64,000 nt of DNA from Sedimentisphaerales bacterium (GCA_028281535.1 JANQJS010000026.1:1-64000); one strand, 5' to 3'. Counted from the stretch's first letter, positions 1-64,000 are shown. Numbers and translations are program-made. Notes: generated by a model not told the origin, from the letters alone.

Positions 1-315
1 GACTGACAGACCATTTTTTTGCCAGCCTTCCGTCCCTCCTTCAACAACAAAGACATTCTCGTAGCCTTCTTGTTGAAATTTTTTCCAAGCCATCCCCGCC
101 CTGGCACCGGTTTTACAAATTAAGTAAATCGGAATTGTCGAATGTTCTCCATGTTTTTCTATTATTGCCTTTGGATTGAGTGAATCTAGTGGTTGTAAAC
201 TTGCAGGTTGAGCATGAATCTTCTGGTATTCTGTAGGTGATCTTACATCGATTAATTGAAAGGCTATCCCATTTTCCATTTGGTCGACAATTTCTTGAGT
301 TGTTATCGAATTCAT
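1..315 (-). CDS. Rhodanese-like domain protein (C-terminus cut by window edge)
   Basis: The first 105 residues of a small single-domain rhodanese (sulfurtransferase fold) are visible; the C-terminus lies beyond position 1. The N-terminal part carries the family motif DVRSPTEY near residue 28, and the active-site loop CKTGARA has its catalytic Cys at about residue 67, so the protein should be able to carry a persulfide. The ATG at 315 is preceded by GGAAG at a good distance. No signal peptide is seen, so it is probably cytoplasmic. The physiological sulfur acceptor cannot be deduced from the neighbours. Confidence 0.85.
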   Translation of the reverse strand, partial: MNSITTQEIVDQMENGIAFQLIDVRSPTEYQKIHAQPASLQPLDSLNPKAIIEKHGEHSTIPIYLICKTGARAGMAWKKFQQEGYENVFVVEGGTEGWQKNGLSV

Positions 316-502
316 GTCACTTCCTTTCAAAATAGAATCTTGATGCCATGATAATCTATTTTAATCTTACAACATGATTCTCTCTGGGGCAATGACGAAA
401 CAACAATAAAACTATCTCATTAATGTCACGAAAAGCATGATGGACACGATTAAAAAGATGTAGAAATGATCTTGCTGTCATTCAAGTTCACTCAATGAAC
501 AT

Positions 503-919
503 TTAAGATAGAATCTGACAAACGATTTCACGGGAGCGTGGCCGAGTATCAAAATCGATAAGAATAATTTGTTGCCAAGTACCTAAAACCAAACGGCCAT
601 CCATTACGGGAACATGTAATGATGGGCCTAAGAGTGACGCTCGAACATGAGAGTGACCATTATCATCATGCCAGGTTTCTTCATGAACGTAACGATCATG
701 TTCCGGGGCAATTTTTTCGAATGCCGCTTTCATGTCATGATTAACCAATCCTGGCTCATATTCAATGGTGGTCAAACCCGCTGTAGACCCGATGACAGAG
801 AGAAAGACAGTTGCCTCATCAGATTTCTTTTGAGCAATAACCTGACTTACTTGTGGGGTTAGATCAAGGATTTGCCCATTTCCCTTGGTATCGATTTTTA
901 ATATGGTTGATGATATCAT
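503..919 (-). CDS. YjbQ / UPF0047 family protein
   Basis: This 138-residue protein matches the YjbQ (UPF0047) family in length and in its conserved second half: a His-rich segment with NGHSHVRASLLGPS, then LHVPVMDGRL, and a C-terminal W-Q-x-I followed by DFDTRPR. Members are small trimeric cytoplasmic proteins, sometimes described as secondary thiamine-phosphate synthases; the physiological role is poorly defined. An in-frame ATG lies eight codons upstream, but the ATG at 919 is chosen because AAAGGAT sits just before it and the product then has the usual family length. Confidence 0.85.
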   Translation of the reverse strand: MISSTILKIDTKGNGQILDLTPQVSQVIAQKKSDEATVFLSVIGSTAGLTTIEYEPGLVNHDMKAAFEKIAPEHDRYVHEETWHDDNGHSHVRASLLGPSLHVPVMDGRLVLGTWQQIILIDFDTRPRSREIVCQILS

Positions 920-1016
920 AAAAGATCCTTTAACAAAATTCACGTAATAGAAACATCACGCTCAGTCTAATCGACAAGCTTAAGAGAATCAAATGAAGAG
1001 TTGGTTAGGAATGAAT

Positions 1017-2609
1017 CTAAGAAGAACTGACAGCCATTTGAGTCAATGGCCATTGAGCCGTATTTTGGCGTGCAACCTTCGTGAATGCTTCGACCACCTG
1101 AGGGTCATATTTGGTTTGACTGCAATTTTCCAGCTCGCTTAAAGCCTGCTCTAATGTAAAAGGATCTCGATAAGGTCTTGGCGATGTCATGGCATTAAAG
1201 CTATCCACGACGGCTAATATACGTGAACCAAACGGAATTTTTTGGCCTTTAATGCCATCAGGGAATCCTGTACCATCAAATTTTTCGCTTCGGTGACGAA
1301 TAATCGGCATTTCCCGGCTATAAATTCCCAGTGGCTCTAAAAGCTTTATACTAATTAAAGGTAATTGCTCGACAACCTGCCGCTCTTTAGGCGTTAATGC
1401 CGTTTTTTTAGTAAGGATATCTTCTGGAATACTAATTTTACCAAGATTATAAAGACGTGTTGCCAAAATAAGCTGATTAATAAAATCTTCACTGACATGC
1501 AATTCTTCACAAACCGCTTTAGTATAGGTAATCACTTGATCTACACAATCATCTAAATCGGCCGATTGTTTACCCAAAGTATTTTGAATATGAACACAAA
1601 GAGATTTTGCGACATCATCCTTGAGGTTATCTGACATTTCGACTAATAAATTTTGAGTTTGTGTATACTCCTCATAATTTGTAATAAAATCATCTTCCGA
1701 AATATCAATATGATCCCAGCGAACCAATCGATCCCGCCCTTGATTCTTTGCAGTATAAAGTGCCGCATCCGCTCGTTGAATTAACTTACTGCCTTCGGAG
1801 GTCCCATTCAGATCCAGCGTATCAACTCCCATGCTTACTGTCAGGGTAAAGTCTTCAGCAGAAATTCTCCAATCAGTGGATTTAATAATTTTACGTAAAC
1901 GCTCACCAGCAATTTCAGCTTTTTCACAGTTGGTATCTGGCATTAGTACGACAAATTCTTCACCACCATAACGAGCGACCAAATCTTTTGAATAGGCATT
2001 ATCCTGTAAGATGCCAGCAACCTGTTTTAAGATAATATCGCCACCTAAATGGCCATAGGTATCATTGATATTTTTAAAGTGATCAATATCCAGAATAATA
2101 ATTGATAAGGGAACAGATCGATTGTTAGCATGACGAATTTCACTTTCTAATACTTCATTAAATCGTCGACGGTTAATCAATCCGGTTAGTTCATCATAAT
2201 AAGCTTGAGCCTGGAGATCTTCCTGATGCTTGATCATTTGGAAGATAATATCGATACGTATTCGCATCTCTTCTTTATCGTAGGGCTTGGTAATGTAATC
2301 CACCCCACCCAACTCCAAAGCTTTGACGCGCACATCGGCATCGGATTGAGCACTGACAAATACAATGGGAATATCTCGTGTCACAGGATTTGATTTGAGT
2401 CGTTGACAAACCGCAAAACCATCCATATCTGGCATTAATATATCAAGAAGAATGATTTCTGGTTTATGTTTTATCGCCAACTCGATACCTGCGTGGCCCT
2501 CAGAAGCATGCAGGTAATCATGGCCCATACGCCTAACAATCTTTTCAAGCATTGTCAGGTTCATCTGCTGATCATCAATCGCTAAAATTTTGCGAGGTGC
2601 CTTTGCGAT
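1017..2609 (-). CDS. Response regulator with GGDEF and degenerate HD-GYP domains (apparent ATC start)
   Basis: Three domains in order. A receiver (about 1-120) has acidic pair Asp12-Asp13, phosphoacceptor Asp56 in LLDILMPDMDG and Lys108 in ITKP. A GGDEF domain (about 137-300) has GGEEF at 215-219, so diguanylate cyclase activity is likely; the RxxD inhibitory site is absent because Tyr replaces its Arg. The HD-GYP-like domain (about 365-500) has the HD pair replaced by Tyr-Asn in RLYNLGKI and GYP replaced by GFP, so phosphodiesterase activity is doubtful. The first in-frame ATG (2564) would remove the receiver's acidic pair. The frame continues upstream without ATG, GTG or TTG, and AAAGGA lies 7 nt before an ATC at 2609, which gives a natural receiver N-terminus. 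ATC is either a rare start or a mutated ATG. Confidence 0.85.
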   Translation of the reverse strand: MAKAPRKILAIDDQQMNLTMLEKIVRRMGHDYLHASEGHAGIELAIKHKPEIILLDILMPDMDGFAVCQRLKSNPVTRDIPIVFVSAQSDADVRVKALELGGVDYITKPYDKEEMRIRIDIIFQMIKHQEDLQAQAYYDELTGLINRRRFNEVLESEIRHANNRSVPLSIIILDIDHFKNINDTYGHLGGDIILKQVAGILQDNAYSKDLVARYGGEEFVVLMPDTNCEKAEIAGERLRKIIKSTDWRISAEDFTLTVSMGVDTLDLNGTSEGSKLIQRADAALYTAKNQGRDRLVRWDHIDISEDDFITNYEEYTQTQNLLVEMSDNLKDDVAKSLCVHIQNTLGKQSADLDDCVDQVITYTKAVCEELHVSEDFINQLILATRLYNLGKISIPEDILTKKTALTPKERQVVEQLPLISIKLLEPLGIYSREMPIIRHRSEKFDGTGFPDGIKGQKIPFGSRILAVVDSFNAMTSPRPYRDPFTLEQALSELENCSQTKYDPQVVEAFTKVARQNTAQWPLTQMAVSSS

Positions 2610-2859
2610 AAAATCGTCCTTTATATCTATGCCCGATAACAGGCTGATTTGAATTCACTCACTAAAAAATAGTAAATCCATATATATTAATAAAATGCGA
2701 ACGCAGTAGCCTCTCACATTCTATTTTGCATTTATCGTCATAGATATTAGAGATATTAATCGACAGAATGGAATTTTAGTAAAAAATAGACGACCAATCC
2801 CCTACAAATTTTTATTGGACGAGTGGTTAGGTGGCGTAATGGATCTCAAGTCACCCTAG

Positions 2860-3267
2860 TCAACGTATCATTTTTTTACGTGATTCGATCATTTTTTCGA
2901 GTTGATTTTGTCGACGCAGTTTATCGACTTCTTTTTGGGATGGACCTTTATAGGTAAAATCATAATCACATTCCTGGCCCATTAACATGATGGAGTTATG
3001 AGCACTACGCAAAAAAGCAAGCGTATCGGCGATGACTTTTTCCTTCTCAGCGTTCAAAATACCTGCTTTTTGCGGGTTTTCATCAGACATTTGGTCCAGA
3101 ATGATTTTGAGGTTATGATTTGCAGAAATGACATATTTTTTGGCATCTGTCAGCGTTTTGAATGTTTTGAGTTTTTTGCGAAGTTGCTTTTCCTGATCAA
3201 TCTGATCTCCCCGAAGATTTTGCAAGAGCTGTTTAGCTCGATCCTTGGCTGTTTTCAATGTCTGCAT
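2860..3267 (-). CDS. Small basic coiled-coil protein, function unknown
   Basis: A 135-residue protein rich in Lys, Arg, Glu and Gln, with no signal peptide or membrane segment. Heptad-like stretches at about 5-50 and 110-135 suggest mainly alpha-helical, coiled-coil structure. AAGGG lies 10 nt before the ATG. It stands alone upstream of the regulator gene on the same strand, separated by about 250 bases with no clear feature. I do not recognise the family, and the length and clean start are the main support for it being real. Confidence 0.6.
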   Translation of the reverse strand: MQTLKTAKDRAKQLLQNLRGDQIDQEKQLRKKLKTFKTLTDAKKYVISANHNLKIILDQMSDENPQKAGILNAEKEKVIADTLAFLRSAHNSIMLMGQECDYDFTYKGPSQKEVDKLRRQNQLEKMIESRKKMIR

Positions 3268-3542
3268 GATCTTATAACCCTTAACTGTTTAATCCATTTG
3301 CTTAGTTTTCATCTATTATTCTGCTTACAAAAATAATATCGGACGTTGATGCCGGTTAACTTGAATCCAAAATCTCATCCAGTATGAAAATTTTCTGGAT
3401 TGCCCCACCACCTCACTCTCAGTCAAAACCACTCTTATTCTTTTTCTTACAACAACTTACACAACAGACTATTCATTCTGATTTTTAGCCAACCCATTGT
3501 TATTACTAAATTTAGGCCTAATCTAAGACGACAAATAATAAA

Positions 3543-4358
3543 ATGAAGAGAACCTCTACATATTATTCGCGACCACAATCACTTGGGGATATCTGCAACA
3601 ACAAGACCTCAAACAATTGGAATCGGTTTGAGCAGAAATATCTGATCTCAGAATTGCAGGCGATATCGATCCGCAACTACTTTTCTTCGTTTATGGAACT
3701 GGACGAAAACAATCGTCATACCACGAATCATCATTATTTGATTAACAGTTATTATTTAGACTCTCCCGACTTGAGGTTGTATCGCGAATCGCTGGATGGA
3801 CAGAAAAACCGATTCAAATTACGACTTCGCAATTATTCGGATTCGCAAGAAAGTGGAGATTTTTTTGAAATCAAACGACGAATCAACACAACAATTGTAA
3901 AAAGCCGCGCCCGAGTTGCATCTCATCAAACGGCAGATATTTTAAATGGCTCACTGCGTCCGCCTGAGGATCATAGCCAGGATGCCAATACGATTGAACA
4001 ATTTCTATTATATAAGGCCAACCTGAATGCACGTCCTGTTATTGGTGTCCAGTATCATCGGCAAGCCTTTGAAAGTCCTATCAATGAGCGAGTTCGTATA
4101 ACATTTGATCGACATTTGTCCTACTGCCCTCTTGGGGGAAATGATTTTTCAAAGTCTCCTGAAGATTGGCAGCTTGTCGAATTAAATAATTCAGTCATAT
4201 TAGAAATTAAATACACCGGTTATTTTCCGGCATGGATTTCACGGATGGTTCGACATTTTAATCTGAAAGCTCAATCAGTATCCAAATATGCAGTCTGCAT
4301 GAAACAGGCATCCTTACTGCCCTATCATGGGCCTCACTATAAGTATTCTCAAGAATAA
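3543..4358 (+). CDS. VTC-domain protein (polyphosphate polymerase-like)
   Basis: A 271-residue soluble protein with the pattern of the VTC catalytic tunnel domain (triphosphate tunnel fold). It begins with RFEQKYLI, followed by YYLDSPDLRLY, the basic strand KNRFKLRLRNY, FEIKRR, VRITFDR and the acidic metal-binding strand VILEIKYTG, and ends with the family hallmark SKYAVCM. Yeast VTC4 makes polyphosphate from ATP, and bacterial members often sit beside DUF4956 genes, as here (14 bases to the next gene). The substrate of the bacterial proteins is inferred. No strong ribosome binding site precedes the ATG, so the exact start is less certain. Confidence 0.85.
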   Translation: MKRTSTYYSRPQSLGDICNNKTSNNWNRFEQKYLISELQAISIRNYFSSFMELDENNRHTTNHHYLINSYYLDSPDLRLYRESLDGQKNRFKLRLRNYSDSQESGDFFEIKRRINTTIVKSRARVASHQTADILNGSLRPPEDHSQDANTIEQFLLYKANLNARPVIGVQYHRQAFESPINERVRITFDRHLSYCPLGGNDFSKSPEDWQLVELNNSVILEIKYTGYFPAWISRMVRHFNLKAQSVSKYAVCMKQASLLPYHGPHYKYSQE

Positions 4359-4372
4359 AAGGATCATCTACG

Positions 4373-5062
4373 ATGGATTTACAACAACTATTTTATAGTA
4401 TGGAAGGACAGGGCTCATTGTCCATTCAAAGTATCCTACTAACACTGACACTGGCATTTGTTTTAGGTCAAATGTTGGCTTGGGTCTACTATTTTACCCA
4501 CAGTGGATTATCTTATTCAAAATCATACGTACAATCGATTGTCCTGATCACGGTTGTGATTGCCCTGGTTTTTGCAGTCATTGGTAATAGTATCATTACA
4601 GCGTTTGGCTTAATGGGCGCCCTGGCGATTGTAAGATTTCGTAACATATTAAAAGATACGCGAGATTTAGTTTTTATTTTCTGCGCTCTGGTCATTGGCA
4701 TGTCTTGTGGTGCTCAGCGATTTGGATTGGCTATTGTCGGATCCATTATACTGTCGTTGATCACGATTTACTTACATGCCTGTTCTTTCGGCTCACATAA
4801 ACCTTTTAATAGTTTTCTTCGTTTTCGATGTGGAAGCAGCGTAAGCCCAGAGCACCCTTTATTTAATACGCTTAAACAGTTCTGTAAAAACTTCACCCTT
4901 GTTTCAGTTCAGGATAATGGTTCAGGACACCAGTCAGAATATGCTTACCAGTTACTTGTCAAAGATTATACACAAAACGAGAAAATGCTCTATGAGCTGG
5001 AACAATGTCAGGATATAGAAAATATCAGCCTGATCATGCAAGAAGAATTATTAGAAGCTTAA
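4373..5062 (+). CDS. DUF4956 family membrane protein
   Basis: A 229-residue protein with hydrophobic segments at about 20-42, 55-85 and 95-135, then a soluble C-terminal domain of about 90 residues. The core carries GLMGALAIVRFRN and DTRDLVFIF, a pattern I associate with DUF4956. In many bacteria this family is encoded next to a VTC-domain protein, and the pair is thought to form a membrane-bound polyphosphate-related complex. It follows the VTC gene by 14 bases, so co-translation and partnership are likely. Confidence 0.85.
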   Translation: MDLQQLFYSMEGQGSLSIQSILLTLTLAFVLGQMLAWVYYFTHSGLSYSKSYVQSIVLITVVIALVFAVIGNSIITAFGLMGALAIVRFRNILKDTRDLVFIFCALVIGMSCGAQRFGLAIVGSIILSLITIYLHACSFGSHKPFNSFLRFRCGSSVSPEHPLFNTLKQFCKNFTLVSVQDNGSGHQSEYAYQLLVKDYTQNEKMLYELEQCQDIENISLIMQEELLEA

Positions 5063-5083
5063 AACAACGGGGATGGTAACAAC

Positions 5084-6217
5084 GTGAAAACACTATTCAA
5101 AAGATTTAATTTACATGGGGCTTTTTGGCAAAATAACGCATTACCCATTACCGTATGGGTCTGTGCTGTTTGTGTTGTCTGTTTATTATTCAACCAACAA
5201 ATGCCTCGTATTGAAATGACCGGAATTGCCAGTAGTGAAAATCGTCTGATTTCCTCGCAGGTCAATGGACGATTGAAATTAATACATGTCAAATTATTTG
5301 AAGATGTCAAAGCTGGTGACATCTTAGCCATATTAGAAAACGATAATATTCAAGCACAACTGGCAACCGCAACGGCAGAAAACACGCGTCTCAATGCCGA
5401 ACTTCTTGCAATGGAAGATCGACTGCGAAGCTCCAACCAAAATAAAGCGATGCAAGAATTCACCGATTCACGTCGTTTTAATGTCGATGTGGAACGAAAT
5501 CGATTAAGAATTCTCGATTTAACCACATTGATCGAATCAGACCAAATAATACTTAATGGATATAAATATAAGCTGGATCTGCTTACAGAATTACACAAAG
5601 ACAATATTGCAACCAGTTATGAATATCAACTTGCACAGAATGAATATCAAGCTCTGGCACGTAAATTAGAAGAAAATCAAAATGCCCTGATTCAAACAAA
5701 ACTTGATTTAGAAAATTCCATCACTCGCAGGGATCAATATGCGAAGATGCATCCTATCCCGCAATCCATACAACTGGCTATTGAACCGCTGCGTTCAAAA
5801 ATTTTAATCCAACAACGAAAGATATATGAGCTAAAAATCGAAGACGCGATGATGATCATTCAATCTCCCATTGATGGTCGTGTCAGCCAACTAGTGCGCG
5901 GTTCTGGTGAAACGGTCTTACGAGGAGAGCCGATTCTATCGGTGAGTGCGACTCAAACATCACAAATTGTTGCTTACGCCAAAGAAATTCATTCTGAAAA
6001 AATAGAAGAAGGCTTAACTCTGAGTCTCTTTAAACGCTCAGCCCCTCAAACGATGACACCAACAACCATTCAAATTGTTGGTCCAGAAATTGTTCAGCTA
6101 CCTAAGCGTCTATGGCCGAACCCTTCTCTGCCAAGCTGGGGCATTCCTGTTATCTTATCGGTCCCAGAAGATCTCATGATTAAACCGGGTGAAACAGTAG
6201 GTGTCATAGGGTTATAG
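5084..6217 (+). CDS. HlyD/MFP-type periplasmic adaptor protein
   Basis: A 377-residue protein with an N-terminal membrane anchor (about 20-42), a split biotinyl/lipoyl-like domain (SSQVNGRLKLIHVKLFEDV near 60-80, matched by SPIDGRVSQLVRGSGE after the hairpin), a long coiled-coil hairpin (about 90-250) and a beta-rich C-terminus. This is the organisation of membrane fusion proteins. It starts with GTG after GGGGATGG and follows the DUF4956 gene by 21 bases, with no transporter or outer-membrane channel gene beside it. It may therefore serve the VTC/DUF4956 membrane complex rather than a classical efflux pump. Confidence 0.8.
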   Translation: MKTLFKRFNLHGAFWQNNALPITVWVCAVCVVCLLFNQQMPRIEMTGIASSENRLISSQVNGRLKLIHVKLFEDVKAGDILAILENDNIQAQLATATAENTRLNAELLAMEDRLRSSNQNKAMQEFTDSRRFNVDVERNRLRILDLTTLIESDQIILNGYKYKLDLLTELHKDNIATSYEYQLAQNEYQALARKLEENQNALIQTKLDLENSITRRDQYAKMHPIPQSIQLAIEPLRSKILIQQRKIYELKIEDAMMIIQSPIDGRVSQLVRGSGETVLRGEPILSVSATQTSQIVAYAKEIHSEKIEEGLTLSLFKRSAPQTMTPTTIQIVGPEIVQLPKRLWPNPSLPSWGIPVILSVPEDLMIKPGETVGVIGL

Positions 6218-6399
6218 GACACAAAATCCTATTAATAATTATTCTATGCCAAGCAATCTACCTAACCCCCTATAAACGGCTCATATCCCCCCTTTTCGAG
6301 CAACCAACGTATTTTCCGGTAATTTACAACTTCTTTCATGTCGATAAGTTAATGCGGATTTTCTATGTTCACAGAACATAATATGGCAGTAAAAACGAG

Positions 6400-7221
6400 A
6401 TGATTACTGCAAAAGGTTGGTCGAAAAAAATGAAAACAATTGAAGAAACGTTGGATATTGCATCGCGATTATCGTTGGACCTGATTGGAAAATCACCTTC
6501 TGGTCGCCCGGAAAATGTTCAGTTAAATAGTGTTTCTGAATTACAGAAACACTATGCGGCAGCCCTCCAAACACAGATCAATGCTTTGGTTGGCCTAAGT
6601 GATATTCAATCAGATTTTCCAGATCAATTAGATCCAACCATTCAATCTTGTATCATGTCTCTACAACGTGATTTTAAGCAACATCAAGTGTTAGAGACTA
6701 TTCGTATGAATAACATCAACATTCAAACGGAATCAAAAAACATTCACATTCTTCTGAATGAAATTAAGGCCATTCTTAAACCTCTTGCAGAAAAACAGAC
6801 ATTGTCCTTTCGTGTTGCAATTGACTCGAACGTTCCAAAAACAATTGTCATAGATAGCAGCTGGATGCGAGAAATTTCTGTAGAACTTGCAAAAAATGCA
6901 TTAGTGGGAAAAAAGAATGGTCAATTCACGCTTTACCTTACCATGGTAAACCACACGAACTTAAATATACTTTTTGATTTAGAAGCAACAAATTCTTCTG
7001 ACCCTGATACATTGTCAAATGAAGATGTTGATTGGGATCTTCTCGTGATTGAACAATTGACCTATGCGTTAGATTGGCAGTTAGATTTTTTAGATAGTGG
7101 CGCCATTGAATTAAGTATTCCCATTCGACAATATACCGCATCAGATCATACCAACGATACGCTTAATACTGTATTAAAGAATTTAGCATTGACTAAAAAT
7201 ATGACTGAGCATCAAGAATAA
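6400..7221 (+). CDS. Histidine-kinase-like protein with degenerate ATPase domain, in pilus locus
   Basis: A 273-residue cytoplasmic protein. The middle resembles the dimerisation helix and start of a histidine kinase HATPase domain: an IHILLNEIKAIL helix, then a sensor-kinase-like strand with LSFRVAIDSNVPK, then SWMREISVELAKNAL, which stands where the N-box (NLLxNAxKFT) would be. The Asn-box and glycine-rich ATP-lid motifs are not recognisable, and no phospho-accepting His motif is clear, so it is probably not an active kinase. It precedes the PilB-like ATPase gene by 34 bases. The start could instead be the ATG at 6430. Confidence 0.5.
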   Translation: MITAKGWSKKMKTIEETLDIASRLSLDLIGKSPSGRPENVQLNSVSELQKHYAAALQTQINALVGLSDIQSDFPDQLDPTIQSCIMSLQRDFKQHQVLETIRMNNINIQTESKNIHILLNEIKAILKPLAEKQTLSFRVAIDSNVPKTIVIDSSWMREISVELAKNALVGKKNGQFTLYLTMVNHTNLNILFDLEATNSSDPDTLSNEDVDWDLLVIEQLTYALDWQLDFLDSGAIELSIPIRQYTASDHTNDTLNTVLKNLALTKNMTEHQE

Positions 7222-7255
7222 CCAGTAAAACCTGATATTGGATCAATAGTAAATA

Positions 7256-9013
7256 ATGGCTAATGAATTGAAAACTAAAACTGAAACCAGTGTTCTCTTC
7301 GGAGAATGGCTGATTCACAATAAAACCATTACCCAACAACAATTGAGTGAGGCGTTGAGCTATCAGCAATCCAATGGGTGTCGTTTAGGTGAAGCGATTA
7401 CCAAGCTCGGATTTCTCACGGATGAAGAAGTCGCCCAGGCATTGGCGAATTACTTAACGTTCGATTATTTCCCATTAGATGATTTAACGAAAATTGATCT
7501 GGATATCGCGCGAACCCTCCCTGAAAATATTGCAAGAAAACTGACATTGGTCCCGATTGGCCAAATGGATAATAAAGTGGTCGTTGCCATGGCAGACCCT
7601 CTAAATATCGTGGCCATTGATACTGTGACCATTAAGCTAAAACGCATGATAAAAGTTATGGTCAGTTGTGAAAAAAATATCTTGCATGCCATTGATGCCA
7701 TTTATCATGGCAGCGACGTTGAAGAACAACGATTGCGTGATCTGGTTCAAAATGAAGTTATTGACGAAGAAGAAGATATTAATCTCGTTGTTGAAGATGA
7801 TGCCTCATCACTGGGTGGCGGCGACAGCGATGCCAACCAAGCACCAGTTGTCAGGTTTGTTGATCTGCTTCTCAGTCAGGCAGTTAAAAGTCGTGCAAGT
7901 GATATTCATGTGGAACCTCAAGAAGATGCCATGATGATACGTATGCGTGTCGATGGTTCGCTACGAGAAATGATTACCCCTCCTAAAAAAATGGAATCCG
8001 CTGTCATTGCTCGTATGAAAATTCTTGCTCGTATGGATATTGCGGAAAAGCGTCTACCGCAGGATGGACGATTCAAAATCAAAGCCAACAAACGTGATAT
8101 CGACCTGCGTGTAAATACCCTACCCACCATTTATGGGGAAAAAGTGGTTATGCGTATTCTGGATAAATCCGCTGTCAATCATGACATCTCAGCGCTTGGT
8201 TTTGATGATCGTCGTATGGAACAATTTAAAACGGCTCTCGATCAACCCCATGGCATTCTGATTGTCACAGGTCCAACAGGAAGTGGTAAAAGTACGACAC
8301 TTTACACCGCTTTGGGTTATCTGAAAGATCCACGAAAAAATATCATTACTGTCGAAAATCCGGTTGAATACCGTCTAGCGGGTATTAATCAAGTCCAGGT
8401 TCGCCAGGAAATTAATTTTGATTTTGCCTCTTGTCTGCGAGCCATTTTGCGACAAGACCCAGACATCATACTCGTTGGTGAAATTCGCGACAAAGAAACC
8501 GTCGATATCGCTATGAAAGCATCTTTAACTGGCCATATGGTGTTAAGCACATTGCATACGAATGATGCTCCCAGTGCCGTGACGCGTTTTATTCATATGG
8601 GTGTGGAACCTTATCTTTTGGCATCCACATTAAATTTAATTATCGCACAGCGTTTGGTCAAACGTATTTGCAGTAATTGTAAAGTGGAAATGACCATTGA
8701 TGATGAAGACACATTAAATCGATTAAAAATTGATAAAACCAAAGCGGCTCAAACCACCTTTTATCGTGGCAAAGGTTGCCCCCAATGTGGTGGAACCGGG
8801 TACGCAGGACGTTTACCGATCTTTGAATTTCTTGCGATGAATCGTGAAATTCGTCATGGCATATTGGACGGATGTACAGAAGCTCAAATTCGTGAGATTT
8901 CTCGTAAACTTGGCAATGGCGACTTACAAGAAAGTGGCGTCAGCAATATTTATAAAGGACTAACAACTCCGGAAGAAGTGATGAATGTCACTTTCGAAGA
9001 AGGATCTGAATAA
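7256..9013 (+). CDS. pilB: Type IV pilus/type II secretion assembly ATPase (PilB/GspE)
   Basis: A 585-residue hexameric motor ATPase that powers extension of a pilus or pseudopilus. The N-terminal MshEN-type domain (about 12-75, with CRLGEAITKLGFLT) is of the kind that binds c-di-GMP in related ATPases. The catalytic domain has Walker A GPTGSGKST near 340, the Asp box around VENPVEYR, Walker B with ILVGEIRD, and the His box TGHMVLSTLHTND. A tetra-Cys zinc site (CSNC ... CPQCGGTGYAGR) follows. It is followed after 25 bases by pilT and then by the platform protein. PilB and GspE cannot be separated by sequence alone; the pilT neighbour favours PilB. Confidence 0.92.
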   Translation: MANELKTKTETSVLFGEWLIHNKTITQQQLSEALSYQQSNGCRLGEAITKLGFLTDEEVAQALANYLTFDYFPLDDLTKIDLDIARTLPENIARKLTLVPIGQMDNKVVVAMADPLNIVAIDTVTIKLKRMIKVMVSCEKNILHAIDAIYHGSDVEEQRLRDLVQNEVIDEEEDINLVVEDDASSLGGGDSDANQAPVVRFVDLLLSQAVKSRASDIHVEPQEDAMMIRMRVDGSLREMITPPKKMESAVIARMKILARMDIAEKRLPQDGRFKIKANKRDIDLRVNTLPTIYGEKVVMRILDKSAVNHDISALGFDDRRMEQFKTALDQPHGILIVTGPTGSGKSTTLYTALGYLKDPRKNIITVENPVEYRLAGINQVQVRQEINFDFASCLRAILRQDPDIILVGEIRDKETVDIAMKASLTGHMVLSTLHTNDAPSAVTRFIHMGVEPYLLASTLNLIIAQRLVKRICSNCKVEMTIDDEDTLNRLKIDKTKAAQTTFYRGKGCPQCGGTGYAGRLPIFEFLAMNREIRHGILDGCTEAQIREISRKLGNGDLQESGVSNIYKGLTTPEEVMNVTFEEGSE

Positions 9014-9038
9014 ATCAATCTACTAAACAGGCAAAATT

Positions 9039-10082
9039 ATGTATCACGCAAAAGAATTATTTAAAAAATTAGCTACGACAGAAGGAGCCAGTGATTTAAT
9101 TGTTACGGCAGGTTCTGCTCCAACACTTCGTGTCTATCGAACAATGAATCCATTGAACCTTCCTGAATTAACGGGTGAAGATTCTAAAAAGCTTTGCTAT
9201 TCCATATTGGATAAAACGCAGATTGAAGAATTTGAAAAAGAAATGGAACTAGACGTAGCGATTTCTCTGGAAAACATTGGTCGTTTTCGTGTCAATGTCT
9301 TTCGACAAAAACATACCGTGGCGATGGTTGTTCGTATCGTCAGTGAAAAAATCTTGAGCTTCAAAGAACTGCGTGTACCCGAAGCCATAAAATCATTTTC
9401 AAAATTGACTTCTGGCTTGGTACTTGTTACAGGCCCGACCGGTAGTGGTAAATCAACGACCCTTTCAGCGATATTGGATGATATCAATCATACACGATCC
9501 TGCCATATTGTAACAATTGAAGATCCTATTGAGGTGATTCATTCACCGGTCATGGCAACAGTGAATCAACGTGAAGTTGGTACCGATACCGGCTCATATA
9601 ATGAAGCCCTAAAACGCGTGCTACGTCAATCACCTGATGTTATTATGATCGGTGAGATTCGTGACCGGGAATCAGCACAGGCAGCCATTACACTGGCTGA
9701 AACAGGCCACCTAACGTTTGCAACTTTACACACACGTGGTGCTATTTCAGCGGTCAATCGTATGGTAGATATGTTCCCTGCGAATCAAACGCAACAACTT
9801 CGAAGCCAATTATCGGCATCGTTAGCTGGCGTTGTCTGGCAACAGCTTGTCCCAACCCGTGATAATAAACGCTTGGTCTTGGCCTGCGAAATCATGATCG
9901 CAACACCCGCAATTAAAGCACTCATATTAAATGGGAATACCCATGAAATCATCAGCTTGATCCAAACCGGCAAAAAATATGGCATGTGTACGATGGATCA
10001 AGCATTGGAAGAATTACAATACAATGGCGTTGTTGACCTTCATAGCTGCGGCAAAGAACTGGCAACGTCATCAGCTCATTAA
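9039..10082 (+). CDS. pilT: Type IV pilus retraction ATPase PilT
   Basis: A 347-residue member of the PilT branch, which disassembles pili for twitching or DNA uptake. It has the short PAS-like N-domain instead of MshEN and lacks the zinc site of PilB. Walker A is GPTGSGKST (near 132), Walker B has VIMIGEIRD, and the His box is AETGHLTFATLHTRGA, with Arg where the usual Asn-Ser lies. AGG precedes the ATG at 9 nt. Its presence shows that the locus can build a retractable pilus rather than only a secretion pseudopilus. Confidence 0.92.
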   Translation: MYHAKELFKKLATTEGASDLIVTAGSAPTLRVYRTMNPLNLPELTGEDSKKLCYSILDKTQIEEFEKEMELDVAISLENIGRFRVNVFRQKHTVAMVVRIVSEKILSFKELRVPEAIKSFSKLTSGLVLVTGPTGSGKSTTLSAILDDINHTRSCHIVTIEDPIEVIHSPVMATVNQREVGTDTGSYNEALKRVLRQSPDVIMIGEIRDRESAQAAITLAETGHLTFATLHTRGAISAVNRMVDMFPANQTQQLRSQLSASLAGVVWQQLVPTRDNKRLVLACEIMIATPAIKALILNGNTHEIISLIQTGKKYGMCTMDQALEELQYNGVVDLHSCGKELATSSAH

Positions 10083-10111
10083 AAATAGAGATAAAATAAC
10101 AGGCATAATCT

Positions 10112-11317
10112 ATGGCAAATTTTAGTTATAAAGCAAGAGATTTAAAAGGCAATAGCATCGAAGGGCTTAAGCCTGCCGATTCCAGGCAAGATATCCTCGT
10201 CTGGCTTCGCGGCAAAGGTTTGACGGCCGTTTGCATTGATGAAGTCCATGCCGTTGACAAACCAAAACGTAGTTCAAGACGAAACAAAAAAGTAAAGTCC
10301 GCAAATCTATCCGAACTATGTTGGCAGCTCTCCACCATGGTCGAAGGTGGCGTTCCTTTAACCGAAGCCGTAAAAACAATTGCAGACGACATTGACAATC
10401 ATACACTTAAAGAAGCTCTGGATGATATTGGAGAAAAAATTCAAAAGGGTCAATCGTTCAGTGAAAGTATCCAGGATCACCCAAAGATCTTTGACCACCT
10501 TTTTGTATCAATGATCCATGCCGGTGAATCGGGGGGTGCTCTGACACAGACACTTCATCGCCTAGCAGAACACTTCGAGCGTAAAGATCAAATGGCAGGA
10601 AAGATCAAGAAGGCATTATCCTATCCGATCTTTGTCGTTAGTTTTATTACTTTGATTATTATTGCAATCATGACATTTATTATCCCACGCTTTAGAACCT
10701 TGTTTTCTCAAATGGGAAATGAATTGCCCGCTTTCACAGAAATGTTTCTGGGGCTTTATGATGTATTGGTTGACAATCTGTTATATATCATAGCAGGTAC
10801 CGCGCTGATGGTCGGATTATTTACAATATGGGTTAAGTCCAAAAGAGGGTTTGAACAATTCTGTAAATTATCTCTAAAATTTCCATTAGTTGGAAAAATC
10901 ATTCGCTATGGATTCGTCGTAGTCTTTTGTCGCACCATGGCAACACTACTCAGCAATGGTGTCTCTGTTTTAGATGCCCTTAAAATCTTGACGGGCATGA
11001 CAAAAAATACCGTGATAAAAACAGCCATTGAAAAAACACATGGCAACATCGTCGAAGGAGCAAACATCTCCATTAGTATGGCAGCCTCACAATTCTTTCC
11101 CAACATTGTTGTCAAGATGGCACAAGTTGGCGAAGAAAGTGGTGCCATGCCTCGCGTATTGGATCGCACCAGTAATTACTTTGAAAGGAAAGTTGATAAC
11201 AGCATCTCAGCTATGACCGCGGCATTGGAACCGATTATGATTATATCGGTCGGTCTGATTGTATCGGTTGTAGTGGTTGCGCTTTATTTACCAATATTCA
11301 CAATATCAGATATATAA
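10112..11317 (+). CDS. pilC: Inner-membrane platform protein PilC/GspF
   Basis: A 401-residue polytopic protein with two copies of the T2SSF helical domain (about 65-190 and 270-390) and membrane segments near 170-195, 215-245 and 375-397. The motifs MIHAGESGG in the first copy and MAQVGEESG in the second are typical. It anchors the motor ATPases at the inner membrane and is needed for pilin polymerisation. It closes the first transcription unit of the locus; a clear intrinsic terminator follows within 30 bases. Confidence 0.92.
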   Translation: MANFSYKARDLKGNSIEGLKPADSRQDILVWLRGKGLTAVCIDEVHAVDKPKRSSRRNKKVKSANLSELCWQLSTMVEGGVPLTEAVKTIADDIDNHTLKEALDDIGEKIQKGQSFSESIQDHPKIFDHLFVSMIHAGESGGALTQTLHRLAEHFERKDQMAGKIKKALSYPIFVVSFITLIIIAIMTFIIPRFRTLFSQMGNELPAFTEMFLGLYDVLVDNLLYIIAGTALMVGLFTIWVKSKRGFEQFCKLSLKFPLVGKIIRYGFVVVFCRTMATLLSNGVSVLDALKILTGMTKNTVIKTAIEKTHGNIVEGANISISMAASQFFPNIVVKMAQVGEESGAMPRVLDRTSNYFERKVDNSISAMTAALEPIMIISVGLIVSVVVVALYLPIFTISDI

Positions 11318-11343
11318 CGTTTGTATAAACCCAGGAAAATAGG

Positions 11344-11367
11344 AAAACCTCAATTTTGAGGTTTTTT
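11344..11367 (+). terminator. Intrinsic terminator after pilC
   Basis: A perfect 10-bp inverted repeat (AAAACCTCAA / TTGAGGTTTT) with a 2-base centre is followed by a run of T. It lies between pilC and the major pilin gene and divides the locus into two transcription units, although readthrough is possible. Confidence 0.8.
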
Positions 11368-11479
11368 ATATATTTTCGATTTGGCATTTTGTCGAATCAG
11401 ATAATGAATCGTATTTTGTAACAACTAAACTAAGAATTTTCATTAAAACCCATATATTTTATTTTAAGGAGACAGAGAA

Positions 11480-11893
11480 ATGAAAATGCAAAAACGTAAA
11501 AAAGGATTTACCTTGATTGAATTGATGGTAGTAATTCTGATCGTCGGTATCTTGGCCGCCGTATCCGTTCCCATGATGCGTGGTCGTGTGGAAGCTGCCA
11601 AATGGTCAGAAGCAAGTGCTACCGCTGGTGCAATCCGCGTTGCTGTACGTACTTATGCAGCTGAAAAAGGTATCTCAACAGCAACGACCGACTTAGGTGG
11701 TAATACTGCTGATACCGTTCTTTCACAGTTAGGCTTTTTGTCAGGTGATCTGACAGGTACATACTTCAGCGCATCTGATTTTACCATTCAAAATATCAAT
11801 GCAACTACTGGTATTTGCGAAGTTGTGGTAGATGGTACTTCCGCAGGCTTGACAGGCAGTAAGACATTGCGTGCAAATGGTGATTTTAACTAA
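11480..11893 (+). CDS. Major pilin/pseudopilin (GspG-like)
   Basis: A 137-residue prepilin. A short basic leader ends in KKG before FTLIELMVVILIVGILAAV, giving a classical type III signal with Gly at -1 and Glu at +5. The N-terminal helix is followed by a small variable domain. A strong Shine-Dalgarno (AAGGAGA) precedes the ATG, and the gene is preceded by its own 110-base leader after a terminator. Strong translation signals, first place in the unit and small size suggest it is the major subunit. No prepilin peptidase gene is seen in the window. Confidence 0.88.
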   Translation: MKMQKRKKGFTLIELMVVILIVGILAAVSVPMMRGRVEAAKWSEASATAGAIRVAVRTYAAEKGISTATTDLGGNTADTVLSQLGFLSGDLTGTYFSASDFTIQNINATTGICEVVVDGTSAGLTGSKTLRANGDFN

Positions 11894-11973
11894 ATCATCC
11901 ATTCAAAACGTTTGATCACCTAACGGTGAATTTGTAGATATTTACTGCTCCCCCATTGCTGTGCAAGGGAAAC

Positions 11974-12444
11974 ATGATGCTGTCAAAAAAAATGACAACA
12001 AGGACTCGGTCTGGTTTTACCGTGATCGAAGCGATGTTTGTAGTGTTGATTCTTTCCATCGCCTCACTGGGGATGCTCTGCTATCAATACTTAACCGTGA
12101 AGTACTCACGAATCGCGGGTGCTGAACTGACCGCCGTGCGAACCGCACAGCTTCTGATTGAAGACTGGAAAAGCACTGGGGGAGCAACAGACTACGATCC
12201 TACGATTCTAAATCTAGGGATCAGGAAATCTGGCAGTGTCTACAAAATGACGGTCGATTCACTACCTATGCATATAAATTTAGCATCTACCGATGTGGCC
12301 ACCGACGGTGCGTCACAGACCCTGCTGCGAAAATTAGATGTGCTGGTAGAATGGCGAAAAGATTACGCACCAGGAAAACTGGACACCAATCCGTCCAGTT
12401 ATGGTATCTCAACCTTTGTTCGCGTTGATCAAACAACAGGATAA
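11974..12444 (+). CDS. Minor pseudopilin (GspI/PilV-like)
   Basis: A 156-residue protein whose basic leader ends in RSG before FTVIEAMFVVLILSIASLGML, a type III prepilin signal with Glu5. The remaining 120 residues form a small periplasmic domain. The ATG at 11974 is chosen because AAGGGA lies close before it; the frame is also open to 11956. Order after the major pilin and before a J-type pseudopilin suggests the I/V role, but assignment by position is inference. Confidence 0.75.
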   Translation: MMLSKKMTTRTRSGFTVIEAMFVVLILSIASLGMLCYQYLTVKYSRIAGAELTAVRTAQLLIEDWKSTGGATDYDPTILNLGIRKSGSVYKMTVDSLPMHINLASTDVATDGASQTLLRKLDVLVEWRKDYAPGKLDTNPSSYGISTFVRVDQTTG

Positions 12445-12451
12445 TCGTACT

Positions 12452-13102
12452 ATGATGCATGGACAAAAGAAACAAGGGTTCACCCTACTGGAGATGATGA
12501 TTTCCATCACGATTACAGTTATTCCTATTATGGCTGTTGCGGCGATGTTGTCGAATGGACAACGTACATGGAATAATGTCTACAGTTCTACTTTTACCCA
12601 GCTTCAGGCGGAATCCATGACCGCCCTTTTGTCGTTTGGACAATGGGGCCGGCGATCCAATCGCGATAATTATGTGATCTATGATGTAACACGAGGCAAC
12701 TATACAGAAGCCTTACCACGAACAACCGACCCAGTAGAAGTTGTTTCAGGCGAAGCGGTCGAATTCCATTACTGGGATGCCGTCAAACCTTCAGAGATCA
12801 TGTTGAATGTGAATATTGAAGCAACCCATTACGCACTTTTCTATCTTGAAAATAAAAAACTCAAGATTGACCGAGGCCCCTATCCGCCGCAAGCGGTTCA
12901 AAGGGGAAAACGGCGAAGTGGTCCAAATGTGACAACAGAAGTGATTGCTGACAATGTAAAAAAAGTTGAATTCAGCCATACCATCGCTGGGGGATCTCCC
13001 CAAGGCGCGGTACGGATTGTATTAACCATGCAAGATCCAGAGACAAAAAAAGAAACCACGGTAATGACAACAACACTATTACGCATTGGGTGGCCGAGGT
13101 AA
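12452..13102 (+). CDS. Minor pseudopilin (GspJ/PilW-like)
   Basis: A 216-residue prepilin with leader KKQG before FTLLEMMISITITVIPIMAV. The larger globular domain is consistent with GspJ/PilW-type minor subunits that cap the fibre. The ATG at 12452 follows the previous stop by 7 bases, with AGGATAA just upstream; an upstream in-frame ATG at 12401 would overlap the preceding gene and adds a non-signal-like N-terminus. It ends two bases before the start of the next gene. Confidence 0.78.
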   Translation: MMHGQKKQGFTLLEMMISITITVIPIMAVAAMLSNGQRTWNNVYSSTFTQLQAESMTALLSFGQWGRRSNRDNYVIYDVTRGNYTEALPRTTDPVEVVSGEAVEFHYWDAVKPSEIMLNVNIEATHYALFYLENKKLKIDRGPYPPQAVQRGKRRSGPNVTTEVIADNVKKVEFSHTIAGGSPQGAVRIVLTMQDPETKKETTVMTTTLLRIGWPR

Positions 13103-13103
13103 A

Positions 13104-14999
13104 ATGATGAATCAAATGTCTCAAAAACAATGTCATAAGGCCAAAGGATCAGCGATCGTTTATACGATGTTTGCGATTATTATCTCAACCATTATGGGAA
13201 TGAGTTTATTATCGCTTTCATATAGCGTGCGAGCGCAATCTGCTAAGATAAAAAACGAAACAGCATCGCTTTTTGCCGCAGAAGCAGCCTATGAACAAGC
13301 GGTATTTTGGATGACCCGGCAGGCTGATTTATTAACCACATTAAAAAGCTATCCGAATGGCATAAAAAACCCCATACCTATCTCAGCGTTTTCAGGCAGT
13401 TCGAGTGATTACACTATCAGTTTTCATGATTTCTTTTATGCGCGTCCCGTCTTCAAAATTGAAGCAGTTGGCCATGCTGGTCCTGTGGACAAAATGCTAG
13501 AGGCTTATGTTGTGCAAGCAGTCAGCGGATGGGATGGTACCCATCAGGTTCCTAGTAGCGCGAACACCACCGTTGCATGGCCGTTTTCTGGTGGTGAAGT
13601 GATTAACACACCTCTGCATATTAACAAAATAAATGACTCACCTGATGTAAAAGATATTCGAATCTATGGACGACCAACATTTGCCAAACGGGTCGAATTT
13701 GGTGAATCAAAAGGTAACAAGTATACTGCTTCTGATTTAGCCCTTTTTAAAGGCGGCGTCAGCTTCAATCAACCTGATAATAAAATCAATGATAAAGCAG
13801 CCCTGGAAAGTCGAGTGAATCGTTTTATAATGAATATCGAACAATTTGGTAATCCAGTAGACTTTATCATTACGCCTGTAAAAAGTACAGCAGCCAAAGG
13901 TCTGACAGAACCTGCAGTACAAATCGAATTTTATGTCGAAGGTGGCGTGGGTAAAATGCGCATCACCAATAATTGCACCGTGCAAGTGTCACTAACATCG
14001 CCTGATGAAACAATTCCAACCTATGATTACAAAGTAGATCCAACAGGTGACGGCTCCACTTATGTAAAATATCCCGTATATTGCTACCACTATGCAGCTA
14101 ACGGAAATACCGGAACCGTTTATGATATTTCATCGACCTATGTGACTCAGGAAATTGATGGTATTAAATCAACGCCAGGTGGTCAAATTTTCGTTAATGG
14201 AAATGTCATCTTAGGATCAGACAAATCAGTAGATATGTTCGTTAAAGGCAAAATATCCATCATGGCAACAGGAAACATCTGGATAGGTAATCCTATTAAA
14301 GTCGATGGACCTCGGGACGCAGATGGCATGCCAACCAAAGATAACCCAAATATCTTAGGATTGATTTCTCAAGGCGTCATTAAAGTCATCGATCCTGTTT
14401 TGGCCTCATACAATCCTGTCACCAGGACTGATCAAGTAGGACCAGAAGAAATCTCCGGATTAACCTACCGCCCGGTTGCAATACATGAAAGCGATACCGG
14501 TTGGAATATGTTACAAAAAGCAGGATATGCAATAGCCGGTTTTTCGATCAACGATGGTTACTATGCTGAATCTGTCCCAGGTGGCGGCGGCGGTGGCGGT
14601 GGCGACGATGATGACGACGGTGTTGATGACGACGGAGATGGAGAAGGTCATGAGAGTGAACCACTATTTATGCGTATTTTACCCGGTGTTGTTACAGTCG
14701 AAGCTGCAATTACCGTCGGTGGTGGTGGCTGGGGTGCAGAAAATGTCGGTGATCGATATACCGATTCGCTTTATTACGATACTTTAGTGGTTCGTGGTTC
14801 TATTGTGGAAGTGGTACGTGGAATTGTGGGCAGTGCCCCACCATTATGGCGACGCGGCCATTACAATGGTTTTACCAAACGATATTATTTTGATGAACGC
14901 TTGCTTCAGGGCATCCTTCCAGGCGATGTCTGGCTGCAAAGCAAATATGTACCTGTCCCTGCTGGATGGCATGACTACAGGTTAAGCAAGAAAAAATAA
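13104..14999 (+). CDS. PilX/GspK-like large minor pilin with Gly/Asp-rich segment
   Basis: A 631-residue protein. The leader ends in KAKG before a hydrophobic helix SAIVYTMFAIIISTIMGMS, which lacks the Glu5 of ordinary pilins, as in GspK and many PilX proteins; FAAEAAYEQAVFWM after the helix is typical of PilX. The rest is a large beta-rich extracellular domain. At about residues 492-517 there is an uninterrupted Gly run followed by Asp-rich sequence ending near GHE, which could be a flexible or calcium-binding linker. The start is the ATG at 13104 after GAGGT. Confidence 0.75.
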   Translation: MMNQMSQKQCHKAKGSAIVYTMFAIIISTIMGMSLLSLSYSVRAQSAKIKNETASLFAAEAAYEQAVFWMTRQADLLTTLKSYPNGIKNPIPISAFSGSSSDYTISFHDFFYARPVFKIEAVGHAGPVDKMLEAYVVQAVSGWDGTHQVPSSANTTVAWPFSGGEVINTPLHINKINDSPDVKDIRIYGRPTFAKRVEFGESKGNKYTASDLALFKGGVSFNQPDNKINDKAALESRVNRFIMNIEQFGNPVDFIITPVKSTAAKGLTEPAVQIEFYVEGGVGKMRITNNCTVQVSLTSPDETIPTYDYKVDPTGDGSTYVKYPVYCYHYAANGNTGTVYDISSTYVTQEIDGIKSTPGGQIFVNGNVILGSDKSVDMFVKGKISIMATGNIWIGNPIKVDGPRDADGMPTKDNPNILGLISQGVIKVIDPVLASYNPVTRTDQVGPEEISGLTYRPVAIHESDTGWNMLQKAGYAIAGFSINDGYYAESVPGGGGGGGGDDDDDGVDDDGDGEGHESEPLFMRILPGVVTVEAAITVGGGGWGAENVGDRYTDSLYYDTLVVRGSIVEVVRGIVGSAPPLWRRGHYNGFTKRYYFDERLLQGILPGDVWLQSKYVPVPAGWHDYRLSKKK

Positions 15000-15035
15000 A
15001 ATAATGGAGATGTTTTTTCGGAGGCAACGAAAACA

Positions 15036-16067
15036 TTGGGATTTAAATTTTTAAAAAATCATACGTTCGGAATCGATATTGATGAGCATTGCATCAAAGT
15101 GGTTCAATTGCGTCAGCAAGGCAAAGGATTTGCCGTTGTTGCCGCAGATCAGGTGGAGTTCCAGTCGTTTTCAGATAATCCAACCCAACAGCAGATCACT
15201 GCGATTCGCAGCTGTCTTAAAAATTCAGGGATCAAAGCGAAGCAGGCTATTGGTTGCATTAAATCAGATGATGCCGTTATTCACAACTTTGAATTTCCCA
15301 ACCTACCTGAACAGGAACTTAAGCAGGCGGTTCTATTAGATGCCGAACAAACCTGTCCATTCCCACTTCAACAAGGTGTGGTTGATTATCATCTCTTTGA
15401 AAGACAAACAGGACATCAGATCCAAGGAATCATGGTCGCAGCTCTAAAAGAATCTGTTGAGCAGCGTCGCAGCACCATCCAAAAAGCCTCAGTCAACTGT
15501 GCACTGATCGATATTGATCGCATGGCACTGATTAATTGTCTTGAGCAAACACAGACAATAGAAAAAGACCAAGTCGTGGCCATTTTAAATATTGGCCCAT
15601 CAATTTGTAATTTAATCATCGTCAAAAAAGATACAATCCCCTTCCTACGTGATTTGCCCCATGGCTCTGATGAAATAATAGAATCTCTGGCCATTGAGCA
15701 TGAAGATAAACAGGAAACCATTCGAGAATTACTTTTTCACCCGGAACATCTGGGCGATCCGAATATAACTCTGGGACGCAGTCTCATGAGTGTCTGCCAG
15801 CCACTGATTACACAGATCATGGATACGATTCGTTATTATTATATTAACCAGAAAGTTAATACAGTGGATCGTATGCTGGTCTGTGGCGATTTTGCCCTGG
15901 CACACAATTTTATTGAAATGCTGGATATGCAACTTCCCACAACAGTAGAGCTTTGGAATCCATTTAACGATATCAGCTACGATGAATCAGCCGAATATAG
16001 TGATTTGCTAAAAACGGCTGGACCTAAAATGGTCGTCGCAGCTGGCCTGGCCATGAGGAGTATATAG
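15036..16067 (+). CDS. pilM: Type IV pilus assembly protein PilM
   Basis: A 343-residue actin-like cytoplasmic protein. The N-terminal phosphate loop has FGIDIDEHCIKVVQL, and the second half carries the conserved nucleotide-binding strand ILNIGPSICNLIIV and VDRMLVCGDFAL. PilM couples the motor to the inner-membrane PilN-PilO complex. The start is TTG at 15036 after GGAGG, because no ATG or GTG would keep the first beta-strand. It is followed by pilN after 2 bases. Confidence 0.88.
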   Translation: MGFKFLKNHTFGIDIDEHCIKVVQLRQQGKGFAVVAADQVEFQSFSDNPTQQQITAIRSCLKNSGIKAKQAIGCIKSDDAVIHNFEFPNLPEQELKQAVLLDAEQTCPFPLQQGVVDYHLFERQTGHQIQGIMVAALKESVEQRRSTIQKASVNCALIDIDRMALINCLEQTQTIEKDQVVAILNIGPSICNLIIVKKDTIPFLRDLPHGSDEIIESLAIEHEDKQETIRELLFHPEHLGDPNITLGRSLMSVCQPLITQIMDTIRYYYINQKVNTVDRMLVCGDFALAHNFIEMLDMQLPTTVELWNPFNDISYDESAEYSDLLKTAGPKMVVAAGLAMRSI

Positions 16068-16069
16068 AT

Positions 16070-16717
16070 ATGATCGAAATTGATCTACTACATGGCCAGG
16101 GAAAACCCATAAAAAGCAATCCGCTTAATATCGCGGCTGTGACATTGCTATTTATGATCCCGATCGGATTGGGATTAATTGTATCAACAAGTTATATGCA
16201 AGCTAAACACGAAAGTGTCATAAAAGCAAAACAATTGCAACAACTGGATGACAAAGCGGCTTCATTAGCCAAAGCACGTGTCTTCCAGGAAAATGTGAAT
16301 AGCTACGTCAGTGTAACGGATGATACGTTAAGAGAAACCGCAAGAATTATGCCCCGCTATACACAGTGGTCCCCTATCATCCAGGCCATTGCTCGAAAAA
16401 TCCCTGAAGGATTCGTTCTCAAAGACCTCAGTGTCACCAAACAACCGATCCAAATTGACACCACACAGGTCGGCAATCCAAAACAAAAAATTAAAATCAA
16501 TGTATTCAAACGTACGCTGCACATTAGTTTATACAATTTTAGTGAATCGGACGGTGATGCGAGTATTGAAAATTTTATACACAACTTGAAACGAAACAGT
16601 TCATTTAAACAACAAGTCGAGGAAGTTCGCCTCGTCGGTCATACCATGGAAACGATGAAACGAAATCAAGTCCCACGTTATGACATTGATTGTATTTTAA
16701 TAGCTGCAAAAGAATAA
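16070..16717 (+). CDS. pilN: Type IV pilus assembly protein PilN
   Basis: A 215-residue bitopic membrane protein. The short cytoplasmic N-terminus (MIEIDLLHGQ) resembles the PilM-binding peptide INLLP of PilN, followed by a transmembrane helix (about 22-42), a coiled coil and a ferredoxin-like periplasmic domain. AGGAG precedes the ATG. Order between pilM and pilO confirms the identity. Confidence 0.82.
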   Translation: MIEIDLLHGQGKPIKSNPLNIAAVTLLFMIPIGLGLIVSTSYMQAKHESVIKAKQLQQLDDKAASLAKARVFQENVNSYVSVTDDTLRETARIMPRYTQWSPIIQAIARKIPEGFVLKDLSVTKQPIQIDTTQVGNPKQKIKINVFKRTLHISLYNFSESDGDASIENFIHNLKRNSSFKQQVEEVRLVGHTMETMKRNQVPRYDIDCILIAAKE

Positions 16718-16721
16718 TATT

Positions 16722-17408
16722 ATGGCACAGAAATCAAAACAACAATTTACAACGATTACAATCATTTGGATTGTCTGTATGGTCGCTTGTGGTGGTGCAT
16801 ACCAATTCCTACTCAAACCTGAGCAGGACGCACTAGCCGCGACCACAAGGAAAATCAACGAAAAAGAACGATTGTATAATATAATTTTGGATTCAACCAC
16901 CCAGCAGGCAAAACAAGCAAACATCAGTAAAGTGAAAGATGCACAAGATCGCTTCAGAAACTTTGTCACTCGCCCAGAACTGATCAGCGACATGACATTA
17001 AGTATGAATCGAATTGCCAGCCAACTAAAACTGGATCTCTTTTCAACCAAAGGTAAAAGCGAAGATAGCTTTGAAGAAATCGCTAACAGCAAAATTTTAG
17101 GCGTCAATGAAATTGGTGTCACTTTCACCAGCAGTTTTAATCAATTTGCCAGTTTTTTAACAACACTGGAACGACATAAGCCTGTGATGCTGATAGACAC
17201 TTTTAGTATTTCACGTGAACCCAAAAATGACCTGAAAAATTCAGCTAAATTAGCAATTAATATTCTTACACAAACAGACTCAAAAACAGAGCTAAATGAC
17301 TTTGTTAACAAATTGAGTTACAAGCCCCCCCCAAAACAAACGGGTCCAGGTGTTGGAAATATGATTATGACAAATTTATCTGCCATTAAAGGGCTTTTAC
17401 AAAAATGA
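16722..17408 (+). CDS. pilO: Type IV pilus assembly protein PilO
   Basis: A 228-residue bitopic protein with a short N-terminus, a transmembrane helix (about 9-27), a coiled coil (30-75) and a periplasmic domain with the PilO-like segment FNQFASFLTTLERHKPVMLID. It forms the inner-membrane alignment complex with PilN. Its stop codon overlaps the start of the next gene by 4 bases (ATGA), a sign of translational coupling to the ParA-type ATPase. Confidence 0.82.
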   Translation: MAQKSKQQFTTITIIWIVCMVACGGAYQFLLKPEQDALAATTRKINEKERLYNIILDSTTQQAKQANISKVKDAQDRFRNFVTRPELISDMTLSMNRIASQLKLDLFSTKGKSEDSFEEIANSKILGVNEIGVTFTSSFNQFASFLTTLERHKPVMLIDTFSISREPKNDLKNSAKLAINILTQTDSKTELNDFVNKLSYKPPPKQTGPGVGNMIMTNLSAIKGLLQK

Positions 17409-18202
17409 GAACGATTGCAGTATCAAATCAAAAAGGTGGTGTGGGTAAATCTACCACAGCGGTTAATCTGGCAGCAGCGTTGGCGCGATGGGATTACCGT
17501 GTCCTGCTGATTGACCTGGATCCACAGGGACATGCTGGCATGGGCGTGGGTGCTGAATTGCAAGACTCTCAAGAAACTATTTACGAGGTTCTAACCGCTG
17601 AAACATCTATTCGTGATGTAATCATTGGCTCAGAATTTGAAACATTACAATTAATTCCAAGTGACATTTTGTTGTCAGGAATTGACGTAGATCTTGCAAA
17701 CACGCCTCAGCGAGAATTTCGTTTACGCAAAGCACTCGAGCCGCTTCAGGAAGAATATGATTATTGCATTATCGACTGCTCACCTTCACTAAGTGTTTTA
17801 ACATTGAATGGTCTGGTTGCCAGTGACGAAGTGATTGTGCCAGTCCAAACGCATTACTATGCAACTGAAGGAATGAAGCAGCTATTGGAAACCTTTGTTC
17901 TGGTCAAAAAACACTTCAACCCAGAGATTCAAATTCTCGGCGTACTCTTAACCATGGCAGAAACCGCAACGCGACTGGCCAAAGATATCGAAAGTCAATT
18001 GAGAGGCCATTTTGGTCGCTTAGTATTTAAAACTAAAATTCGAAGAAATATACGTTTAGCCGAAGCACCCAGTGCTGGCCAAAACATATTTACCTATGAC
18101 AAAAATAGCAATGGTGCAAAAGATTATCTGGCGTTAGCCCAGGAGATTTCAGGACATGAAACGCAAGTCAGGACTACAGAAGAAAATATCGTCCATATTT
18201 GA
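17405..18202 (+). CDS. ParA/Soj-family ATPase within the pilus operon
   Basis: A 265-residue deviant-Walker ATPase. The N-terminus holds KGGVGKSTTAVNLAAAL with the signature Lys, then LIDLDPQGHAGMGVG, and later YDYCIIDCSPSL, as in ParA/Soj. No ParB or parS site is seen nearby. Its overlap with pilO upstream and with the next gene downstream suggests that it serves the pilus machine, for example in placing it in the cell, as ParA/MinD-type ATPases do for other surface machines. That role is inference; a chromosome-partition role cannot be excluded. Confidence 0.85.
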   Translation: MRTIAVSNQKGGVGKSTTAVNLAAALARWDYRVLLIDLDPQGHAGMGVGAELQDSQETIYEVLTAETSIRDVIIGSEFETLQLIPSDILLSGIDVDLANTPQREFRLRKALEPLQEEYDYCIIDCSPSLSVLTLNGLVASDEVIVPVQTHYYATEGMKQLLETFVLVKKHFNPEIQILGVLLTMAETATRLAKDIESQLRGHFGRLVFKTKIRRNIRLAEAPSAGQNIFTYDKNSNGAKDYLALAQEISGHETQVRTTEENIVHI

Positions 18203-20213
18203 CGGTATCGCGCTGGATGATTTAGGTGATAACTTAACATCACCTGCCCCCAACGCAAATTCCCCCTCACCAAATAGTGAGGTCTCAGGAGAGTCCGCGC
18301 CAACATCCTCTACAAATAATAATATAGAGTTGGAGGCATGTATAGATATCAATACGCCAATTGTCGATCCGCCTGATTACTCATTAACCTCTGAAGCAAT
18401 TGCACCCAATCAAAATGAACCTGACGCATCCGTAACGGCTAAGTCTGAAATAAAATCAATGATGGATGAGTCTGATCAAATCTTGGAAGATATTCAAGAT
18501 TCATCATCTCAAGCAATAATGCAAGATGAACCATCACTTGAAACGGTAGATGCTTCTGACACGTCCCTGGACCTGGAAGTCCAAAGTAGTACTGAAACCC
18601 CTGTCGATTTCAGTGAGCCACAACCAGAAATCAAACCGGATGAAAAAGCATTTGATTTACCATCACTTAATGACTTGCCAGATCTTTCAGACTTCAATGA
18701 ACTAGAAGAAGAACCCACAAAATCTCTGTCTGATATTCTGGAAGAAAATAATATTTCCATCATTGAAGAACCTGTAGAAGATATTAAACAAGAAGCCAAT
18801 ATTAGCTTTGTGTCAGGTAAAACAGATGTTAGCCAGAGGGTAAAATATTCAGTTGATGATAATCAGGAAATTGACTCCATTTTTGGCTTGCGTAATCAAT
18901 TACAAAATAAAACGGACATAAATACATTTGAATCACCACAAGTTTCTGATAGTCAAGAAGCGACCAACCTGAATGATTCAATTGATAATTCAGACATTGA
19001 AATTGAATTGGAGACTGAACCAGTATCAGAGCTTAAAGAGTCATTAGATATTTCCGAACCAACGAATAAGGTGACTGATGTGGATCTTCCATATATAGAA
19101 GATTCTCCAGAACATCATGAAACAGAACTAAATGCTACGGCGTCTGATATTGAGTCCGAACCAGAACAAGATCTAAGCGTGACAGAGTCAGAACCTGTGG
19201 ATGAAAATGAAACAACTCAATCACCAGAACTTGAAAATAATATAGATTTCAGTCTGGACAAAGATGATCCTTTTGCATTGCAATCATATGATCTGGACAC
19301 TCCAGAATCAACGGAGTCTGAAACCCAGCTCTTTGAAGATCTAGATCCGGTTAATGATGTAAAATCATCGAAAGAGACATCAACAGACCACACGATTTCT
19401 AATGACGATGTCAGTCTCGATATTCCCTCTGACAGCCAGATGCCACTGGATGATTTAGATACAACGACTCCCGTTGCAGAGGTCTATTCATCAAAACCAA
19501 TTCAAAAAATTGATTCTCAGGAACAAACATCAGAAACATCTGCTGGCATTACAGCAATAGATATGGATTTTTCAATCAAGCCTGATGCCAATCAAAATTC
19601 AAACATGTCTTCATCTGATGATCGCGAAAATGATGACAATGAACTGATTTCACTTGACCAAGGGCAAAGTAATGATATTGAACAGACACCTGCTTCATCT
19701 ACTGAATCCGAAAAAGAAAAAACCAAAAAGCCGAAAAAGGTTAAAGTGACTAAGCAGCCAACGGATCGCCGACAAGCAATCATGGCAGTTTTTGTCGTCT
19801 TTCTCTCGATCGGATTTGCATTAGCCATGGCATGGGCATTTATGCCAACTTTATTTACGGGTGCTCCAGCTAAAAAAGTCGTTCAAAATGAAGAGCTCGA
19901 ACCATTGGTCGCTCGAAAAACCATCAGCGATGTTTGGCAAACACCACGGCCTTACCCAAAATCACTGCGTGATCCCATGCAGCGACATGTTAAGTCAACA
20001 GTCAATACTGCGTCTTTGCCAAACAACAATGTTTCCAGTAATTTCAAAGTGGATATTAAAGGAGCAGTCTACAGTAATGATAAATCCTCGATCCTGGTCG
20101 ATCAGGAAATTCTCTATGAAGGTGACACCTACAAAGGCATCACCGTCGATAAAATAACACGTACCCAGATTACCTTTAAAGCCAATGGTAAAACATGGAC
20201 ACAGGAATACTAG
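18156..20213 (+). CDS. Large acidic bitopic protein with PilP/GspB-like C-terminus
   Basis: A 685-residue protein. Residues 1-25 are basic, and about 40-520 are low-complexity and highly acidic (Asp, Glu, Ser), probably disordered and cytoplasmic. A basic patch is followed by one transmembrane helix (about 540-565). The last 120 residues look like a small periplasmic beta domain: DPMQR, FKVDIKGAVYS and then ILVDQEILYEGD, similar in shape to the homology region of GspC/PilP and the C-domain of GspB. It sits where pilP is expected, between pilO and the secretin. It overlaps the ParA-type gene by 47 bases, with AGGAG upstream of the ATG. Confidence 0.7.
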   Translation: MKRKSGLQKKISSIFDGIALDDLGDNLTSPAPNANSPSPNSEVSGESAPTSSTNNNIELEACIDINTPIVDPPDYSLTSEAIAPNQNEPDASVTAKSEIKSMMDESDQILEDIQDSSSQAIMQDEPSLETVDASDTSLDLEVQSSTETPVDFSEPQPEIKPDEKAFDLPSLNDLPDLSDFNELEEEPTKSLSDILEENNISIIEEPVEDIKQEANISFVSGKTDVSQRVKYSVDDNQEIDSIFGLRNQLQNKTDINTFESPQVSDSQEATNLNDSIDNSDIEIELETEPVSELKESLDISEPTNKVTDVDLPYIEDSPEHHETELNATASDIESEPEQDLSVTESEPVDENETTQSPELENNIDFSLDKDDPFALQSYDLDTPESTESETQLFEDLDPVNDVKSSKETSTDHTISNDDVSLDIPSDSQMPLDDLDTTTPVAEVYSSKPIQKIDSQEQTSETSAGITAIDMDFSIKPDANQNSNMSSSDDRENDDNELISLDQGQSNDIEQTPASSTESEKEKTKKPKKVKVTKQPTDRRQAIMAVFVVFLSIGFALAMAWAFMPTLFTGAPAKKVVQNEELEPLVARKTISDVWQTPRPYPKSLRDPMQRHVKSTVNTASLPNNNVSSNFKVDIKGAVYSNDKSSILVDQEILYEGDTYKGITVDKITRTQITFKANGKTWTQEY

Positions 20214-20253
20214 ATTCCCAAACTATGGGATTGATATTTACGGAGCGAGACTC

Positions 20254-21771
20254 ATGAAAAACAGTATCACAAGAACAATCATCGTCATTGGATTCATCCT
20301 GACATGCAGTTTCCAGCTATCCTCTGTCTCTGCGCAGCTGAATACTGGCAAACGAAAGCTGACCGACATTGAAAAAAGATTGCAGAAAAAAGTGACGGTT
20401 GATTTCCGTGAAACAGCCATCGATGATGTCATTCTTATGCTCACCAAACAAGCGGATGTTGATGTTGTCAAAAGTCCCAAAGTCGTTGGTAATATTACCG
20501 CGACAGTGACGGATATTCCTCTGGGAGAAGCATTAAAAAATATTCTTTCAGCACATGGGTATGCCTATGTCGTCAGCGAAAACATGATACGAATCATCCC
20601 TGCCTCTGAAATCAAAGCCATCGAGGCAAAACGTGTATCAAAAGTTTACCGTATCACCTACGCCGATGCGAAATCTGTAGCCAAGTCTTTGGAAGATTTT
20701 CTTTCAAAAGATGGAACAATCGCAGTAAATGCGGGCACAAGCAATATCATGATTTCAGATACTGAAGCAAAAATCAAAGCCATCGATAATTTCATTTTAG
20801 AAGTTGATCGAATTACGCCACAAATTATGGTGGAAGCCAGAATTTATGACATTTCATCCAAAAACCGACTTGACCAAGGGGTCCTTTGGAGTGCAGGTAC
20901 CAACACAACATATGATTCATCTGGTAATCCGATCAATGGAAACCGTGACCCATTTACCGTTGGTGGATTTTCAGGTGCAACCTCATTTACCGAAGCAGCC
21001 GATGGTATGTTCCGATTTGGTATTTTAAACTCTGCCGTCAATATTGATGTGATGTTGAAATCAGAGCAGGAAGATATCAAAGCCGAACTGCTTGCCAACC
21101 CACGTGTGATGGTGCTGGATAATGAACAAGCCAACATTCGCATTATCTCAGAAATTCCCTATCAGGAACTAACGCAAACTGCTGGTGGCGGTAATATCGG
21201 AACGACCGAATTCAAAAACGTCGGTGTCGAATTACAAGTAACACCGCATGTAACTCGTAAAGGCATGATTCGTATGCACATTCGCCCGACCTTTAGTATT
21301 AAAACGGGTGAAGTATCGATCGGACTGGGCGGCACTGGAATTACCAGTCCGCAGCCCATTGTCGATACGCGACAAACCGATACCATTACGCTCGTGAAAG
21401 ATCGTCAAACCATCATTTTGGGCGGTTTGCGTAAACAGGAAAAAAATATGCAGAAAAACAAAGTTCCTTTCTTTGGCGACCTTCCTCTCTTTGGCGAAAT
21501 TTTTAAGTTCGAAGGTGAAGAGACCATTACCAGTGAATTGGTGGTTTTCATTACGCCACGGATTATTCACAATCAGGAATTAACCGAAGTCGAGAAAAAG
21601 CAATTTGATTCCACGGTGATTAATCCGCTTCTGCCCGATGAATGTGAAGAAGAAGAAAACAAACAATGCGATGCGAAAGAAAATGCCAAACAAGATAATA
21701 GCAAAAAAAAGCATCCATCAGAGAAAACCCAAACCGACTTTAGCTCCGTCGGTACGGTCATCTCACAATAA
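20254..21771 (+). CDS. pilQ: Secretin (PilQ/GspD family)
   Basis: A 505-residue outer-membrane channel protein with a signal peptide (about 1-26, cleavage near SAQ). An N0/STN-like domain (about 42-120) has VDFRETAIDDVILML, and an N1-like domain follows. The C-terminal secretin domain has VMVLDNEQANIRI, a VGVELQVTPHV core, the tip region GLRKQEKN, and the terminal LVVFITPRII. After this comes a charged, Cys-containing tail of about 60 residues. The ATG at 20254 is chosen because GGAG lies before it and the signal peptide starts there. It is the last gene of the unit. Confidence 0.9.
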   Translation: MKNSITRTIIVIGFILTCSFQLSSVSAQLNTGKRKLTDIEKRLQKKVTVDFRETAIDDVILMLTKQADVDVVKSPKVVGNITATVTDIPLGEALKNILSAHGYAYVVSENMIRIIPASEIKAIEAKRVSKVYRITYADAKSVAKSLEDFLSKDGTIAVNAGTSNIMISDTEAKIKAIDNFILEVDRITPQIMVEARIYDISSKNRLDQGVLWSAGTNTTYDSSGNPINGNRDPFTVGGFSGATSFTEAADGMFRFGILNSAVNIDVMLKSEQEDIKAELLANPRVMVLDNEQANIRIISEIPYQELTQTAGGGNIGTTEFKNVGVELQVTPHVTRKGMIRMHIRPTFSIKTGEVSIGLGGTGITSPQPIVDTRQTDTITLVKDRQTIILGGLRKQEKNMQKNKVPFFGDLPLFGEIFKFEGEETITSELVVFITPRIIHNQELTEVEKKQFDSTVINPLLPDECEEEENKQCDAKENAKQDNSKKKHPSEKTQTDFSSVGTVISQ

Positions 21772-21806
21772 ACCCAAATAAAAAGTCCAACTACTCACAT
21801 GCCGCT

Positions 21807-21834
21807 GGGGTGGATTACGATCCCCCCCTTTTTT
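21807..21834 (+). terminator. Intrinsic terminator after the secretin gene
   Basis: GGGGTGGA pairs with TCCCCCCC (one mismatch) around a 6-base loop and is followed by six T. It ends the pilM-pilQ transcription unit. Confidence 0.65.
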
Positions 21835-21838
21835 ATGT

Positions 21839-21987
21839 CCAGACACATCTGACACTGACACTTCTCATTTACCTTAGGAAATATCAGGTAGGTCAGGCCT
21901 TGCCTGACAGGGTTTTGAAATCAATTGTCAGGCACAGCCTGACCTACAAAAATACATCATAGAAGTGTCAGTGTCAGAAGCGTCTGG
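21839..21987. repeat. REPIN-like nested inverted repeat
   Basis: Two inverted repeats are nested. The outer arms (21839-21865 and 21961-21987) match at 24 of 27 positions. The inner arms (21888-21909 and 21926-21947) match at 20 of 22, and each is itself an imperfect palindrome of the GTCAGGC...GCCTGAC type. This is how paired REP sequences (REPINs/BIMEs) mobilised by REP-associated tyrosine transposases look. It lies between the ends of two convergent genes. No transposase is present, so the element is non-autonomous. Confidence 0.7.
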
Positions 21988-21997
21988 TGGAAGTAAT

Positions 21998-23120
21998 TTA
22001 CCCTTGTTGTTTTTTGCTGGCTCGGTGTCTTAGGTAGCTGGCGATGAAGTCGTCGATTTCGCCGTCGAGGACTTTAGTGGGGTTGCCGACTTGGTGTTCG
22101 GTGCGATGGTCTTTGACCATTTGGTACGGTTGCATAACGTAACTACGGATCTGGCTACCGAAGGCGATCTCACCTTTGTCGCCATAGAGCTTGGCGAGTT
22201 CGGCATCGCGTTTTTGTTGTTCCATGCGTTCGATTTTTGATTTGAGCAGGCCCAATGCCAAAACACGGTTTTGGTGCTGGCTTCGTTCTGAAACGCAATC
22301 AACCACAATGCCTGTGGGCTTGTGTAAAATGCGTACTGCAGTTGCAACCTTGTTCACATTCTGACCACCCGCCCCGCTGGCCTTGCAATAGAAATCCATC
22401 TCGATCTCTTCTTCATTAATTTCCACTTCGGCCTGCTCGCCATAATCAGGCAACACATCGACCGCTGCAAAACTGGTATGTCGCCGTTTAGCTGAATCAA
22501 AGGGACTGATACGGACTAATCGATGCACGCCTACTTCGCAGGATAAATATCCAAACGCATAGGCCCCCTTGACCCGCAGCATCACTGAACGAATCCCCGC
22601 CTCTTCGCCCGGCGTTTGTGTCACCTGCTCATACTTGTAGCCAGCCAGATCAAAGTAACGCATATACATCCGCAGAAGCATACTCGCCCAATCACAACTT
22701 TCCGTGCCGCCTGCGCCAGCATTGATACTGAAAAAGCAATCGAGCGGATCATTCTTATCACTGAGCAGCGAGGCTAATTCAATTTTATCGACTTGTTCAG
22801 CAAGATGTGTCAGGCCTTCAGAAACTTCCGTGCGCGTCTGATCATCATTCTCGTCCTGAGCCATCTCCCAAAGTAGTTCCAGCTCTTCGCATTTCTCGAC
22901 CGCCTGGTCAATCGGCTCAATCGAAGCTTTAACAATCTTCAATTCAGAAACGGTTTTTTGTGCCGACTCAGCATCATCCCAGAATCCGGCGGCCCCCATT
23001 TTATCTTCTAAAGCTTGTAATTCTTTGCGTTTATTGGGCAAGTCAAAGAGAGTCTCGAATCTTGACGAGTCGATCATTCAGCTGAGCTAAAACGTTGCTG
23101 ACATCTTCAAATGCGGTCAT
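21998..23120 (-). CDS. prfB: Peptide chain release factor 2, with programmed +1 frameshift
   Basis: Release factor 2 recognises UAA and UGA stop codons. The reading frame begins at the ATG at 23120 (after AGGAG), runs 25 codons to CTT and meets an in-frame TGA at 23045-23043. A +1 shift on CTT-TGA-C continues in the main frame from GAC at 23044 to 21998, giving about 373 residues. The stop specificity motif SPF (in RISPFDSAKRRH) and the catalytic GGQ (in SGAGGQNVNK) are intact. A strong internal Shine-Dalgarno of the E. coli type upstream of the shift site is not evident. Confidence 0.93.
23042..23048 (-). promoter_or_regulatory. prfB autoregulatory +1 frameshift site CTTTGAC
   Basis: On the minus strand the bases read CTT TGA C. 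The TGA is exactly codon 26 of the frame that starts at 23120, as in E. coli prfB. Low RF2 would slow termination at UGA and favour slippage into the +1 frame, where the rest of RF2 is encoded. Confidence 0.9.
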
Positions 23121-23339
23121 CTCAGGGCTCCTGCCAGCCGGCCTGTCAATCGGGCGGCTCTATCTCTTTATCCAAAAAACAATTACACGAAAACAGGGCC
23201 TAAAATTGGCCCGAATTTCTCCTTGACAGAACATCTTAGTATGATTAATCTATTTTGCAATATTTATCACAATAAATTTACGTAAATTAGCTAATTTAAG
23301 GCATTTGAATCCTGCCACCCTAGCCCCGGGAGCCCTTGT

Positions 23340-24551
23340 ATGACGATTCGATCTGTTTTTGTGCGAAATCCACAGTATGTCGCAACCCTCGTATTATTGA
23401 CAATCGCCGCCCTGAATTCATCCCTCTTTGCCGTAACGCAAGGCCAAATGAACCAACTCAAAGGCAAAGGCGTTCTCTCAGACACGGACCTGGCCACGAT
23501 CGATCAATATGTCAAAGAACGTCTAGACAGCATGCTAGGTGTAGAAAACATTAAAGATCTAAATGCGATCACATCTGAATTGCTTCTAAATAAAACCAAT
23601 AACGTCGGGGCATCCAAAAAAGATTACATTGGGCAATTTGCAAAAAGCCTCAAAGAAAACTATAAACAAATTTTAAGCGGCTCTGAAAATTCTCCCAACA
23701 AACAACTCGCCCCCAATATCCGTATATCTGTATTGAACATTATGGGCGAATTAGACTCTCCTGATTTGATCACAGAATTTACCACATTGCTAGGTAGTGA
23801 AAAAACCAAAATGAGATATTGGGCCGCAAAATCTTTAGGGTATCCCAATATCAAACAATTTTTAAATAATGAATCAGCAGACTCATCTGTCCTGACCAGC
23901 GTCGTCAAAGCACTCGAAAGCACGTTAACAGATGAAACTGATCCTCTGGTCATTGAACAAATTGCCATTGCAGCAACCATTCCAAATCATAATTCCGTAA
24001 TCAATGTAGTGATGAGTTGTGCCAACAAACGCATGGAGCTATATAAAGCATGGAACGTCGATAATGAACTGGTAGACCTAAATATCATGAAAGCTCTATT
24101 GATCATCTCGCAACAAAATGCTGAAAATGAAAAAGCCATGGTTAGCTTGGCTTCAGAATTACATTCACATGCTTATCACCGCTATGTACAGGCCAAACAA
24201 TGCCTCCAGGAATATACCGATGATAAAGTCTTTTTGATCAGCCCAACGAGTCAGTCACAACTAAAAACAGTGATCATTGAAGGTGAAAAAATATTACGCT
24301 TTGCCTCCAAACAAAAACGCAGTCAGGTAACCATCAACCCTAGATTCCTTAAAGCCATGGAAACCAACAGATGTAATAACCTGACCAATGCATTTAAACT
24401 GTTATCTGGCCCCACCGGAGTGATCATGGAGTCTTTTCAATTAACTGCACAGAATTTATTCGCCCCATTACCTGACCCTCCAGACACACTCATCAAACGG
24501 GCCATCATAGATAACAAAATCCTTAACAAAACAGTTAAGCCAAATAGTTAA
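23340..24551 (+). CDS. Secreted HEAT-repeat-like protein, function unknown
   Basis: A 403-residue protein with an N-terminal hydrophobic segment (about 14-32) that looks like a signal peptide ending near FAV. The rest is almost wholly helical. Residues 115-230 contain repeated pairs such as IRISVLNIMGELDSPDL and MRYWAAKSLGYPNI, typical of HEAT repeats that bind proteins. No catalytic motif is seen. It begins with ATG at 23340, divergent from prfB, and is followed after about 45 bases by a peptide-binding protein; a functional link is possible but unproven. Confidence 0.65.
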   Translation: MTIRSVFVRNPQYVATLVLLTIAALNSSLFAVTQGQMNQLKGKGVLSDTDLATIDQYVKERLDSMLGVENIKDLNAITSELLLNKTNNVGASKKDYIGQFAKSLKENYKQILSGSENSPNKQLAPNIRISVLNIMGELDSPDLITEFTTLLGSEKTKMRYWAAKSLGYPNIKQFLNNESADSSVLTSVVKALESTLTDETDPLVIEQIAIAATIPNHNSVINVVMSCANKRMELYKAWNVDNELVDLNIMKALLIISQQNAENEKAMVSLASELHSHAYHRYVQAKQCLQEYTDDKVFLISPTSQSQLKTVIIEGEKILRFASKQKRSQVTINPRFLKAMETNRCNNLTNAFKLLSGPTGVIMESFQLTAQNLFAPLPDPPDTLIKRAIIDNKILNKTVKPNS

Positions 24552-24595
24552 ACCATCAACTCTTTGGCACCCTCTATCGACGGATCGATTGAGAT

Positions 24596-26485
24596 ATGAA
24601 TAAACGCCATATTTTCATCACACTCATCTGCACTTTTTTCGGACTGGTTGGCTATTATTCACTTAAAAGCAGTCCTATGCCAAAAACCGGTTTCACCTGG
24701 TCCTTTATGGATTCCATTACATCACTTGATCCAGCCAAAATGCATTGGTTGGATGAAAATATTGTTGCGATGGCACTATGGGAAGGGCTTACAACGCTTC
24801 ATCCTGAAGATCAATCGATTATTCCAGGTGTTGCCTATTTACCTCCAGATATCAATAGAGACCAAACGACCTATGTCTTTAAACTCAGACCCGAGGCCAA
24901 ATGGTCCAACGGAGATCCAGTCACCGCGCATGACTTTATCTATGGCTGGCGACGTGCTATCGAACCAGGTAGCTCGGGTGTCTATATCGGTTTTATCACC
25001 GACCATATCGCAGGTGCTAAAGAATATAGCGATTGGCGCAACCAAGCCGTAAAAACCATCCAGTGCCTTGACGATCTTATCAACGAAAAAGAGCTAAGCA
25101 ATGAAGACAAACGATTCATTGATCGCCAACTAAATATCAATTGTGACAAAGAATTCAATTCACAAGCTATCGATAAAGAAGATAGAAAGAAAAAAATCAG
25201 ATCGATACAAAGCACATTCAGAGCCAATCACCTCAATGAAATGGAGCAACGTTTTTCCAATGTAGGTTTACTCGCCCTAAATGATCATACATTACAAATA
25301 AAACTTACTCGCCCTATTCCTTATCTACTTCAGCTCCTCTCCAATCAAACGTTCATGCCAGTACATCAAGGCATTGAATCATTAAAGACGATTCAGCCAA
25401 CCACTGTTTGGGATTTTGATAACCATTGGGTCAAGCCCAATTACCAAAAAGATGCCTACAACGGAATCGTTACCAATGGCCCATTTAAACTAACAGATTG
25501 GCAATTTAAGCGTTTTATGCATTTTGAGAAAAATCCCTACTATTGGGACAAAAATAATGTCAAATCTGACAGTTGCACCATCCGAATCATTCGCGATGCC
25601 AGCACCATGTTTCTTACCTATGAATCAGGTGCCCTGGATGTCTGTACTGATATCACACGCCTTGAATTTGCCCCCACCCTAGCAGAGCTTAGTAATAATG
25701 GGCAGCGAAAAGATATTAATGTTACGACCGCATTTGCAACTTACTATTATATTTTTAATTGCCAAGAGACCCTCAATGATGGCCGCGATAACCCATTTAA
25801 AGACCCTCGAGTGCGACTGGCATTCAACCTCGCTCTAGACAAAGAGGCCATTGCCAACAATGTCGTTAAATTAGGAAATAAACCTGCGAGAAATTTTGTC
25901 CCTATCAATTCCATACCTGGCTATTCATCTCCACCTGGACCAGACTATAATATACAACGAGCCAGGCAGCTTCTCGCAGAAGCAGGCTATCCAGATGGCA
26001 AGAATTTACCCACCATTGAAATTAAATACAACACCGGCGCCAGTCACGGTAAAATCGCCCAGGCCATTAATGAAATGTGGCGTCAGAATCTTGGCGTTAA
26101 AACCTCCCTCACCGGCAAAGAAGTCAAAAGCTTCAATGAGGACAAAAACACCCAGAACTTCATGATCATCCGAGCAGGCTGGTATGGCGACTATACCGAT
26201 CCAACCACCTTTCTGGACTTGCTACATACAGACAACGGAAACAATGATGGTAAATACTCAAATCCCAAATATGATGCCTTATTGGCCAAAGCCGCAGCTA
26301 CCATCGACCCTCAAGAACGCTATAAGACGCTCTCACAGGCAGAATCCTTACTTATGATGGAAGATCTTCCCATCCTGCCCATTTACTTCTATGTCAATAT
26401 CACTGGTTTTAGAGACAATGTCAAAGGTGTGTATGCCAACGCCAGGGACCTATATCCCTTCAAACACATATTTATCGATAAATAG
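24596..26485 (+). CDS. Peptide ABC transporter substrate-binding protein (OppA/DppA family)
   Basis: A 629-residue extracytoplasmic solute-binding protein of family 5. It has an N-terminal signal/anchor (about 5-24) without a clear lipobox Cys. Family features are LDPAKMHWLDENIVAMALWEG near the N-terminus, FKLRPEAKWSNGDPVTAHDF, VRLAFNLALDKEAI and the C-terminal DLPILPIYFYVN. An extra charged helical segment of about 75 residues (around 150-225) is inserted after the first domain. No permease or ATPase genes lie beside it, so it is an orphan binding protein that must use transporters encoded elsewhere or act in sensing. Confidence 0.88.
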   Translation: MNKRHIFITLICTFFGLVGYYSLKSSPMPKTGFTWSFMDSITSLDPAKMHWLDENIVAMALWEGLTTLHPEDQSIIPGVAYLPPDINRDQTTYVFKLRPEAKWSNGDPVTAHDFIYGWRRAIEPGSSGVYIGFITDHIAGAKEYSDWRNQAVKTIQCLDDLINEKELSNEDKRFIDRQLNINCDKEFNSQAIDKEDRKKKIRSIQSTFRANHLNEMEQRFSNVGLLALNDHTLQIKLTRPIPYLLQLLSNQTFMPVHQGIESLKTIQPTTVWDFDNHWVKPNYQKDAYNGIVTNGPFKLTDWQFKRFMHFEKNPYYWDKNNVKSDSCTIRIIRDASTMFLTYESGALDVCTDITRLEFAPTLAELSNNGQRKDINVTTAFATYYYIFNCQETLNDGRDNPFKDPRVRLAFNLALDKEAIANNVVKLGNKPARNFVPINSIPGYSSPPGPDYNIQRARQLLAEAGYPDGKNLPTIEIKYNTGASHGKIAQAINEMWRQNLGVKTSLTGKEVKSFNEDKNTQNFMIIRAGWYGDYTDPTTFLDLLHTDNGNNDGKYSNPKYDALLAKAAATIDPQERYKTLSQAESLLMMEDLPILPIYFYVNITGFRDNVKGVYANARDLYPFKHIFIDK

Positions 26486-26591
26486 GCTATCCACTTGTAT
26501 TTAATAGAATTATAGAGACCATAATAATATATTATTCTTAGTTTTTTTAGATTTTTTAGAAAAAAACCCCGTCAATTCAATCCCTAAATGC

Positions 26592-26891
26592 TATAATAAT
26601 TATAGGAGCAGGAGGAAATGTCCCTCCATTCAAATGTACAGCTATTCAAGCTATTTCGTGGATGACTCCACCACTAAAAAATGACATAAGATGTTTATTT
26701 TTAGAAACTTAAAAAAATACTCCTCCTGTATTGCAATGACGATACAGGCTACCATTGTACAACATGAACCGAAATAGGATATTTATGAATTATCTAATAC
26801 ATTGACATCATAATAATGGCGAAATAACCACATATGGAGTTAAACGGTCAAGAACACACATAACTAAAAAATCAGGATTTTATCGGACATC
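26592..26891 (+). promoter_or_regulatory. Candidate promoter and structured leader upstream of a pseudopilin gene
   Basis: The 406-base gap before the pilin gene holds a TATAAT box (26592-26597), then AGGAGCAGGAGG and a 15-codon open frame (26618-26665). GGAGG (26611-26615) can pair locally with CCTCC (26623-26627). Alternatively CAGGAGGA (26608-26615 plus one base) can pair with TCCTCCTG (26721-26728), which also overlaps a perfect 7-bp hairpin CCTGTAT/ATACAGG (26725-26748). Mutually exclusive pairings suggest a regulatory leader. It matches no riboswitch class I recognise. Confidence 0.3.
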
Positions 26892-27440
26892 ATGAGAAAA
26901 ATCACAGGCAATAGAGCATTCAGTTTAGTCGAACTCGTCATTGTTATCGTCATCTTAGGTATTGTTGCAGCCATCGCAGTACCAAGAATATCATCTGCAT
27001 CAAAAAATTCTGGCGAAACAGCTTTAAAAGCAAATCTTAATACAATTCGAACAGCAATTGATCTATATTTTTCTCAACATGGCAGCACATATCCTGGAGC
27101 AAAAGCTGATGGCCTGGGCAACGCGTTAAACTCATCAGCGTCACTCATAAATCAATTAACATTATATACAGATATCCATGGCAATTGCTCTGCCTCCAAA
27201 AGCAGTTCACACCCCTACGGCCCTTACCTCAGATCAGGATTTCCAGCTCAAACCATAGGCCCTAACGCAGGATTAGGTTCAATCGCGGCCGAAATTCTCG
27301 TTTTACCCTCCGCAAATAAATTATTACCTCTTCCGGGAGTTAATCACGGATGGGTTTATAGCAGTATTACTGGCAAAATTATTCCGAATATTTCAGCCAC
27401 CGAAACAGATGACACAGGGATACTATATGTTGATTATTAA
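26892..27440 (+). CDS. Pseudopilin (GspG/H-like), second locus
   Basis: A 182-residue protein with a prepilin-like N-terminus: basic leader, then FSLVELVIVIVILGIVAAIAVP with Glu at +5. The residue before the Phe is Ala (NRA) instead of the usual Gly, which may slow or alter processing by prepilin peptidase. The helix continues into SGETALKANLNTIRTAIDLYFSQHG, typical of pseudopilin alpha-1, and then a small globular domain. It lies 22 bases before the beta-helix/dockerin gene, so the two are probably co-transcribed. Confidence 0.82.
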   Translation: MRKITGNRAFSLVELVIVIVILGIVAAIAVPRISSASKNSGETALKANLNTIRTAIDLYFSQHGSTYPGAKADGLGNALNSSASLINQLTLYTDIHGNCSASKSSSHPYGPYLRSGFPAQTIGPNAGLGSIAAEILVLPSANKLLPLPGVNHGWVYSSITGKIIPNISATETDDTGILYVDY

Positions 27441-27462
27441 AGTTGGAGTATAACAATTATTC

Positions 27463-30195
27463 ATGCAAAAATTTAAAGCAGCCTCTTATGTATTTATTGC
27501 GTTAGCCATATTATGGTCCACGACAATAGCACAAGCCTCGATATTAAATGTGCCTGCACAGTATAGCGACATTCAAACAGCAATCAATACTGCGCAAAAT
27601 GGAGATAAAATCATTGTTGCGGCAGGCATATATTATGAAAATATCAATTTTCTTGGTAAAGCAATTACTGTTACTTCGATTGATCCAAATGATCCGGATA
27701 TTGTAGAACAAACCATCTTAGATGGCTCACAACCTCAAGATCCAAATTTTGCAGGAGTAGCTCTTTTTACCTCAGGTGAAGATCCAAATAGTGTTTTAAC
27801 AGGCTTTACAATTCAAAATGGTAGTGGCCAGAGCGATCCAACCAGTAATGCTTGGCGTATTATTTTCACCGGTGCTAACGGTGATGGTGGTGCCATTCTT
27901 TGCATCAATTCATCACCAACGATATCTAAAAATGTTTTTAAGAATAACTATTCACTCTATGGAGGTGGTGCAATTTATTGCCACGACTCTTCTTCTCCCA
28001 CTATTGAGAATAATACATTTCAAAACAATTCGACCAAGACTTATGGCGGTGCCATTTTTACTAGAATCAATTGTTCACCTAAAATTGTTGACAATAAATT
28101 TTTCAGCAATGTGTGTGGCACACTAGGTGGCGCAATTTACCTTGCCACGAATTCCAATGCTTTCATCGCACGAAACGAATTCTTAAAGAATGAAGCAACG
28201 AATTTATCGGGTGGTGCAATTTATTATTTTATTAATTCATCCCCAAGTATTATCAATAATGTATTTAAAGATAATACGTGTAAGCAATTTGGCCCGGGAA
28301 TTCTATTAGAAAGCTCAGATGGAATAATTATTAACAATTTATTTTACAACAACGCCTCCATTGAAAGCTTTGGTGGCTCGATTGTCACTGGCTTAGGGGT
28401 CAATGTTATAATTTCAAATAACATTATTATGAAGAGTAACAAATCCGGAATTTACACTTTTTCAAACATTGGCTCAAACATAAAGAACAATCATTTTTGG
28501 GAAAATCTCAATGGTGACTTCGGCGGTACAACCCCTGACCAAATTGGTAATAATGACAACAAAAATTCAGATCCAAAATTACTTGTCAATATCATTCCCC
28601 CATTCACAAAATATGAACTGGAACCTAATTCTCCATGCATAGATGCTGGTGATCCAAACGATTTACCAATTGGAACGACGATTGATTACGACAAATCGAA
28701 TCGAATTGTTAACACAATAGATATTGGCCCTCAAGAATACAACGCCATCGGGGTACCTCAAGATCATTCCACGATACAGGCCGCCATCAATGCATCGACA
28801 ACCGGAGATACCATTATCGTTTCACCTGGTATTTATCAGGAAAATGTTAACTTCTTAAATAAAAACCTAAAAGTTCGTAGCCTCGATCCTCTTAACCCAA
28901 ATTGTGTTGCAACTACCATTATCGATGGCAACCAAACCGGAAGTTGTGTCGAAATCTTAGATGGTCAGGATGACACAACAGCGATTGCCGGATTTTATAT
29001 GAAAAATGGCCATGGTATTTTCGGCGGTGGTGTACACGTCAATAGCGCACAAGGCCCTGCTACGCTGTATAATTATATTATCAACTGTAAAGCAGATAGG
29101 TATGGTGGAGGTATTGACTATCGCAGTAATGCCTCAGGATTGATTCAATACAATACCATTATTAATAACTATGCGTCCGATGCAGGCGGTGGTATTCATT
29201 TAGGTCCTGGCTCATATGCTGACGTTTATAATAATGAAATATATAATAACACCACACCTGGTGAAGGAGGCGGAGGCATCTATACCTACAGTAAAACCTC
29301 CATTACCATTATTGACAATATCATTGTCGGAAACCTTGCCCCAGATTGTAATGGCGGTGGTGGAATCTGGCTTTGGGACCCTACATACAGTATTGTTGAA
29401 CGCAACATCATCATGAATAACATAACAATACCATTAACAACAGGAATCGGCATGGGGCGAGGTGGCGGCCTAGGGATTCAAGATGGCTATTCTTATATCG
29501 CAAATAATATCTTTGCAGGTAACATCGCTGAAGAAGGCGGTGCCGTTTCGATTCAATCCTTTTCGACTGCAGATCTATTTAATAATACCATTGTAAATAA
29601 CCGAGCAACCATCGTTGGCGGTGGGATCAATTTTGCTTTTGGTGTAGAAACCCCTACTATCAATAATATTGTTGCCTATAATGATCCTTCAGGAATCTAT
29701 ACGAAACCTTTTCCATTATTTCCATCTGATCCTAATCTTATAGCGAATAATGTCTGGAACAACTCAGGCCTGAACTATGATGGAGATATAATAGATCCGA
29801 ATGGTTTAAATAGTAATATTTCTGCCGACCCTCAATTTGTAGATAATGGCTATTGGGATCCCAACGGCTCGCCACAGACCGATGATGATATTTGGGTTGC
29901 AGGGGATTACCGTATAGGGTATCTATCCCCCTGCCGCGATACTGGTTCAAATCAGGTCAATATTGATGAAGATATCAATCTAACCAGCCGTCCTCAATTT
30001 GATGACATAGATATGGGTGCGATAGAAATCGATATCCACGACCTGAGTGCATCTGGAACGGTTGATATCTCTGACCTTATGCTCATTGTATCTAACTGGC
30101 TAGATACAGGGGAAAACATGCCATTAGATTTAAATGAGGACGATATTATCAATCTGTTTGAAATAGCCATTATAAGCTCAGAATGGTTCAATTAG
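27463..30195 (+). CDS. Secreted parallel beta-helix protein with C-terminal dockerin-like repeats
   Basis: A 910-residue protein with a signal peptide (about 1-28, AQAS). It contains two homologous right-handed beta-helix halves. The first begins with VPAQYSDIQTAINTAQNGD near 30 and the second with VPQDHSTIQAAINASTTGD near 430; each carries many GGGIY/GGAIY coil repeats. This fold is common in polysaccharide lyases and adhesins, but no lyase active site is recognisable. The end (about 850-910) has two dockerin-type calcium loops (SASGTVDISDLMLIV and NEDDIINLFEIAII) with a less canonical sequence than the dockerins downstream. It follows a pseudopilin gene. Confidence 0.8.
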   Translation: MQKFKAASYVFIALAILWSTTIAQASILNVPAQYSDIQTAINTAQNGDKIIVAAGIYYENINFLGKAITVTSIDPNDPDIVEQTILDGSQPQDPNFAGVALFTSGEDPNSVLTGFTIQNGSGQSDPTSNAWRIIFTGANGDGGAILCINSSPTISKNVFKNNYSLYGGGAIYCHDSSSPTIENNTFQNNSTKTYGGAIFTRINCSPKIVDNKFFSNVCGTLGGAIYLATNSNAFIARNEFLKNEATNLSGGAIYYFINSSPSIINNVFKDNTCKQFGPGILLESSDGIIINNLFYNNASIESFGGSIVTGLGVNVIISNNIIMKSNKSGIYTFSNIGSNIKNNHFWENLNGDFGGTTPDQIGNNDNKNSDPKLLVNIIPPFTKYELEPNSPCIDAGDPNDLPIGTTIDYDKSNRIVNTIDIGPQEYNAIGVPQDHSTIQAAINASTTGDTIIVSPGIYQENVNFLNKNLKVRSLDPLNPNCVATTIIDGNQTGSCVEILDGQDDTTAIAGFYMKNGHGIFGGGVHVNSAQGPATLYNYIINCKADRYGGGIDYRSNASGLIQYNTIINNYASDAGGGIHLGPGSYADVYNNEIYNNTTPGEGGGGIYTYSKTSITIIDNIIVGNLAPDCNGGGGIWLWDPTYSIVERNIIMNNITIPLTTGIGMGRGGGLGIQDGYSYIANNIFAGNIAEEGGAVSIQSFSTADLFNNTIVNNRATIVGGGINFAFGVETPTINNIVAYNDPSGIYTKPFPLFPSDPNLIANNVWNNSGLNYDGDIIDPNGLNSNISADPQFVDNGYWDPNGSPQTDDDIWVAGDYRIGYLSPCRDTGSNQVNIDEDINLTSRPQFDDIDMGAIEIDIHDLSASGTVDISDLMLIVSNWLDTGENMPLDLNEDDIINLFEIAIISSEWFN

Positions 30196-30293
30196 CAGTA
30201 TTCGCACTACAATCGATTATATTGACAATGTTCTCAATTCTCGATAGGATATTTGTTTTCGAAATAATCTTTTAACCCTTGGAGATATATACC

Positions 30294-30722
30294 ATGCAAC
30301 GTGTAATTTGCAGCCTTTTTTGTTTAAGTTTTGCAATACTAATTGGATGTCAACCGAACAAAGAACTTGAAGTCTGTATTCTAGAAAAGGAAGAAATCAA
30401 TCAGAAAGCCTTATTGCTAACTGAAGAAATTGAGGAACTGAATATCAAACTGGAAACCCTGACCAGTGACTGTAAATCTCAAATCAACGAATACATTGAA
30501 AACGTAGCAAGACTCACAGATTTCCTCTTAAAATCATCCCAGGCAGCCACTCAAATGCAAGCGGAGCACAAAACCCTACTAAAAGATAAAGAGAAACTAT
30601 CAACTCAACTTCAAGATGCCCAAAGCAAAATAAATCAACTAAATGTTCATAATAATGCTTTGAAAAAGCGAATACAATCCCTATTAGCTTCAGAGCAATC
30701 AACTTCCCCATCAATAGAATAG
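30294..30722 (+). CDS. Coiled-coil lipoprotein
   Basis: A 142-residue protein with a lipoprotein signal: a short basic N-terminus, a hydrophobic run and the lipobox LIGC with Cys at about 19. The rest is almost continuous coiled coil (about 30-135), rich in Gln, Glu and Lys. The ATG at 30294 is chosen because TTGGAG precedes it. It follows the beta-helix protein by about 100 bases and is closed by a strong terminator. The family is not recognised; an envelope-anchored spacer or tether is plausible. Confidence 0.7.
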   Translation: MQRVICSLFCLSFAILIGCQPNKELEVCILEKEEINQKALLLTEEIEELNIKLETLTSDCKSQINEYIENVARLTDFLLKSSQAATQMQAEHKTLLKDKEKLSTQLQDAQSKINQLNVHNNALKKRIQSLLASEQSTSPSIE

Positions 30723-30752
30723 ATCGTATCACAACATCCTAATGATATACAA

Positions 30753-30786
30753 TAAGGGATCTTAATATACATTTAAGATCCCTTTT
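30753..30786 (+). terminator. Strong intrinsic terminator after the lipoprotein gene
   Basis: AAGGGATCTTAA pairs with TTAAGATCCCTT around a short loop, giving a long perfect stem, and is followed by TTATTTTTA. It lies between convergent genes and has A-rich sequence on the other side, so it may also serve the minus-strand dockerin gene. Confidence 0.85.
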
Positions 30787-30839
30787 ATTTTTATATTAAA
30801 TCATTAATAGTGATTACAAAATCGCCTTTCAACGACGCA

Positions 30840-31628
30840 CTAAAACCAGGGAAAACAATCACTATTATAAAATGGTGGCTGCCCATTCGTTTGTAATAGC
30901 ACTGTAAGATTGCTTAAATCAAACACATTAATGACACCATCTCCCGTCACATCACGACATGCATCAGCATTGGTTACAACAGGAACATTGTAGAAAGGTG
31001 GAACACCGTTGATCTGCAAAAACAATGACAGGTTACTCAAGTCAAAGACATTGATAACGCCATCACCAGTAGCATCACCCAAGCAAGTTTGGCAAGATGG
31101 ACCGAAATCTTCAACGAATGTAACATTGAATTCTACACCTTCAGCAGCAACGACGCCACCTCTTGTGCAGTCGGTACCCAAACCAGCAGCCGTTGCAGGA
31201 CCATCCAATACAATGGTAGCAATTGCACCAGCTGTATTTGGATCTGTACCTAAAGCACCAGCACTAACTGCAAAGCTAGTTGAACCAAGAGGTGCAACAC
31301 CAGGAGCACCTTGTAGAGCAACTGGGGTTTTTGTACCATTGGTAAAATTGTTAGGATCTCCTTGATTATCAAATCCCCAGTCGATTGGCGTATTGAACTC
31401 ACCATCCAGTGTAGACAGGTTAGGGTCTGCCAACGTTGCACCAACAATGTTCATTTCAAAGCTCATACCAACAGGGATGGCTTCGGCACCTGAATAGGTC
31501 AGAACGATGGCGTTACCAGAAGCTGTTGCAGTAATGATAATGTTAGGATCAGCTTCACCACAACTTTCAGCTTGAACCAATTGACAAAAAGCTACAATAC
31601 CAAACACAAAGAAAAATAGTTTCTTCAT
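30840..31628 (-). CDS. Secreted beta-sandwich protein with paired dockerin repeats (paralog 1)
   Basis: A 262-residue exported protein. Its signal peptide (about 1-20) ends near VQA, followed by ESCGEADPNI, the start of a beta-rich domain of about 150 residues. The domain is shared with the paralogs at 31.6 and 34.1 kb and resembles the lineage-specific cohesin-like domain of Phycisphaerae proteins. The C-terminus has two dockerin-type loops (DATGDGVINVFDLSNL and DVTGDGVINVFDLSNL), each ending in a PPFYN tag. AAGGTTGG precedes the ATG at 31628. No enzyme motif is seen; binding or anchoring is likely. Confidence 0.8.
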   Translation of the reverse strand: MKKLFFFVFGIVAFCQLVQAESCGEADPNIIITATASGNAIVLTYSGAEAIPVGMSFEMNIVGATLADPNLSTLDGEFNTPIDWGFDNQGDPNNFTNGTKTPVALQGAPGVAPLGSTSFAVSAGALGTDPNTAGAIATIVLDGPATAAGLGTDCTRGGVVAAEGVEFNVTFVEDFGPSCQTCLGDATGDGVINVFDLSNLSLFLQINGVPPFYNVPVVTNADACRDVTGDGVINVFDLSNLTVLLQTNGQPPFYNSDCFPWF

Positions 31629-31645
31629 ACCAACCTTACAATCAA

Positions 31646-32443
31646 TTATGGGCAAACAACATTATAAAATGGCGGAAGACCATTCGTTTGCAACAACAAA
31701 GAAAATTGACTCAAATCAAAAACATTAATCACATTGTCTTGATTTAAATCAATACAAATGTCTCCAGGATCGTCACAGGGATTATAATTAATGTTGTAAA
31801 ATGGTGGCAGGCCATACGTTTGCAACAACACAGCGAAGCAACTTAAGTCAAAAACATTAGTAATGCCATCGCCGTTGCAATCACCTGGACAAGTTGGACA
31901 AATCCCCAAACATGGAGCAAATACAAACTCCACATCCATTTCAACGCCATTTTCTGTAACAACGCCGCCTCGGGTACAATCTGGGCTTAAAGCCACACTT
32001 GACGCTGGCCCATTCAAGACAATAGTAGCAATCGCACCTGAAATACCGGTATCAGCACCTAAAGCACCAGCGCTAACGGAAAAATTATTTGAACCTAAAG
32101 CTGCAACGCCAGGAGCACCAATTTGAGCAACAGGCGTTTGACTACCATTGGCAAAATTATTCGGATCATCTTGATTATCAAAAGCCCAATCAATTGGCGT
32201 ATTAAAATCGCCATCGATGGTTGACAAATTTGGGTCAGCAAGAGTTGCCCCACCAACTACCATTTCAAAGCTCACACCAACGGGAGACTCTTCCGCATCA
32301 GAAAAAGTCACCTCAAGATTATTACCATTTTGCGTAATTATAATGATTATATTCGGATCAGCTTCTCCACAGCTCTCAGCAAAGGTAAATTGAGAGACAG
32401 AAAAGATAGACAGGCTTAAAATGACAAAAAAGAAATGCTTCAT
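31646..32443 (-). CDS. Secreted beta-sandwich protein with paired dockerin repeats (paralog 2)
   Basis: A 265-residue paralog of the neighbour downstream. It shares the mature start ESCGEADPNI, the VGVSFEM strand, the conserved NTPIDWAFDN segment and CTRGGVV before the dockerins. Two calcium loops (DCNGDGITNVFDLS and DLNQDNVINVFDLS) each end in LLQTxGLPPFYN. The linker is Cys-rich (CLGICPTCPGDC), suggesting disulfides. AGGAGG lies 6 nt before the ATG at 32443; the open frame upstream to 32536 is not supported by a ribosome site. It precedes paralog 1 by 17 bases, so the two are probably one operon. Confidence 0.82.
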   Translation of the reverse strand: MKHFFFVILSLSIFSVSQFTFAESCGEADPNIIIIITQNGNNLEVTFSDAEESPVGVSFEMVVGGATLADPNLSTIDGDFNTPIDWAFDNQDDPNNFANGSQTPVAQIGAPGVAALGSNNFSVSAGALGADTGISGAIATIVLNGPASSVALSPDCTRGGVVTENGVEMDVEFVFAPCLGICPTCPGDCNGDGITNVFDLSCFAVLLQTYGLPPFYNINYNPCDDPGDICIDLNQDNVINVFDLSQFSLLLQTNGLPPFYNVVCP

Positions 32444-32602
32444 AACAACCTCCTGATAAGACACGCTAGCTATACTACTACTAATTAACTTGATTGATAA
32501 TTGAGCCGTGGCCAAAATTTGTTTAAAACTCGACATTTATCTGGCTATTCCAAGTACTAGTATACTGGCGAGCAGGTGAAATAGCAATATCTTTTTATTT
32601 TC

Positions 32603-33322
32603 CTACTCTGGCTGGCAAGGTATTTCAAAAAAAGGTGGCGTACCATAGGTCTGCAGAATGCTAACCATCGAACTGACATCAAAGATATTCACTAAAACAC
32701 CATCCCCCGTTAAATCATAGCAAATGGTACTTTCTGTTAGTGGAATATCGTAAAAAGGATCTACACCATTTGCCTGGATATAGGTAATCAATGCACTCAA
32801 ATCAAAATTATCAATTTTATTATCACCAGTAATATCCCCAACACATGTTTCGCACTGATTTTTCGTGACATCGACGACGAGCGGAAAATTGTTTGTCACC
32901 TGAATTGGCTGGCCTGCCGAATCAATAACGCCCCCTTGATCAGCCGATTCATCAATCGTCACTTGAGCCGTTTTTCCTACGCGAATATCAACAATAGATT
33001 CAAGAGAACCTGGAAAAGGTGTCTGAGCATCCAATGTACTTAAAAGTGAAATGGTGATTTGGTTCACCTCATTATCATTAGGATCAAATGTTCGGAGCAA
33101 ATCATAATAAGGTGTTTGTAACTGAACGGTCAGTTCAACATTGGGATCATTCACAGAAATATTTAAAGCCAAGCCTATTGGTGGATTGCCTGTAAAAGAA
33201 CTATATCCAAGCGACAATATTCCATTTTCATTATCGGTTACTTGCAATGTTAGATCACTCGCACAGACTGTAGAGCCCCATAACATCACACAGCTTAGAA
33301 CAAACGCACTTACCCGGATCAT
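32603..33322 (-). CDS. Secreted protein with paired dockerin repeats (diverged paralog 3)
   Basis: A 239-residue exported protein (signal peptide about 1-21, ending VCAS). The N-domain is diverged from the neighbouring paralogs but keeps the order of strands (LSLGYSSFTGNPPIGLALNISV, then a GGVID turn before the linker). The linker CETCVGD leads into two dockerin loops (DITGDNKIDNFDLS and DLTGDGVLVNIFDVS, the second with one extra residue), ending in DPFYD and PPFFE, a variant of the tag. It lies 160 bases from paralog 2 on the same strand. Confidence 0.78.
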   Translation of the reverse strand: MIRVSAFVLSCVMLWGSTVCASDLTLQVTDNENGILSLGYSSFTGNPPIGLALNISVNDPNVELTVQLQTPYYDLLRTFDPNDNEVNQITISLLSTLDAQTPFPGSLESIVDIRVGKTAQVTIDESADQGGVIDSAGQPIQVTNNFPLVVDVTKNQCETCVGDITGDNKIDNFDLSALITYIQANGVDPFYDIPLTESTICYDLTGDGVLVNIFDVSSMVSILQTYGTPPFFEIPCQPE

Positions 33323-33404
33323 TCTCGCCTCGCTATCACCTTCTTAAAAACATTTCCCTAAGCCATCAGCATCACGCAGCCACATGTAATATAAACATAA
33401 AAAA

Positions 33405-33433
33405 AACGAGATGGGCACAAGACCCATCTCGTT
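33405..33433 (-). terminator. Intrinsic terminator after the PEP-CTERM gene
   Basis: AACGAGATGGG pairs perfectly with CCCATCTCGTT around a 7-base loop. On the minus strand the hairpin is followed by a run of T (the A-run at 33397-33406 on the plus strand). It ends transcription of the gene at 33.5-34.0 kb. Confidence 0.85.
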
Positions 33434-33468
33434 ATAGATACATCGACTACATAATAAAATGTAGTTAA

Positions 33469-34011
33469 TTATGCACGACGACGACGAGCTAACGCCAAAC
33501 CGCCCAAACCAAGAAGACTCATGGTCATTGGTTCTGGGATAACGTGAATAACAGTACCTTCGATAGCAACAGGGCTGAAAGTACCATCAGCTGACTGATT
33601 GTTGGTTGCAAACAACTGAATTTCAGTTGAAGGAGGTACTTGAGGAACATGGTATTCAACAACCCAATGCAAACCAGCAACAGGAACATCTGTTACACCA
33701 GCCAAGATACCAACAACTGACTGAATCAAAAGACCACCAGCGTTAACAACGGTACCAGGAGCACCAAAAGCGTTGTCAAAGTTAGGGTTGATGATAGCAG
33801 GGTTGTTAGCAGTACCACCGTGGCTACTGTTAAGATCGAAGCTCAAAGCAGCCAATGGAACATCTGAAGTTACTTCTAAAAGAATAACGTCAGATGGTGA
33901 GTAACTAGGTTTTTGGTCCGCAGCAGCTACACCAATTGAAATAGCAGCTTGCGATACTGATGCAAACCCTGCAACAGCGACTACTAAAGCTAAAACTAAA
34001 GACTTCTTCAT
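33469..34011 (-). CDS. PEP-CTERM protein with cohesin-like domain
   Basis: A 180-residue exported protein with a signal peptide (about 1-22, SQAA). The mature part begins ISIGVAAADQKPSYSPSDVILLEV, a beta-sandwich pattern like a cohesin-type domain. The C-terminus has the complete PEP-CTERM signal: PEP, a hydrophobic stretch and RRRRA. In bacteria with exosortase such tails direct sorting and cleavage at the cell envelope. AAGGAG precedes the ATG at 34011. A decayed copy of this gene lies at 40.15-40.5 kb. No exosortase gene is in the window. Confidence 0.88.
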   Translation of the reverse strand: MKKSLVLALVVAVAGFASVSQAAISIGVAAADQKPSYSPSDVILLEVTSDVPLAALSFDLNSSHGGTANNPAIINPNFDNAFGAPGTVVNAGGLLIQSVVGILAGVTDVPVAGLHWVVEYHVPQVPPSTEIQLFATNNQSADGTFSPVAIEGTVIHVIPEPMTMSLLGLGGLALARRRRA

Positions 34012-34144
34012 TCTAAAATCTCCTTTTTGATTTTCTCCAGCCACCTATCCTTGGATTTGTTCATCCAATTGAACATTTTCCTAAATAATGGTAGCTAATA
34101 TAAAATAAATCTTTTTTAAATTAAATTCAATCTAACAATTACAA

Positions 34145-34930
34145 TTATGGGCAAGGTACGTTGTAGAATGGTGGTAGACCATTGGTCTGCAAGAATAACG
34201 ATAGGTTACTCAAGTCAAACACGTTAACAACGCCATCACCAGTTCTGTCACGACATGCTTCAGCATTGGTAGTAACAGGAACGTTGTAGAATGGTGGTAA
34301 ACCATTGGTCTGCAAGAATAACGATAGGTTACTCAAGTCAAACACGTTAACAACGCCATCACCAGTAGCATCACCTGGACATGTAGGACATACAGGGGTG
34401 CCTGGATCGAACACAAAAGTAACATCCATTTCTACACCATCAGCAGCAACAACACCACCTCTTGTGCAGTCTGGGCTTAAAGTAACACCACCTACTGCAC
34501 CATCCAATGCGATAGTAGCAATAGCACCAGCAATATTAGGATCGGTACCTAAAGCACCAGCACTAACTGAAAAACTGGTTGACCCAATAGGAGCAACACC
34601 AGGAGCACCTTGCAGAGCAACTGGAGTTTGTGTGCCATTGGTGAAATTGTTTGGATCACCTTGGTTATCAAATGCCCAATCGATTGGCGTATTGAAAGCA
34701 CCATCAATGGTTGACAAGTTAGGATCAGCCAAAGCAGCACCGGTGATATCTAATTGAAAACTGACACCAACTGGTACAGCTTCTGCGTCAGAAAAAGTTA
34801 CATCCAAATTGTTACCATTTGCAGTAACAGTAATAACAATGTTAGGATCAGCTTCTCCGCAGCTTTCTGCAAAAACAGGAGCGGTCAAGGCGACAACCGC
34901 CAATAATAAAACTAGTAAATTCTTCATCAT
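34145..34930 (-). CDS. Secreted beta-sandwich protein with paired dockerin repeats (paralog 4)
   Basis: A 261-residue exported protein, closest to paralogs 1 and 2: ESCGEADPNI after the signal peptide, VGVSFQLDI, NTPIDWAFDN, CTRGGVV. The two dockerin units read GDGVVNVFDLSNLSLFLQ and are identical in that stretch; both end in NGLPPFYNVP. The DNA of the two units is almost identical over 86 bases (see the repeat entries), more than needed for protein identity. GGAG lies 6 nt before the ATG at 34930. It is first in the minus-strand array, preceded by a 760-base gap. Confidence 0.83.
   Translation of the reverse strand: MMKNLLVLLLAVVALTAPVFAESCGEADPNIVITVTANGNNLDVTFSDAEAVPVGVSFQLDITGAALADPNLSTIDGAFNTPIDWAFDNQGDPNNFTNGTQTPVALQGAPGVAPIGSTSFSVSAGALGTDPNIAGAIATIALDGAVGGVTLSPDCTRGGVVAADGVEMDVTFVFDPGTPVCPTCPGDATGDGVVNVFDLSNLSLFLQTNGLPPFYNVPVTTNAEACRDRTGDGVVNVFDLSNLSLFLQTNGLPPFYNVPCP
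34158..34243. repeat. Dockerin-coding direct repeat, copy A (86 bp)
   Basis: The segment encodes one dockerin unit of paralog 4 and repeats at 34281-34366 with a single base difference, at about position 19. Confidence 0.9.
34281..34366. repeat. Dockerin-coding direct repeat, copy B (86 bp)
   Basis: Second copy of the segment at 34158-34243, offset by 123 bases. Synonymous positions are also conserved, which points to recent tandem duplication or gene conversion. Confidence 0.9.
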
Positions 34931-35691
34931 TAAGTTCTCCACTCAACATAAATAGAACAGATCGTTAAAAACTCTAGTAAGCTTGGATTTGGTCCTGTCT
35001 ATTTCGCCTCAAAACTCTTTCACCTCGAAAAAGCCGACGGGCACCAAATCAACATAAAAAACAAATATCTTTTCTTCAGGTCCTCCTTTCTCACCTCAAA
35101 AAAAACGTTGTTACGAACTGCCTAAGCTTACATCGCTTTTTGCGATTTAAGCAACGATAAGTGTGTGTGTATCATTAAATTGTATATTTTTCGTGAACAG
35201 ATAGTTGGAATACCGATTGGTTTTCCGATTATTATTAGACCAAATTTCTCAAGCTTGGTCAAGATTTTTCTCTCCGATAACGTCCGATATACAACTTTTT
35301 TTACAGAGTTGTGGATACAGACTCACATTGACTGTTGATATTATATTGCAATAGGTAGGCCAAAAAAAAGTTAAAGGTTGCTCATAATTTATATTTTCCC
35401 CTATCTTATTTCTATTAAAACACTTAGGTCTCATTTTTTTCTGATAATTACTCGCAGTACGTCCATATAATATTGCCCATGTTGACACAAATCAACCCAC
35501 CCAACAAACATATCCCCCTAACCCCATTATAAATAAGATGTTACAAAATTAAACACTCCAATAGTGGGCAGTTGCCCAAAAGCATCAATTCGGGCTAATT
35601 TCATCTGATAATTCATTGAAAACCGATAGAATATGAGGTATTTGAAACTTGTAGCGATTATGCTATTTACCGATTGCAGATTAAAGGAAAC
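34931..35691. other. Non-coding divergent intergenic region
   Basis: About 760 bases between two divergent genes. It should hold promoters for both, but I cannot identify a convincing -35/-10 pair. A weak GACCAA/TTGGTC hairpin lies at about 35239-35261, and a short GT run at about 35162. A 79-codon open frame on the minus strand (35249-35488) has no ribosome site or protein-like pattern and is not called. Confidence 0.5.
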
Positions 35692-38600
35692 ATGAACACC
35701 CCAGCCCACAACATACGGCTCGAATGCTCACCAGCCTCTAGCGTTAACCAACTCCAATACTCGATTCTTAAAATCCGCGTTAAAGCCAAACATCTAAGCC
35801 CCAGCTTTAACAAGAACTCGCGCATTGTCATCCGCACCAATCTGAACCAGGCCGATAATATTCGCCAGCAGATCATTGACCTGGCAGAACGAGGCCAAAG
35901 CTACTCAACGGACTACTACGACATCGTTGCAGAAAAAACAGGCGAAACGGACTACAGCGTCGACATTTTACTCAATAAGGTTGGCTATTACGAATTCAAG
36001 GCACGTATCGAATCGACAGACAAAAGCAATCCCTGGGTTCATTGGGCTGAAGGCTCAAATATTGGTGTATCTGTCACACCACTACCCTATGGCAGAGACA
36101 ATTCGATTTACTGCGCATTCATACGACAGTTTGGCCTCAATAAAGACCAGGCATCTCTGGTTAATCCAGAGCTCGAAAAAACCATCGAAGAATTGGAAAA
36201 CCAAGGTGCTCATGTGCTGCCCCCTGGCGGTAATTTTAAAAATTTCATCGAAGAATTGCCCTTCATTATCCAAAAGCTTGGCATGAAAATTATTCACCTG
36301 CTTCCGATCAATCCGGTCCCAACTTCTTATGGTCGCATGGGCATGTATGGCAGTCCATATGCCACCACTGACTTCTTCGGTATTGACCACACCTACGCCG
36401 ACTTTAGTCGTTACAAAACCATCGAAGATCAATTCATTGATTTAACCTCAACCATTCACGGATTAGGCGCACGGGTCTTTCTTGACATGGTTGTGAACCA
36501 CACGGGCTGGGCAAGCAGCATTCATTTCACACATCGTCACTGGCGGGTTGTGGATGAAAATCGTAAAATCGTATCGCCAGGCGCTTGGGGTGTGGTCTGG
36601 GGCGATTTGGTTGAACTTGATTACCAGCATCGTGATCTTTGGCAATACATGGCAGAGGTCTTTTTGACTTGGTGCCGCCGAGGCATAGATGGCTTTCGGC
36701 TAGATGCTGGTTACATGGTTCCTATACAAGTATGGAAGTATATCATCAGCCGTGTACGACAAGAATTTCCCAATACTTTGTTTTTGCTTGAAGGTTTAGG
36801 TGGCCCATGGGAAACCACCGAAACATTACTGACGCATGGACAAATGAATTGGGCCTATTCTGAGTTATTTCAAAACTACAGCCGCGAGGAAATTATTAAT
36901 TATCTTGGCTATGCGCAACATGTCTCGGCTGGCAAAGGCGTACTCGTCCACTATGCCGAAACGCACGACAATGACCGTTTGGCCAAAAAGGGTAAAACTT
37001 ACACAGTCATGCGTTTGTACATCAGTGCACTTACATCGTTTTCAGGTGCATGGGGTTTTACCAATGGCGTAGAATGGCTGGCGAACGAAAAAATCAACGT
37101 CCATCGCAATACCGGCTTGAACTGGGGAAGTAAAAACAATCTGGTCAATGAAATTGCCAATCTAAATAAAATACTGGCAGAAAATCCGGCCTTCTGGCAA
37201 ACAGGTAACTTAAACGTTCTCGATCTTGATAACGATGAACTCTTTGCCTTCACACGAAGTACTGAAAACCCATGCGATACGGTTCTCTGTATCATTAACC
37301 TCAACACAGAAAAATCGCAATCATTTGGGATCGATTATAAGAAACTACAATTAAGCGACTTAATAGATTGCCATCAACCGATGGTCGATCTTCTCAGCGA
37401 CAAATTAATTTCGCCATTAGAAAACCCCTATCTAAATGGCTCTTGTGCTCCTGGTGGTTGTAAGCTCTACCTCATGAATCAAGCGAAGGAGAACAAAAAA
37501 ACAACCCCAGCAATTTTCGATGTCGACTATGATAAAATTGGTTTGATCTATCATATTTTGCTCAGTCGTTTTCGGCCTGAAGAAATCGGAAAAATCGATC
37601 AGGAATGCCTGCTTCGTTCCGTAAAAGATTTTCGAAAATTTATCGCGTTGGTCAATACACATCGACTCGCCGATCTGATTAAAATGGATTGGACGAAAGA
37701 ACAATCAAATGTTGATCAAAACCTGGTCGATAAATATTCGTCACTCTGGACATTCCGTGATAGTAGCCGTGAATTTATTATCCCAGGTAATAAATGGCTG
37801 GTGATCCACACATTTGTCCCATGCACCGCTTATTTAAAAATGGGGAACAAAAAAATCTCCATGGAATCCATTCCATCTGAAGATGGCATGGGCCATTTAA
37901 CATTCTTCAAGCCGCGACTAGATAATGTCCGTGCCATGCTGACTTTTAACTGGAAATTACAACGAGAGAATATGATTCAACGACAATGGCAACAGGAAGA
38001 TTATCCTATCCTATCCATTCCAACGGGCCAAATTGCTAAACGTCATCGAAGTGTTTATCCGTTATCGATAGAAAAAAATCAATTACATGATACACACTCA
38101 AAAGTATTCCTCACTAATGGCCTGGGAGGTCTCTCGCAGGTTCCGGCAACGCCAGCTGAAATAGACAGTAAATACGATACCTTATTTTCGATTACTCCAG
38201 ATTTGAAACAACCAGCTGATCGAATTTCTCTGGTTAAGATGGTCAAAGAAACGATTCAGGTCGACCAAAAATACTTTGATCTGGATGAAAGTTTCTTTAC
38301 GAAATTTACTCGCTATCCACATCCGATGTGGGAATTTGTGTACGATGATGATCAATATCATATCCGGATTCAACGCTCATTAATTATGGTCCATGGCCAA
38401 CACACCATGGATATTCGATATAAAATACTCGAATCGAATGCCCCGCTAACATTGACCAGTAAGTTTTATCTTGAACATCGCAATTTACATTTTGGTCTTA
38501 AAGCAGATGAAAAACTCAATGAAGCCTACAACAAAGCATTAAAAATCAACCATCAACCATCTGAAATTCATTTTCAGCCTGACCCAGACATTGAACTGAC

Positions 38601-40143
38601 CATCTCGGCAAAACGCGGAGAATTTATTTCACAACCTCAGTGGGTTTATGGTCTGAAGTTAACGGAAGATCGCCAACGTGGACTTGAGGAACAAAGCGAC
38701 TTGTACGCACCAGGAGTATTTAGTTTCGAACTCACTAAAGGCGATTCACAAATCATTACCTTGACAACCGAAGCACATCATGTCGATCAATTTTCCCTGC
38801 AAAAAACAGAGCAGGATGAAAATAAACGCATGAAAGAACTTATGACTCACATGCCACAATCGCAATGCCTCAACGATCCAGTCGCTCGCATGCTATTGTA
38901 TGCTTTGGATCAATTCATTGTCAAATCGGATGATGGCTGGGTGATGCTCTCCGGCTATCCATGGCTGGGGCAAAACACGAATGATTCACTCCGGTGTGTT
39001 GAAGCATTATTGCTGGCCGGAAGAGATGATGTTGCTCGCAGTATTTTAATCAAATCGGCACAATCGGAAAAAAAGGGTCGTCTGGCGGATTGGATACTAG
39101 GTGGACCTGAAAGTTATGAACTGACAGAAACCAGCCTGAGATTTATCATGGCTGTATCACGCTATATTGCAATAAAGCAAGATCAATCTTTCTGGGATGT
39201 CAAAGTTAACAACAAAAAAACATTTAGGGATGTCGCACGAAATATCTATGAAAAAATTTCTTTTCAAAAAACACAAGGCACACGTTTACATGATGCCAGC
39301 GGATTAATTTTTAATCCTAATGGCCAATCATGGATGAATACACAACAACCACAAACAACGCCTCGCAGCGGCTATCCTGTTGAGCTGCAAGGTTTGTGGT
39401 ACCAGGTTTTGGAAATCGTTCAACATGTGCTACCTGAATATCAACATGAGATCCAGGAACAAAAGCAGCGGTTGAAAAAGAATTTCACTTCGCATTTCTG
39501 GCATCAAGAGCGAAATCATCTTGCAGATATCCTGCTTTGCCCTGAAGGCTACCGCCTTCCCAAAGACAGCTTATTTGATAGTGCGCTGCGTTTCAATCAA
39601 TTGACCGCGGTTCATGCAGGACTGGTCGATAGCGACAAAACAATGCAAATACTCAAACAAATACAGCGCAAACTTTTAGTTCCTTGCGGTCTGCGCAGCC
39701 TATCTGAGGACATCCTCGAAATTCCATTGGAAGTTATGCTTAATGGCCGGCTTTTAATTGATCCATCTATGCCCTATCAAGCTAAATGCGTTGGTAATGA
39801 AACGGACAGGCGACTGGCCTATCATAATGGCACGGCCTGGGTCTGGGCTTATGCCAGCTACATTGAAGCGGGTGCCAACCTGCTAAACTATTCTGACAGT
39901 GTTTGCAAACAAGGTTTGGCATTCTTTGAACCGATCTGGAATCAATTGCGTCGTGGCGGCATTGGTACATTATCTGAAATGCTGGATGGCAATTTTCCCC
40001 ATACCCCCCGCGGCTGCTTTGCTTATTCACTCAGTGTCGCTGAAGTGTTCAGGGTCTATATGCACCTGAAATATACCAGCAGTTATCCGGAATCACACCA
40101 CCTAACAGCATCTCAAATTCCAGCGACCGTGGAAATCATCTAA
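35692..40143 (+). CDS. Bifunctional glycogen-debranching-type fusion: GH13 plus amylo-1,6-glucosidase-like
   Basis: A 1483-residue cytoplasmic protein. The first part (about 1-130) is a beta-rich N-domain; about 140-560 is a GH13 barrel with VFLDMVVNHTGW, nucleophile Asp338 in GFRLDAG, acid/base Glu367 in LLEGLGG and Asp426 in ETHDND. From about 800 the pattern changes to that of GDE-type enzymes: FLTNGLGGLSQVP, then GYPWLGQNTNDSLRCVEALLLAGR near 1085 and an alpha/alpha-toroid to the end. It could remove glycogen branches by transferase and glucosidase steps, as eukaryotic AGL does. AAAGGAAAC precedes the ATG at 35692. The gene stands alone. Confidence 0.85.
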   Translation: MNTPAHNIRLECSPASSVNQLQYSILKIRVKAKHLSPSFNKNSRIVIRTNLNQADNIRQQIIDLAERGQSYSTDYYDIVAEKTGETDYSVDILLNKVGYYEFKARIESTDKSNPWVHWAEGSNIGVSVTPLPYGRDNSIYCAFIRQFGLNKDQASLVNPELEKTIEELENQGAHVLPPGGNFKNFIEELPFIIQKLGMKIIHLLPINPVPTSYGRMGMYGSPYATTDFFGIDHTYADFSRYKTIEDQFIDLTSTIHGLGARVFLDMVVNHTGWASSIHFTHRHWRVVDENRKIVSPGAWGVVWGDLVELDYQHRDLWQYMAEVFLTWCRRGIDGFRLDAGYMVPIQVWKYIISRVRQEFPNTLFLLEGLGGPWETTETLLTHGQMNWAYSELFQNYSREEIINYLGYAQHVSAGKGVLVHYAETHDNDRLAKKGKTYTVMRLYISALTSFSGAWGFTNGVEWLANEKINVHRNTGLNWGSKNNLVNEIANLNKILAENPAFWQTGNLNVLDLDNDELFAFTRSTENPCDTVLCIINLNTEKSQSFGIDYKKLQLSDLIDCHQPMVDLLSDKLISPLENPYLNGSCAPGGCKLYLMNQAKENKKTTPAIFDVDYDKIGLIYHILLSRFRPEEIGKIDQECLLRSVKDFRKFIALVNTHRLADLIKMDWTKEQSNVDQNLVDKYSSLWTFRDSSREFIIPGNKWLVIHTFVPCTAYLKMGNKKISMESIPSEDGMGHLTFFKPRLDNVRAMLTFNWKLQRENMIQRQWQQEDYPILSIPTGQIAKRHRSVYPLSIEKNQLHDTHSKVFLTNGLGGLSQVPATPAEIDSKYDTLFSITPDLKQPADRISLVKMVKETIQVDQKYFDLDESFFTKFTRYPHPMWEFVYDDDQYHIRIQRSLIMVHGQHTMDIRYKILESNAPLTLTSKFYLEHRNLHFGLKADEKLNEAYNKALKINHQPSEIHFQPDPDIELTISAKRGEFISQPQWVYGLKLTEDRQRGLEEQSDLYAPGVFSFELTKGDSQIITLTTEAHHVDQFSLQKTEQDENKRMKELMTHMPQSQCLNDPVARMLLYALDQFIVKSDDGWVMLSGYPWLGQNTNDSLRCVEALLLAGRDDVARSILIKSAQSEKKGRLADWILGGPESYELTETSLRFIMAVSRYIAIKQDQSFWDVKVNNKKTFRDVARNIYEKISFQKTQGTRLHDASGLIFNPNGQSWMNTQQPQTTPRSGYPVELQGLWYQVLEIVQHVLPEYQHEIQEQKQRLKKNFTSHFWHQERNHLADILLCPEGYRLPKDSLFDSALRFNQLTAVHAGLVDSDKTMQILKQIQRKLLVPCGLRSLSEDILEIPLEVMLNGRLLIDPSMPYQAKCVGNETDRRLAYHNGTAWVWAYASYIEAGANLLNYSDSVCKQGLAFFEPIWNQLRRGGIGTLSEMLDGNFPHTPRGCFAYSLSVAEVFRVYMHLKYTSSYPESHHLTASQIPATVEII

Positions 40144-40149
40144 TCTAAT

Positions 40150-40517
40150 ATGTATCCTACAGCTTATCAATAATCCTCCAAAGACTAATAAACCTATGGT
40201 CATTGGTTCCCATTAAACCTGTATGCGAACACAATTCGACTACTATCGATGGAGGTAAATCAGGAATTCGATACTCAAATGAAATGAAATAAATCTAGAG
40301 TAGGTACAAGCAGACCAGTATACTCAAAAGAACCCAAAGGAGCCATCACGGGATTGCTTGCAACACCTTCAGCTCCAAAATCAATCGTCATAATATGACG
40401 ATACACCCTAATCGTTTCATCTGGAAGATAACTAGACTGAATGGGCCCCACTTACCATTGCGTCTGGGCCTCGGTGACACTTACAAATATAATTGATAAA
40501 ATCAAAGCACAACACAT
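40150..40517 (-). pseudogene. Decayed PEP-CTERM protein gene
   Basis: A remnant of a paralog of the gene at 33469-34011. From an ATG at 40517 (preceded by AAGAGGTG) it encodes a signal-peptide-like start ending VTEAQTQW and then a stop. Further on, YLPDETIRVYRHIMTIDFG, FEYRIPDLPPSIVVEL and EPMTIGLLVFGGLL align with parts of the intact protein but lie in different frames with stops between, and about 20 residues before the PEP motif are missing. The final Arg-rich tail is lost. Confidence 0.75.
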
Positions 40518-40631
40518 CACCTCTTAAAAAAACAAGCAACCTTTTATCATTTTTGAGGTCTCATGAGGTTCATTTGACAAAAAGGGTCTCATACCAACGG
40601 AAAGTTATAAAATAGTAATAAAAATTAAAAA

Positions 40632-40661
40632 ACCCAACCAGTTATAAAAGACTGGTTGGGT
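40632..40661 (-). terminator. Intrinsic terminator after the Cys-rich protein gene
   Basis: ACCCAACCAGT pairs perfectly with ACTGGTTGGGT around an 8-base loop, followed on the minus strand by TTTTTTAATTTT. Confidence 0.85.
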
Positions 40662-40706
40662 CTATAGATCATATTTATTGTCTATACTATCATTTCATAA
40701 ACAATA

Positions 40707-42923
40707 CTAAGGAATACACGGTGCAGTGTAGAATGGCGGAGCACCATTGTTTTGTAAGTATAGTGCCAAAATACTTAAATCAAATACATTGCAAACACCA
40801 TCACCATTTAGATCGCAGCAATCTCCTGGTCCAGCAGGAACTGCATAAAATGGAGCAACACCATTTGTTTGTAAATATAACGATAATGCACTTAAGTCAA
40901 ATACATTGACAATTCCATCACCCGTCAAATCTCCAAGACAATCACACCCTTGCGGTAATTCTGTTAAGAGCTCAAACGCTAGATCTTTGGAAAACTCTTC
41001 AATGCCAACGGGACCATCGACACCGCCAACACCAAAGCAACGTCCATTCGTAAATAGATGGACATAATACTCATCTATATAATTACCTTGGAATACAAGC
41101 GGACACAGTGGATCAGTGACACTACGATCATCAATAAAGACATCGCCTGAGACTGCATCATCCTGGAAGTGCCATACTGGCCAGGTGACACCTGCGGGAT
41201 CAACAACAGAACCAATAATGGATTCACCTGGAACAACACCATCAGCAGCGGTTGATGCGACAGGGTTCATGATACGATAGTCACGATTATGCCATCCCCA
41301 TCGTGTGACTTCTGGTTGGCAAGGTAAATCTGGTAATTCCATTGCTTCACAGAAAGAAATTTGTTGCGTTTCTGCAAAGTTTGTCATGCAAGTAAAAAAT
41401 GGAACAGATTCGGACGAATCCAAATCAATAATCGCGACAATTTTGAGCCAGTATACGGTATGAGGTTCTTGCGGGAATGGTTTTTTCAAGACCGCACAAT
41501 ATTCATACAGCGTTTCGTTACATGGGAAACCACCTGGACTGATTGGTACTTCATTATATTCACCTGGCGTCAAAGCAGAACAACTCGCTGAACTGAGTGT
41601 CACAATTTCACTTGAAAGCACTTCGCCGGGATGCGAATACCCAAGTGCATTGTTTGGATCATCGGCAGGTACATCTGCTTCAAATGAAATCAGGAACTTG
41701 GTAACAGGCTGGTTGATTTGGTTATTCAAATAGGATCCCCACCATTTCAAACAAATGACAGGCGTATCGTATGGATCTGCAAAGTCATCTGCCATGAAAC
41801 AACCTTGATAGCCAAGCGGTGGAATACCCGTCTGACCATCAAACCAGGTATAAGCGGTACTGATTTCGTCATGGCCATAATAAGGGTATTGTTGATTATC
41901 AATTGGCCGACCATCCAATGGCAGTTGGATAAATTTGACTTCTTTTTCAGGTTCGGGTTCTTGTTCACAATCAATACAATCGGCAACAAGAATATTTGGA
42001 GCTAAACACTGACCGACTGGAACAGGACCACAGAAACCATTGGTTGGATCACAGCACAATTCTGTTGGTGGCGGGAAGCAATCGTTGCAATCAGTGACAA
42101 TATTGGCTTGAGGACACTGACCAACAGGAACAGGGCCACAGAAATTATTTGCTTGGTCACAGCAAAGTACTGTCGGAGGTTCACAATCCAAGCAGTTCGG
42201 TACAACCACACCAGTACAAGTTCCAGCAGGAACAGGACCACATGAGCCCGTTGCTGTATCGCAGCAGAGTTCAGGCTGTGGAGGGACACACTCATTGCAA
42301 TCCGTTACAGGAATAAATGGTGTCACACATTGGCTGATAGGTGCATTGAAGCAGATACCATTGGCTTGATCACAACAAAGCACATCTGGCTCTTGGCATT
42401 CAGTACAATCGTTAACAACCTGAAGTGGAGGTTGACATTGACTCAGTGTTGTCGAAAAACATGTGCCTAAATCGCAGCATAAGACATCTGGATCGGTTTG
42501 ACATTCTTGACAATCAGTAACGAGAAAACCGCCATAGATTTCTTGACATTCATTCAGTGGAACATTCGCACAAATACCATCGAAACAGCAAAGCTCTTGC
42601 GGCCCCTGGCACTCAAAGCAATCATTCACAGGGGTTGAAGGAGACGGACACTGACCGATTGGAGCCGGAAAGCATGATCCCGTTGTATCGTCACAGCAAA
42701 ATTCAAAATTCGTACAAGGTTGCTGATCGCAAGGAACGCCTTCATAAAAGGTTCCGTTCAACAATTCAACACATTCAAATTCACCAGGTACATCCTGACA
42801 TCCACCACTTGGCAAACAACAGCCTCCCCCTAATCCAACAATACCAGCATTAGCCATAGGTGCCATGAACATCACACCAGCTAGCATAAACAATAAAAAT
42901 AAAGACCTCTTGATTTTTTTCAT
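40707..42923 (-). CDS. Secreted Cys-rich repeat protein with C-terminal dockerin pair
   Basis: A 738-residue exported protein with a signal peptide (about 1-27, ANAG). Residues 35-320 contain eight units of about 30 residues with a CC...C...C...DCxxC pattern, six Cys each, for example CCDQANNFCGPVPVGQC followed by DCNDC. Residues 340-660 resemble the domain named DUF7901 in planctomycetes (CFMADDF, KWWGSYLNN, RWGWHNRDY). The end has two dockerin loops (DLTGDGIVNVFDLS and DLNGDGVCNVFDLS) with APFYA and PPFYT tags. GGAGG precedes the ATG. The Cys pattern suggests a disulfide-stabilised stalk. Confidence 0.8.
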   Translation of the reverse strand: MKKIKRSLFLLFMLAGVMFMAPMANAGIVGLGGGCCLPSGGCQDVPGEFECVELLNGTFYEGVPCDQQPCTNFEFCCDDTTGSCFPAPIGQCPSPSTPVNDCFECQGPQELCCFDGICANVPLNECQEIYGGFLVTDCQECQTDPDVLCCDLGTCFSTTLSQCQPPLQVVNDCTECQEPDVLCCDQANGICFNAPISQCVTPFIPVTDCNECVPPQPELCCDTATGSCGPVPAGTCTGVVVPNCLDCEPPTVLCCDQANNFCGPVPVGQCPQANIVTDCNDCFPPPTELCCDPTNGFCGPVPVGQCLAPNILVADCIDCEQEPEPEKEVKFIQLPLDGRPIDNQQYPYYGHDEISTAYTWFDGQTGIPPLGYQGCFMADDFADPYDTPVICLKWWGSYLNNQINQPVTKFLISFEADVPADDPNNALGYSHPGEVLSSEIVTLSSASCSALTPGEYNEVPISPGGFPCNETLYEYCAVLKKPFPQEPHTVYWLKIVAIIDLDSSESVPFFTCMTNFAETQQISFCEAMELPDLPCQPEVTRWGWHNRDYRIMNPVASTAADGVVPGESIIGSVVDPAGVTWPVWHFQDDAVSGDVFIDDRSVTDPLCPLVFQGNYIDEYYVHLFTNGRCFGVGGVDGPVGIEEFSKDLAFELLTELPQGCDCLGDLTGDGIVNVFDLSALSLYLQTNGVAPFYAVPAGPGDCCDLNGDGVCNVFDLSILALYLQNNGAPPFYTAPCIP

Positions 42924-43423
42924 TTGACTATACCTCCATACACGTTAAGAAATGATATTTACGCTCCTCGTAAGTACATTACACTTTATAACACTTAAGA
43001 ATTAATTAAAGGAAACCGGCCTAATTTTTCTCCTGCGTTCTCCTATTTAGTTCTAAATCGGCTTAAAACCATCTATGTACTAAATTTTTTGAATCCACAT
43101 TCCTAAAGTTGCTATTCAGATTGTTGAATTTACAACTATAGATAGTTCCCTTTTACCCTAAGAATTGATAATGTCAAAGTTAAAAATCAACTAATCAAAA
43201 TTGCCGCTATAAAACAAGATTATATACCCAGTTATGAATCCAAGCTAATGCCTTATATATCTAATTAACTTGGATATATTTTTAATTAATCAATCAGTCA
43301 CAACTTAACGACTATTGTATCCACTTATCTGAGTCAATCATATATTACCCCATGACCTCCAAATCCCCATTTCAATATGACAACCCATTAATTGACACAT
43401 TCGACAGTAAGGAATATGATAAG
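42924..43423. other. Divergent intergenic region without recognised genes
   Basis: AT-rich sequence between the Cys-rich protein gene and the glycosyltransferase gene. No RNA gene, terminator or clear promoter was recognised. The in-frame ATG at 43352 for the glycosyltransferase lies within it but lacks a ribosome site. Confidence 0.4.
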
Positions 43424-44176
43424 ATGATGACACAAAAACTAAATACTCCACGCATACTCCTGGCAATTCCGGTTTATAATGAACAGCAGTATCTCAACGA
43501 TGTCCTGGACGAAGTTAGCCAATATATAGACGATGTCCTGGTCATTGATGATGGCAGCTCTGATGACAGCAAAGTCATTCTGGCCAAACGCAAGAATATT
43601 TGCGTGATCAGCCACCCGGAAAATCGTGGCTATGGACAAACCATTATAGATGGGTTTCACTTCGCGATGGGCAGTGGTTACGATTGGATCATTACGATGG
43701 ACTGCGATTTACAACATGAACCTGCTCAAATTCCAGATTTTATCGAGGCCATCAAAAAAGACGACGCTGACATTATTAGCGGATCACGCTATATGCCTGA
43801 ATCCCTTAAAACGGATAGCCCTCCAGAAGATCGCCGGGAGATTAACCATCAAATCACGGCTTGGATTAATGAAAAATTCCAATTGAATATCACCGACGCT
43901 TTCTGCGGTTTTAAAGCACATCGCGTCGAGTCGGTAGAACAAATGAAATTGGGCGAGGCTGGTTACGCTGTGCCTTTGGAATTCTGGGTGGAAGTTGCTG
44001 TCAATCGTCTACGTGTCACAGAAATCCCCATCAAGCTGATCTATAATGATCCTAACCGTCATTTTGGTGGCGAGTTGGATGATCCCAAAACTCGACTTGC
44101 CCATTATAAAGAAGTGTTTGATAAAACGCTTCAACGTGCAGGCTTATCGCATCTGACTTTACGCGATCATGGCTAA
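43424..44176 (+). CDS. Glycosyltransferase family 2 (dolichol-phosphate mannose synthase-like)
   Basis: A 250-residue GT-A enzyme without membrane segments. The nucleotide-sugar site begins LLAIPVYNEQQYL, then VLVIDDGSSDDS, the metal-binding DCDLQHEP (standing for DxD) and SGSRYMP; FCGFKAHR follows. Such enzymes transfer a sugar from a nucleotide donor to a polyprenyl phosphate or glycan. The ATG at 43424 is chosen because AAGGA lies 10 nt upstream and the core starts soon after; the frame is open to an ATG at 43352. It is followed after 8 bases by a BshC-like gene, suggesting co-expression. Confidence 0.87.
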   Translation: MMTQKLNTPRILLAIPVYNEQQYLNDVLDEVSQYIDDVLVIDDGSSDDSKVILAKRKNICVISHPENRGYGQTIIDGFHFAMGSGYDWIITMDCDLQHEPAQIPDFIEAIKKDDADIISGSRYMPESLKTDSPPEDRREINHQITAWINEKFQLNITDAFCGFKAHRVESVEQMKLGEAGYAVPLEFWVEVAVNRLRVTEIPIKLIYNDPNRHFGGELDDPKTRLAHYKEVFDKTLQRAGLSHLTLRDHG

Positions 44177-44184
44177 CCGCTCAC

Positions 44185-45732
44185 ATGAAATCCTCTGAAA
44201 ATACGCTTACACTCAAAACACCTCGACAACATGGACAAGTTGCCATTGCACCTGAGTATCACACGCTCTTGTCCAACATGAAGCAGAATCAGGCCTTGCT
44301 TGAAAGTAGCTCCATGAAAGTTATGGATCACTCGATTGCATTCTGGCGTCGAAGTTGTCGAAAGGAACTAAACTTACTAGATCATAATTCCACCTGGATA
44401 ATTACTGGACATCAAGCACAGTTTTTTCATTGCGGAATCATTATTAAGTACCTTTTAGCAAATCAACTTGCCAAAGCGACCTCGACAACACCTATCAATT
44501 TAGTGGTGGATAGCGACCTGCCTAAAGACCTTACGTTACGTTTTACTCCTAAGCCATCAACACCGCCTCTTGCCAGTTCTATTCCGATCAGTAATACAAC
44601 GATTCCTATGGAATGCCAATCGGTCCCTACCGCTTCAGAATTTCAGCAATGGATTGAATCGCTTAAAAAGATTGGATGCCCTGAAAACATCATTGAGTCT
44701 ATTCAAAAAGCATCTCACCAGACATTCTCACTGCCAGAACTTATCATGAAGGTTAACCATGAATTTGCTAATTCTTTTGGAATAAACTGGATCGATTTAC
44801 CCATATCGGCCCTATCTGAGACTCAAGCATTCTATGCCATGGCTTTAGATATGATACTTCGAGCAAAAGAGGTTACTGAATATTATAATCTTGCATTAAA
44901 AAACTATCGAAACACCCATAACATCCACAATCGTTTACAACCTCTGCCTGATTTAGCTATCGAGAACAATAGCACCTTTGAATTGCCCTTTTGGATATTT
45001 AAAAAAGATCAGGCAAGATCAGCATTATTCGCTAAAACGACACCGGAAAAATTAGTCCTTTCAAATGCATCAACAACAGAGTTAACTTTTGATATAGATA
45101 AATCGATTTCTTCCACAACTCTTATTGATAGCTTTCGAAAGACTCTGGCAAATGCAGGCATTCAACTTCGCCCTCGCGCAATTGCCTTATCCTTTTTTGC
45201 TCGCTATTTTCTAAGTGATCTTTTCATCCATGGCATTGGTGGCGGTTTATATGATCAGATCACCGACCCATTTGCCAGCCAACTCTATGAAACAACGCCA
45301 CCAACGTTTGCCTGCTGTAGTGCAACGCTTTACCCTTCAGCGACTATCCTTGAAGATTTACAAGAAACAAAAGATCAACTCCAACACCTAGAATATCAGC
45401 AGAGAGATTTCCGCTATAATCCACAACGCTATTTAAGTGATTCTCAACAAAAAAAACTTTCCGACATCATGCATCAACGCAGCACATATATTGAACAGAC
45501 TAAAGCTCTCAAAGCTCAACAGGCACCCGCCAAGCAACGCAAAGAGATTTTTGACAAAATTCATCAAATCAATACTGAACTATTTAAACATTGTCATCAG
45601 AACTATTCAGATCTGCAAAACCAATTAACTGCGACGGCAAACAGCTACACACTTTTAGAGTCTTACAAAAACAGAGAGTTGTTTTTTGGCCAGTTCGGCC
45701 ATGAAGCTATCAAACGATTAAAATTTAACTAA
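44185..45732 (+). CDS. BshC-like protein (putative)
   Basis: A 515-residue soluble protein. The segment WIITGHQAQFFHCGIIIKYL resembles the TGQQ-x-GL-x-GP substrate loop of BshC, the cysteine-adding enzyme of bacillithiol synthesis, and a coiled coil at about 390-470 fits the BshC C-terminal region. Other BshC landmarks are weak: LVVDSDLPKD stands where the metal-like SEDHD motif would be, and the centre carries GGGLYDQITDPF. The assignment is tentative. It follows a GT2 gene by 8 bases; bacillithiol synthesis also begins with a glycosyltransferase (BshA), but that belongs to family 4, so the pairing may be coincidental. Confidence 0.45.
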   Translation: MKSSENTLTLKTPRQHGQVAIAPEYHTLLSNMKQNQALLESSSMKVMDHSIAFWRRSCRKELNLLDHNSTWIITGHQAQFFHCGIIIKYLLANQLAKATSTTPINLVVDSDLPKDLTLRFTPKPSTPPLASSIPISNTTIPMECQSVPTASEFQQWIESLKKIGCPENIIESIQKASHQTFSLPELIMKVNHEFANSFGINWIDLPISALSETQAFYAMALDMILRAKEVTEYYNLALKNYRNTHNIHNRLQPLPDLAIENNSTFELPFWIFKKDQARSALFAKTTPEKLVLSNASTTELTFDIDKSISSTTLIDSFRKTLANAGIQLRPRAIALSFFARYFLSDLFIHGIGGGLYDQITDPFASQLYETTPPTFACCSATLYPSATILEDLQETKDQLQHLEYQQRDFRYNPQRYLSDSQQKKLSDIMHQRSTYIEQTKALKAQQAPAKQRKEIFDKIHQINTELFKHCHQNYSDLQNQLTATANSYTLLESYKNRELFFGQFGHEAIKRLKFN

Positions 45733-46114
45733 CTGTTTATCGGACGAACGATCTTACCAGCAATGTTGATATTGTGATATTCGATCAACATTGATTGCAT
45801 AGCAACACAGAACTCTAACTTGAACGCACACAAGGATTAATTAAACCTTTCACCGACAAGCAATCAAAACGCGCTGCCACAGTGCATCATCATGAATATT
45901 CGTTATAACCGGCCTAAGAAGCCCACAAACTAAACCAGAATTTAATCCCCTGAAAATAAACGACTTGTACACTTTTTAAAATTTGTAATTTACTGGCATA
46001 GCTGCGCACCTGTTTTGCATTTATATACAATGTGTAAACGGAGAATAGGATCGTAGCATATCCATCCGCACAAAAAAACTTATTCCAGATACGAGTTTGA
46101 AAGGTTTACAAGAG
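45733..46114. other. Intergenic region without recognised features
   Basis: About 380 bases of AT-rich sequence. AAAGG lies about 10 nt before the next gene's ATG. No confident promoter, terminator or RNA gene was found. Confidence 0.4.
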
Positions 46115-46864
46115 ATGAAAAGGATTTATTCTACATGCATTGCAATGGTCGCCCTGCTAACAATGACAATTCAGGCCCAAGCGGGTTTCACAGCAGTTGG
46201 TAGTTCAGGCGAAATGAATACACGAAATATTTTAAACAATGTTTATGGCGTCACATTTGTAGGCGATGATTGGGGCGGATTGGTGTATACAGGTGGCGGA
46301 ATTACAGCGAAACGTGTTCACGACTTTACGGGTGCCAATGCAACACTCGACATTACTAAAGACAGCATGGATGGTGTCACGTCTGACCAAAAGTGGACCG
46401 GACACAACATTCACATTACAGCTCAAGCCAAATTTGCAGGCTGGAAACAATCACTGGGTTATACTGATAGCAGCAATCAATATAATGAATTTATGAACTA
46501 TTCAACCTGGGGTGGTATCCTTCATGGCAGCCCTGCGGTTGGTATCGATGTCGATGGCGATGAGTTTGTCTGGGATCGCAGCAATGTCGGCAATGGCAGC
46601 AATCCTGGCAATCATCACTGGCAAAGTACACCTTACAGCAATAACGATGATTTAGATCATATGATTACCTATGAAATTACCGGTCTGGATACTGATCGTA
46701 AAGTATGGTTGTTATTCTGGGATGATCAACCTGCCGATTACTCTGATCGTGACTTTAACGACTTCGTGGTTGAAGCTCGTGCAGTTCCTGCTCCTGGCGC
46801 CCTGCTATTAGGCGTTATGGGAACGGGGTTAGTGAGCTGGCTTAGACGTCGTCATGCCCTCTAA
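46115..46864 (+). CDS. Secreted protein with DUF4114-like region and PEP-CTERM-like tail
   Basis: A 249-residue exported protein with a signal peptide (about 1-22, ending QAQA). Near 185-225 the segment WDDQPADYSDRDFNDFVVE is typical of DUF4114, a beta-sandwich calcium-binding domain of surface proteins. The C-terminus is a PEP-CTERM variant: VPAPGALLLG replaces the PEP motif, followed by a hydrophobic stretch and RRRHAL. The ATG at 46115 is preferred to an upstream TTG because it begins the signal peptide. A terminator follows. Confidence 0.8.
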   Translation: MKRIYSTCIAMVALLTMTIQAQAGFTAVGSSGEMNTRNILNNVYGVTFVGDDWGGLVYTGGGITAKRVHDFTGANATLDITKDSMDGVTSDQKWTGHNIHITAQAKFAGWKQSLGYTDSSNQYNEFMNYSTWGGILHGSPAVGIDVDGDEFVWDRSNVGNGSNPGNHHWQSTPYSNNDDLDHMITYEITGLDTDRKVWLLFWDDQPADYSDRDFNDFVVEARAVPAPGALLLGVMGTGLVSWLRRRHAL

Positions 46865-46888
46865 ACAAAATAATTGCTAACTTCCTGA

Positions 46889-46923
46889 AACAGCAGCTTC
46901 GAAACCCGAGCTGCTGTTTTTTT
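46889..46923 (+). terminator. Intrinsic terminator after the DUF4114-like gene
   Basis: AACAGCAGCT pairs perfectly with AGCTGCTGTT around a 10-base loop, followed by seven T. Confidence 0.88.
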
Positions 46924-46993
46924 ATGCGCATTTATAATTACATTAATTTCTCATTTGCGTTTCTATTCAAATCACTTTAGGATCGGATTCTTG

Positions 46994-47674
46994 ATGAACC
47001 GATCGCTTAATGGAGACTCAAAAATCAACAAGATTAAAGCAATTATTTTCGATCTGGATGGCACGCTCATCGACTCCCTGCAAGATATTGCAGAAAGTGT
47101 TAATTATGCATTAGATAAATTAATGATTCCGCCTCATCCACTGGATGCGTTTCGTCATATGGTGGGTGATGGGATCCGCAATTTAATGAAGCGGGCTCTG
47201 CCAGGCGACCAGCAGGATCTCATAGAACAGGCCCTGGAGATTCAGCAGGAATACATAAAAAGGCATGATCGTTTCTATACGAAGCCCTATCCTGAAATCC
47301 CTGAAATGCTTGCCTCTATCATAGTTAAAAATATTAAATGTGCCGTCCTATCAAACAAACCAGATCATTTGACACAACAAGTTTGCGAGCATTTTTTTGG
47401 CCAAACTATCTTTGATATTATCCTAGGTCACAAAGATCCCCTTCCATTGAAACCAGAACCTGACGCGGCACTACAGATTGCCAAAAAACTTGGGCTACCA
47501 CCTGACCAAATCGCCTTTGTGGGCGATACTATGATCGACATGCAAACCGCCGTTAATGCCGGTATGTTCGCCATCGGTGTCACCTGGGGGTTCCGTGACC
47601 AAGATGAACTTGAGCAACATGGCAGCCAGGCAATTATCCATCATCCTATAGAGCTCATGACTCTTTTGGAATAA
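46994..47674 (+). CDS. gph: Phosphoglycolate phosphatase-type HAD hydrolase
   Basis: A 226-residue HAD-superfamily phosphatase, C1 cap type. Motif I is FDLDGTLIDS (nucleophile first Asp), motif II VLSNKPDH, the conserved Lys lies in LKPEPDAAL, and motif IV is FVGDTMIDMQTAVNAG. Gph removes 2-phosphoglycolate formed by DNA repair or oxygenation; other small phosphate esters are possible substrates. The ATG at 46994 is chosen because AGGAT lies upstream; an upstream TTG at 46955 adds residues that are not conserved in the family. Confidence 0.88.
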   Translation: MNRSLNGDSKINKIKAIIFDLDGTLIDSLQDIAESVNYALDKLMIPPHPLDAFRHMVGDGIRNLMKRALPGDQQDLIEQALEIQQEYIKRHDRFYTKPYPEIPEMLASIIVKNIKCAVLSNKPDHLTQQVCEHFFGQTIFDIILGHKDPLPLKPEPDAALQIAKKLGLPPDQIAFVGDTMIDMQTAVNAGMFAIGVTWGFRDQDELEQHGSQAIIHHPIELMTLLE

Positions 47675-47843
47675 TAAACGTCTTTATAAACGCCAAGAAA
47701 ATGTTGTATATCTATCGCGTATCTTATCCGTGAGAGTCTACTGATAGTTTTATTATTTGAGTTAATAAAAAATGATAAAACTTTAAACACCTAGCCAACT
47801 TATATGAAATGTTATTTCACCGTTCACTAATAAATTTCCTGCC

Positions 47844-48977
47844 TTAAATTTTTCGGTTTCGACGGCGCATTGAAGCAATTGCTCCTAACACAAGAAAACT
47901 CAAACTCGTTGGCTCTGGGATTCTAGCAACCCAAGCCTCTACATTTCCATCAGGATTCGATCCTTGCCCAACGATGGTGCTCCCATCAGCTGATATGTTT
48001 ATCGCATTATAAAGTCGCCAGCCGGTCAAATCGAGCGAATAATCATTGACTAAAACATCTCTAAGACTTCGCATACCATTCGTTTGATCCCAAATAAAAG
48101 CTTCACTTCCATTATTACCAGAACCAGAACCGACAATGATTGAGCCATCATCCGAAATACCAAAAGCACTGCTAAAAAAACCACCACCAGGAAGATCTCC
48201 TAAACCAGCCATAACACCGTTTTCCCAGCGAAAGGCCTCATTTCCATTTCCACTTATACTTGACCCAACAAGAATAGAACCATCAGCGGACGCATCTCTG
48301 GCTGTACTATTAAAACTCCCACCAGGTAGATCCCCCAAACCTGTCATGACACCATTTTCCCAACGAAAGGCCTCATTTCCATTACTGCTTGGACTATCCC
48401 CAACGACAACTACGCCATCAGAAGATATGCCAAAAGCTCGACTTTTAATAGCACCGCCAGGTAAATCACCTAATCCTATCATGGCACCATTTTCCCAACG
48501 AAAAGCATCGGTTCCAGATGATGCATTACTAGCAAATGCTTGTCCAACAATAACGGAACCATCAGAAGAAACACTCGTAGCTTCAATAGAAATCTCACCA
48601 CCTGGTATACCACCAAGACTCGACATCGTGCCATTTTCCCAGCGAAATGCTGCACCAAAACTACCAATACTACTCCCAACAACCACAGAACCGTCAGCGG
48701 ATACATCTCTTGCTGTGCTGTCAAAGATTCCTCCTGGTAGATCACCTAGTCCGGTCATAATACCATTTTCCCAACGATACGCTTCCGCACCATTAAAACT
48801 AGTGGATTCCCCAACAACAACCGAGCCATCAGAAGAAACACCCAACGCGGAACTATTAAAAGTCCCTCCGGGAAGATCGCCCAATCCGGTAAAACTCTGA
48901 GCTTGAACTTGCACCACAACCATAATTTGTAATAGAACCCAACCGAACAAACATATACCTTTAGAGCGTTTCCGCAT
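47844..48977 (-). CDS. HAF-repeat PEP-CTERM protein
   Basis: A 377-residue exported protein (signal peptide about 1-26). Six units of about 45 residues follow, of the form GLGDLPGG...VSSDGSVVVG...AFRWENG, typical of the extracellular HAF repeat that folds as blades of a propeller-like structure. A seventh partial unit precedes the C-terminal PEP-CTERM signal: RIPEPTSLSFLVLGAIASM and RRRNRK. AAAGGAT precedes the ATG at 48977. A second HAF protein lies at 58.4-59.6 kb. Its role at the surface is unknown. Confidence 0.88.
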   Translation of the reverse strand: MRKRSKGICLFGWVLLQIMVVVQVQAQSFTGLGDLPGGTFNSSALGVSSDGSVVVGESTSFNGAEAYRWENGIMTGLGDLPGGIFDSTARDVSADGSVVVGSSIGSFGAAFRWENGTMSSLGGIPGGEISIEATSVSSDGSVIVGQAFASNASSGTDAFRWENGAMIGLGDLPGGAIKSRAFGISSDGVVVVGDSPSSNGNEAFRWENGVMTGLGDLPGGSFNSTARDASADGSILVGSSISGNGNEAFRWENGVMAGLGDLPGGGFFSSAFGISDDGSIIVGSGSGNNGSEAFIWDQTNGMRSLRDVLVNDYSLDLTGWRLYNAINISADGSTIVGQGSNPDGNVEAWVARIPEPTSLSFLVLGAIASMRRRNRKI

Positions 48978-49153
48978 TTTTCTATCCTTTCAGAATACAT
49001 AAAACCCATTCAAAAAAGAACGTTATGCACATTCTAACTGATTCATTATGATAGGAAATCCCGTTCCTGCTTATGGTTACAGGATAGCAAAAACTCTGGT
49101 AATGTCAAAACATAAAACGAGGGAAATTCATGGGATCGACGTTTTCATTTCCC

Positions 49154-49579
49154 TTAATCATGAGCATACCAACCGGACTTTGGATCATATCCGATACCAT
49201 AATTTTCGTAGGGAAATTTTCGATTCAGGTTAATTTCCAATTGAGGTATCTGGCCATACGTATCGATGAGATGCTTTTCTTCGAGTGTGCACCAGCTTTC
49301 TATTAGTATCCATGGAATCAATAGCGAGAGCAGTACGACCATAAAAATTTGTTTAAAATTAATCAGCCTCAATATACGTAGTGCTAAACAGATTGCTAGA
49401 AGAAATGGTGCCATAAATAAAAACATTACAAATAAATTACGAAGATGCTCCCAACCGTGTACTCCAAATTCAGATGCACGAAATCCCCCCACAATAAACC
49501 CGCCATAAAGCGTGATTAACACAATGAAAAAGTATAAAATTGATTTTATAGATTTTTGCTTATACAAAATACTGTCCAA
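49154..49579 (-). CDS. Small membrane protein, function unknown
   Basis: A 141-residue protein with three hydrophobic segments (about 12-33, 47-67 and 72-95) and a hydrophilic C-terminus. It starts at TTG with no clear ribosome site. No family is recognised. It is divergent from the secreted-protein gene at 49.7 kb and separated from the HAF gene by about 175 bases with no clear feature. Confidence 0.5.
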   Translation of the reverse strand: MDSILYKQKSIKSILYFFIVLITLYGGFIVGGFRASEFGVHGWEHLRNLFVMFLFMAPFLLAICLALRILRLINFKQIFMVVLLSLLIPWILIESWCTLEEKHLIDTYGQIPQLEINLNRKFPYENYGIGYDPKSGWYAHD

Positions 49580-49732
49580 TTATCTCAATTGCCACACGGT
49601 CAATATTGTTCACTTCTAAACACTGAGTTTTATTATACAACATTTTGGCTTGACAGGTTTTCATTTATGAGTAAATGATATAGTGAATATTGTGTGTTAT
49701 GAATTTTAATCTTATAAAATATTGTGGGGTGC

Positions 49733-51184
49733 ATGATGTTTCATCAATTGTTTAAACAATCATCTGTTTTCACAACCTTTCTAACTAGCTTAATGTTGTG
49801 GACGACTCTTGCAAATACGTCGGTGATTTTTGCACAAGAGATCAAAGAAAAAGTAAAAACGACATTCGAAGCCAAAGGCCCAACCCATCCGGTAAAGATA
49901 AACCCGCGCCAATTCAAGGGAGCGGTTCAGGTAACGTTTGACCTTATACCGACAACCATGTCATTTGATCTGCCCTGGTACTATTGCATGGTTACACAAA
50001 ACGGCATTCGTTTTTCGACCCTGGCAGCAGAAACCTATGACCCAAGAAATTTTGACGGAACAGGAGGTGCAGCATCATTTGAACCTGGCATGGATGATGA
50101 GGGTCGATATGTCAGGGCCTGGATTGAACATCAATCCAATGCGCGTATTGTCGTACGCATTCGTTACGCACTAGCTAACAACTTGTATAATATCGCATTT
50201 CCCGATATTCCCAGCGGCTCGCCTTATGGCAAAGGCGATTGGGTCGACGAATGGTTTTACATTTACCCTGATGGCGTGCACACTCGCCATATGCGAATTT
50301 ATACCGGCCTGGCATCTGTGAGTCGTCCTTTCGGATTCGACCGCCAACCCCCGAATGTCGTACACGAATTTATGGAGCTTAATGTGTCTGGCCCACCCGG
50401 ACACAAACCAACCGACGATATTGAGATCGAGGCATTCACACTCATTCGCTTGATAGGTGACCATACGGAAAAAATATTGGATGAAGGCATAAGCAAAACA
50501 TTCTCCTACAAACCTTATCCAGATGGTTTTGGTGAGTTTAGAGATGCCAGTATTATTCTTTGTAATTTAACATCCCCCTATAAACCTTTTACCATTGGTA
50601 TGCCTTATGGCGTTCGCGTTCAACCCTATGCACCTGAGGATGACCTACCGCATGTATTCCAGACATGGGGATACTCAAAACGTCGAGGCTACTCCTCTTC
50701 ACTTGGTCACATGTTGAATTTCTGGCACTATCGACGAACAGATAACACCCTCGAACAAGTTTATCTACATGGCATGACCAACACCGAAGAACCCGTTAAA
50801 GAATTATCTGCATTAGCCTGGTCCTGGACAGTCGCTCCACGGCTTCAAATGGATGGTTTCAAGCCCGATTATGGCGTCTATACTTATGACATAGCACAAA
50901 AAGCTTATATTGTTCCACGTAAAGGTCGAGGCCCAGAGAAAATTGAATTCGAGCTCCTGGCAGGCGATGAAGAACAGGATACACCAGGTTGGATTATTAA
51001 CCCGGCCATCATCGTCAAAGATTGGGATGAGCCCGGTATTACATTAAAAGTCGATGGTAAAACCATCCGCCAAGGTAAAGATTTCCGCATAGGCTATGAA
51101 CAAACAACGACAGGTAAAGATTTGATCATTTGGTTAAAGATGAAAACAAATAAGTCAGTAAACTTTTCGATTTTTCCCAAATAA
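49733..51184 (+). CDS. Secreted protein, function unknown
   Basis: A 483-residue exported protein with a signal peptide (about 1-36, ending VIFAQ). The rest is beta-rich with many aromatic residues (FDLPWYYCMV, DEWFYIYPDG, WHYRRTDNT) and no recognised catalytic motif. Aromatic strands such as these occur in carbohydrate-binding proteins, but the family is not identified. GGGG lies just before the ATG pair at 49733/49736. It is closed by a bidirectional terminator shared with the convergent esterase-like gene. Confidence 0.75.
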   Translation: MMFHQLFKQSSVFTTFLTSLMLWTTLANTSVIFAQEIKEKVKTTFEAKGPTHPVKINPRQFKGAVQVTFDLIPTTMSFDLPWYYCMVTQNGIRFSTLAAETYDPRNFDGTGGAASFEPGMDDEGRYVRAWIEHQSNARIVVRIRYALANNLYNIAFPDIPSGSPYGKGDWVDEWFYIYPDGVHTRHMRIYTGLASVSRPFGFDRQPPNVVHEFMELNVSGPPGHKPTDDIEIEAFTLIRLIGDHTEKILDEGISKTFSYKPYPDGFGEFRDASIILCNLTSPYKPFTIGMPYGVRVQPYAPEDDLPHVFQTWGYSKRRGYSSSLGHMLNFWHYRRTDNTLEQVYLHGMTNTEEPVKELSALAWSWTVAPRLQMDGFKPDYGVYTYDIAQKAYIVPRKGRGPEKIEFELLAGDEEQDTPGWIINPAIIVKDWDEPGITLKVDGKTIRQGKDFRIGYEQTTTGKDLIIWLKMKTNKSVNFSIFPK

Positions 51185-51345
51185 AGATTTATTAACATAA
51201 ATTGGCAAGGTAAATCTAAGTGTGATTGTTGATTGTAGTCGTGTTGAATTAAAAGTATCTACTTGGTTAGTATGTATCATAGTCAATAAATGTAAACAAC
51301 TAGATAATGGTTCCAGCATGCTCATTTATCTAATTTCGAAAAAAC

Positions 51346-51388
51346 AAGGAGCCCTTAATATTCAATAATGTAATTAAGGGCCCCTTTT
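51346..51388. terminator. Bidirectional intrinsic terminator
   Basis: AAGGaGCCCTTAAT pairs with ATTAAGGGCcCCTT with one A/C mismatch, flanked by A-rich sequence on the left and TTTT on the right. It lies between convergent genes and can serve both. Confidence 0.85.
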
Positions 51389-51441
51389 AAAACAAGAATA
51401 TAAGAAGCGTTTAATCGAGGTATTTAATTATTTGGAGAGAC

Positions 51442-52626
51442 TTAATCTTCGTCATGTTCATCGCCATGATCTTCCTCTTCGTCATCGCCCTCATCATCAT
51501 CTTCTTCTAGGGTTTCATATTGTTCCCAGCCTTTTACACCGGGATAATCACGCCAGATCCAACGCAAAGCATCAGGGAACGTCGCTCCCGCATGGGCCAA
51601 ACCTTTGGCCTTGCTATCCACAAACTTATGATCACTATTTGCGAATTTTAAAGAAGCAGCCATTTGTAGATTCGACAAATACCAATCACCAAAATAATTA
51701 TCTTCACCACTGCCATTTTGTAAATAGATTCGCATACCATTCTCTTCCATATCCGCATGCCGAATCATTCTGGGATAATTATGTGCACCTTTGATATCAA
51801 AATATGCGCCACTATGACTGATGACTTTGAGAAACATGTCAGGACGATGCCAAGCCATGGTAAAACTGCAGGTCGCCCCCGATTGGTAACCGCAAAGTAC
51901 TCGTCCTTTAGGATCATCAATCAAATTATATTGTTTGCTAATTTGAGGAAGTATTTCATTGATGACGAATTGGCTGTATCGATCTGAAGTATCATCAAAT
52001 TGATCCCTTAAAATCACTTCAGGTGCATAAGCTGTTAAAGTTTCACCATCAAAGACACAATCGATGATTTCATTGTGACCAAACCTGGCCTGAACAGCCA
52101 TGCCTTCTTGTGTGTAAGTTCCGACAAAATTTTCAATATTGCCCTCAATATCAACGATGACATCAACAACTCCTTTTTCTTTAAATGTAAAAGTGAAATC
52201 CTCCACATAAATGTGTGCCTTGAGCGTTTTACCAATCACAGATGGGATTTTTTTCTCAGAAGTTAACTTTACTTTTCCTGGCTCAACAAACAGAGCAATC
52301 GTTACCGGCATTTCATTTTTATGAATTAAATTATCAAATACCGTTGTGGCTCGCACAGCACCCTCCGGATCCAAATAGGCTCTGCCATTTTGAAAAACCG
52401 TCAGACAAGCAATCTTGGTTTTATCATATTGCGCGGGAACATACACCCAATACTTAAAGGTTAATTTCGGAAAGACCTTGCTATCATTCCATGTGTGTTC
52501 ACTAATGGTTCCTTGCGACACACCTTTTTGAACCAAAGAATCAGGCTGCAAAGCATAGGAATCTGCAAAAGTAAAACTAGAGAATGACAATAACAACATG
52601 AGCAGACGACACACTAACTTGGACAT
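51442..52626 (-). CDS. Esterase D/enterochelin-esterase-like secreted protein lacking the usual nucleophile
   Basis: A 394-residue exported protein (signal peptide about 1-21). It has the fold pattern of the esterase D family: FKYWVYVPAQYD near 55, and after the elbow TMAWHRPDMFLKVISHSGAY. The nucleophile elbow, normally GxSxG, reads GYQSG, with Gln248 at the catalytic position and Ser249 next to it. About 90 residues are inserted (about 118-205) before the helix SRYSQFVINEILP-like segment. The C-terminal tail of about 20 residues is almost all Asp and Glu. AGGAG precedes the ATG. It may be an inactive, binding-only relative. Confidence 0.75.
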   Translation of the reverse strand: MSKLVCRLLMLLLSFSSFTFADSYALQPDSLVQKGVSQGTISEHTWNDSKVFPKLTFKYWVYVPAQYDKTKIACLTVFQNGRAYLDPEGAVRATTVFDNLIHKNEMPVTIALFVEPGKVKLTSEKKIPSVIGKTLKAHIYVEDFTFTFKEKGVVDVIVDIEGNIENFVGTYTQEGMAVQARFGHNEIIDCVFDGETLTAYAPEVILRDQFDDTSDRYSQFVINEILPQISKQYNLIDDPKGRVLCGYQSGATCSFTMAWHRPDMFLKVISHSGAYFDIKGAHNYPRMIRHADMEENGMRIYLQNGSGEDNYFGDWYLSNLQMAASLKFANSDHKFVDSKAKGLAHAGATFPDALRWIWRDYPGVKGWEQYETLEEDDDEGDDEEEDHGDEHDED

Positions 52627-52853
52627 GGATTACTCCTATGTGTGGAATAGTTTACTGGGTAGGGAAAAATGATATCTTGGTCTGGCAAACGGGTAATATG
52701 CAACAAGATATCAAGTCTCATTGTAGTAAATTTAAGTCGTAAATCCTAGCAAAAATAATCATATTTCAGTATTTTATTATCTTTCTTTTGCGTAAATTGA
52801 ACTTATAATGGACCTTATCGTAGAGTACAACATAAGACAAAATTAATGAAATC

Positions 52854-53438
52854 ATGGCAATACACTTAAATAAAATATATACGAAAAATGGTGACGATGG
52901 CAAAACGGCTCTCGTTGGTGGTAATCGCATTTCCAAAGGTGCAGTCAAAATCGAAGCCTACGGTTCCGTCGATGAACTCAATAGTCATTTGGGAATGATC
53001 CGCTCTGTAGCCATTGCAAACAAAGATCTACCACAAGATGTCGTTGATAATATTCTTTCCGTCTATCCAAAAATTCAAAACGAACTTTTTGATGTTGGCG
53101 CAATCCTGGCAACACCTGAAGGAGAAACTTATGAAGGTTTGCCTGAAATTAAGGATGAGCAAATTGGGTATCTGGAAGACCAAATTGATGAATATCAAAA
53201 AATCCTCGAACCGCTAAAATCCTTTGTTCTTCCGGGTGGGCATATGATAACCGCTCATGCTCATATCGCACGTACCGTATGCCGACGCGTTGAACGGGAA
53301 TTAGTACGGCTTAAAGAAATTGAAGCGGTTGACAAAAATCTTGTCATCTATATTAATCGACTTTCAGATTACTTATTTGTTTTTGCCCGCTGGATTAGCA
53401 AAAAAACTGATACCCCAGAGTTTTTGTGGCAACATTAG
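52854..53438 (+). CDS. ATP:cob(I)alamin adenosyltransferase, PduO type
   Basis: A 194-residue cytoplasmic enzyme that makes adenosylcobalamin from ATP and cob(I)alamin. The N-terminal ATP-binding motif is KIYTKNGDDGKTALVGGNR, followed by EAYGSVDELNSHLG; later FVLPGG, ARTVCRRVERELV and INRLSDYLFVFARW are all family hallmarks. It is probably needed by B12-dependent enzymes encoded elsewhere. No cobalamin riboswitch is recognised in the 230 bases before it. TATAAT lies at 52804, about 45 nt upstream of the ATG. Confidence 0.93.
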   Translation: MAIHLNKIYTKNGDDGKTALVGGNRISKGAVKIEAYGSVDELNSHLGMIRSVAIANKDLPQDVVDNILSVYPKIQNELFDVGAILATPEGETYEGLPEIKDEQIGYLEDQIDEYQKILEPLKSFVLPGGHMITAHAHIARTVCRRVERELVRLKEIEAVDKNLVIYINRLSDYLFVFARWISKKTDTPEFLWQH

Positions 53439-53561
53439 ACCATTCAAACACAATGGTCTACTTAACTACTTGTATAAAAAACACCTATACACTTAGTTAG
53501 CATTTACTCCCTTAATTTATACAACATCAAGTTTTGCTAATAATCTTTTATTTACGGTGAC

Positions 53562-53589
53562 TTGCGTGCCGTTATAACTTTGCTATAAT
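53562..53589 (+). promoter_or_regulatory. Probable sigma-70-type promoter of citrate synthase
   Basis: TTGCGT (53562-53567) and TATAAT (53584-53589) are 16 bases apart. The transcript would have a leader of about 115 bases with a hairpin (GGCCTTCA/TGAAGGTC near 53610-53637) before the GTG start. Confidence 0.6.
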
Positions 53590-53710
53590 GGATAATCTAT
53601 TGACTATTTGGCCTTCACTATCCAGAATGAAGGTCATGGCGAGGGGTCGCTGCTAATTGCACCACGAGACGTATTGTTAATATAAATGCTTGAAGAATCA
53701 GGAGTAAACT

Positions 53711-55000
53711 GTGTCAGAAGAAGCCTTACTTAAAATTAATGGACATGAATATACATTACCCGTCACTGTTGGCAGTGAAGATGAAATTGGTATCGATATA
53801 CAAAAACTTCGTGCCCAGTCGAAATGCATCACCTTGGATCCTGGTTATGGCAATACCGGCTCATGCGAAAGTGCTATCACTTTTATCGATGGCGAAAAAG
53901 GAATTTTACGTTATCGCGGCATCCCTATTGAAGAACTTGCCTTAAAAAGTAACTTCATTGAAGTTGCTTACCTGCTTATCTGGGGAGAACTACCCAATAA
54001 AGCAGAACGGGAAAGTTTCTCAAATCAACTGACTGAACATGCTCTGCTACATGAAAATCTCAAGCATCACTTTGAAGGCTTTCCTGGCTCTGCACATCCC
54101 ATGGCTATTTTGTCAGCCATGATTAATGCGTTGTCTTGTTATCATGATGATTTCACATGTCCAAATTCAGAAGAAACACTGGAAACAGCCTCCGCAAAAT
54201 TAATTAGTAAAATCAGAACGATTGCTGCTTTTTCTTTCAAAATGTTTCGTGGCGAACCATTCCGTTACCCTGATCCAAAACGACAATATGTATCAAACTT
54301 ACTGCACATGATGTTCTCATTGCCTCATAAACGTTATGATGCCAGCCCAGTCATTACGCGTGCGTTAGATACCATTTTAACGCTCCACGCGGACCACGAA
54401 CAAAACTGCAGTACTTCAACAGTACGTATGGTCGCTTCGTCTGGTGCCAACCTGTTCAGTTCAATTTCATCCGGTGTTTGCTCACTGTGGGGCCCGCTTC
54501 ATGGTGGAGCTAATATGGCCGTGATTGACATGCTAGAAAAAATTCATCAAGGTGGCCTTGATATTTCCAAATGCGTTGAAATGGCAAAAAACAAAGATAG
54601 TGGTTTTCGTCTTATGGGATTTGGTCACCGTGTATATAAAAATTACGATCCTCGCGCCAAGATACTCAAAGGTATTTGCGACGAGGTTTTTGATGAATTA
54701 AAAATTGATCAAGACCCTCTTCTTGATATTGCACGTAAACTTGAAGAAGCAGCATTAGAAGATAGCTACTTTAAAGATAGAAATCTTTATCCAAACGTAG
54801 ATTTCTACAGCGGCATCATTCTAAGAGCCATTGGTATTCCCACTAACATGTTTACCGTCCTATTTGCGATTGGCCGCTTACCCGGCTGGATCGCTCACTG
54901 GCGTGAACTGTATCTATCTGGCGACAAACGCATCAGCCGCCCTCGCCAGATCTATACTGGCCATACCGAAAGATCCTACACCCCCATGGAAGAGCGTTAA
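53711..55000 (+). CDS. gltA: Citrate synthase
   Basis: A 429-residue type II citrate synthase, which joins oxaloacetate and acetyl-CoA to open the TCA cycle. The N-terminal beta domain is followed by the helical core with LHADHEQNCSTSTVR (first catalytic His), LWGPLHGGANMAVI, FGHRVYKNYDPRA (second His) and NVDFYSGIILRAIG (catalytic Asp). The start is GTG at 53711 after AGGAG. It is followed by a DUF502 gene 28 bases downstream. Confidence 0.95.
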   Translation: MSEEALLKINGHEYTLPVTVGSEDEIGIDIQKLRAQSKCITLDPGYGNTGSCESAITFIDGEKGILRYRGIPIEELALKSNFIEVAYLLIWGELPNKAERESFSNQLTEHALLHENLKHHFEGFPGSAHPMAILSAMINALSCYHDDFTCPNSEETLETASAKLISKIRTIAAFSFKMFRGEPFRYPDPKRQYVSNLLHMMFSLPHKRYDASPVITRALDTILTLHADHEQNCSTSTVRMVASSGANLFSSISSGVCSLWGPLHGGANMAVIDMLEKIHQGGLDISKCVEMAKNKDSGFRLMGFGHRVYKNYDPRAKILKGICDEVFDELKIDQDPLLDIARKLEEAALEDSYFKDRNLYPNVDFYSGIILRAIGIPTNMFTVLFAIGRLPGWIAHWRELYLSGDKRISRPRQIYTGHTERSYTPMEER

Positions 55001-55028
55001 GCCCTTTTAAGCAACCTGGAATAAGACA

Positions 55029-55601
55029 ATGAAAAAAGTCTTAAAACTCTTTACCAGCGGCTTGCTTTTTTTGGCACCGGTAGGCTTAAGCATCTATGTA
55101 ATCTACTGGATTTTTGATGCTATCGCCAATGCCATGGAAAAAATGTTTCCTGGTGTGAACTGGTGGGTTAATGTTGGTTTAGGCATCGCCCTTTCACTCG
55201 CGGTGATTTTAATCGTGGGACTATTGATGTCATTTTTCATTACACGCCCTCTTTTAAGATTAATTGAGCGTGTTTTCGGCCAGGTTCCGCTCATCAAGAT
55301 TCTCTATTCATCGATTAAAGATTTGATTAGCGCCTTTGTCGGTGATAAAAAAACCTTCGACAGGCCTGTTACGATTGACCTGGATGGCAAACTAAAAGCC
55401 ATTGGATTTATAACCCAGGATTCATTAGACTTTTTGGGTTTACAAGACCAAATCGCCGTTTACTTACCCGACAGCTATAACTTCTCGGGCAACCTCGTTG
55501 TCGTTAACAAAGAAGATGTCACTCCGATCAAAGCAGATAGCTCTGACGTAATGACCTTCATTGTCTCTGGCGGCGTGAGCGGCCCTAACAAGAAAGCTTA
55601 G
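55029..55601 (+). CDS. DUF502 family membrane protein
   Basis: A 190-residue protein with two transmembrane segments (about 10-30 and 45-73) and a C-terminal soluble domain. FFITRPLLRLIERVFGQVPLIKILYSSIKD is represented here as RPLLRLIERVFGQVP and IKILYSSIKDLI, the family core. Members of DUF502 are widespread envelope proteins of uncertain function. It is tightly linked to gltA upstream and to riboflavin synthase downstream (7 bases). Confidence 0.88.
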   Translation: MKKVLKLFTSGLLFLAPVGLSIYVIYWIFDAIANAMEKMFPGVNWWVNVGLGIALSLAVILIVGLLMSFFITRPLLRLIERVFGQVPLIKILYSSIKDLISAFVGDKKTFDRPVTIDLDGKLKAIGFITQDSLDFLGLQDQIAVYLPDSYNFSGNLVVVNKEDVTPIKADSSDVMTFIVSGGVSGPNKKA

Positions 55602-55608
55602 CGCAATT

Positions 55609-56259
55609 ATGTTCACAGGATTGATTGAACATATCAGTCAAATTGAATCGACCACCCCCATCGAGTGCGGGAAACGAATCACATTAGATCTAGGCCATTT
55701 AAAAGATGAAACTAAATTAGGTGACAGTGTCGCCATTAATGGTGTATGTTTGACGATCTGTGAATACCAAGATCACCTGGCCTGCTTTGATATTATGCAA
55801 GAAACATTGAATGTTTCATCTTTTGCAAATTGCCAGCAAGGCCAGCTGGTTAATCTGGAACTGGCCATGAAAGCTGATGGTCGTTTGGGAGGCCATTTTG
55901 TACAAGGCCACATTGATGGTCTTGGCGAAATCACCAAAATACATCAAACCCCTGATGAAATTCTCTTCTGGGTAAAATGCCCAGAATCGTTGATGAAACT
56001 AATGATCAATAAAGGCTCTGTTGCCATAGACGGGATTAGCCTGACTATTGTAAAAGCTGAAAAAGAAAATTTTTACGTTAGCCTCATTCCAACGACTTGG
56101 GAAAAAACCAATATCAAAGAAAGAAAAATAGGCGATTTAGTGAACATAGAAGCGGATTTAATCAGCAAATGGATCAATAAACGCCTAGATGACATCCTGG
56201 AAAACTCAACAGAAAGCTCTTTGACCATGGAAAAATTACGTGAGCAAGGTTTTGCTTAA
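55609..56259 (+). CDS. ribE: Riboflavin synthase, alpha subunit
   Basis: A 216-residue enzyme that forms riboflavin by dismutation of two molecules of 6,7-dimethyl-8-ribityllumazine. Two homologous beta-barrels are visible: MFTGLIEHISQI with VAINGVCLTI in the first, and GGHFVQGHIDGLGEI with VAIDGISLTIV in the second. Length and order match the family. It follows the DUF502 gene by 7 bases. No FMN riboswitch is recognised; other rib genes are not in the window. Confidence 0.93.
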   Translation: MFTGLIEHISQIESTTPIECGKRITLDLGHLKDETKLGDSVAINGVCLTICEYQDHLACFDIMQETLNVSSFANCQQGQLVNLELAMKADGRLGGHFVQGHIDGLGEITKIHQTPDEILFWVKCPESLMKLMINKGSVAIDGISLTIVKAEKENFYVSLIPTTWEKTNIKERKIGDLVNIEADLISKWINKRLDDILENSTESSLTMEKLREQGFA

Positions 56260-56273
56260 TTAGTATTTCGTGG

Positions 56274-56345
56274 TATAATATACAAAGTGGTGATGCAAAG
56301 GCGGCTAGTCTCTGAGGTTGAGGTTGGCCGTTTATTTTTTATCAG
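56274..56345 (+). promoter_or_regulatory. Candidate promoter and attenuator-like hairpin before pdxA
   Basis: TATAAT at 56274-56279 is followed by a 6-bp hairpin (CGGCTA with TGGCCG-type partner, one G-U pair) and TTTATTTTTT. This could be a weak terminator of the preceding genes or an attenuator; the next start codon is at 56354. Confidence 0.35.
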
Positions 56346-56353
56346 GAAAACTC

Positions 56354-57418
56354 ATGCCAAAGAAAGACAGCAATATTCCCGTGATTGGGATTACCATGGG
56401 CGATCCCGCCGGCATTGGACCGGAGGTGATTGTCAAGGCTCTCTCGCAGCCAGAACTGCGACAACGGGCCAGGTACATCATCTATGGTATGAATGAGCTG
56501 TTGACCTATGCCGCAGATATGGCGGAAATCGATGTCTTCTGGTGGCGAGATCAACACGAACGCATTAAGCGTGATTTTTTACGTGGTGTGGTCGTAGCCG
56601 ACTATGATGAGATCAATTGGCTGAGTGGTAATCACCAAAGAGTGGCAACAGATATCGGTGGCCAGGCATCCATGCAATTCGCTTGTGATGCGATTGAGGA
56701 TGCACGTAGCGGAAAAATCGACGCCGTTGTGACAGCCCCTATTAATAAACACTCCTGGCACTTGGCTGGATTTAAAAAGTATCCTGGACATACTGAATTA
56801 TTTACAGACAAATGTAAACAGAAACGCTCAGCAATGATGTTTGTAGGGGGTCCATTTAGAGTCGTCCTGGCAACCATTCACGAGCCTCTTTTTGAACTTC
56901 GACATCAATTTAAAATTGGAACCGTTTTTGAACCGATCGATTTAGTTAACGATGCACTGAAAAAATGGTTCGGCATAGAAAAGCCCAAAATCGCTGTAGC
57001 TGGCTTAAATCCACACGCAGGTGAATCAGGACAATTTGGAGATGAAGAGGAACGCATCATCAGTCCTGCTATATTGATGGCACAAGAAGCTGGCATTGAT
57101 GTGGTTGGCCCTTTTCCGCCTGATACGATTTTCCACCAAGCTCTCGATGGACGTTATGACGCCATCGTCGCCCAATATCATGACCAAGGTTTGATTCCAG
57201 TAAAACTACTTGCGTTTGATCGTGCGGTGAATGTCACAATTGGTTTACCTATTATTCGTACCAGTGTCGATCATGGCACAGCCTTTGATATTGCAGGTAA
57301 AAACAAGGCGAACCCTCAAAGTATGATCTCAGCAATTGAACTTGCCTGCGATATGGCAGACATCAAACGACAAGCCAACATGAGCAACACCCCAAAGAAA
57401 GTTACCCGAAAAAACTAA
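56354..57418 (+). CDS. pdxA: 4-hydroxythreonine-4-phosphate dehydrogenase
   Basis: A 354-residue enzyme of the DXP-dependent pyridoxal phosphate pathway; it oxidises 4-phosphohydroxy-L-threonine with NAD. Hallmarks are ITMGDPAGIGPEVIVKAL, TAPINKHSWHLAGFKKYPGHT with a metal-binding His, GLNPHAGESGQFG and AQYHDQGLIPVKLLAFD. The ATG at 56354 is chosen because CAGGAAAA lies before it; the frame is open 36 bases further upstream. It ends four bases before rsmA, an arrangement (pdxA next to rsmA/ksgA) found in many bacteria. Confidence 0.95.
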   Translation: MPKKDSNIPVIGITMGDPAGIGPEVIVKALSQPELRQRARYIIYGMNELLTYAADMAEIDVFWWRDQHERIKRDFLRGVVVADYDEINWLSGNHQRVATDIGGQASMQFACDAIEDARSGKIDAVVTAPINKHSWHLAGFKKYPGHTELFTDKCKQKRSAMMFVGGPFRVVLATIHEPLFELRHQFKIGTVFEPIDLVNDALKKWFGIEKPKIAVAGLNPHAGESGQFGDEEERIISPAILMAQEAGIDVVGPFPPDTIFHQALDGRYDAIVAQYHDQGLIPVKLLAFDRAVNVTIGLPIIRTSVDHGTAFDIAGKNKANPQSMISAIELACDMADIKRQANMSNTPKKVTRKN

Positions 57419-57422
57419 TTTC

Positions 57423-58319
57423 GTGCCACATACCAAATCACAACTTCAAGCATTGCTGCAAGCGGCACAAACCAAACCACAACATAAATGGGGACAGAAC
57501 TTCCTCATTGATTTAAATTTAATGCGCAGCCTGGTCGATGAAGCGAAACTCTCAAAAACAGACACCATTCTAGAAGTCGGCTGTGGAACCGGATCACTAA
57601 CCTCTCTATTAGCAGAAAATGCTGGAGGTGTAGTGGCGGTTGACATTGATAAAAACATGGCTCAAATAGCCTCCGGTGAACTAAGTCAATTTCAAAATAT
57701 TTCACTGATTCATGCGGATGCCCTTGCCACCAAACGAACCATTGAACCCGCCGTAGAATTGGCTGTCTTAAAAGCAAAGGAACATTTTAAGGGTGATTTC
57801 AAACTAGTAGCGAACCTACCCTATCAAGCAGCCAGCCCATTAATTTTAAACTTACTCATGGGACAAATGATCCCCAAAGGGATTTATGTTACCATCCAAG
57901 CAGAAGTCGCTGATCGCATGGTGGCAGGCCCCGGTAGTAAAGCCTTTGGGCTGCTAAGTATTCTCATGCAATCGACAGGAAAAATTCGACAATTTAAACA
58001 CATCCCACCTCAAGCTTTCTGGCCCGCACCACAGGTAAATTCTGCGATGATCACCTGGGAACATGATCCTGAAAAATGCCAAAACATCATTAGCATAGAA
58101 ATGCTCCGTAAAGTCATCGAATTACTGCTAGGCCATCGCCGAAAGAAAATCCGCACTTGCCTAGCTAACAGTACCGAAGATATTGATTTCACTCCACTGC
58201 TTGAAAAAGTTGAGATCAACCCTGACAGCCGAGGCGAAACGCTTGAGCCAATTCAATTCGTCAACCTCGCAAATTTACTTTGCCAAATTCCAACAAATAC
58301 CCAAAACAAAAAAACTTAA
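57423..58319 (+). CDS. rsmA: 16S rRNA (adenine(1518)-N6/adenine(1519)-N6) dimethyltransferase
   Basis: A 298-residue SAM-dependent enzyme (KsgA family) that dimethylates two adjacent adenines near the 3' end of 16S rRNA. Motifs: KWGQNFLIDLNL, the SAM loop LEVGCGTGSLT, VAVDIDKNM, the catalytic NLPYQAASPLI, and the C-terminal LLGHRRKKIRTCL. The start is GTG at 57423, four bases after pdxA, so the two are translationally linked. Confidence 0.95.
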   Translation: MPHTKSQLQALLQAAQTKPQHKWGQNFLIDLNLMRSLVDEAKLSKTDTILEVGCGTGSLTSLLAENAGGVVAVDIDKNMAQIASGELSQFQNISLIHADALATKRTIEPAVELAVLKAKEHFKGDFKLVANLPYQAASPLILNLLMGQMIPKGIYVTIQAEVADRMVAGPGSKAFGLLSILMQSTGKIRQFKHIPPQAFWPAPQVNSAMITWEHDPEKCQNIISIEMLRKVIELLLGHRRKKIRTCLANSTEDIDFTPLLEKVEINPDSRGETLEPIQFVNLANLLCQIPTNTQNKKT

Positions 58320-58448
58320 AGTATATCCCAATTTCTTATTGCGAAATTATAGATAATCTGCTATTATAAATTCAATTGGTTCGGGGAAAATCGAGATTTT
58401 TATCCCCCAAAAAAAGATTAAGTCATGTGATTCAAGAAAGGGTTCACT

Positions 58449-59552
58449 GTGACGAAAGTTATTAAATATTATTCTACCGTTATAATTCTATTATTAATAC
58501 AAATCACAACAGCTCAACCCACATATACTCTGATTGATATTGGAGATTTAGTAGGTGGAACAGACTATAGTTCTGCTTATGATATTAATAACCATGGACA
58601 AATCGTGGGAACAAGCAACACGACAACAGGATATCGTGGGTTCCTTTGGGATGCAGGAATCATGACAGACCTTGGAGATTTACCTGGTGGCGCGGATCGA
58701 AGCGGTGCGAGTGGTATCAATGATCATGGTCAAATTGTAGGTGGAAGCGAAAGCGCAGATGGAGGAAGGGCCTATATTTGGAACGCTGGTACAATGACCA
58801 ATATTGGCAAATTACCAGGAGGAGCTAATTGGAGTGGTGCACGCGGCATAAATAATAATGGTCGGGTAGTTGGAGCCAGTGGTTCAGCAGTAGGTACAAG
58901 TGCGTTCCTGTGGGACTCTGGGACAATGACGAATCTTACTGATCTAGCAGGAGGCTCAGATAAAAGTGAAGCGTATGACATTAATGAAAATGGTCAAATT
59001 GTTGGTTTGGGACATAATGCGACAGGTTCACGAGCTACAACCTGGCTATCCGGTATCATCTCAGACATGGGAGACGTTCCCGCAGGCGGCTCTGATTATG
59101 GCAGCTGGAGTATAAACAACCATGGCCAAGCTATTGGATCGTATGAAATTGATTTAGGTCATACAACAAGTACTCATGGTTTTATCTGGGATTCCATTAA
59201 CGGCATGATCGATTTAGGAGATCTGCCTGGCGGACTTGATGCTAGCTCAGCTTTAGACATTAACAACAATGGCCAAGTGGTTGGCACAAGCGATACATCA
59301 ACTGGCCGACATGGTTTCCTCTGGGATTCAGCGAATGGCATGGTTGATGTAAACAGTCTATTAGACTCAACCAGTATCGGATGGAATATCAATTATTTAA
59401 ATGCAATTAACGACCATGGTTGGATTGTTGGATCAGGATATAATCCAGCGGGAAATTATCATGGTTTTTTACTAAAACCCATACCAGAACCAGGAACCAT
59501 AACATTTTTAGGCCTGGGTATACTCAGCATAACTCGTAGAAGATGTCAATAG
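58449..59552 (+). CDS. HAF-repeat PEP-CTERM protein (second copy type)
   Basis: A 367-residue exported protein with a signal peptide (about 1-22). Six to seven units of about 45 residues carry DLGDLPGGxxxSxAxxINxxGQIVG and GFLWD elements, the HAF repeat. The repeat consensus differs from the protein at 47.8 kb (INNHGQIVG here, VSSDGSVVVG there), so the two are related but old. The C-terminus has the PEP-CTERM signal IPEPGTITFLGLGIL and RRRCQ. The start is GTG after AAAGGG. Confidence 0.87.
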   Translation: MTKVIKYYSTVIILLLIQITTAQPTYTLIDIGDLVGGTDYSSAYDINNHGQIVGTSNTTTGYRGFLWDAGIMTDLGDLPGGADRSGASGINDHGQIVGGSESADGGRAYIWNAGTMTNIGKLPGGANWSGARGINNNGRVVGASGSAVGTSAFLWDSGTMTNLTDLAGGSDKSEAYDINENGQIVGLGHNATGSRATTWLSGIISDMGDVPAGGSDYGSWSINNHGQAIGSYEIDLGHTTSTHGFIWDSINGMIDLGDLPGGLDASSALDINNNGQVVGTSDTSTGRHGFLWDSANGMVDVNSLLDSTSIGWNINYLNAINDHGWIVGSGYNPAGNYHGFLLKPIPEPGTITFLGLGILSITRRRCQ

Positions 59553-59911
59553 TATTAATTTTCAATATTTACTTATTTTGAAAGCATTGCATGTCATATG
59601 TTATTTCTCTATCGACTATTACCAATAGACTAACTTGATATCTTTCCAAACCTCTCTCAAGCAAAATACTGATGCATTAGTGGGGCATCCTGTCGATGAG
59701 AGCGGTCAGAAATTACCACATCACACATCTGGTTACCCGAGTGATACTTCTGATGAAATAGTAAAAAATCGCATGATAGAACTTTCGGCCACAAACTCCT
59801 CAATTATACTTTATATTCAAAAATAAAAAATAATTGGCTCACCATTCATAATGAAGTAGAATCATACTTTGGTTGATTTTCATACTCTTGAAATAACGGC
59901 ACACATTATTT
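59553..59911. other. Intergenic region without recognised genes
   Basis: About 360 bases. A 63-codon frame beginning at TTG (59635-59826) lacks a ribosome site and a protein-like pattern. No terminator or promoter was identified with confidence. Confidence 0.4.
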
Positions 59912-61525
59912 ATGTCCATAGACAAAACAGATAACAAATGGCAGCGATATATTATCTATGCGGCTTTCATTGCTTGCCTGGTTTTTATTATTTTTGTCCG
60001 GGTTCGATTATTAGACATCCCACTAGAACGCGATGAAGGTGAATACGCCTATTTTGGCCAACTGATGCTGGAAGGTATTGTACCTTTTGAACGTGCTTAC
60101 AATATGAAGTTTCCTGGTACGGGATTTATTTATGCCATCAACATGGCTTTATTTGGTCAGACAATAAGTGGAATTCACCTGGGATTTATGTGCTGGAATA
60201 TTTTGACGATTGTACTGATCTTTTACCTATGCCTTCGCTGGCTTAATCTTCACGTTGCCCTCATGACCGCATGCAGCTACGGTTTAATGTCTCTGAGTTC
60301 TAATGTGTTTGGGTTTGCCGCTCATGCAACACACTTTGTCACGGTATTCTTTATACTCAGTTTAATATGCACATTGCATGCCATTCAAAAACAATCTCTT
60401 CTATGGACATTTTTAGCAGGATGCCTAGGAGGGATGAGCCTATTAATGAAACAGCACGCCATTTTTCTGTTAATTTTTATCACACTGATCTTTTTCTATC
60501 AGGTCTTAAAACCAAGAAAAGGTCTTCGTAAAAATCAACTCAAACCCTTTGGCATTTTCATTTTAGGCAGCATCACCCCATTTACGAGTATGATCATACT
60601 CTTTAGCATTGCGGGTACGTTTAAAACATTCTGGTTTTGGACCATGGACTATGCGTCCAGTTATGCATCCTCTGTCAGCATGAAGAATATCTGGAGTAAT
60701 TTCAGCTTTTCGTTTAAGTATGTTTCATCAGATTTTCAACTCTTTTGGATTCTTGCCGGAATTGGCCTCATACTACTACCGCTTCATCGGGACCTTAGAG
60801 GAAAAAAAGGCCTAATCATTTTGTTCTCCATTTGCTCCTTTGCAACTATTTGTCCAGGATTTTATTTCAGGCCTCACTATTTTATTACACTATTACCTGC
60901 GGTCTGCCTGCTCGCTGCAATTGCCATTGACACCATCAATAGCTGGCTAAGACAATTCAACAAGCACTCATTACAATGGATTTCTTATATATTTTTTGTT
61001 GTCGTTTTTGCCATGCCAATCTATACCATGAATAACTACTTGTTTAAGATTGAACCGCACCAACTATCACGTCAGGTTTATAGCAATAATCCATTTATTG
61101 AATCAATTAATGTCGCTGAATATATTAAAGCTAATAGTACACCTGAGGACACCATGGCCATCATGGGATCAGAACCACAAATCTGCTTCTATGCGCAACG
61201 CAAAAAGGCCTCAGGATTCTTGTATGTTTATAATTTAATGGAACAACACCCATATGCTTTAGATATGCAAAAACAAATGATTCGTGAAATTGAAGAAGCT
61301 AAGCCTAAATACTTTATTACAGTCAAGCATCCAAACAGTTGGCTGATGGGAAAAAACTCCGAAAATCACATTCTAAAATGGATGCCGGTCTATGCCAATA
61401 AACATTATAATGTCATTGGAATTGTCGATATACTAAAAGAGGGTAGCATTTACAAATGGGATGAGTCGGTCAAAACTTATAAGCCTAAATCGACACTGCA
61501 AATCATTACACTTAAGCGTAAGTAA
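59912..61525 (+). CDS. GT-C membrane glycosyltransferase (GT39/ArnT-like)
   Basis: A 537-residue polytopic membrane protein with about 10 hydrophobic segments. The first external loop carries the acidic signature LERDEGEYAYFGQLMLEG, followed by YNMKFPGTGFIY, as in polyprenyl-phosphate-sugar-dependent transferases of the GT39/ArnT type. Such enzymes transfer a sugar from a lipid carrier to protein or glycan outside the membrane. The C-terminal 150 residues form a soluble domain. The donor and acceptor are unknown; the GT2 at 43.4 kb could make a lipid-linked donor, but that is speculation. Confidence 0.85.
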   Translation: MSIDKTDNKWQRYIIYAAFIACLVFIIFVRVRLLDIPLERDEGEYAYFGQLMLEGIVPFERAYNMKFPGTGFIYAINMALFGQTISGIHLGFMCWNILTIVLIFYLCLRWLNLHVALMTACSYGLMSLSSNVFGFAAHATHFVTVFFILSLICTLHAIQKQSLLWTFLAGCLGGMSLLMKQHAIFLLIFITLIFFYQVLKPRKGLRKNQLKPFGIFILGSITPFTSMIILFSIAGTFKTFWFWTMDYASSYASSVSMKNIWSNFSFSFKYVSSDFQLFWILAGIGLILLPLHRDLRGKKGLIILFSICSFATICPGFYFRPHYFITLLPAVCLLAAIAIDTINSWLRQFNKHSLQWISYIFFVVVFAMPIYTMNNYLFKIEPHQLSRQVYSNNPFIESINVAEYIKANSTPEDTMAIMGSEPQICFYAQRKKASGFLYVYNLMEQHPYALDMQKQMIREIEEAKPKYFITVKHPNSWLMGKNSENHILKWMPVYANKHYNVIGIVDILKEGSIYKWDESVKTYKPKSTLQIITLKRK

Positions 61526-61529
61526 AAAA

Positions 61530-61555
61530 AAGACCGAGTAATTTCACCCGGTCTT
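61530..61555. terminator. Intrinsic terminator between convergent genes
   Basis: AAGACCG and CGGTCTT pair around a loop; seven A on the left give a T-run for the minus-strand cyclophilin gene. It may also serve the plus-strand transferase gene. Confidence 0.75.
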
Positions 61556-61578
61556 AAATAGATCCATTTATTAAAAGA

Positions 61579-62070
61579 TTAAACCAATTTGGCGCTATTA
61601 ATCGTTATAGGTTCTTTGGGAACATCTTCCATTCCACCTATAAATGTCGTATCAACATCTACGATGGCATCAGCCACATCCATTCCTTCAGTCACGGATC
61701 CAAATACCGCATAGCCTGGCTCGGCGGCACTTTTGTAATTCAGGAAGGCATTATCTTTAACATTGATGAAAAACTGGCAGGTGGCACTATTTGGATCAGC
61801 GGTTCTTGCCATGGCAATGGTACCTCGAGCATTTGACAAGCCATTTGAGGCTTCATTTTCGATGGGTTTTTTGGCACTCTTTTGTTTCATGTCAGGTGTA
61901 AAACCGCCTCCCTGTATCATAAAATTAGGAATCACACGATGAAAAATAAGTCCATCAAAAAATCCTTCTTCCACATAGCTTAGAAAATTTTTAACGGTAA
62001 TTGGTGCATTTTCTTCATCCAATTCTATCGTGATATTTCCCTTAGACGTTTCCAAAATCACACTAGTCAT
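61579..62070 (-). CDS. Peptidyl-prolyl cis-trans isomerase, cyclophilin type
   Basis: A 163-residue cytoplasmic cyclophilin that speeds proline isomerisation in protein folding. The active-site pattern is intact: FHRVIPNFMIQGGGF (catalytic Arg), TIAMARTADPNSATCQFFINV and the C-terminal YAVFGSVTEGMDV. No signal peptide. GGAGAC precedes the ATG. It follows the phosphoesterase gene by 23 bases on the same strand. Confidence 0.94.
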   Translation of the reverse strand: MTSVILETSKGNITIELDEENAPITVKNFLSYVEEGFFDGLIFHRVIPNFMIQGGGFTPDMKQKSAKKPIENEASNGLSNARGTIAMARTADPNSATCQFFINVKDNAFLNYKSAAEPGYAVFGSVTEGMDVADAIVDVDTTFIGGMEDVPKEPITINSAKLV

Positions 62071-62093
62071 GGCAGTCTCCTTTATCAGATATC

Positions 62094-62588
62094 TTAATTT
62101 ATTTTTAGTATTTCATAAGACAAATCGCTGGTATCCAAAACGATAAAATGCGATTGTCCAGTAATCCAGTCGGTGACTTCGCCAGGATTTATAACCAATG
62201 TTTTATTCACCTGTCGCAAATCCTGTTGATGCGTATGGCCATAAATAACCACATCATACATCTGACTGGCGGCGATTTCTTCTATATTATGTTGGGTATG
62301 GGTCATGTAAAATGTTCGATCAGCAAATTCACCTTTAAAGCAGTAGTCCTCAATGCTGCCACCGTAATTTTCAATCATGCTGCGAAGACCTAATTTTTCG
62401 CCATCGTTATTGCCAAAAACCGCTTTGAATTTTTCACCAAATCGTTCGCCAAAGGCTTTGATGACAAAAGGAGAGATTAAATCACCGGCATGCAACACAA
62501 CATCCACTTTTGCTTCAGCCAAACGGTTAATAGCCTCTAATGTATGTATGCGATGGTCATGGGTATCAGATAAAATACCAATTAACAA
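62094..62588 (-). CDS. YfcE/MJ0936-type metallophosphoesterase
   Basis: A 164-residue binuclear metallophosphoesterase of the small bacterial/archaeal phosphodiesterase group. Metal ligands lie in ILSDTHDH at the N-terminus, LHAGDLIS, FGNNDGE, MTHTQHN and VIYGHTHQ. The TTG at 62588 is chosen as start because GGAG lies 8 nt before it and the first metal motif follows as in homologs; the frame is open to an unsupported TTG at 62627. The natural substrate is unknown. Confidence 0.88.
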   Translation of the reverse strand: MLIGILSDTHDHRIHTLEAINRLAEAKVDVVLHAGDLISPFVIKAFGERFGEKFKAVFGNNDGEKLGLRSMIENYGGSIEDYCFKGEFADRTFYMTHTQHNIEEIAASQMYDVVIYGHTHQQDLRQVNKTLVINPGEVTDWITGQSHFIVLDTSDLSYEILKIN

Positions 62589-62670
62589 GTGTGAATCTCC
62601 ATATGCGCTGTTGTCATCAAATAACAAACAACAAGTCTATAGGATACGATTCCGCTTGTCGACTAATTAA

Positions 62671-64000
62671 TTAGATATAGCACTGATCGTGATTTTCAGG
62701 GGATTCAAAGATTTCCCATTTGCGGCCATCTCTTGACAGCAACTGATCTGACTCTTTTGGGCCCCAGGTCCCTGCGCGATAGCTTGGCAGGATAATTCCT
62801 GGTTCTTCTGCCGAGTCCAGTACCGGCTTGAAAAAGTCCCAAGAGGCCATCACTTCATCGCTACGGGTAAATAAGGTGGAATCACCCAATGCGGCATCAA
62901 GCAATAAACGCTCGTAAGCTTCAGGGGGTTCTTTGCAGAAGGTATCAGAATAGCTGAAATCCATTTTTAACGGCTTGATTTTCATGGCTGGGCCAGGATA
63001 CTTCACCTGGAACTGCATCATGATGGATTCATCGGGCTGGATGCGAAGCACCAAAACGTTTGGATCCATCGGACCAAATGGCGCATTATTGAAAAGGATA
63101 TTTGGGATCTGTTTAAAGTGAATCGCAATTTCGGTCACGCGACTTGGAAGACGTTTACCGGCACGCATATAGAAAGGCACGCCAGCCCAACGCCAGTTGT
63201 CGATATAGGTTTTAAATGCGACAAAGGTTTCTGTCACAGAATCATTGGCAACACCAGGTTCATGTAAATAACCGGGCACTTTATCCTCGCCATAGACACC
63301 AGCAGCATATTGGGCACGTACAACATCGGTTTGAACCGATTCTTCGGTAAAGGGCTGTAGAGCTTTGACCACTTTGACTTTTTCATCACGGACAGCATCA
63401 GCATGCAGTGACATTGGCACTTCCATACCCACCAGCGACAAGAGCTGCATTTGGTGGTTCTGGACGATATCACGCAATGCACCTGATTTTTCATAATAAT
63501 CGGCACGCCCTTCGACACCGAGCGTTTCAGCTACCGTGATCTGAACGTTATCAACGTATTTGTTATTCCAAATCGGCTCAAAGATACTATTGGCAAAACG
63601 CAGTACCAAAATGTTCTGTACCGTTTCTTTGCCAAGGTAATGGTCGATACGATAGATCTGGCTTTCATCAAATGACTTGACAACATCGCTTTGTAAATCA
63701 AGTGCAGAGTCTAGATCACGGCCAAATGGTTTTTCGATGATAATACGTGACCAAGGTTTCTGGTGCTTGCCTTTATGTGACAAACCAGCTTCACCCAAGT
63801 GAGCAGAAATCGGTGAAAAATAACGGGGCTGCGTTGACAGATAGAAAAGATAATTTTCTGGCATCTGTTTTTCAGCCGACAAAGATTCCAAACGACCACG
63901 CAGTGCATCATATCCATCTTGATCATCCAAATTCGCTTGATGATAATAGAGGTTTTGGGCAAATTTAGACCAGGTCGATTCATCCAGCTTGCGATTGAGC
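62671..64000 (-). CDS. zwf: Glucose-6-phosphate dehydrogenase (N-terminus cut by window edge)
   Basis: About 443 residues of an enzyme normally near 490-510 residues are visible; the N-terminal NAD(P)-binding loop lies beyond 64000. The active-site signature RIDHYLGKETVQNIL is intact with its His and Lys, followed by FEPIWNNKYVDNVQIT; VPFYMRAGKRL and the C-terminal WDFFKPVLD also match. It feeds the oxidative pentose phosphate pathway with NADPH production. A TTG at 63930 is not the real start, because family-like sequence (WSKFAQNLYY) continues upstream in frame. It precedes the phosphoesterase gene by about 80 bases. Confidence 0.93.
   Translation of the reverse strand, partial: LNRKLDESTWSKFAQNLYYHQANLDDQDGYDALRGRLESLSAEKQMPENYLFYLSTQPRYFSPISAHLGEAGLSHKGKHQKPWSRIIIEKPFGRDLDSALDLQSDVVKSFDESQIYRIDHYLGKETVQNILVLRFANSIFEPIWNNKYVDNVQITVAETLGVEGRADYYEKSGALRDIVQNHQMQLLSLVGMEVPMSLHADAVRDEKVKVVKALQPFTEESVQTDVVRAQYAAGVYGEDKVPGYLHEPGVANDSVTETFVAFKTYIDNWRWAGVPFYMRAGKRLPSRVTEIAIHFKQIPNILFNNAPFGPMDPNVLVLRIQPDESIMMQFQVKYPGPAMKIKPLKMDFSYSDTFCKEPPEAYERLLLDAALGDSTLFTRSDEVMASWDFFKPVLDSAEEPGIILPSYRAGTWGPKESDQLLSRDGRKWEIFESPENHDQCYI

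Follow-up and report, generated by a model that had tools for sequence, protein, structure and literature searches.

A dockerin-doublet gene array with an embedded PEP-CTERM gene in a Sedimentisphaerales bacterium: a candidate non-cellulosomal adaptor cassette

The window analyzed here, a stretch of 64,000 nucleotides from a Sedimentisphaerales bacterium (GCA_028281535.1, JANQJS010000026.1:1-64000), contains five minus-strand genes whose secreted products end in a doublet of dockerin loops, all at the places given in an initial annotation of this DNA. Three are close paralogs: 34145–34942 (signal peptide, RGGVV-containing N-domain at 34409–34846, doublet at 34148–34381), 31646–32536 (N-domain 31919–32356, doublet 31649–31891), and 30840–31655 (N-domain 31113–31547, doublet 30855–31085), the last overlapping the preceding gene, 31646–32536, by 10 bases. 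The fourth, 32603–33322 (doublet 32615–32845), is a diverged paralog, and the fifth, 40707–42923 (doublet 40716–40940), encodes a secreted Cys-rich protein whose N-terminal part is unrelated to the paralogs and carries DUF7901 (Pfam). N-domain identity is 73–76% among the three close paralogs and 27% for the diverged one, in agreement with the earlier description of three close, one diverged, and one Cys-rich N-domain. A Pfam scan found no glycoside hydrolase domain among the dockerin proteins of the window.

The initial inventory of the array had overlooked two genes. One, 33469–34044 (minus strand), encodes a PEP-CTERM protein (Pfam PEP-CTERM above cut-off) and sits inside the array, 100 bases after 34145–34942 and on the same strand. 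Directly 3′ of it, at 33433–33405 on the minus strand, lies a strong intrinsic terminator-like hairpin with a T run (12-pair stem, six GC pairs), which possibly bounds a two-gene unit spanning 34942–33469. Because this gene and hairpin follow 34145–34942 and three dockerin genes lie beyond them, the array can be read as one two-gene unit followed by three duplicated adaptors. A second hairpin of 12 pairs at 30754–30784, terminator-like on both strands, separates the minus-strand dockerin array from convergent plus-strand genes. The other overlooked gene, 27463–30195 (plus strand), encodes a sixth dockerin protein, a secreted beta-helix/choice-of-anchor Q protein whose dockerin belongs to the ordinary ..SEWF class; a homolog with 48% identity adjoins the cassette in the relative genome G034. 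Upstream of the array, 35674–40143 encodes a single 1489-aa protein with an alpha-amylase domain and glycogen debranching enzyme N and C domains, and three further genera of the family have homologs at 55–58% identity next to the cassette. Since these neighbor genes recur in other genera and families, the array in the window is a local form of a conserved cassette.

In the aligned doublets, each of the five C-termini has two EF-hand/dockerin loops, with G-x-x-PF[YF] after each helix. The ten tagged units reported earlier are all present: six of the ten read exactly PPFYN (two each in 30840–31655, 31646–32536, and 34145–34942), and the rest are variants, namely DPFYD and PPFFE in 32603–33322 and APFYA and PPFYT in 40707–42923. 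Pfam Dockerin_1 (PF00404) matches all five proteins (E 4.7e-6 to 0.11, with only 40707–42923 above the curated cut-off), and a profile of the doublet family matches solved type I dockerins (best E 2.6e-6); by sequence, the doublet is a true relative of type I dockerins.

At E up to 10, Dockerin_1 is matched 98 times in the genome (4.44 Mb, 99.4% complete). A genome-wide search for the tag, proposed with the initial annotation, returned exactly six PF[YF] doublets, the five of the window and one degenerate copy on contig C40 (C40:31903–32139) that lacks an N-domain and is interrupted by an in-frame TAA. This decayed doublet (L132 6904–7140 = G000:C40:31903–32139) immediately follows an intact dockerin gene whose variant tags are MPFIP and VPFIS. 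The PF[YF] class is a minority among the dockerins of the genome, most of the others closing with a ..NWL-like helix. Close copies of the doublet were absent among 40 relatives, which led us to reject PPFYN as a widespread motif, and a GTDB scan for the doublet returned generic dockerins only.

What recurs across genomes is the symmetry of the doublet. Its two halves have a median identity of 64% within a protein versus 28% between genomes, a pattern found in 69/69 cases, and in 43 of the 69 the half-to-half identity exceeds even that to the nearest other genome. The duplicated segment varies by lineage: PPFYN here, NNNGSAPFWSI in G020, NTNGGTLGQAP in G009, G[LW]GSPFR in G034, and calcium-loop inserts in many others. 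As judged from these alignments, PPFYN is the local instance of a fast-evolving surface that each lineage carries in duplicate, once per dockerin half. The tag, for which an unknown receptor-binding or self-assembly surface had been suggested as a possibility, is not a separate receptor-binding module but the local form of a duplicated sequence at normal dockerin-doublet positions. Near-symmetric halves are familiar from cellulosomal dockerins with a dual binding mode, and by this likeness the duplicated segment may set partner specificity.

The N-domains of the paralogs and their relatives share a conserved RGGVV motif and make up a single family. A profile built from an alignment of 12 N-domains was run against 397 genomes of the class and found the domain in 80 of the 95 sampled from the order (probably Sedimentisphaerales) versus 1 of 302 others. 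Most relatives have one adaptor gene, and the adaptor appears to have been tandemly duplicated to four copies in the lineage of the window. Through this duplication, and the presence of the doublet on an unrelated protein, several proteins would share one docking code.

An AF2 model with the four window paralogs as its only input (mean pLDDT 56, pTM 0.43) places eight strands in the N-domain. When the model was compared with the PDB using Foldseek, ranks 1–18 were all cohesins or cohesin chains of cohesin-dockerin complexes (best E 8.5e-4; probability 0.91–1.0 for the first 14 cohesin matches; rmsd to cohesins about 9 Å), and rank 19 was a cellulose-binding domain. The weak N-domain model could be steered by the attached dockerin. 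A PDB profile search with the N-domains alone gave no match, an HHalign comparison of the N-domain with Pfam-type cohesins of the order was not significant, and Pfam Cohesin was touched by 1 of 12 N-domains (E 0.03). The predicted structure suggests that the N-domain is likely a divergent cohesin fold, which lends support to the cohesin-like appearance noted initially. The accompanying claim that scaffoldins and cohesins are lacking stands in part: PF00963 has no match in the whole 99.4% complete genome, and no multi-cohesin scaffoldin occurs there at the PF00963 level, but a divergent cohesin is probably present in the N-domain itself.

Canonical cohesins are rare well beyond this genome, with any PF00963 match in only 10 of 148 genomes of the order. 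Across the class, dockerins are found in 191/248 genomes and canonical cohesins in 39/248, which raises the question of what the dockerins of the class bind. Dockerin-rich genomes without canonical cohesin exist outside the order too, and the RGGVV N-domain is absent from them. Exosortase was found in 36 of 36 genomes tested, with three matches in the genome of the window, so that both parts of a PEP-CTERM/exosortase system, the tail (33469–34044) and the exosortase, are present in it.

We quantified the association between adaptor and PEP-CTERM genes across the order. Because the first ten loci had been reached through the PEP-CTERM homolog, we added 60 loci selected by their N-domain, tested the neighborhood again, and give counts over all 70. 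A PEP-CTERM gene is the next gene downstream, on the same strand, for 51 of 66 evaluable dockerin-tailed N-domain genes (median gap 83 bp; 49/51 within 400 bp), against a background of 6/289 for other genes of those loci. All ten first-round loci are in this count and were positive; without them, the unbiased part gives a somewhat lower rate (41/56). As the genomes are related, these counts are not independent; positives occur in families f1, f2, f4, f6, and f7. Another family of the order (G034) has full-length homologs of 33469–34044 itself, located immediately downstream of a gene for a dockerin doublet. Where an N-domain protein has a PEP-CTERM tail of its own, a PEP-CTERM neighbor is present in 0/5 cases (Fisher p = 0.0012). 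This order-wide link supports the earlier suggestion of a non-cellulosomal surface system.

The neighbor is missing at 15/66 loci, including a clade of genera g33 and g174 (eight genomes) that keeps the dockerins, the exosortase, and a conserved lipoprotein whose family often comes after the cassette; exosortase loss in this clade was rejected, as the exosortase is present. In 30/66 loci (L128–L163, L208–L267), though not in the window, the adaptor gene has a divergently oriented RodA/FtsW-like gene with an SYGGSS motif upstream of it.

The PEP-CTERM partners are diverse and gave no cohesin match, and HHalign comparisons of them with the N-domains were not significant; the idea that partner and N-domain are one domain with two tails was not supported by profiles for the N-domain family. 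A PDB profile search with the partners returned mostly antibody-like beta matches, which we took as chance, and a single-sequence AF2 model of the PEP-CTERM protein was unusable (pLDDT 36). The genome of the window has 48 PEP-CTERM genes. Nine lie within 2.5 kb of a dockerin tail encoded on the same strand, versus 1.5 expected under uniform placement, and none lies that close to one on the opposite strand. This same-strand excess fits both a role of the dockerin proteins as adaptors and a role of the dockerin as an anchor tail.

Other loci of the genome add further observations. At L167 (G000:C43:204000–213000) and L169 (G000:C45:193500–199500), PEP-CTERM proteins adjoin dockerin-tailed proteins with similar-looking N-domains, next to prepilin-like genes and small Cys/His-rich proteins; one protein there matches the all3515 Zur-repressed PEP-CTERM family below cut-off, which would allow for a zinc-related surface locus. 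A 1069-aa secreted protein (L126:538–3747, G000:C9) has an N-terminal domain 55% identical to the PEP-CTERM protein of the window, followed by fibronectin-like repeats, with no PEP-CTERM tail.

Taken together, we consider it about an even chance (probability ∼0.5) that the window holds a locally expanded, non-cellulosomal cohesin-dockerin adaptor cassette tied to PEP-CTERM surface proteins. Under this reading, the adaptor would be exported and its doublet would dock on a surface acceptor, most likely the neighboring PEP-CTERM protein, or another adaptor's cohesin-fold domain. The PEP-CTERM protein 33469–34044 is the proposed exosortase-sorted surface partner. The adaptor N-domain would in turn receive dockerin-tailed cargo, for which 40707–42923 and 27463–30195 are possible candidates, along with other dockerin proteins of the genome. 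Several results speak against this reading: the weak N-domain model and the negative sequence comparisons with cohesins, the 15 loci that have no PEP-CTERM neighbor, the diversity of the PEP-CTERM partners and their lack of a cohesin match, and the dockerin-rich genomes outside the order that have neither a canonical cohesin nor the RGGVV N-domain.

The main rival to the adaptor reading is that the doublet is a mere C-terminal anchor tail, interchangeable with PEP-CTERM and received by some other envelope component, the PEP-CTERM neighbor being just co-regulated and co-displayed. We regard this as rather unlikely, even though several observations speak for it: the same N-domain occurs with either a dockerin or a PEP-CTERM tail, the genome itself has PEP-CTERM and dockerin-tailed proteins with look-alike N-domains side by side, NCBIfam names a “GC-type dockerin domain-anchored protein” family as well as “choice-of-anchor” domains, and one clade has the doublet without the PEP-CTERM gene. 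However, a neighbor that is present beside dockerin tails and absent beside PEP-CTERM tails is more than co-display alone predicts, and a plain anchor tail leaves the predicted cohesin fold unexplained.

That fold, together with the symmetric doublet found once in every adaptor and the adjoining of four paralogs in the window, would also suit head-to-tail self-assembly, an option already allowed for in the initial annotation, in which the doublet would bind the cohesin-fold N-domain of the next paralog and so form a filament or lattice on the surface, with the PEP-CTERM protein as its cap. Most relatives have a single adaptor gene, though, and in cellulosomal adaptors the protein's own cohesin and own dockerin are usually not a binding pair, which makes such assembly distinctly improbable. 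Very unlikely, in our estimate, is that the N-domain is a carbohydrate-binding or adhesive beta-sandwich and the proteins are ordinary surface adhesins on dockerin tails; the lack of a sequence-level cohesin match and the cellulose-binding domain at Foldseek rank 19 would agree with this, but all eighteen better-ranked matches are cohesins.

If the adaptor reading is true, it connects dockerin docking with exosortase sorting. A cryptic cohesin fused to a dockerin, beside a surface-sorted protein and kept across the order, would offer concrete candidate partners for dockerins and suggests that the adaptor N-domain may be what some of the order's many partnerless dockerins bind. Given the class-wide counts of dockerins and canonical cohesins, it is only within the order that the cryptic domain would account for dockerin partners. 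The duplicated doublet tag is a general, lineage-specific pattern, of which PPFYN is one lineage's form. More tentatively, and with somewhat less than even odds, these elements may add up to an order-wide planctomycete surface display, with a cryptic cohesin class, exosortase-sorted partners as anchors, and a lineage docking code written twice per doublet.

No paper in the literature collection searched mentions dockerin and PEP-CTERM together, and the closest known systems each share part of this architecture. Like cellulosomal adaptor scaffoldins, which combine one cohesin and one dockerin, the secreted proteins of the window join a predicted cohesin fold to a dockerin, and their doublets resemble cellulosomal ones in their homology to type I dockerins and their near-symmetric halves. 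Unlike in cellulosomal systems, the genome has neither a Pfam cohesin nor a multi-cohesin scaffoldin, the adaptor proteins carry no cellulase, and the partner bears a PEP-CTERM tail where cellulosomal systems use SLH or sortase anchors; the cohesin identity here also rests on a weak model. In Limihaloglobus sulfuriphilus, the largest scaffoldin is reported to have only two cohesins (PMC11557425). That species probably belongs to the same order, and its scaffoldin has canonical cohesins in a large protein, unlike the cryptic domain of the window. NCBIfam choice-of-anchor and GC-type dockerin domain-anchored proteins (NF041518, NF041540) likewise pair one N-domain with alternative C-terminal anchors, dockerin included, but the window adaptors match neither model and the dockerin-tailed form has its own PEP-CTERM neighbor. 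A “planctosome” built on cohesins and dockerins has been proposed for the freshwater Nemodlikiaceae (PMC6461901) and shares with our reading the planctomycete host and the idea of a non-cellulosomal cohesin/dockerin adaptor; that proposal includes recognizable cohesins, a lamin-tail anchor, and peptidases (PMC6461901), whereas the cassette described here would combine a cryptic cohesin with a PEP-CTERM neighbor.
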